From the NCBI GenBank assembly GCA_028871595.1, contig JAGWMT010000024.1:1-21115 (forward strand): a DNA stretch of 21,115 nucleotides. Reading direction: 5' to 3'. The first letter of the stretch is position 1. The number at the start of each line of letters is the position of its first letter. Under the pieces are notes generated by a model that worked only from the letters and a program-made list of their open reading frames with translations, did not search any database and had not been told where the DNA came from. The position numbers and the translations under genes were made by a program. Of this stretch, positions 1 to 21,115 are shown piece by piece. Source of the DNA: Elusimicrobiota bacterium. Lineage in GTDB: Bacteria > Elusimicrobiota > Elusimicrobia > UBA1565 > UBA9628.

Positions 1-529
1 TCGCCTGATAGGCGTCGGCGGGGGCGGTGTGGGAGATCAGGTAGAAGCCGCCCTTGCAGGGGATCATCGCCGCGTCGGCCCGGTTCATGTAGAGGATCTT
101 GTGCCCCTGCGGCGCGCGCTGGGGAACCTCGTAGTGGACCTCGTACACCATCCGCCCGTCCACGCTGCGCGAGGTCAGCGCGCTGGGGTTGCGGTCGGTG
201 AGCTTGAGCATGGTCAGGAATTCATCGGGCGTCTTGATCTTGTCGCCCACGGCCGGATAGCGGCTCACCCCGATGGAGGCGGTGCCGCGCCGGGCTCCGG
301 CGGCCGGGCCGAAGAACATCACCAAAGGTCCGCCGCTGTAATCGTCCTCGACCGTCTTCCACTCGGCCGGGGCGCGGCACGAGAAGTCCCCGGCCTTCCC
401 GTCGAAATCGATCAAACGCTCGCCGGCGACGACGGCTTTCGTGGGCACGAATTCTTCCTTCGCGGCTTCAGGTGCCTTGCGGCAGGCGGACGCCAGGACG
501 ACCAGAGCGGCGAGCAGGAACTTCATCAT
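1..529 (-). CDS. putative lipoprotein, 3' end cut by window edge
   Basis: I read 176 codons before the left edge. The protein begins MMKFLLAALVVLASAC, a short basic start, a hydrophobic stretch and a cysteine at residue 16 preceded by small residues. This is a loose lipobox, so a lipid-anchored envelope protein is likely. Past the cysteine is a short charged linker and then a compact domain of unknown type. It contains a second cysteine near residue 51, in a segment reading DFSCRAPAEWK, and another near 158; these two could pair as a disulfide in an exported protein. The pattern of an early hydrophobic-aromatic core followed by GPLVMFFGP resembles small PsbP/Mog1-like lipoproteins, but this is only a resemblance. 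The start at 529 is chosen because its ATG overlaps the stop of the upstream zincin gene (ATGA), implying translational coupling. A second in-frame ATG follows directly at 526. No function is assigned. Confidence 0.75.
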   Translation of the reverse strand, partial: MMKFLLAALVVLASACRKAPEAAKEEFVPTKAVVAGERLIDFDGKAGDFSCRAPAEWKTVEDDYSGGPLVMFFGPAAGARRGTASIGVSRYPAVGDKIKTPDEFLTMLKLTDRNPSALTSRSVDGRMVYEVHYEVPQRAPQGHKILYMNRADAAMIPCKGGFYLISHTAPADAYQA

Positions 530-2037
530 TGTTTTCGTCCTTTCACCGCGCGGACTTTCGCCAGGAGCTTCGGGTCTCCCGATTGGACCGCGAACGCCTC
601 GGCCTTCTGTATGGCCACGTCGAAGTCCACCGGGCCCGAGGAAGCCAAGGCGACGGCCAGGTAGTGCTCGGCCAGCACCGCGGGCGCGTCCGCGGCGGCG
701 GCGGGAGCGTCCGTGCCGGCCAGGCGGGCCAGGCGCTGGCGCTCGGCGTCGCCGACGGCGCGCAATTCCCGCTGGGCGCGCGTCATGGCGGCCAAATCCT
801 GGGCCTTCGCGGTCTGCTCGTCGCGGGTGTTCGTCGCGCGGCGCCGCGCCGCTGCCAGCCGGGCGCGCTGGATTTCCTCCGCCGTGGCGATGTCCATGGC
901 GTTGACGGCGTCGGCCTGGTAGGTCTGGCGCAGCTGCTCCACCCAGGCGTCATGGCCGGAGACCATCTGCTTGTAGTCCTGCAGCTCGAAGTCGTCCACC
1001 GCCGCGGCGGGGTCGCGCTTGAGCAGGGAGTGGATGTAAAGGTTCTTCGTCGTCCACGCCTCGATCTCGTAATCCGTCAGCATCGCCTGCGGCAAGGTTC
1101 CCCGCGACATCTCCGTCATGACCGGGTCGCGCCGGTCCTGCCAGGCATGGGTGAGCTCGTGCACCAGGACCACGTCGTTGGAGGAGGCGAAGCCGGCCAC
1201 GGCCTCCGGGTGCTTGTTCAGATAGTCGATCAAGGCGGCGCGCGAGGCCAGAGACTGGGCCAAGGCCCCGCGGTCCTTGGCCGGGACCCCGTCGGCGATG
1301 GCCGACAGCAGCAGCTGCCGGTCCACCACCAAGGCGCGGCGCCGGTAGTCGTAGACCGCCGCGGCGCCGGTCAGGTCCTCGACCACGACGGGCGGAAGGT
1401 CGGGCTTGCCGTCCGGGCCGTTCAGCCGCGCCAGGACCTTGCGGCCGAAGGGGTCGGCTCCGATGCGCTTGGCCGCGGCGGCGCGCAACGAGTCCCCGAG
1501 CGCCTGCTCGGCGGGATCGAAGTACGGCAGTGGCACGCGCGGTCCGGGAGCCCCGGCGCGGACCGGAAGGGCGGCTTCGCGGCGGTCGTCCGCGGTTCGC
1601 GTGCCGTCGAAATAGGCCGCGATCTTCTCCAGGTTCGCGTCGGACAGGGAGCGCAGGCCGTTGAGGTCCTTGTTGGCCAAGACCGCCCGGGCGACGTCGC
1701 CGGGAAGGTCGGCCGCCAGGGCGCGGGCGGCGTCCATGTCCGGCGGGGTCTTGGACAGGGCCAGGTTGAGGCGCTCGAGCGCCAGGCGCTGGGTGTTGAG
1801 ATTGATGCCGGTGAGCGCCGCCGTCAGTTGATCGGGCGTCAGCGCCGCGTGGGTCTTGGGGTCCAGCACGCGCCCGTCGCTTTCCAGGCGGAATCCGGCC
1901 CCGCGCAAGGCGTCCTGCATGCCGTCCGTCAGGCGCGACTGCCTCCAGTCCGCGGCGGCCGGGGCGGGGGGCGTCGCCGCCGCCGCCCGGAGGGACGGGG
2001 CCGTGAGAAGCAGCGCGGCGAGGAGCAGGGACCGCAT
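526..2037 (-). CDS. secreted zincin-type metallopeptidase-like protein (HELTH)
   Basis: This is a 503-residue protein with a clear signal peptide (MRSLLLAALLLTAPSLRA, cleavage probably after the Ala-rich run near residue 18-21). The central part holds VLVHELTHAWQ with H293, E294 and H297, the HExxH zinc site of zincins. About 27-29 residues later comes DYEIEAW, whose E324 or E326 is a good candidate third ligand, as in gluzincins. Before the motif is about 270 residues of helical, Ala/Leu/Asp-rich sequence. After it is a charged helical segment rich in Arg, Ala and Glu (about 385-450). I do not recognise the family beyond the zinc motif. The protein is presumably active outside the cytoplasm. 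It heads a two-gene unit with the lipoprotein at 529-1 and has its own promoter at 2053-2081. The leader would be very short and I see no Shine-Dalgarno before the ATG; the signal peptide supports this start. Confidence 0.85.
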   Translation of the reverse strand: MRSLLLAALLLTAPSLRAAAATPPAPAAADWRQSRLTDGMQDALRGAGFRLESDGRVLDPKTHAALTPDQLTAALTGINLNTQRLALERLNLALSKTPPDMDAARALAADLPGDVARAVLANKDLNGLRSLSDANLEKIAAYFDGTRTADDRREAALPVRAGAPGPRVPLPYFDPAEQALGDSLRAAAAKRIGADPFGRKVLARLNGPDGKPDLPPVVVEDLTGAAAVYDYRRRALVVDRQLLLSAIADGVPAKDRGALAQSLASRAALIDYLNKHPEAVAGFASSNDVVLVHELTHAWQDRRDPVMTEMSRGTLPQAMLTDYEIEAWTTKNLYIHSLLKRDPAAAVDDFELQDYKQMVSGHDAWVEQLRQTYQADAVNAMDIATAEEIQRARLAAARRRATNTRDEQTAKAQDLAAMTRAQRELRAVGDAERQRLARLAGTDAPAAAADAPAVLAEHYLAVALASSGPVDFDVAIQKAEAFAVQSGDPKLLAKVRAVKGRKQ

Positions 2038-2052
2038 AAGTTCGTCGGCGAT

Positions 2053-2081
2053 AGAATAAAGAGAACGGCGGCGCTCGTCAA
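2053..2081 (-). promoter_or_regulatory. sigma70-type promoter of the HELTH zincin gene
   Basis: On the minus strand, TTGACG (2081-2076) and TATTCT (2058-2053) are separated by 17 bases, the ideal spacing. Transcription would start near 2046, leaving a leader of only about 9 bases before the ATG at 2037 and no Shine-Dalgarno sequence in it. The call rests on box match and spacing alone. Confidence 0.6.
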
Positions 2082-2091
2082 GGGACCCGAA

Positions 2092-2118
2092 TTCCCCGTC
2101 GGACGGCTCGACGGGGAA
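2092..2118. promoter_or_regulatory. perfect 10-bp palindrome between divergent promoters, candidate operator
   Basis: TTCCCCGTCG (2092-2101) and CGACGGGGAA (2109-2118) are exact reverse complements around a 7-base spacer. The element lies between the -35 box of the minus-strand promoter (ends 2081) and that of the plus-strand smc promoter (starts 2121), almost touching the latter. A further half-site word CGACGG recurs at 2131-2136 inside the smc promoter spacer, 22 bases after the copy at 2109. Since both flanking genes point away, a terminator role is unlikely, and a regulator binding site for one or both promoters is the simplest reading. No regulator gene is in the window. Confidence 0.55.
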
Positions 2119-2120
2119 AC

Positions 2121-2149
2121 TTGATTTTCTCGACGGAAAATGCTATGCT
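2121..2149 (+). promoter_or_regulatory. sigma70-type promoter of smc
   Basis: TTGATT (2121-2126) and TATGCT (2144-2149) are 17 bases apart, and the -10 is preceded by TGC, an extended -10. Transcription would start near 2156, giving a leader of about 66 bases before the smc ATG at 2222. The Shine-Dalgarno-like GAGGTG is at 2214-2219, close to the ATG. Confidence 0.65.
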
Positions 2150-2169
2150 TTAAGGACGTCTACGACCCT

Positions 2170-2190
2170 TATTACCGCTCAATGGTAATA
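2170..2190. repeat. inverted repeat in the smc leader, candidate operator or hairpin
   Basis: TATTACC (2170-2176) and GGTAATA (2184-2190) form a perfect 7-bp inverted repeat around a 7-base loop. It lies about 15 bases downstream of the predicted smc transcription start and about 32 bases before the start codon. It is AT-rich compared with its surroundings. It could bind a dimeric repressor as DNA or fold as a weak hairpin in the mRNA leader; there is no T-run to make it a terminator. Confidence 0.45.
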
Positions 2191-2221
2191 GATGGACAAA
2201 TGACCGCCGTGCCGAGGTGCC

Positions 2222-5200
2222 ATGTACCTGAAATCCATCGATATCTGCGGCTACAAGTCCTTCGCGACGAAGACCCACATCGACTTGGAGCCCGGCATCA
2301 CGGGCGTCATCGGCCCGAACGGCTGCGGCAAGTCGAACGTGATGGAATCGGTGCGCTGGTGCTTGGGCGAGATGTCCTGGAAGTCCCTGCGCGCGGACAC
2401 CATGACCGATGTGATCTTCGCCGGCACCACGAAGCGCCCGCCGCTGTCCATGGCCGAGGTGACGCTGACGTTCGACAACGCCAATTCCCTCCTGCCGGTG
2501 GACTACTCCGAGGTCACCATCACCCGCCGTTTGTTCCGCTCCGGCGAGTCCCAGTATTTCCTCAATAAGACCCAGTGCCGCCTGCGCGACATCCGCGAGA
2601 TGTTCCTGGACACGGGTCTTGGCGGCGACGGCTACGCCATCATCGACCAGGGCGGCGTGGACTCCATGATCCGCAGCAAGCCCGAGGAGCGCCGCGCCTT
2701 CTTTGATGAAGCGGCGGGAGTAGCCAAGTATAACGCCAAGCGAGAGGAGGCTCTGCGCAAGCTCGACCGCGTGGATATGGACCTGGGCCGCCTGCAGGAC
2801 TCCGTGGCGCTGATCGAGGAGCAGGTCAAGAAGCTGGACAGCGACGCGCGCCGCGCCAAGCTGTACGCCAAATATAAAGAAGAGCTCGTGGCCATGGAGG
2901 CCGCGCACATCATCGAGCAGGCCGGCTCCATCGAGCTGGAGCTTTCCTCCATGCAGGAGCGCATCGGCCCCGTCGAGGAGATGCTGGGCGAGCGCCGGTC
3001 CCAGATCGGCGCCGAGGGCGCCAACCTGGCCGCGCTGAACCTGGAGAAGACCGGCGAGCAGAACCGCCTCATCGAGGCCAACCAGATCGTCGCCGAGACC
3101 AAGACGTCCATCGGCCGCTTGGAGGAGCGCCTGCAAAGCGCGGCCTCGTCCGTCGCCGCGATGGACGCCCGCGCCGAGGCCTGCCGCTCCGAGGCCGCCG
3201 CCGCCGGCGGACGCGCCGACGCCATCGACCCCGAGATCGAGCAGGTGGGCGCGGCCGTGAAGGCCGCCGAGGCCTCCTTGGCCGAGGCGAAGGCCCGCGC
3301 CGAGGCCGCGGCCGAGGAATTGGCCGCCATCGAGGCGCGCGCCCAGGAGGCTCAGTCGCGCAAGGACGCGCTGGCCCGCGAGGCGGCCGCCAAGCAGCAG
3401 GAGTCCTACGACCTGGGCCGGGAGCTGTCCGCCGCCGAGTCGGAGCTGACCCACGCGATCGCCGGGGCGCGCTCGTCCCTGCGGAACCTGGAGCGCGATT
3501 CCGCCGCCGCCGCCGAGGCGCGCGGTCGCATCAGCGAGGCGCAGGCGGAGCTGTCCGCCGCCGACGCCCGCCTGGCCGAGGTCAAGTCTGCCACCGAGTC
3601 CGCCGAAGCCGCCGTGGAAACCCTGCGCGCGCGTCAGAACGAGCTGTCCGAGGAGACCGTCCGCCTGCGCTCCGAGCTGGCGCAGGTCTCCGCCCGCGCC
3701 GAGGCGCTGGAAAGCCAGGGCGGCCAGAATCCCTATTGGGTGGGCGCTCAGGCCGTGGTGGGCGCGAACATTCCGGGCGTGCTGGGCACAGTGCGCGGCC
3801 TGTTCCGCGTGGACGATTCGCTGAAGCCCTCCCTCGAAGACCTGCTCGGCGAGCGCCTGTTCGCCGTGGTGGTCGAGGATTCGAGCGCGGCCCGCGCGGG
3901 CGTGGACCTTTTGGAGGCGTCGGGGAGCGGCCGCGCGCGCTTCCTGGTGCTTTCGTCCTTGCCCGAGTCGGGCTCGAAAGAATATCCCGCCGAAGCGAAG
4001 CCGATACTGCCGCGGCTGCAGTACGACGCGCGCCACGAGAAGGCTCTGCGTCACTTGTTCGCCGAGGCCTATGAACTGGGCGGCAAGCTGTTCGGCGATC
4101 ATTGGGTGTACGGCGGCGCCGCGCCGAAGGACGGCGTGCAGCCGTCGCTCGCCGACCTGGGCGAGATGAAGCAGAAGGCCGTGACGCTCGAAAGCCGCGG
4201 CGTCTCTCTGGCGGAGGAGCGCGTGCAGGCCGAAGCCGCTTTGACCGAGGCGCTGGCGACGGCCCGCGCCGCCGCGGCCGCGTTGTCGGCCGAGTCCGGC
4301 CGGCGCTCGGGCCTGGAAGCGCGCGCCCATCAATTGGCGCAGGGCCTGGAGAACCACGAGCGGAACGTGGACTTGTCCACAGAGGAGTCCGTCCGCGCGA
4401 TCGCCGAGGGTTCCTTGGCCAAGGAGCGCATCCTGGCCGCCAAGGAGCTCCGCAGCGAGGCCGAGGCCCGCGTGCTCGCGGCCCGCGCCGAGGAGACGCT
4501 CGCCGCCGAGGCCCTCGCGGCCGCGCGCGAGGACCTGGCCGGACATCGCGCCGCGTTCCAGGGTCAGGAAGACCGCCGCCGCGGCGTCGAGGCCGAGCTG
4601 GCCGCCCACACGTCCTCGCTCAAGCGCCTGGACGACGAGAAGGCCGCCCTCACCGCGGCCATCGCCCGCCTGACCTCCGAGACCGAGGAGCTGGCCCGCC
4701 GCAAGGCCGAGACCTTCGAGAGCCAGGAGTCCATGCGCGTGGAGATTTCCGGTCTCAACGTCGAGTTAGCCAAGCAGGAGAACGAGGCCAAGTCCGTGTT
4801 CGACCGACTGCAGGACTTGCAGAACAAGATGGACTACCTCGGCGAGCGCCTGAAGGTCCTTCAGGCGGAGCATGATCAGGCCCAGGCCGACCTGCACCAG
4901 CACGAGATCCACGCGACCGCCCTCAAGAGCAAGTCCGACCTCTTGAAGACCCGCTTGTGGGACGAATGGCAGATGACGGTGGACGAGGCCAAGGGCAAGT
5001 ACCGCGACGTGGTCGCCGACGTGGAGAAGATCGAGACCCTGCGCAAGCGCATCGCCAACATGGGCAACATCAACATGGCGGCGCCCGAGGAGTACGAGGC
5101 CCTGGCCGAGAAGCAGCGCTTCCTGATCGAGCAGATCAACGACCTGCTGAAGGCCAAGGACGACCTGATGGCCGCCATCACCAAGATCAACGGGGCCACG

Positions 5201-5758
5201 CGCGAGAACTTCCGCCAGACCTTCCACGACGTGCGCGAGCACTTCCGCCGCCTCTACGGCGTGTTGTTCGAGGGCGGCGAGGCCGACCTGATCCTGACCG
5301 ACCCCGAGAACATGCTGGAGACCGGCGTGGACATCGTGGCCCAGCCCCCGGGGAAGAAGCTGCAGAGCATCAGTCTCCTGTCGGGCGGCGAGAAGACTTT
5401 GACCGCGATCGCGCTCCTGTTCGCGTTCTTCATGGTCAAGCCCTCGCCGTTCTGCATGCTCGACGAGGCCGACGCCGCGCTGGACGACGCCAACATCGAG
5501 CGCTTCGCGGCCATCTTGCGCGAGTTCCAGAACAAGACCCAGTTCCTGATCGTCTCCCACAACAAGCGCACCATGGAGGCCGCCGACGTGATGTACGGCG
5601 TCACCATGGAGGAGAAGGGCGTCACCCAGCTCATCTCGGTCAGCTTCCAGAAGAAGGAGAAGACCGCGGTGCCCGAGCGCGAGGCGCACTCGCTGAAGGT
5701 GGACGTCCAGGGACCGTTCGCGCCGGAATCGTCCGCGGCGCCGGAAGAAAAGGCTTAA
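2222..5758 (+). CDS. smc: chromosome segregation protein SMC
   Basis: A complete 1178-residue SMC, the usual length. The N-terminal ATPase half carries GYKSFA and Walker A GPNGCGKSN (residues 31-39). Two long Ala/Glu/Arg-rich coiled coils (about 165-495 and 650-960) flank a hinge of about 503-640. The C-terminal half has the ABC signature LLSGGEKT (S1054) and Walker B FCMLDEADAALDD (D1081, catalytic E1082). SMC dimers bind and loop DNA in an ATP-dependent manner to compact and segregate the chromosome, normally with the kleisin ScpA and with ScpB; neither partner gene is in this window. The start is supported by the canonical MYLKSI N-terminus and by GAGGTG just upstream. After Walker B there is a charged tail of about 70 residues ending in AAPEEKA. 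The gene has its own promoter and a possible operator. It converges on the PAP2 gene with only 12 bases between stop codons and no clear terminator hairpin there. Confidence 0.97.
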   Translation: MYLKSIDICGYKSFATKTHIDLEPGITGVIGPNGCGKSNVMESVRWCLGEMSWKSLRADTMTDVIFAGTTKRPPLSMAEVTLTFDNANSLLPVDYSEVTITRRLFRSGESQYFLNKTQCRLRDIREMFLDTGLGGDGYAIIDQGGVDSMIRSKPEERRAFFDEAAGVAKYNAKREEALRKLDRVDMDLGRLQDSVALIEEQVKKLDSDARRAKLYAKYKEELVAMEAAHIIEQAGSIELELSSMQERIGPVEEMLGERRSQIGAEGANLAALNLEKTGEQNRLIEANQIVAETKTSIGRLEERLQSAASSVAAMDARAEACRSEAAAAGGRADAIDPEIEQVGAAVKAAEASLAEAKARAEAAAEELAAIEARAQEAQSRKDALAREAAAKQQESYDLGRELSAAESELTHAIAGARSSLRNLERDSAAAAEARGRISEAQAELSAADARLAEVKSATESAEAAVETLRARQNELSEETVRLRSELAQVSARAEALESQGGQNPYWVGAQAVVGANIPGVLGTVRGLFRVDDSLKPSLEDLLGERLFAVVVEDSSAARAGVDLLEASGSGRARFLVLSSLPESGSKEYPAEAKPILPRLQYDARHEKALRHLFAEAYELGGKLFGDHWVYGGAAPKDGVQPSLADLGEMKQKAVTLESRGVSLAEERVQAEAALTEALATARAAAAALSAESGRRSGLEARAHQLAQGLENHERNVDLSTEESVRAIAEGSLAKERILAAKELRSEAEARVLAARAEETLAAEALAAAREDLAGHRAAFQGQEDRRRGVEAELAAHTSSLKRLDDEKAALTAAIARLTSETEELARRKAETFESQESMRVEISGLNVELAKQENEAKSVFDRLQDLQNKMDYLGERLKVLQAEHDQAQADLHQHEIHATALKSKSDLLKTRLWDEWQMTVDEAKGKYRDVVADVEKIETLRKRIANMGNINMAAPEEYEALAEKQRFLIEQINDLLKAKDDLMAAITKINGATRENFRQTFHDVREHFRRLYGVLFEGGEADLILTDPENMLETGVDIVAQPPGKKLQSISLLSGGEKTLTAIALLFAFFMVKPSPFCMLDEADAALDDANIERFAAILREFQNKTQFLIVSHNKRTMEAADVMYGVTMEEKGVTQLISVSFQKKEKTAVPEREAHSLKVDVQGPFAPESSAAPEEKA

Positions 5759-5770
5759 CCGACGCCGGAG

Positions 5771-6430
5771 TCAGTTTCCGAGTTGGGTCTTTATTTGGGC
5801 GACTTCCGCCTGAAAGTCGCTTTCCTGCGTCATCTTGCCGCAGATGTCCGCGGCGAGAGCTTGGCCGGCGGCCACGTCGCTGGGGTGGTGCACGCCGGAA
5901 ATCACCCGCAACTCCCCGACGTACTGCCCGTAGGCCGTGATCTTGTCGGCGCGGTCCGGGAAGATCGCGGACAGCACGCAGGCGTCCACGGCGCCTTCCG
6001 TGGCGTGCCCGCTGGGGTAGGACATCGCCCCGCCGGGCTTGTCGGCGCACGGCTGGATCCGGGAATCCTCGTTGTAAGGGCGCGGGCGGGAGTATTGCTT
6101 CTTGAAGACGCCGACGATGCTCGAGACCGTCCGGGAGACCTGGTCCAGGAGCGGCCGGACCGCCGTCATTTCCGACGAGGAAAGAAGTCCGGACGAGCCG
6201 TACAGGGTTCGGAAGTCCGGGATCTTCATTTTCGTCGCCAGCGCGCACTGTTGCGGCGTGCGCGAAGCCTGCAGACGCAGCAGGGTGGAGAAATCGGAGA
6301 CATAGGCCGCCGAGCCCTGGGCCGGGGGCGGCGGCACGTCAAAATCGGAGGCGGAAATATCGCGCCACGCGGCGGCGGCGGGCGCCGCCAGAACGACGCT
6401 CAGGCTCAAGACGAGTCGAAGGTTTCTCAT
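5771..6430 (-). CDS. secreted PAP2-family (class A-like) acid phosphatase
   Basis: A 219-residue protein when started at 6430, where it begins with a good signal peptide (MRNLRLVLSLSVVLAAPAAA). The in-frame ATG at 6472 would put 14 polar residues in front and is less likely. All three parts of the PAP2 phosphatase signature are present: K110-x6-R117-P118 (KKQYSRPRP), PSGH at 139-142, and R175-x5-H181-x3-D185 (RVISGVHHPSD). Family knowledge assigns H181 as the likely nucleophile and H142 as the acid/base. This points to a periplasmic non-specific phosphomonoesterase, or to a soluble enzyme acting on lipid or sugar phosphates; there are no other membrane segments. It lies 55 bases downstream of the DUF4932-like gene on the same strand and may be cotranscribed with it. 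It converges on smc. Confidence 0.9.
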   Translation of the reverse strand: MRNLRLVLSLSVVLAAPAAAAWRDISASDFDVPPPPAQGSAAYVSDFSTLLRLQASRTPQQCALATKMKIPDFRTLYGSSGLLSSSEMTAVRPLLDQVSRTVSSIVGVFKKQYSRPRPYNEDSRIQPCADKPGGAMSYPSGHATEGAVDACVLSAIFPDRADKITAYGQYVGELRVISGVHHPSDVAAGQALAADICGKMTQESDFQAEVAQIKTQLGN

Positions 6431-6485
6431 GGGGACATTGTTCCGCAAACGATGATGGCTGAGAAGGGCCAAAGGACCTAGATCC

Positions 6486-8063
6486 CTATTTCAGGCGCCA
6501 GGGGAGCCAGGACTTCTCGTAAATCCCGGAACGGAGGACGGTTCCCCCATCGAGCACCGCGTAATCGTAAGACCCCTCGAAGGCCAGCGCCCCGGTCTCG
6601 GCCTCCGGATCGGCGGCGGTATAGATCAGGAGTCCGCGCGTCGCGTCGAACGGATTGAGCGCCGTGGTGGCGAGGGCCAGCTTGCCGGTGAATTCCAGTG
6701 TTTTCGCGTCTCCGCCGCGCGGGTCGAAAGTGATCCGGCGGGGCCCGATGTGCGCCGGGAGCTTGAGGCGGGCGTAGTTCCGGGCCAGCCATGCGTTATC
6801 GTCCGTCGTGCCGAAGACGATCAAGGTGTTGCCCTTCAAATCCGCGGACTCCGCCTTCTCGCCCGACATCCGGCGCGCGTCCGGCCAACGGCGGGCCTGA
6901 AGGGCGTCCACCGCGGCCGACAGCGCGGGCGACGGCTTCGAAGGCAGGATCAGGATCGCCGGCCCTCGCGCCTCGAGAACGGCGGCGACGCCGCCGTGGA
7001 ACGGGGGAGCGGGGAACTTGGGAGCGGACTCGGCAAGCGCGTCGAGCAAACGCGGATAGAAATCCGCCAAAGTTCCCCTGTTCTTCCGCCCTTCGTACTC
7101 CTTGAGCCGTTCGATCAGCGGAGCCAGATACGGCATCCCGAAATTGCGGTACTTCGAGGGCCAGCGCCCGGCCATCTCGCGGCCCTTGCTGCCGCCGTCG
7201 AGCGTCAGCAGGCGCGCGCCCACGGCGTAGGCCGTCTGGCGCTGGACGCACGCGTACCAGGTCGTCTCGCAGGTTCCGGCGATCGGCGTGAAGAGGGCGT
7301 TCAGGGTTTCGATGCGGGCGGCGTACGGTTTTCCCGCCTCGTTGAGGTACACGCGGGCCAGTTCCTCCCAAAGGCCGCCCAGGCGGGTGACCAGGCGATA
7401 GCCGAACTTCCCTTTATAGACCTCCGGTCCGTACACGCTGGTCAGCCGGGGGACCCCGTCGGGATCCGTGCTGGGAATCGCGTCGGCCATGACGGGTTCG
7501 GCGAACGGGGAGATGATCACGGTGTAGCGCGTCTTCACCGGAACGCCCAGATATTTTTCCAGCGCCGGGACGATGTTCAACGCGGCGGCCTGGCGCCGGA
7601 CGTCCTCGACCATGGGCCGGCGCATTTCCTCCGTCCGGGAGTAGAAATCCCCGAAGGAAGTGACCTTGGCGAAATCCGCCAGCATCGCTCGGAATTCCTC
7701 CGCGGAGACGGCCCCGCCCAACTGGGAGGCCGTGCCCTCCGGGATCGGCCCCGCCAACTCCGGCGGCGGCCCCAGATGGAGCACCAGATCGTAGAAAGTC
7801 AGATAGCTCACGCCTTGGCGGGTGAGCTCGGCATACCGGTCCACGACGGGATGACCGGCGAACGGGGCGTAATAGGCGGCCGCCGCGCGGTCGTAGGGGA
7901 TGTCATGCCGGAAGAAGCCGGCGAAGCGCTGATCCGCATGGGCCAAGAGCTGGACCATGGCCAGGAGCTCCAGGCGCGGATCGGTCCGGATTTCGGGGTA
8001 GACGGGAGCGGCCGCGCGCGCCGTCGCGGCGAGTAAAGCCAGGATCGCGGCCAGTTTCAACAC
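6486..8063 (-). CDS. secreted DUF4932-like protein without HExxH
   Basis: A 525-residue protein starting with GTG at 8063 (an in-frame TTG follows at 8060). The start codons lead into a signal peptide ending ATARAAA. The region after it (PRLELLAMVQLLA, then GHPVVDRYAEL, then LHLGPPPEL) matches my memory of the DUF4932 layout. Those proteins look like zinc peptidases with an HExxH followed by a conserved Asn segment. Here the equivalent stretch is GGLWEELARVYLNE, near W232-R237: a glutamate is kept but both histidines are gone, so metal-dependent catalysis is unlikely unless other residues serve. The C-terminal third (about 360-525) is a separate alpha/beta-like region containing ILILPSKPS and NTLIVFGTTDDNAWLARNY, which resembles the tail found on some exported alpha/beta-hydrolase-like proteins. 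The gene follows the 8709-8074 gene after 10 bases, so it is probably cotranscribed. The family assignment is from memory. Confidence 0.8.
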   Translation of the reverse strand: MLKLAAILALLAATARAAAPVYPEIRTDPRLELLAMVQLLAHADQRFAGFFRHDIPYDRAAAAYYAPFAGHPVVDRYAELTRQGVSYLTFYDLVLHLGPPPELAGPIPEGTASQLGGAVSAEEFRAMLADFAKVTSFGDFYSRTEEMRRPMVEDVRRQAAALNIVPALEKYLGVPVKTRYTVIISPFAEPVMADAIPSTDPDGVPRLTSVYGPEVYKGKFGYRLVTRLGGLWEELARVYLNEAGKPYAARIETLNALFTPIAGTCETTWYACVQRQTAYAVGARLLTLDGGSKGREMAGRWPSKYRNFGMPYLAPLIERLKEYEGRKNRGTLADFYPRLLDALAESAPKFPAPPFHGGVAAVLEARGPAILILPSKPSPALSAAVDALQARRWPDARRMSGEKAESADLKGNTLIVFGTTDDNAWLARNYARLKLPAHIGPRRITFDPRGGDAKTLEFTGKLALATTALNPFDATRGLLIYTAADPEAETGALAFEGSYDYAVLDGGTVLRSGIYEKSWLPWRLK

Positions 8064-8073
8064 CGCGCGCTCT

Positions 8074-8709
8074 TCAGAACGGGAGGAAGGACCAACCGTC
8101 TTTTTCGGGGAACGCCCACCAGAGACGCTTGATCGCGTCGCCTTCCGGCATCTTGACGGCGACGGCCCGCACCAACGGCCGGCGGTCGTTGGGAAGAATC
8201 AACGCGAGCCAGTGGGCGGAGGCGCCCTCGGTGCGAACTTCGGCGATTTCCGCCGCGGTCCGGTATAGGAGTTCGACGGTCAAACTTTCAGGTTGGGGGG
8301 ACCACGACGCGTACTCGAAGCCCGATCCGGCGGGCGGGGTGTCCAGAATCTTGAGGCCGCCGGGCCCGGCCGCGGCCAGGTCAAGGGCGGACAGGACCTT
8401 TTCGACGCCGAGCGCGAGGGCCGCGGCGTCGGCGTGCGTCGGGGTCTTCCGGGCCAGGACGGTCAGCACGCCGGTCCGCTTGGCGGAGGCGCCTTTCAAT
8501 TTAACGCCGACGGCCTGAGCCGCGCCTTCGGCCGCGGTCTCGGTCTCGATGGAGCGCACGATCAGCCCGACGGCCTTGGAAGCATCGGACTTGGGAACGA
8601 GCAATGCGCCGGCGGCGCCTTTTGCGGCGCGCGCGGCGTAGTCCCCGCCGGCGGAGTTCAGCTGCGCGGCCAGGGCCGTCGCGATGGAAAGGGGGGTATT
8701 GTCGGGCAT
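8074..8709 (-). CDS. conserved-looking protein of unknown function, 211 residues
   Basis: I do not recognise this protein. It has no signal peptide and no membrane segment, so it should be cytoplasmic. The N-terminal half is Ala-rich and mildly hydrophobic with alternating helices and strands. The C-terminal half contains more aromatic residues, including FEYASWSPQPESLTVELLYR, and ends WAFPEKDGWSFLPF. No nucleotide- or metal-binding motif is evident. It is the first gene of a minus-strand set with the DUF4932-like and PAP2 genes. The ATG at 8709 stands exactly 6 bases after an extended -10 box and lacks a Shine-Dalgarno sequence, so the mRNA is probably leaderless. Third-position GC is high and reading is open throughout, which supports a real gene. 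Confidence 0.75.
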   Translation of the reverse strand: MPDNTPLSIATALAAQLNSAGGDYAARAAKGAAGALLVPKSDASKAVGLIVRSIETETAAEGAAQAVGVKLKGASAKRTGVLTVLARKTPTHADAAALALGVEKVLSALDLAAAGPGGLKILDTPPAGSGFEYASWSPQPESLTVELLYRTAAEIAEVRTEGASAHWLALILPNDRRPLVRAVAVKMPEGDAIKRLWWAFPEKDGWSFLPF

Positions 8710-8715
8710 ATTCCG

Positions 8716-8724
8716 ATTATCTCA
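8716..8724 (-). promoter_or_regulatory. extended -10 promoter, probably leaderless start
   Basis: On the minus strand TGA is followed by GATAAT (8721-8716), a one-mismatch -10 box with the TGn extension, then 6 bases, then the ATG at 8709. With the usual spacing the first transcribed base is the A of the ATG. I see no clear -35 box. Confidence 0.5.
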
Positions 8725-8756
8725 TAGTCGCCGGGGTCGAAACCAACCGGGTATTC

Positions 8757-8765
8757 TGTTAGGAT
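8757..8765 (+). promoter_or_regulatory. extended -10 promoter, probably leaderless start
   Basis: TGT plus TAGGAT (8760-8765) lies 7 bases before the second of two tandem GTG codons (8773) and 4 bases before the first (8770). The spacing favours the GTG at 8773 as start, with almost no leader. No Shine-Dalgarno is present. It is back-to-back with the promoter at 8716-8724. Confidence 0.5.
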
Positions 8766-8772
8766 TCCCGTG

Positions 8773-10434
8773 GTGAACGCGAAGCCCCGCCGGCGTCCGA
8801 GCACGAGGCCGCTCTGGCTCGCGGCCTACGCCGCCGTCCTGGCCGCCGTCGGCTTCGTCCGTTTCCGCGCGGCGGCGGTCCCGCCGGTCCTCACCGGTGA
8901 TTCCACGGAGTATCTGGAGATGGCCCGTCATCTCGCGTCCGCCCGGACGCTGGCTTTCGAACCCGTGGTTCCGTTCGCCGGCCGGGCGCCGATGTATCCC
9001 GTCCTTCTTCAGCTGGGCGCCGGCGCCGACGGCGTCCGTCCCGCGCGCGCGGCGTGGATTCAAGCGGCGCTGATGGTCTTGCTGGCGGCGGGCGCGGGCG
9101 CGCTGGCGGTCAGTCTCCATTCGCCGGCCGCCGGAGCGCTGGCGGCAGTTTTCGTCGGCTTTCATCCGGCGCTGGCGACCGCGAGCGGCCTTGTGGGCGT
9201 CGAACTTCTTTTCGCCCTGTGCGCGTTCGCCGTCGCCTGGGCCATGGCCCTCGACGCGGCGCGCCCGGATCTCTCGTCCGCGGTCCTTGCGGCGGTCGCC
9301 GTCGGCGCCAGCCTCTGGTGCCGTTCGACGTTTCTGTTCCTTCCGCCGTTGCTGTCCGCGGCGGCCCTGCGCTCTCGAGACTGGCGCCGCGCGGCGATCC
9401 TCCTTCTTCTTCCGTATCTGGTGCTCGCCCCATGGACGCTTCGCAATGACGAGCGCCTGGGCGCCTTCATTCCCGTGGAGCGCCAAGCGGGCGTTTATAA
9501 TCTACTCCATGCCGCGAGCGGCGATTTGGGCGGCTCGGGCGACGAGGCCTCAGCGGCGCTCGCGGAAAAGAGCGTGCCCGGCTGGAGGGACATGGACGAT
9601 GTCGAGCGCGAATCGGCTTTGTACCGGTTCTCGGCGCGGAAAATCGCGGAGTCTCCGTTCCGGTACGCCGTCTCGTGCCTGCGCCGGGCCTGGCTGCTGT
9701 GGCGGCCGCAGTGGCTTCTTGTTCTCGGAGCGGCCTGGGCGTTCTGGCGTCTGCGCGGACGTCCTGAAGTCGCCGCGCTGGGCTGGCTGTGGGGGTATTT
9801 CAATATTTACGCGTCGATGGGCGTCGAGGCGCGTTACGCCTGGCCCGCCGTTCCGTTCCTCTGCGCTCTGGCCGCATGCGGACTGGCCGATCTCTTCGCG
9901 GCCGGAGCGCCGCAGGAAGACCGCGCGCGGAGATTGTCGCGCGGCGCCGCGGCATGGCTGGCGGGCCCGGCGCTCCTGACCGCGTGTTCGGCATGGGCTT
10001 TGGCCGTGGAGGGGGATGCCGTTCGGGCGGTCCAGGCCGGACGAGGTCCGGCGCCTTCCTGCCCCCGGGCCGAATCGCGGCCCGGATTGTTGGCGGACGC
10101 GAAGCGAGCCCAGGACCGGGGGGTTCTTCTGTATCTCCACGGCGACGCCCGTCGCGCGGCCGAGTGCTTTCGCGCGGCGCTCTGGGTGGAACCGCGCTAT
10201 GCCGCCGCCCGGTTAGGAGCGGCGACGGCGCTGTCCTCATTGGGCGATAAGCGCGATGCTTTGACGCAGGCCGACGCGGCGGTGCGTCTTCTGGAGGCCG
10301 ATGGGGAGCGAAGCGAGCTTCTCGAGAGCGCTTTGTCCGCCCGCGCCGCGGCCCTGCGCGCCGCGGGTCGCGGCAAAGACGCCCGTGCCGATGAGGCAGC
10401 CGCGGCCCGCCTGAACGCCGAGTTGAGCGAGTAG
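8773..10434 (+). CDS. GT-C type membrane glycosyltransferase with TPR-like tail
   Basis: A 553-residue polytopic membrane protein. After a basic N-terminus and a first membrane helix comes LTGDSTEYLEMARHL, with D43 in the position of the conserved first-loop acidic residue of GT-C enzymes (ArnT/PMT/GT39-like). About nine to ten further hydrophobic helices follow (roughly residues 90-400), with PWTLRN near 220, a motif common at the end of one helix in this family. Such enzymes transfer sugars from polyprenyl-phosphate donors on the outer face of the inner membrane to lipid, protein or glycan acceptors; the substrate cannot be read here. The last 110 residues are soluble, Ala/Arg-rich and helical, with two or three TPR-like units (GDARRAAECFRAALWVEPRYAAA is the clearest). 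The start could be the GTG at 8770 or 8773; promoter spacing favours 8773. The gene ends 4 bases before the stop of the opposing gene. Confidence 0.85.
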   Translation: MNAKPRRRPSTRPLWLAAYAAVLAAVGFVRFRAAAVPPVLTGDSTEYLEMARHLASARTLAFEPVVPFAGRAPMYPVLLQLGAGADGVRPARAAWIQAALMVLLAAGAGALAVSLHSPAAGALAAVFVGFHPALATASGLVGVELLFALCAFAVAWAMALDAARPDLSSAVLAAVAVGASLWCRSTFLFLPPLLSAAALRSRDWRRAAILLLLPYLVLAPWTLRNDERLGAFIPVERQAGVYNLLHAASGDLGGSGDEASAALAEKSVPGWRDMDDVERESALYRFSARKIAESPFRYAVSCLRRAWLLWRPQWLLVLGAAWAFWRLRGRPEVAALGWLWGYFNIYASMGVEARYAWPAVPFLCALAACGLADLFAAGAPQEDRARRLSRGAAAWLAGPALLTACSAWALAVEGDAVRAVQAGRGPAPSCPRAESRPGLLADAKRAQDRGVLLYLHGDARRAAECFRAALWVEPRYAAARLGAATALSSLGDKRDALTQADAAVRLLEADGERSELLESALSARAAALRAAGRGKDARADEAAAARLNAELSE

Positions 10435-10438
10435 CGGG

Positions 10439-11476
10439 CTAGTCTTCGAGCGGCGCGAAGTACAGCAGCCGCCCGGACTCGCCGTTGCAAACCCACGCGC
10501 CGCCGGTCTTGTCCACCGCGACGCAATGCGCGCCTTTGGCCGAGGACCCCTTGGCCAAGTCCTTGAGCTCCCCGGCGTCCGACAAGGACGCGATGGTCAA
10601 CGTCGCCGATTTGGCGCCAGGAAGGTAGACCAGCTGCTTTTCCGGAGAGTAGGCGATGACGTCCAATCCGTTCCCGGTCTTCACCGTCGATATTTTTCGT
10701 CCATCCTTGAGGTCGAGCGACGACGCGCGGCCCTCGCGGCAGGCGACGAGAAGAAACCCGCGCGCGCCGTCGAGCGCCAGGCCCGTGGCGTTCCGACAGC
10801 CGTTCTTCCACGTGGCCACGATGCGCTTGGTCTGAAGATCGATGACGACGGTGTCGGATTCCTGGTTGCTGTAGGCGCGCTTGCGGCCGGCGTCGATCAG
10901 GAGGGATTCATACTCGCCGTGAGCGGAGGGAATGACGACCTCCTGGACGGGAGTGATGGGCCGCATGGCGGTGCTGGCCGATAGGGAGAAGACCTCGATC
11001 TGGTTCTTCTTGGGCTCCGTGACCCAGACCTCCCGGGTCGGGGAGACGTAACGGATGAAATCGGGAGAGGAGGCCAGGGCGGCGGACGCGATGACCCGTT
11101 TCTTGGCGTCCGTCTCGACCGGGTCCACGACGTAAAGCTTGCGTTCGGCGCGGTTGACCGTGAAGATCAGGCCTTCGCCGCCGTCGGCGGAGGTGAAGCC
11201 GGCCTCGGGCTTGCTCTCGGGCGCGCCGGTGTCGACCTTCGGAGGCTCGATCACGTCGAGGAACGAGAGATCGTGCGAATCCGCGTCGATCAGCAGGAGC
11301 TTGCCGGTCCGGTCGCCGGGCACGACCAGCTTCTTGAGGACGGGATCGTAATAATAGTCGTCGAGATGGAGAGGAGCGGCGTCGGGGGAGAGCTTCACCG
11401 GTTCGGGGGCGGGAAGACCGGAGGCGCGGGCAGGCGAGACCGCCAGGAATGAAAGAAGCGCGAGGGTCGATATCAT
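10439..11476 (-). CDS. secreted beta-propeller-like (YVTN/SMP-30-type) protein
   Basis: A 345-residue protein with a signal peptide (MISTLALLSFLAVSPARA). The mature part is a run of repeated strand-rich units of about 40-45 residues. Examples are KLLLIDADSHDLSFLDV, ERKLYVVDPVETDAKKRV, REVWVTEPKKNQIEVFSL, KRAYSNQESDTVVIDLQT, ARGFLLVACREGRASSLDL, KQLVYLPGAKSATLTIASL and GGAWVCNGESGRLLYFAPL. This fits a six- or seven-bladed propeller of the YVTN or SMP-30 kind. Four cysteines occur in the second half. Substrate or partner is unknown; propellers of this type often serve as binding scaffolds in the periplasm. It has an AGGAG Shine-Dalgarno 6 bases before the ATG and a -10 box upstream. It is divergent from the glycosyltransferase at 11526 and convergent with the GT-C gene. 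Confidence 0.85.
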   Translation of the reverse strand: MISTLALLSFLAVSPARASGLPAPEPVKLSPDAAPLHLDDYYYDPVLKKLVVPGDRTGKLLLIDADSHDLSFLDVIEPPKVDTGAPESKPEAGFTSADGGEGLIFTVNRAERKLYVVDPVETDAKKRVIASAALASSPDFIRYVSPTREVWVTEPKKNQIEVFSLSASTAMRPITPVQEVVIPSAHGEYESLLIDAGRKRAYSNQESDTVVIDLQTKRIVATWKNGCRNATGLALDGARGFLLVACREGRASSLDLKDGRKISTVKTGNGLDVIAYSPEKQLVYLPGAKSATLTIASLSDAGELKDLAKGSSAKGAHCVAVDKTGGAWVCNGESGRLLYFAPLED

Positions 11477-11482
11477 GAATGT

Positions 11483-11499
11483 CTCCTAGGCATAGAATA
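11483..11499 (-). promoter_or_regulatory. -10 box and Shine-Dalgarno of the propeller gene
   Basis: On the minus strand TATTCT (11499-11494) is followed by AGGAG (11487-11483) and, after 6 bases, the ATG at 11476. The same TATTCTAT octamer forms the -10 region of the zincin gene at 2058-2051. I see no convincing -35 box; an A8 tract (plus strand 11502-11509) takes the place of the spacer. Confidence 0.45.
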
Positions 11500-11513
11500 C
11501 GAAAAAAAATCGC

Positions 11514-11519
11514 TAGACT
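11514..11519 (+). promoter_or_regulatory. -10 box with leaderless spacing before GT2 gene
   Basis: TAGACT ends 6 bases before the ATG at 11526 and there is no Shine-Dalgarno, so transcription would begin at the start codon. No TGn extension and no clear -35 box are present, though an A8 tract lies just upstream. Confidence 0.4.
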
Positions 11520-11525
11520 GTCGGC

Positions 11526-12608
11526 ATGAGCGCGGGCTTTTGGCGGGCATGTCTCCTTATTTCCGCCGGCTACGCCGTTTACGTGCTCTGGGCTTATCCC
11601 GCGCTCCTGCGCCTCCTGACGCGCGAGCCCCGCGCGCCCCTCCCGGAACGCCCCGATCCGCCCGACGTGACCGTCGCGGTCGCGTGCTTCAACGAATCCG
11701 TCCACGTGGAGCGCAAGGTCCGCGACGTCTTCTCGACCGATTATCCCCTCGACCGCATGACGGTGCTGTTCGTCGACAATTCCTCGACCGATGACACCGG
11801 CGCGAGATTGAAGGAACTTGCGGGGAAGTTTCCCATCCGGGTCCTCTCCAGCCCGCGGGGTAAACTGTCCGCGCTGAACGCCGCGCTGGCGGAGGCGCGA
11901 GGGGAACTCGTCGTATCCACCGACTGCGACGCTTGGTGGGAGCCGGGCAGCCTGCGCGCCCTGATTCGGGCGTTCGACGATCCCGGGGTGGGCGCGGCGT
12001 GCGCTCTCCCGGTGATCCACGGCGCCCTGTTCCCTTCGAAAGAGCGCTATCACCGGACCGATTTCGAAGTGCGGCGGCTGGAGGGCGAGTTGAACGCCTG
12101 CACCGCGCTGGACGGCCGCTTGATGGCGTTCCGCCGCGCCGCGTTGGAACGGTTCGGCGAGGAAATGGGCATCGACGACATGGGCTTGTCCTTGAGCCTG
12201 CGTCGGCGCGGCCTGAGGTCCGTGGTGGTGCCGGAGGCGCGCGTTCATGAGAACTGCCAGGGAACTGCGGCCGGGGAGTTCGCGCAGATCCGCCGCCACG
12301 TCCACACCGTGATGCTGTGTCTTTGGGGCGGCCGTGGGATTTTGTTCAATCCGCGCTACGGCTTTTACGGATTGGTGGCCATGCCGTCCCGCCGTTTGCT
12401 GCCGCTATTCCTTCCGGCGGCGTTCCTCCTTCTCTGGATCGCGTTATGGAACCTGTCGCCGACGGGGGCGACCTTCGCCGCCGTCCTGGCCCTCCTGGCC
12501 GCCGTTCTGATCGATTCCTTCCCGGCGCTGCAGACGGCGGCCATCGTGGCCGCGTGGGGCGATTTTCTGGGCGGCCGCCGGGGGGACGCGTGGTCTCGAA
12601 ATCCATGA
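11526..12608 (+). CDS. membrane-bound family 2 glycosyltransferase
   Basis: A 360-residue GT2 enzyme. One N-terminal membrane helix (about 8-30) precedes a GT-A catalytic domain: VTVAVACFNE at 48-57 binds nucleotide, VDNSSTDDT follows, and STDCDAWWEP holds the DxD-type D133-C-D135 for the metal-nucleotide sugar. DDMGLSL (D217/D218) fits the catalytic-base region, and QIRRH (254-258) is a variant of the QxxRW motif of processive enzymes with His in place of Trp. Two or three C-terminal membrane helices (about 280-345) follow. The layout is that of inner-membrane GT2 proteins making or extending polysaccharide or glycolipid, acting on a cytoplasmic sugar nucleotide. The product is unknown. The stop overlaps the ATG of the radical SAM gene (ATGA at 12605-12608), which suggests coupled translation and a shared pathway. 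Confidence 0.92.
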   Translation: MSAGFWRACLLISAGYAVYVLWAYPALLRLLTREPRAPLPERPDPPDVTVAVACFNESVHVERKVRDVFSTDYPLDRMTVLFVDNSSTDDTGARLKELAGKFPIRVLSSPRGKLSALNAALAEARGELVVSTDCDAWWEPGSLRALIRAFDDPGVGAACALPVIHGALFPSKERYHRTDFEVRRLEGELNACTALDGRLMAFRRAALERFGEEMGIDDMGLSLSLRRRGLRSVVVPEARVHENCQGTAAGEFAQIRRHVHTVMLCLWGGRGILFNPRYGFYGLVAMPSRRLLPLFLPAAFLLLWIALWNLSPTGATFAAVLALLAAVLIDSFPALQTAAIVAAWGDFLGGRRGDAWSRNP

Positions 12609-13675
12609 GCCACCTGAAGCACTTCGTCCGGCCGGGCTTGTTCCAGTTGATCTACCATGCCACCTACGCGTGCAACGCCCATTGCCCGTTCTGCATCCAT
12701 CGCTCCTATTTGAACGAGAAAACGAGCGCGGAGCTCGGTCTCGGCGAATTGGAGCGGATCGCCGCGGGACTTCCCGGGTTCCCATGGCTCCTGTTGACGG
12801 GCGGCGAGCCTTTCCTGCGGCGGGACCTGGGAGACGTCGTTAAAATCTTCCATAAGAACTGCGCGGTCTCGCACGTGACCGTCACCACCAACGGGATGTT
12901 CCCGGACCGCGTCCGTTCGTTCGTCGAGACTGTTTTCGCCGAGTGCCCCGGCCTCACCGCGAACGTCGCTCTGTCGTTGGACGGTCCCGGCGAGGAGCAC
13001 GACCGCCTGCGCGCCACGCCCGGAAATTTCAAGGCCCTGAGGGAGTCGGCGGCGGCATTAAGGGAACTGCGCGCCAAGAATCCGCGGCTGTCGCTGAAGG
13101 CCCACACCGTGTTGTCCCGCGCGAACCTCCCCTTGCTCGACCGGATCGCGGACGACGCGCGCGCCCTGGGAGCGGATCTTCATACCTTCGATTTCGTCCG
13201 CGAGACCGATGGGAACGCGGGCGTTCCTTTGGACGCATTGACGCCCGGAGAGGTCCGCGCGGCGCTTGCGCGCCTCCATGAAATCACACGGTCCTATCCG
13301 GGTTACGGAAACCTGGGCCTTCATTCCGCGCTGGTGAAGTTCGCCGCCATGTCCGTGCTGGAGCGCAACTACGACCTAGTCCCCGAGTTCATGGAGCGGA
13401 AGACCCAGGTCATTCCCTGCCTGGCGCCCGAGCGCAACATGGTGCTGGACCCGTACGGCAACGTCGGCTTCTGCGAGATCCGCGACTGGATCGGGAACCT
13501 GCGCGATCACGGCTACAGCCGCGACCGCATCCTCGCCTCCGACCGCGCGGCGGAGCTCACGCGCTCCATCCGGGCGAAGGAATGCTGGTGCTTCCATCCC
13601 TGTTATCAGCAAGTCAACGTGCTTTTCCGGCCGGTCGAATTGGCCGCGGCGATGATCGAGAAAGCGCTTCCGTAG
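12605..13675 (+). CDS. radical SAM enzyme with SPASM-like C-terminal cysteines
   Basis: A 356-residue protein when started at the ATG of the ATGA overlap with the GT2 gene. Upstream in-frame starts would lie deep inside the GT2 gene and give non-protein-like sequence. YACNAHCPFC supplies the CxxxCxxC cluster ligands C23, C27 and C30, and LLTGGEPFL (GGEP at 66-69) is the SAM-binding motif. The C-terminal part has C272, C290, C327, C329 and C333 in the order CLAPE, GYGNVGFC-like turn (DPYGNVGFCEI), IGNL, and ECWCFHPC. That is the style of a SPASM or twitch domain binding one or two auxiliary Fe-S clusters. Such proteins modify peptides, or act in cofactor, sugar or lipid pathways. With no peptide substrate beside it and a coupled glycosyltransferase upstream, an envelope glycan or lipid modification is plausible but unproven. 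Confidence 0.92.
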   Translation: MSHLKHFVRPGLFQLIYHATYACNAHCPFCIHRSYLNEKTSAELGLGELERIAAGLPGFPWLLLTGGEPFLRRDLGDVVKIFHKNCAVSHVTVTTNGMFPDRVRSFVETVFAECPGLTANVALSLDGPGEEHDRLRATPGNFKALRESAAALRELRAKNPRLSLKAHTVLSRANLPLLDRIADDARALGADLHTFDFVRETDGNAGVPLDALTPGEVRAALARLHEITRSYPGYGNLGLHSALVKFAAMSVLERNYDLVPEFMERKTQVIPCLAPERNMVLDPYGNVGFCEIRDWIGNLRDHGYSRDRILASDRAAELTRSIRAKECWCFHPCYQQVNVLFRPVELAAAMIEKALP

Positions 13676-13709
13676 GCCTCCACCGCCCTCGGCGCGACGC
13701 CCCGACGAT

Positions 13710-13718
13710 TGCTAGGAT
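13710..13718 (+). promoter_or_regulatory. extended -10 promoter, probably leaderless start
   Basis: TGC plus TAGGAT (13713-13718) ends 6 bases before the ATG at 13725. There is no Shine-Dalgarno in the 49-base gap after the radical SAM gene, so the metallophosphoesterase seems to have its own leaderless transcript. No -35 match is seen. Confidence 0.5.
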
Positions 13719-13724
13719 ATCGCG

Positions 13725-14480
13725 ATGCTTTACGGCGTGTTCTCCGACGTCCACTCCAACCTGGAGGCTCTCACCGTCGTCCTCGACTTCTTCGAGGAGA
13801 TCGGCGCGGAGAGTTATCTGTGCCTGGGCGACCTGGTGGGATACGGCGGCAATCCCAACGAGTGCCTGGACCGCATCCGCGGACTCAAGAATTTGTCCAT
13901 CATCGGCGGCAATCACGATCTGGCGACCATCGAAAGGCTGGAATTGGACTGGTTCAACCAGTACGCCCGCGCCGCCGTCCTCTGGACCCGCAAGATCTTG
14001 ACCCCGGAGAACCGGTCCTTCCTGGAGGCGCTCACCGCGCGCCTGGAGACGAAGGAATTCACCTTGGCGCACGGCACGCCGCGCAATCCGCCCGAGGAGT
14101 ACCTGCTCAGCCCGGCCCAGTTCCGCGACAACGTCCCTTTCGTGCGTTCCTGGCCCCTGTTCGTGGGCCATAGCCACATGCCCCTGCTGTTCCGCTACGC
14201 CGGGACGGCGCGCGACAAGGTGGAGGCCAGCTTCCTGGACGACCGGGAGCAGGTCCTGCCGCGCGAAGAGGGGGGCGGATTCGCGCCCGTAGCGTTGAAC
14301 CCCGGCTCCGTGGGCCAGCCGCGCGACCAGGACCGGCGCGCGTCCTGCGCGCTGTACGACTCGTCGAAAGGGACGTTCCACGTCTTCCGCTTTCCTTACG
14401 ACGTGCCCGGCGCCCAGGCCAAGATCCGTGCCGCGGGCCTTCCCGACTACCTCGCGCTGCGCCTCGATTACGGCCAGTAA
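13725..14480 (+). CDS. calcineurin-like metallophosphoesterase
   Basis: A complete 251-residue cytoplasmic enzyme with every motif of the metallophosphoesterase fold in order. These are SDVHSN (D8, H10), LGDLVGYGG (G35-D36), GGNHD (N63-H64-D65), AHGTP (H116-G117) and GHSHMP (G148-H149-S150-H151), followed by NPGSVGQPR. These residues bind a dinuclear metal centre. The length and the NPGSVGQPR ending fit the YfcE/Ap4A-hydrolase-like group of small phosphodiesterases or phosphatases. The substrate (phosphodiester, dinucleotide polyphosphate or phosphoprotein) cannot be told. It follows the radical SAM gene by 49 bases but has its own -10 box at leaderless spacing, so it may be both cotranscribed and independently expressed. 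Confidence 0.93.
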   Translation: MLYGVFSDVHSNLEALTVVLDFFEEIGAESYLCLGDLVGYGGNPNECLDRIRGLKNLSIIGGNHDLATIERLELDWFNQYARAAVLWTRKILTPENRSFLEALTARLETKEFTLAHGTPRNPPEEYLLSPAQFRDNVPFVRSWPLFVGHSHMPLLFRYAGTARDKVEASFLDDREQVLPREEGGGFAPVALNPGSVGQPRDQDRRASCALYDSSKGTFHVFRFPYDVPGAQAKIRAAGLPDYLALRLDYGQ

Positions 14481-14532
14481 GCGCGGAAAACGCCCCCCCC
14501 GAAAAATAATCGCTCCGCGCGCCATTTTCCGC
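14481..14532. repeat. overlapping inverted repeats and C8 tract after the phosphoesterase gene
   Basis: GCGGAAAA (14483-14490) pairs with TTTTCCGC (14525-14532), and GCGCGG (14481-14486) pairs with CCGCGC (14515-14520), so two alternative stems compete for the same left arm. Between them is a run of eight C (14493-14500). The loops are long and no T-run follows, so this is a poor terminator; it may slow transcript end processing or have no role. Confidence 0.3.
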
Positions 14533-14562
14533 TTGCGTCGCGAAAACGGCATCGTCTAGAAT
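14533..14562 (+). promoter_or_regulatory. sigma70-type promoter of the secreted 284-residue protein
   Basis: TTGCGT (14533-14538) and TAGAAT (14557-14562) are 18 bases apart. Transcription would start near 14569, giving a leader of about 55 bases that ends with a Shine-Dalgarno GGGAG (14614-14618), 5 bases before the ATG at 14624. Confidence 0.55.
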
Positions 14563-14593
14563 CACGCGCCGGTTGAAAGGCCTGCTCGTAAGT

Positions 14594-14611
14594 TTAAATG
14601 CCTGACACCAA
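14594..14611 (+). repeat. left copy of an imperfect inverted repeat
   Basis: TTAAATGCCTGACACCAA is, apart from one substitution and one extra base, the reverse complement of 15537-15553. It lies in the 5' leader of the secreted protein gene, between its promoter and its Shine-Dalgarno sequence. Confidence 0.5.
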
Positions 14612-14623
14612 ACGGGAGATTCG

Positions 14624-15478
14624 ATGAATCAGACCATTTGCCGCGCCGTTCTTCTCGCCGCCGCGCTGTCCGCGACGGCTGCCGCGCAGTCGGGGCCGGA
14701 AATACTCTCTGTTTCCGCCGGCGCGCGCTTCGACGCGGCCATCATGGGGATGAGCGGCGCCCGGTTCCGGCCCCAAGGGGCCGACGGGCGGCTTCCCTCC
14801 GACGAAGCGGCGGGCTGGGTGAAGGAGTTGCGCGAGAAGAGCGCCGTGCTGACCTTGACCGGCTATCAGGCCGCCGTCGCGGGTCCCGCGGCGGATTTCG
14901 ATCTGGCGAGCGCCCTCAACAGCCATCTGAAGACCAATCTGCGCTATCAATTGAGCGGCCGTACCGTTTGGTTCAGCGGAGCGTTCGATAAAGGTCAGAA
15001 GCCCTACGTGAGCATCCTGGTGGACGGCTACCAGCCTTTGTATTTCGACGTGAAGGCCCTCTTGAACCAGGATCAGAGGCTGTACGTGGGAAATCAGATC
15101 TACACGCTGTCCCTCTCGGCGAACATCTTTCACCGGATGAAGAGCTCGATCATCCTGAAAAACGAATCGAACTCGCGGGAATTCGCCAAGTTCAGCGTCC
15201 AGGACATGTTGGACGCCGTCGAGCGTTCCGGCCGACTGCTGCACCTGTCCGACCAGGACTACCGCTTCTACTATTCCGATGGCTTGAACGGCGGGAAGGC
15301 CGATCCGGCCGCGCGCATGTTCGTGTTCATCGCCGGCAGTTCGTCTGATTTCCACGTTTTCCTGATTCCCGCCGACTCCGTGCCGTCCGACCGCCTGGGC
15401 GTCTTCCAGATGTTTAACGGCAAGCGCGTGGGGCTGACGAATCGCAACGGGCATCTTGAGGTGTACGAGAACCCCTGA
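14624..15478 (+). CDS. secreted protein of unknown function, 284 residues
   Basis: I do not recognise the family. The signal peptide is clear (MNQTICRAVLLAAALSATAAA, likely cleaved before QSGPE). The mature part is about 263 residues with alternating strands and short helices. Features include FSGAFDKGQKPYVSILVDGY, FDVKALLNQDQRLYVGNQIY and NIFHRMKSSIILKNES. A C-terminal region (DFHVFLIPADSVPSDRLGVF) ends in short strands (KRVGLTNRNGHLEVYENP). No cysteine remains in the mature chain and no catalytic motif is evident, so a structural or binding role in the periplasm or outside the cell is possible. It forms a single-gene unit with its own promoter, a good Shine-Dalgarno and a strong terminator. 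The unit is bracketed by inverted repeats and is somewhat less GC-rich than the neighbouring genes. Confidence 0.85.
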   Translation: MNQTICRAVLLAAALSATAAAQSGPEILSVSAGARFDAAIMGMSGARFRPQGADGRLPSDEAAGWVKELREKSAVLTLTGYQAAVAGPAADFDLASALNSHLKTNLRYQLSGRTVWFSGAFDKGQKPYVSILVDGYQPLYFDVKALLNQDQRLYVGNQIYTLSLSANIFHRMKSSIILKNESNSREFAKFSVQDMLDAVERSGRLLHLSDQDYRFYYSDGLNGGKADPAARMFVFIAGSSSDFHVFLIPADSVPSDRLGVFQMFNGKRVGLTNRNGHLEVYENP

Positions 15479-15494
15479 TTCAAGGGGAGATAAC

Positions 15495-15530
15495 GAGCGG
15501 CGGGCCCGAAAAGGCCCGCCGCTCTTTTTT
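15495..15530 (+). terminator. strong intrinsic terminator
   Basis: GAGCGGCGGGCC (15495-15506) and GGCCCGCCGCTC (15513-15524) form a perfect 12-bp GC-rich stem around the 6-base loop CGAAAA, followed directly by six T (15525-15530). It lies 16 bases after the stop codon at 15478 and is the clearest terminator in the window. Confidence 0.95.
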
Positions 15531-15536
15531 GTCCCA

Positions 15537-15553
15537 TTGGTGCCAGGCTTTAA
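15537..15553 (-). repeat. right copy of an imperfect inverted repeat
   Basis: TTGGTGCCAGGCTTTAA matches the reverse complement of 14594-14611 (TTGGTGTCAGGCATTTAA) except for one substitution and one single-base gap. It sits 6 bases past the terminator, so the pair encloses the leader end, gene and terminator of the secreted protein. Confidence 0.5.
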
Positions 15554-15601
15554 GACATTAAATTAGCGGATTTACACAAGGCCGATTTCCCGCGAATTCA
15601 G

Positions 15602-15716
15602 AGTTCCAATCCTTCGCTTTTTGGAACTGGGACCTTTGTCGGAACCGGGCTGGGACCTCGGGCCCAGGACGACTTTCGCGTCGCGTGTTACGATTCAAGG
15701 AGAGCCCGGTTCGGGC
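15602..15716. promoter_or_regulatory. structured region upstream of the peptide-barrel-protease operon
   Basis: Several arms lie in this gene-free stretch. AGTTCCAA (15602-15609) pairs with TTGGAACT (15621-15628). GAACCGGGCT (15642-15651) pairs with AGCCCGGTTC (15703-15712). GCCCG (15704-15708) can instead pair locally with CGGGC (15712-15716) just before the Shine-Dalgarno. TGGGACCT occurs twice as a direct repeat (15628-15635, 15651-15658). A possible extended -10 box, TGT plus TACGAT (15686-15694), would start transcription near 15701, in which case only the local hairpin would be in the RNA and the upstream arms would be DNA sites. An earlier start would allow switching between the long-range and local stems. 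Confidence 0.4.
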
Positions 15717-15732
15717 CATATAGAGGAGAACC

Positions 15733-15891
15733 ATGAAGAGAACCTCCGCCGCCAACGGACGCCGTCACGGAGTCCGCTCGAAAACCGCCTTGGAGACGCG
15801 CGGCGTGAAGACCGTGCTCACCTTCGAGAGCCGCGCCCGGGTTTATTGCTGGTCCACGGACCGCGGGGTCCGTCCCGTCATCAAGCATTGA
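15733..15891 (+). CDS. small basic protein of unknown function, 52 residues
   Basis: A short gene with AGGAG (15724-15728) 4 bases before its ATG. The product has 13 Arg/Lys residues in 52, a single cysteine (near VYCWSTDRG) and no hydrophobic segment, so it is a soluble, strongly basic peptide. It starts MKRTSAANGRRHGVRSK and ends VRPVIKH. I know no family for it. The stop codon overlaps a TTG that is the best start for the next gene (TTGA, 15888-15891), so even if the peptide has no function of its own, its translation should deliver ribosomes to that start. It could be a coupling leader peptide, a nucleic-acid-binding peptide, or a real small protein linked to export; the sequence does not decide. 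Confidence 0.6.
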   Translation: MKRTSAANGRRHGVRSKTALETRGVKTVLTFESRARVYCWSTDRGVRPVIKH

Positions 15892-17021
15892 AGAGGCTTC
15901 GGCCGCCTTTGGCGGCCTTGCTTTTGACTCTTGCCGCGACGTCCGCGCGCGCCAATCCCAGCCTTTCCGATGACTTCGGGGCCATGTCGCAATGGCTGAG
16001 TCACGAGATGGCGCAGGGTCTGGCGTTCAACGCGGGCGAAACGTTCGACCCGCCCAAGGAAGTGCAAGGCTACTATCTCCAGCCGGACATCTCGTTGGGC
16101 GTCGGCAAGATCCCGTTCGACAAGCGGGAATTCCCGGCGCTGCAGACGCAGGCCCTGCAGGACGAGGGCGGCTCCGACCTGTTCCCCAGTTCCACGCTGT
16201 TCCCGAACCTGGCCCTCCATCTGCGCATGGGCCTGCCTTGGCGCGGCGACGCCTACGTCCGCTTCGCCGACGCGACCACTCCGCCCAACTACAAGATCTC
16301 TCCCACCATGACCGCGAAGGTCCAGACCAACTCCTTCGGCTTCGGCATCCGGCAGCATTTCTTCGGCCAGGACGATTGGCCGACCTTGACGGTCGGGGCG
16401 CACTTCAATCACGTCCGCGGCTACACAAACTTGAAGGGTAAGTTCACCATCAACAGCAACGGCTTGACGCAGGACGACGGCTTCACGGGCAACATCCGGT
16501 GGAACATCAACAGCTACGCCCTGACGGCCATCCTGTCGCACAGCTACGGATCCTGGACGCCTTTCGCCGGGATGGGCTACAACTACACGACCGGTTCGGT
16601 CAGCGCGTCGCTGGATCTGCAGGCGTCGTCGGTCAATACGCGCGTCTTCGGCGCCGGCAGCGACCGTCCGGAAAAGAGCCAGGGGCGCGAGATCGTGGGC
16701 GTCTCCTATGACCGGCCCACGTGGAGCTTCTTCGCCAACGGCGAGCTCAAGGCCCTGGGCCAGCTCCAGTACCGCAGCTACATCGTGGACGCCGGGTTCG
16801 CCCTGCCGTTCGATATCGGCCGAGGGCCGAAGCTGATCTACCGGCGGCTGCCCAACGGCGCGACGCCGAAGTCCCTCCGACCCAAGCGGGTGATGATCGA
16901 CGAAGACGCCCCGGCGCCGGCCGAAGAACCCGCGCCGGCCCCGAAGCCGAAGCCGAAGCCGAAGCCGCGCCGCCGCGCGCGTCCGGAAAGCGATCCCGGC
17001 GACATGATTTTCTTGAAATGA
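15888..17021 (+). CDS. outer-membrane beta-barrel-like protein with Pro/Lys-rich tail
   Basis: A 377-residue protein when started at TTG 15888. This start gives a textbook signal peptide, MKRLRPPLAALLLTLAATSA ending in RA before NPSLSDD, and overlaps the stop of the 52-residue gene by 4 bases (TTGA). An ATG exists in frame at 15621 but would add about 90 residues of Arg-rich sequence read through the promoter region and the small gene, so I reject it. Residues about 60-305 alternate short amphipathic strands rich in Tyr, Phe, Gly and Asn (for example SFGFGIRQHFFG, SYALTAILSHSYG, TPFAGMGYNYTTG, QYRSYIVDAGFALPF), as in a small outer-membrane barrel. The last 45 residues are a flexible tail of Pro, Ala and Lys with KPKPKPKP followed by an Arg-rich stretch, ending MIFLK. 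Its stop overlaps the ATG of the protease gene. The barrel may anchor or pass the protease; this is inference. Confidence 0.8.
   Translation: MKRLRPPLAALLLTLAATSARANPSLSDDFGAMSQWLSHEMAQGLAFNAGETFDPPKEVQGYYLQPDISLGVGKIPFDKREFPALQTQALQDEGGSDLFPSSTLFPNLALHLRMGLPWRGDAYVRFADATTPPNYKISPTMTAKVQTNSFGFGIRQHFFGQDDWPTLTVGAHFNHVRGYTNLKGKFTINSNGLTQDDGFTGNIRWNINSYALTAILSHSYGSWTPFAGMGYNYTTGSVSASLDLQASSVNTRVFGAGSDRPEKSQGREIVGVSYDRPTWSFFANGELKALGQLQYRSYIVDAGFALPFDIGRGPKLIYRRLPNGATPKSLRPKRVMIDEDAPAPAEEPAPAPKPKPKPKPRRRARPESDPGDMIFLK
16941..16964 (+). repeat. hexanucleotide repeat (CCGAAG x4) coding Pro-Lys
   Basis: Four tandem copies of CCGAAG encode the Pro-Lys run in the tail of the barrel-like protein. Unit length is a multiple of three, so copy-number change would lengthen or shorten the tail without a frameshift. 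Confidence 0.85.
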
Positions 17022-20000
17022 AGAAATACGGCACGACGACGCGATGGATCGCCTCCGCGCTCAGCGCGGCGCTGGCGCTGTCGTCGTTCGGGCCGGCGGC
17101 CGCGTCCGCCGCCGCCCAGGAGTTCGTCGCGGGCGCCGCCGCGCGCACCGGCGGGAGCCCGGCGCTGGTCGCCGCGCCGTCGATCGGCGTTTCGCCGTTG
17201 CCGACTTTGCCGGCCTCCGCGGCCGCCCCGCTGGGCGTTTCCGTCCCCGCGCCGTCGCCCGGACCTCTCGCCGCGCCCGTCGCTCTGACTCCGGCGCTCC
17301 CGCTCGCGGCGGCTCCGCCGGCGGCCGTTCTTCCCGTCGCGGCCGCGCCGGCGGCGCACGCCGCCTCGGCCGCCTCCGCCGTCGCCTCGTTCGCCGAGCG
17401 CGTCGCGCGACCGCTGGCCGACCCGCGCGTGAACGCCGCCGCGCATTTGGACCGGATATACGACGCGTCGGCCGCGGGCTCCTCCGCTCCGGACTTCGGG
17501 GGGGTCTTGGGCGCGGCGTCGGACGGACCTTCGGGCCTGACGCCGGCCGCCGCCCGCAATGGCGCGCGCGCGCCGATCGTCGCCGAGGCGCTCCCGCCGC
17601 GCGCGGAGAGAGAAGAGCGCTCCGCGCGCTATCCACTGGTCCTGGCGCTCGTCGCCGGCGGGGCCTGGGCGGTCTTGAAGGCGGTCGGGTTGGGCGCTCT
17701 TCACTTCACCGCGGCCGCGTCGGCCCCGCACGCGGCGGTCTCCGCCGTGGTCGGCGTCGCGGCCGCGTCGGCGCTGTTCGCCGCGGGCGCCTTCGCGCTG
17801 AACGCCGTGGTGGACGCGGCCGCGTTCGCGGCCGCGCTTTGGCGCGGCAAAGGCGTCACCGACGAGCAGTTCCGCGCCTTCGTCCGTCGCGAGGTCGCCG
17901 AAGGCCGCCTGGACGGCAACGCCGCGGCCTTGCTCAAGCCGTACCGGCCGCAGGGACGCTTCACGGACATGACCTTCGCGTTCGCGGCGCGCGGTTCCAT
18001 CTGGATCCGCCCCGAGCTGGCCGCGTCGCCGGCGATCTTCCGGCTGGTCATGGTCCACGAGCTCCAGCATCTGAAGGCGTCCTCGACCCGGGGCCCTCCG
18101 CGCCGGGGACTGCGCGGGCTGCTGTCGGGACTGCTGTCGGAAAGCCGGGCCCGCGCCGCGGAGCTGCGCGGCACGCGGGGCCTCAAGGAGCTCAAGGTCC
18201 CCGCGCTGGAGCGCGCGATGCGCCAGGCGCAGATCTCCCTGAAGCTGGCGCGGCCCTACGAGATCCTGGTGCTTAATCCGGACACGAAGGAGCTTTCGGA
18301 TCCGAAGCTGTACGAGGGCCTCTCCAACGGCGCCGCGAAGGTCACCTCACTGGAGGGCGCCGAGCCCGCCAAGGCGCTGAGCGCGGCGGCCGGCAAGGAC
18401 TACCAGGCCGTGGTGTTGGGCGCGCCGGCCTCGCTCCTGCCGGGTCCGGCCACGAAGGACCACCTCCGCCTGGAGACCGCCCTGAAGCAGTTGGACAGCC
18501 TCTACGTCCTGGCGACCCGGCTGGTCCCGCGAGCGGCCTCTTTCACCCCGGACAGCGCCGACGCCCGCGCCTACGCCGATCTGGCCGACAAGGCCGCGCG
18601 CCTGCGCGCCGCGGGCTCGCCGCGCAAGGCGATGGCCTCCTTCGAGAACGACGTCCGCCGGTTGTGGCGGCAGATCGCCGCGGCGAAATTGAAAGGGGTC
18701 GGCGTCTCGGACTTGGTGGACGACCTGTACGGCGGCCTGCGCGACCGCGGCACGGCGTTTCTGTCCTTCGCGCCCGAGGATCACGGCGTCGTCACCTGGG
18801 AGAGGCTGCTGCGCTACTGGGAGGCGGAGGACGGCGGCCAGTTCCGCGTGACGCGGGTGGACTTGGAGAACGGCGGCCATATTCTCATCCTGCGGAAGGT
18901 GGAGGCCCGCGTGGGACTTTGGCTGAGGCCGATCGCCGGCGGCCGCATCGAGTCCTCCGCCGCCCGCGCCGACGAGACCGAGGAGGGCCGCGCCGCCGCG
19001 CGCGCGTCGCTGACCGCGGCCGGTTACGCCGAGCAATTGAAGCTGTTCGACTCCATGGACGTGTCCGTGCGCCACGTGTTCGGCGCCGACGTGGGGCGCC
19101 AGGAAATCTACATCACCGTCCCGCGCCGCCACGCCGCCGCGATCCGCAAGTACGTCACCGCGCGGGCGGAGTCGGCCATCGGCAGTTCGAAGGCGGACTT
19201 CCGCACCCATTTGGTGGAATCCTCCGGCATCCACGAGGTTCCGCCCGTTTGGCAGGCGGGCATCACCGGCAACGGCGGCCGGATCATGTGGATCGACACC
19301 GGCGCGGACGCCACGCACGAGGATTTCGCGGGCCGCTTGGACGTCATCGACATGGTCAACGAAGGCCCCGAGGACTGGGTGGGCCACGGCACGCACGTGG
19401 CGGGCATCTCGATCTCCGGCGGCGCGCCGTTCCTGGGCATGGCGAAGGGCGCTTCGGGCACGATGGCCAAGGTGTTCTCGCGCGAGGGCCAGGGCGCTTC
19501 CGACGGCGAGATCATGGGCTCGGCCGCCATCGCGCTCAAGAACGGCTACGACGTGATCAGCCTCAGCCTCGGCAGCCGCGGCGGCTCCTCGGACAACCTG
19601 GCCGAGTTTTTCTCCCAGCTGACCCACCAGAAGAATTCCAACGGCGACTACCCGATCGTCTCCGCCAGCGCCGGGAACTCCGGCCCGTTCGACAAAACCT
19701 TGAGCCAGCCCTCCGCCGGCGTGGACGTGCTGGCCGTGGCCGCGGCGGCGAAGAGCCTGGACGACGGCAAGCCGGAAATCGCCTTCTACAGCTCCGTGGG
19801 CCCGGACGTGGACCGTCGCTACTCGGTCAAACGCCTGCGCCTGAAGCCGGAGATCACCGGCATCGGCGGAGACGTGACCACTCCGCCGGGCTCCAGCAAC
19901 GTCTATGAGTTCGGCGTGTACTCGGCGAAGTCGAAGGATTCCCAGCGCTCGTCGTCCGATCTCCCGGACGGGCGCCATACCGGCATGTCGGGCACCTCGA

Positions 20001-21115
20001 TGTCGAACCCGGCCGTCGCCGCGATCGCCCTGTTGGTGCGGATGGCGATGAAGGGCGTGGGCAAGACCGATCCCTTCGTCGCGGAAAACCTGCCGTTCGT
20101 CGTGAAGGCCGTGCTGATGCGCTCGGCGAAGGATTTGGAGGCGCCGCTGTGGTTCCAGGGCGCGGGTTTGGTGGACGCCTGGGCCGCGGTCAAGCTGGTC
20201 GGCGCGGCGATCGGCCGGGATTTCGGCGCCGGCCTGAAGCGCTTCCTGCGCCTGGCCGCCGGTCCGCCCGCCGAGGGCTGGGATTGGGTCGTCCGACTGA
20301 AGGCCGTCGCGGACGCCGAGGACCGGGTCTTCTCGCCCACCGAGGTTCCCCGGGCTCCCGCCGCGGCGGAGCCGCAGGCCGACGAGTCGGCCCAGGGCTC
20401 CGAGGAGGAGCCGCACGAGGACGTGGAAACACCGGAGCCCGCTCCGACCGGGAACGCCGCCGCGGCCGAGGCCGCGAAGCGCTTCGCCGCGGCGCGCGAC
20501 CGCGAGGCGCCGGGCCTGATCGCCGCGCTGAAGGACCCGGTGTGGCTGGTGCGTCAGCGCGCCGCGTTCGCGCTGATGAACCTGCGCGCGTCGTCCGCGG
20601 CTCTGGCCCTCTCCGATGCCGCGTTGAACGACCCCGACGCGCGGGTGCGGCAGACCGCCCTTCTGGCGCTGGCCGAGATTCCGACGCACGCCGTGGACGT
20701 CCTTTTGCAGAAGGCGACGGCGGACCCGCGCTGGGACGTGGGCGTGTACGCCGCCTACGCGCTGGCGCGGCGCGGCGACCGGAGCGGCGCCGCGCGCATC
20801 GTCGCCGAGCTCTCCAGCCCGGACAAGCGCGCCCGCTACGCCTCCTCCTGGCTGGCCGGTCAGTTGGGCATTCAGGCGACCGCCGCCGAGGCGGAGGCGC
20901 TGTCGGCCCGCGTGAAGGACCGCGCCGAGCGGGGCAACATCCGGCACCTGGCCACCGCCGCGCTCTCGAACCTGGCCGACGCGTCGCCCGAGGCGATGAG
21001 CGACCGCGTCGTGACCGACCTGCTGGAGGCGGCGGGCCCGGACAACATCGCGCTGACGCGCACCATCGCCAAATTCTTTCCGGTGGCCGTCAACGACCGC
21101 GGCTTCGTCGTACGC
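17018..21115 (+). CDS. large exported protein: zincin motif, subtilisin (S8) domain, HEAT-like repeats; 3' end beyond window
   Basis: The frame stays open for 1366 codons to the right edge. The start ATG overlaps the barrel gene stop (ATGA). Order of parts: signal peptide (MKKYGTTTRWIASALSAALA, on to about 33); Ala/Pro-rich low-complexity stretch to about 190; two hydrophobic segments (about 205-225 and 235-262); then FRLVMVHELQHLKAS with H347, E348 and H351, a zincin HExxH, with SESRARAAEL about 25 residues on as a possible third ligand; a region of unknown type (about 390-740) whose end resembles a subtilisin propeptide; an S8 domain with D760 (WIDTGAD), H790 (GHGTHVAGI), N887 (SAGNSG) and S994 (GTSMSNP); an acidic Pro/Glu linker (about 1105-1145); and HEAT-like helical repeats from about 1146 (DPVWLVRQRAAFALMNL, DPDARVRQTALLALAEI). 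The serine protease triad is complete. The zincin part may be active or structural. Action in the periplasm or outside is expected. Confidence 0.9.
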   Translation, partial: MKKYGTTTRWIASALSAALALSSFGPAAASAAAQEFVAGAAARTGGSPALVAAPSIGVSPLPTLPASAAAPLGVSVPAPSPGPLAAPVALTPALPLAAAPPAAVLPVAAAPAAHAASAASAVASFAERVARPLADPRVNAAAHLDRIYDASAAGSSAPDFGGVLGAASDGPSGLTPAAARNGARAPIVAEALPPRAEREERSARYPLVLALVAGGAWAVLKAVGLGALHFTAAASAPHAAVSAVVGVAAASALFAAGAFALNAVVDAAAFAAALWRGKGVTDEQFRAFVRREVAEGRLDGNAAALLKPYRPQGRFTDMTFAFAARGSIWIRPELAASPAIFRLVMVHELQHLKASSTRGPPRRGLRGLLSGLLSESRARAAELRGTRGLKELKVPALERAMRQAQISLKLARPYEILVLNPDTKELSDPKLYEGLSNGAAKVTSLEGAEPAKALSAAAGKDYQAVVLGAPASLLPGPATKDHLRLETALKQLDSLYVLATRLVPRAASFTPDSADARAYADLADKAARLRAAGSPRKAMASFENDVRRLWRQIAAAKLKGVGVSDLVDDLYGGLRDRGTAFLSFAPEDHGVVTWERLLRYWEAEDGGQFRVTRVDLENGGHILILRKVEARVGLWLRPIAGGRIESSAARADETEEGRAAARASLTAAGYAEQLKLFDSMDVSVRHVFGADVGRQEIYITVPRRHAAAIRKYVTARAESAIGSSKADFRTHLVESSGIHEVPPVWQAGITGNGGRIMWIDTGADATHEDFAGRLDVIDMVNEGPEDWVGHGTHVAGISISGGAPFLGMAKGASGTMAKVFSREGQGASDGEIMGSAAIALKNGYDVISLSLGSRGGSSDNLAEFFSQLTHQKNSNGDYPIVSASAGNSGPFDKTLSQPSAGVDVLAVAAAAKSLDDGKPEIAFYSSVGPDVDRRYSVKRLRLKPEITGIGGDVTTPPGSSNVYEFGVYSAKSKDSQRSSSDLPDGRHTGMSGTSMSNPAVAAIALLVRMAMKGVGKTDPFVAENLPFVVKAVLMRSAKDLEAPLWFQGAGLVDAWAAVKLVGAAIGRDFGAGLKRFLRLAAGPPAEGWDWVVRLKAVADAEDRVFSPTEVPRAPAAAEPQADESAQGSEEEPHEDVETPEPAPTGNAAAAEAAKRFAAARDREAPGLIAALKDPVWLVRQRAAFALMNLRASSAALALSDAALNDPDARVRQTALLALAEIPTHAVDVLLQKATADPRWDVGVYAAYALARRGDRSGAARIVAELSSPDKRARYASSWLAGQLGIQATAAEAEALSARVKDRAERGNIRHLATAALSNLADASPEAMSDRVVTDLLEAAGPDNIALTRTIAKFFPVAVNDRGFVVR

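What the first reader, a model, noticed from the sequence alone, without database searches (positions are those of the whole stretch)
17018..21115. One polypeptide carries a zincin HExxH site and a complete subtilisin triad, plus membrane segments and HEAT-like repeats
The frame contains HELQH (347-351) after two hydrophobic segments and a full S8 set (D760, H790, N887, S994), followed by a HEAT-like array still running at the window edge. S8 proteases and membrane-linked zincins are each common, but I know no standard family that joins them with HEAT repeats. The product could be a self-activating two-protease machine in which one domain processes the other or releases the protein from the membrane, with the HEAT part as substrate or partner platform.
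Basis: partly seen in the sequence, partly recalled or inferred. Interest (0 to 1): 0.72.

Follow-up and report, generated by a model that had tools for sequence, protein, structure and literature searches.

The report
Exported multi-protease chain of Elusimicrobiota
A poorly studied group of bacteria encodes one very long, probably exported protein that joins a membrane-anchored zinc protease, a self-inhibited subtilisin and a helical repeat scaffold, followed in relatives by a second, usually dead subtilisin and sometimes by sugar-cutting enzymes, an arrangement that no standard family describes.

Summary
Frame 17018-21115 (1366 aa, open at the edge) has HELQH 347-351, D760/H790/N887/S994 and HEAT repeats. 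It belongs to a family of 62 further proteins (named ones: Elusimicrobiota); each of 11 genomes checked holds one full copy. HExxH is intact in 71 of 78 rows judged. A nearly invariant Glu 22-27 residues downstream (E375) lies in the next predicted helix, as in minimal gluzincins (selecase, BlaR1, SprT-like); the structural matches are weak but point that way. The subtilase follows a modelled I9-type propeptide, so the likeliest mechanism is zymogen autocleavage near residues 716-738, which would free the subtilase-HEAT part from the membrane zinc protease. Relatives continue beyond HEAT into a second subtilase-like domain, intact in one clade and decayed in the rest; some go on into glycogen-debranching enzymes in the same frame. 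A DUF6588 gene usually lies upstream. Against obligatory mutual activation: the zinc site or the S8 Asp is lost independently in several relatives. Zinc binding, activity, topology and cleavage are not shown. New variant of a known kind.

The parts
17018..21115 (+). Whole frame, 1366 aa, no stop before the window edge; multi-protease chain
   Evidence: closest relative P0002 has 1838 aa
17018..17116 (+). N-terminal signal-peptide-like segment (res 1-33)
   Evidence: read from the sequence: KK, R, hydrophobic core, ASAAAQ; no signal-peptide program was available
17117..17617 (+). Ala/Pro-rich low-complexity linker (res 34-200)
   Evidence: no Pfam match for res 1-200
17630..17842 (+). Two hydrophobic helices (res 205-228 and 236-275), predicted membrane segments
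   Evidence: hydropathy; helices in both models; both segments above 1.5 in 46 of 67 rows measured, the first often weaker
17870..18232 (+). Zincin core (res about 285-405): strands, active-site helix, glutamate helix
   Evidence: model m5853b46b3d78 of res 200-412, pLDDT 91.1, pTM 0.83
18056..18070 (+). HELQH (res 347-351)
   Evidence: H-E-H intact in 71 of 78 rows judged
18140..18142 (+). E375, proposed third zinc ligand
   Evidence: invariant in A1 and A5; gap of 22-27 residues, 23 in 50 of 70 rows; Asp in P0044
18242..18904 (+). Middle alpha/beta region (res 409-629), no Pfam match
18905..19198 (+). I9-type propeptide region before S8 (res about 630-727)
19163..19231 (+). Proposed autocleavage region (res 716-738) between propeptide and S8
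   Evidence: pLDDT below 50 at model 522-525 and 533-544 = res 716-719 and 727-738; cleavage itself is inference
19217..20212 (+). Peptidase S8 domain (res 734-1065), D760 H790 N887 S994
20510..21115 (+). HEAT repeats (res 1165 to edge)
   Evidence: HEAT_2 2.1e-13 on the piece
15876..17021 (+). Upstream gene, DUF6588; outer-membrane beta-barrel is my inference; stop overlaps the ATG (ATGA); true start not determined
   Evidence: Pfam PF20230 1.5e-9, 37.9 bits against 27; ATGA at 17018-17021; a relative upstream on the same strand in 23 of 26 distinct loci that hold upstream DNA (counted)

Best explanation
This is an exported, membrane-anchored, multi-domain protease so far seen only in part of the Elusimicrobiota. 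The N-terminus exports the chain; two hydrophobic helices hold a minimal gluzincin (HExxH-x22-27-E) at the periplasmic face (orientation inferred). The subtilase is made as a zymogen behind an I9-type propeptide; on folding it probably cuts itself near residues 716-738, which splits a membrane zinc-protease piece from a soluble subtilase-HEAT piece. HEAT and the second, usually decayed subtilase-like domain of relatives probably bind substrate or partner. With the upstream DUF6588 protein and, in many relatives, glycogen-debranching enzymes, the likeliest job is breakdown of external polymers. Shown: domains, conservation, gene order. Modelled: folds and propeptide. Inferred: zinc binding, topology, autocleavage and role.
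Confidence: 0.55

Rival explanations
1. Mutual activation: the zincin and S8 need each other, one cutting the other's propeptide or releasing it from the membrane.
For: Both sites are in one chain with the propeptide junction between them; both are kept in most rows judged.
Against: Independent losses: zincin module or motif lost in P0040, P0041, P0049, P0057, L104, L106; S8 Asp lost with zincin kept in L009, L013.
Confidence: 0.15
2. Sequential regulated proteolysis: the subtilase cuts in the periplasm and the zincin at the membrane makes the second cut of an envelope substrate, as site-1/site-2 pairs do.
For: A second fusion in the same genomes joins an M50 membrane metalloprotease to S8; relatives of it in 25 of 294 genomes, 24 of which also hold this family. 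In 18 of the 25 the match reaches the M50 part (query start 390 or lower, counted).
Against: The zincin core is predicted beside, not within, the hydrophobic helices. No substrate candidate is evident among the ten window genes scanned; neighbours in other loci were not annotated beyond DUF6588 and the glycoside hydrolases. Shared occurrence may only reflect shared ancestry.
Confidence: 0.15
3. The zincin is a structural remnant without activity; only the S8 works.
For: Decay or deletion in some relatives; weak structural matches.
Against: Catalytic E348 and the three proposed ligands are among 11 invariant columns of about 206 in this region in 34 sequences; a remnant would not be expected to keep exactly these.
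Confidence: 0.1

Closest known systems
Pro-subtilisins (Peptidase S8 with I9-type propeptide; Tk-SP 3afg, pro-subtilisin E 3whi)
   Same: Triad, oxyanion Asn, propeptide and catalytic domain in the same order and fold
   Different: Here preceded by hydrophobic helices and a zincin and followed by HEAT and, in relatives, a second subtilase-like domain
Minigluzincins and membrane gluzincins (selecase, jannalysin, SprT-like, BlaR1 M56, M48)
   Same: HExxH in one helix, Glu in the next, short core after hydrophobic helices
   Different: No Pfam family above cutoff; own motif RPEL..P..fr.vl.HEL.H......RGPP...E..AR..E; fused to S8. Wss1, the top zincin row, uses a third His (passages of PMC5557861)
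CspBA of Clostridioides difficile
   Same: An active subtilase fused to a pseudo-subtilase in one chain that is cut apart (passages of PMC12880746)
   Different: No zincin or HEAT (recalled); cut by another protease (YabG); role in spore germination
M50-S8 fusion of the same genomes (L146, L147)
   Same: Membrane metalloprotease joined to S8 in a chain with a signal-like start
   Different: M50 domain instead of a gluzincin; no HEAT match; 1075 and 1164 aa frames

Membership tests
Peptidase S8 (subtilase) | Pfam PF00082 above gathering score | tested here: met
   107.9 bits against 21.8
Peptidase S8 (subtilase) | Asp/His/Ser triad and oxyanion Asn | tested here: met
   D760 H790 N887 S994 in the window; among 64 family proteins D 61, H 63, N 61, S 61, the rest outside the fragment except one gap at D (P0060); Gly for Asp in loci L009, L013, L106
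Peptidase S8 (subtilase) | I9-type propeptide | tested here: met
Minigluzincin / gluzincin | HExxH in an active-site helix | tested here: met
   model; H-E-H in 71 of 78 rows judged
Minigluzincin / gluzincin | Glu third ligand in the following helix | tested here: met
   E375 in helix 165-183 of the model, conserved; met by position only
Minigluzincin / gluzincin | Three ligands within bonding distance of zinc | not testable with these tools
   model coordinates are not returned
Minigluzincin / gluzincin | Fold match to a solved member | tested here: inconclusive
M48 / M78 / YgjP Pfam families | Curated Pfam score reached | tested here: not met
   best E 0.021 (M78, 2 of 17 rows), 0.081 (M48, 1 of 17), 0.25 (YgjP, 1 of 17; 11.7 bits against 26)
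M56 (BlaR1) | Catalytic-domain fold match | tested here: inconclusive
HEAT repeat | Pfam PF13646 above gathering score | tested here: met
   40.8 bits against 27.7
CspBA-like active plus pseudo subtilase | Second subtilase domain without catalytic residues | tested here: met
   in relatives only: 55 of 55 decayed rows match the profile of the intact form, first confident position 85-125, so the Asp (position 52) lies outside in all and the His (89) in 52; no His in the alignment; Ala/Gly for Ser. The window ends before this part
CspBA-like active plus pseudo subtilase | Chain is cut between the domains | not testable with these tools
   needs protein

The most novel reading that the evidence does not exclude
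A bacterial self-processing polyprotein: one exported chain carries a membrane zinc protease, a subtilase, a pseudo-subtilase and, in several relatives, a GH77 plus amylo-1,6-glucosidase enzyme in the same frame, and its own subtilase cuts it into separate working enzymes, so that fused and split gene forms are interchangeable.
Probability: 0.25. Interest if true: 0.82.

Novelty: new variant of a known kind. Interest (0 to 1): 0.62.

Why it matters
Two unrelated catalytic mechanisms kept together in one exported chain across a deep lineage are a natural test of whether bacteria use polyprotein-style maturation. The clade with an intact second subtilase against those with a decayed one, and debranching enzymes that are fused in some genomes and separate in others, give ready comparisons. 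Elusimicrobiota are reported to be rich in huge proteins of poorly known role (passages of PMC11573180); this family, though shorter than that paper's 5000-aa limit, would give a first biochemical handle on long exported chains of the phylum.

Tried and rejected
Pfam on pieces of the frame: no metalloprotease above cutoff. Sequence profile of the zincin against solved structures: two hits, E 0.06 and 0.13, neither a protease. Search for stand-alone zincin proteins with the 541-aa piece: only 4 proteins, all of this family, with the 7995 best word matches scored. Defence library: no match for P0001; a generic 'subtilase' model for P0046. Foldseek of the zincin against PDB: nothing at E 0.001. 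Families absent from the VIA list are not excluded by it. Idea that HExxH is a chance motif: rejected by conservation. Idea that the HEAT array ends the protein: rejected by relatives.

Literature searches, listings with starts of abstracts seen: Elusimicrobia with subtilisin (12 papers), minigluzincin, integral membrane metallopeptidases or glutamate helix (65, 10 of 20 listed), Elusimicrobi with giant (70, 15 of 77 listed), with peptidase and HEAT repeat, with metalloprotease and genome, CspBA (83, 5 of 9 listed), subtilisin-like with metalloprotease domain, single polypeptide and HEAT (84, none). Nothing in these listings describes this architecture; only open-licence PMC papers are searched, and PMC3482391, which holds several of the terms, was not opened. 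Passages only were seen of PMC5557861, PMC4559962, PMC11573180 and PMC12880746.

Limits of counts: the protein search takes only proteins of 0.55-1.75 times the query's length, so the 2700-aa forms come from loci, not. In one search, 13 of 64 proteins end before the second Ser position. For the tree 22 of 45 locus genes (fragments or duplicates) and 5 of 64 proteins were left out; the 82 rows (74 different) include the window and some proteins that equal a locus gene. It is a quick tree with long branches flagged, so the numbers of changes (6 for the zincin, 1 for S8b, 10 for the GH state) are rough. Letters shown at D2 for decayed members are alignment accidents; one search is the better test. 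Of 58 rows scored as lacking the second site, P0016 and P0040 show only gaps there and probably end early, and P0052 keeps Ser without His.

Full report
What is in the window. The frame starts at ATG 17018, overlapping the stop of the gene before it (ATGA), and is open at the window edge after 1366 codons. HELQH is at 347-351, the S8 residues at D760, H790, N887, S994; hydrophobic stretches lie at 205-228 and 236-275. Above Pfam's cutoffs only S8 and HEAT models match. No whole genome is held for the window.

The family. A protein search gave 65 hits including the window: 62 other family members with E below 1e-130 and two that share S8 only (P0064, P0065); one further partial member, P0066, came. 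Source names, where given, are S8 or subtilisin family peptidase, hypothetical protein, HEAT repeat protein or, for P0048, glycogen debranching enzyme; organisms, where given, are Elusimicrobia or Elusimicrobiota. Each of 11 genomes searched has one full-length copy, and 30 of 294 sampled genomes of the phylum have a match at E 1e-60.

Losses. Seven of 78 judged rows lack H-E-H. P0040, P0041 and P0049 lack the stretch from the hydrophobic helices to the end of the zincin and keep signal, middle domain and S8. P0057, L104 and L106 have a decayed motif (for L106 the frame holds no H[ED]xxH). L094 has most of its zincin on a neighbouring frame. Conversely L009 and L013 keep the zincin and have Gly for the S8 Asp; L106 has lost both. 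So the modules can go separately, which counts against obligatory mutual activation. Removal of hydrophobic helices and zincin together suggests that they work as one unit.

Beyond the window. Relatives that reach far enough have a second subtilase-like domain after HEAT. Its Asp, His, Asn and Ser are all present in 11 of 64 proteins (13 of the 64 end before the Ser position) and, loci included, in 15 rows of the tree against 58 scored as lacking them, with one change on the tree. All 55 decayed rows tested match the profile of the intact form at E below 1e-10, with the first confident position between 85 and 125, so the stretch with the Asp (position 52) is missing from every match and the His (89) from 52 of 55; Ser is Ala or Gly. 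An active subtilase fused to a pseudo-subtilase has a precedent in CspBA, which YabG cuts between its domains (passages of PMC12880746).

Neighbours. In 35 loci with the gene, 29 of them distinct, a relative of the DUF6588 protein lies upstream on the same strand in 26 (23 distinct). Of the six distinct misses, L003, L006 and L015 hold no upstream DNA, L009 holds about 0.4 kb, and L011 and L111 hold kilobases. That it is an outer-membrane barrel is my inference; Pfam calls DUF6588 unknown, and the L012 copy is below the cutoff. GH77 plus GDE_C occurs in 12 of 29 distinct loci: in the same frame as the proteases in 7 (L001, L002, L005, L008, L110, L119, L120) and in another frame in 5 (L011, L112, L115, L118, L015). 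Two of the separate genes, L011 and L115, begin with a signal-like stretch. Pfam on L002, 2708 aa, gives GDE_C 8.5e-86 and GH77 2e-29, the latter covering only profile positions 1-224 of 465, so its activity is open. Others carry an alpha-amylase-like end (L009; more). P0002-P0006, nearest to the window, have no such extension.

Reading. Export signal, membrane zincin, zymogen subtilase, scaffold and pseudo-enzyme in a conserved place beside a probable outer-membrane protein and glycan enzymes fit a degradative surface or periplasmic machine. I put most weight on ordinary S8 autocleavage as the maturation step, and less on mutual activation or two-step regulated proteolysis. The polyprotein reading is bold but not excluded: the debranching enzymes are fused in some genomes and separate in others.

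Noticed in passing
L146:519-3743, L147:540-4031: A second fusion of a membrane metalloprotease (M50) with S8 (L146: S8 7.8e-27, M50 1.7e-11). Relatives in 25 of 294 phylum genomes, 24 shared with this family; in 18 of 25 the match reaches the M50 part.
   Followed up: partly
L140, L141, L142, L143: Very long frames (5908 to 17755 aa) in other genomes of the phylum, each with two or more HExxH sites in the part fetched and weak similarity to the zincin profile; the one scanned (L141) has no Pfam metalloprotease match.
   Followed up: partly
L144:971-5599 (-): Remote relative in a 1.6 Mb genome with a HEIIH zincin, S8 and HEAT in one frame.
   Followed up: no
L002:9995-18118: Protease chain continuing into GH77 and amylo-1,6-glucosidase in one 2708-aa frame.
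   Followed up: partly
window 529-2037 (-): 503-aa protein with a signal-like start and HELTH, no Pfam match.
   Followed up: no
window 6489-8063 (-): DUF4932 protein, E 7.5e-13.
   Followed up: no
L118 / L094: In one genome, on a 3.8 Mb contig, most of the zincin and the rest of the chain lie in different frames; described only.
   Followed up: no
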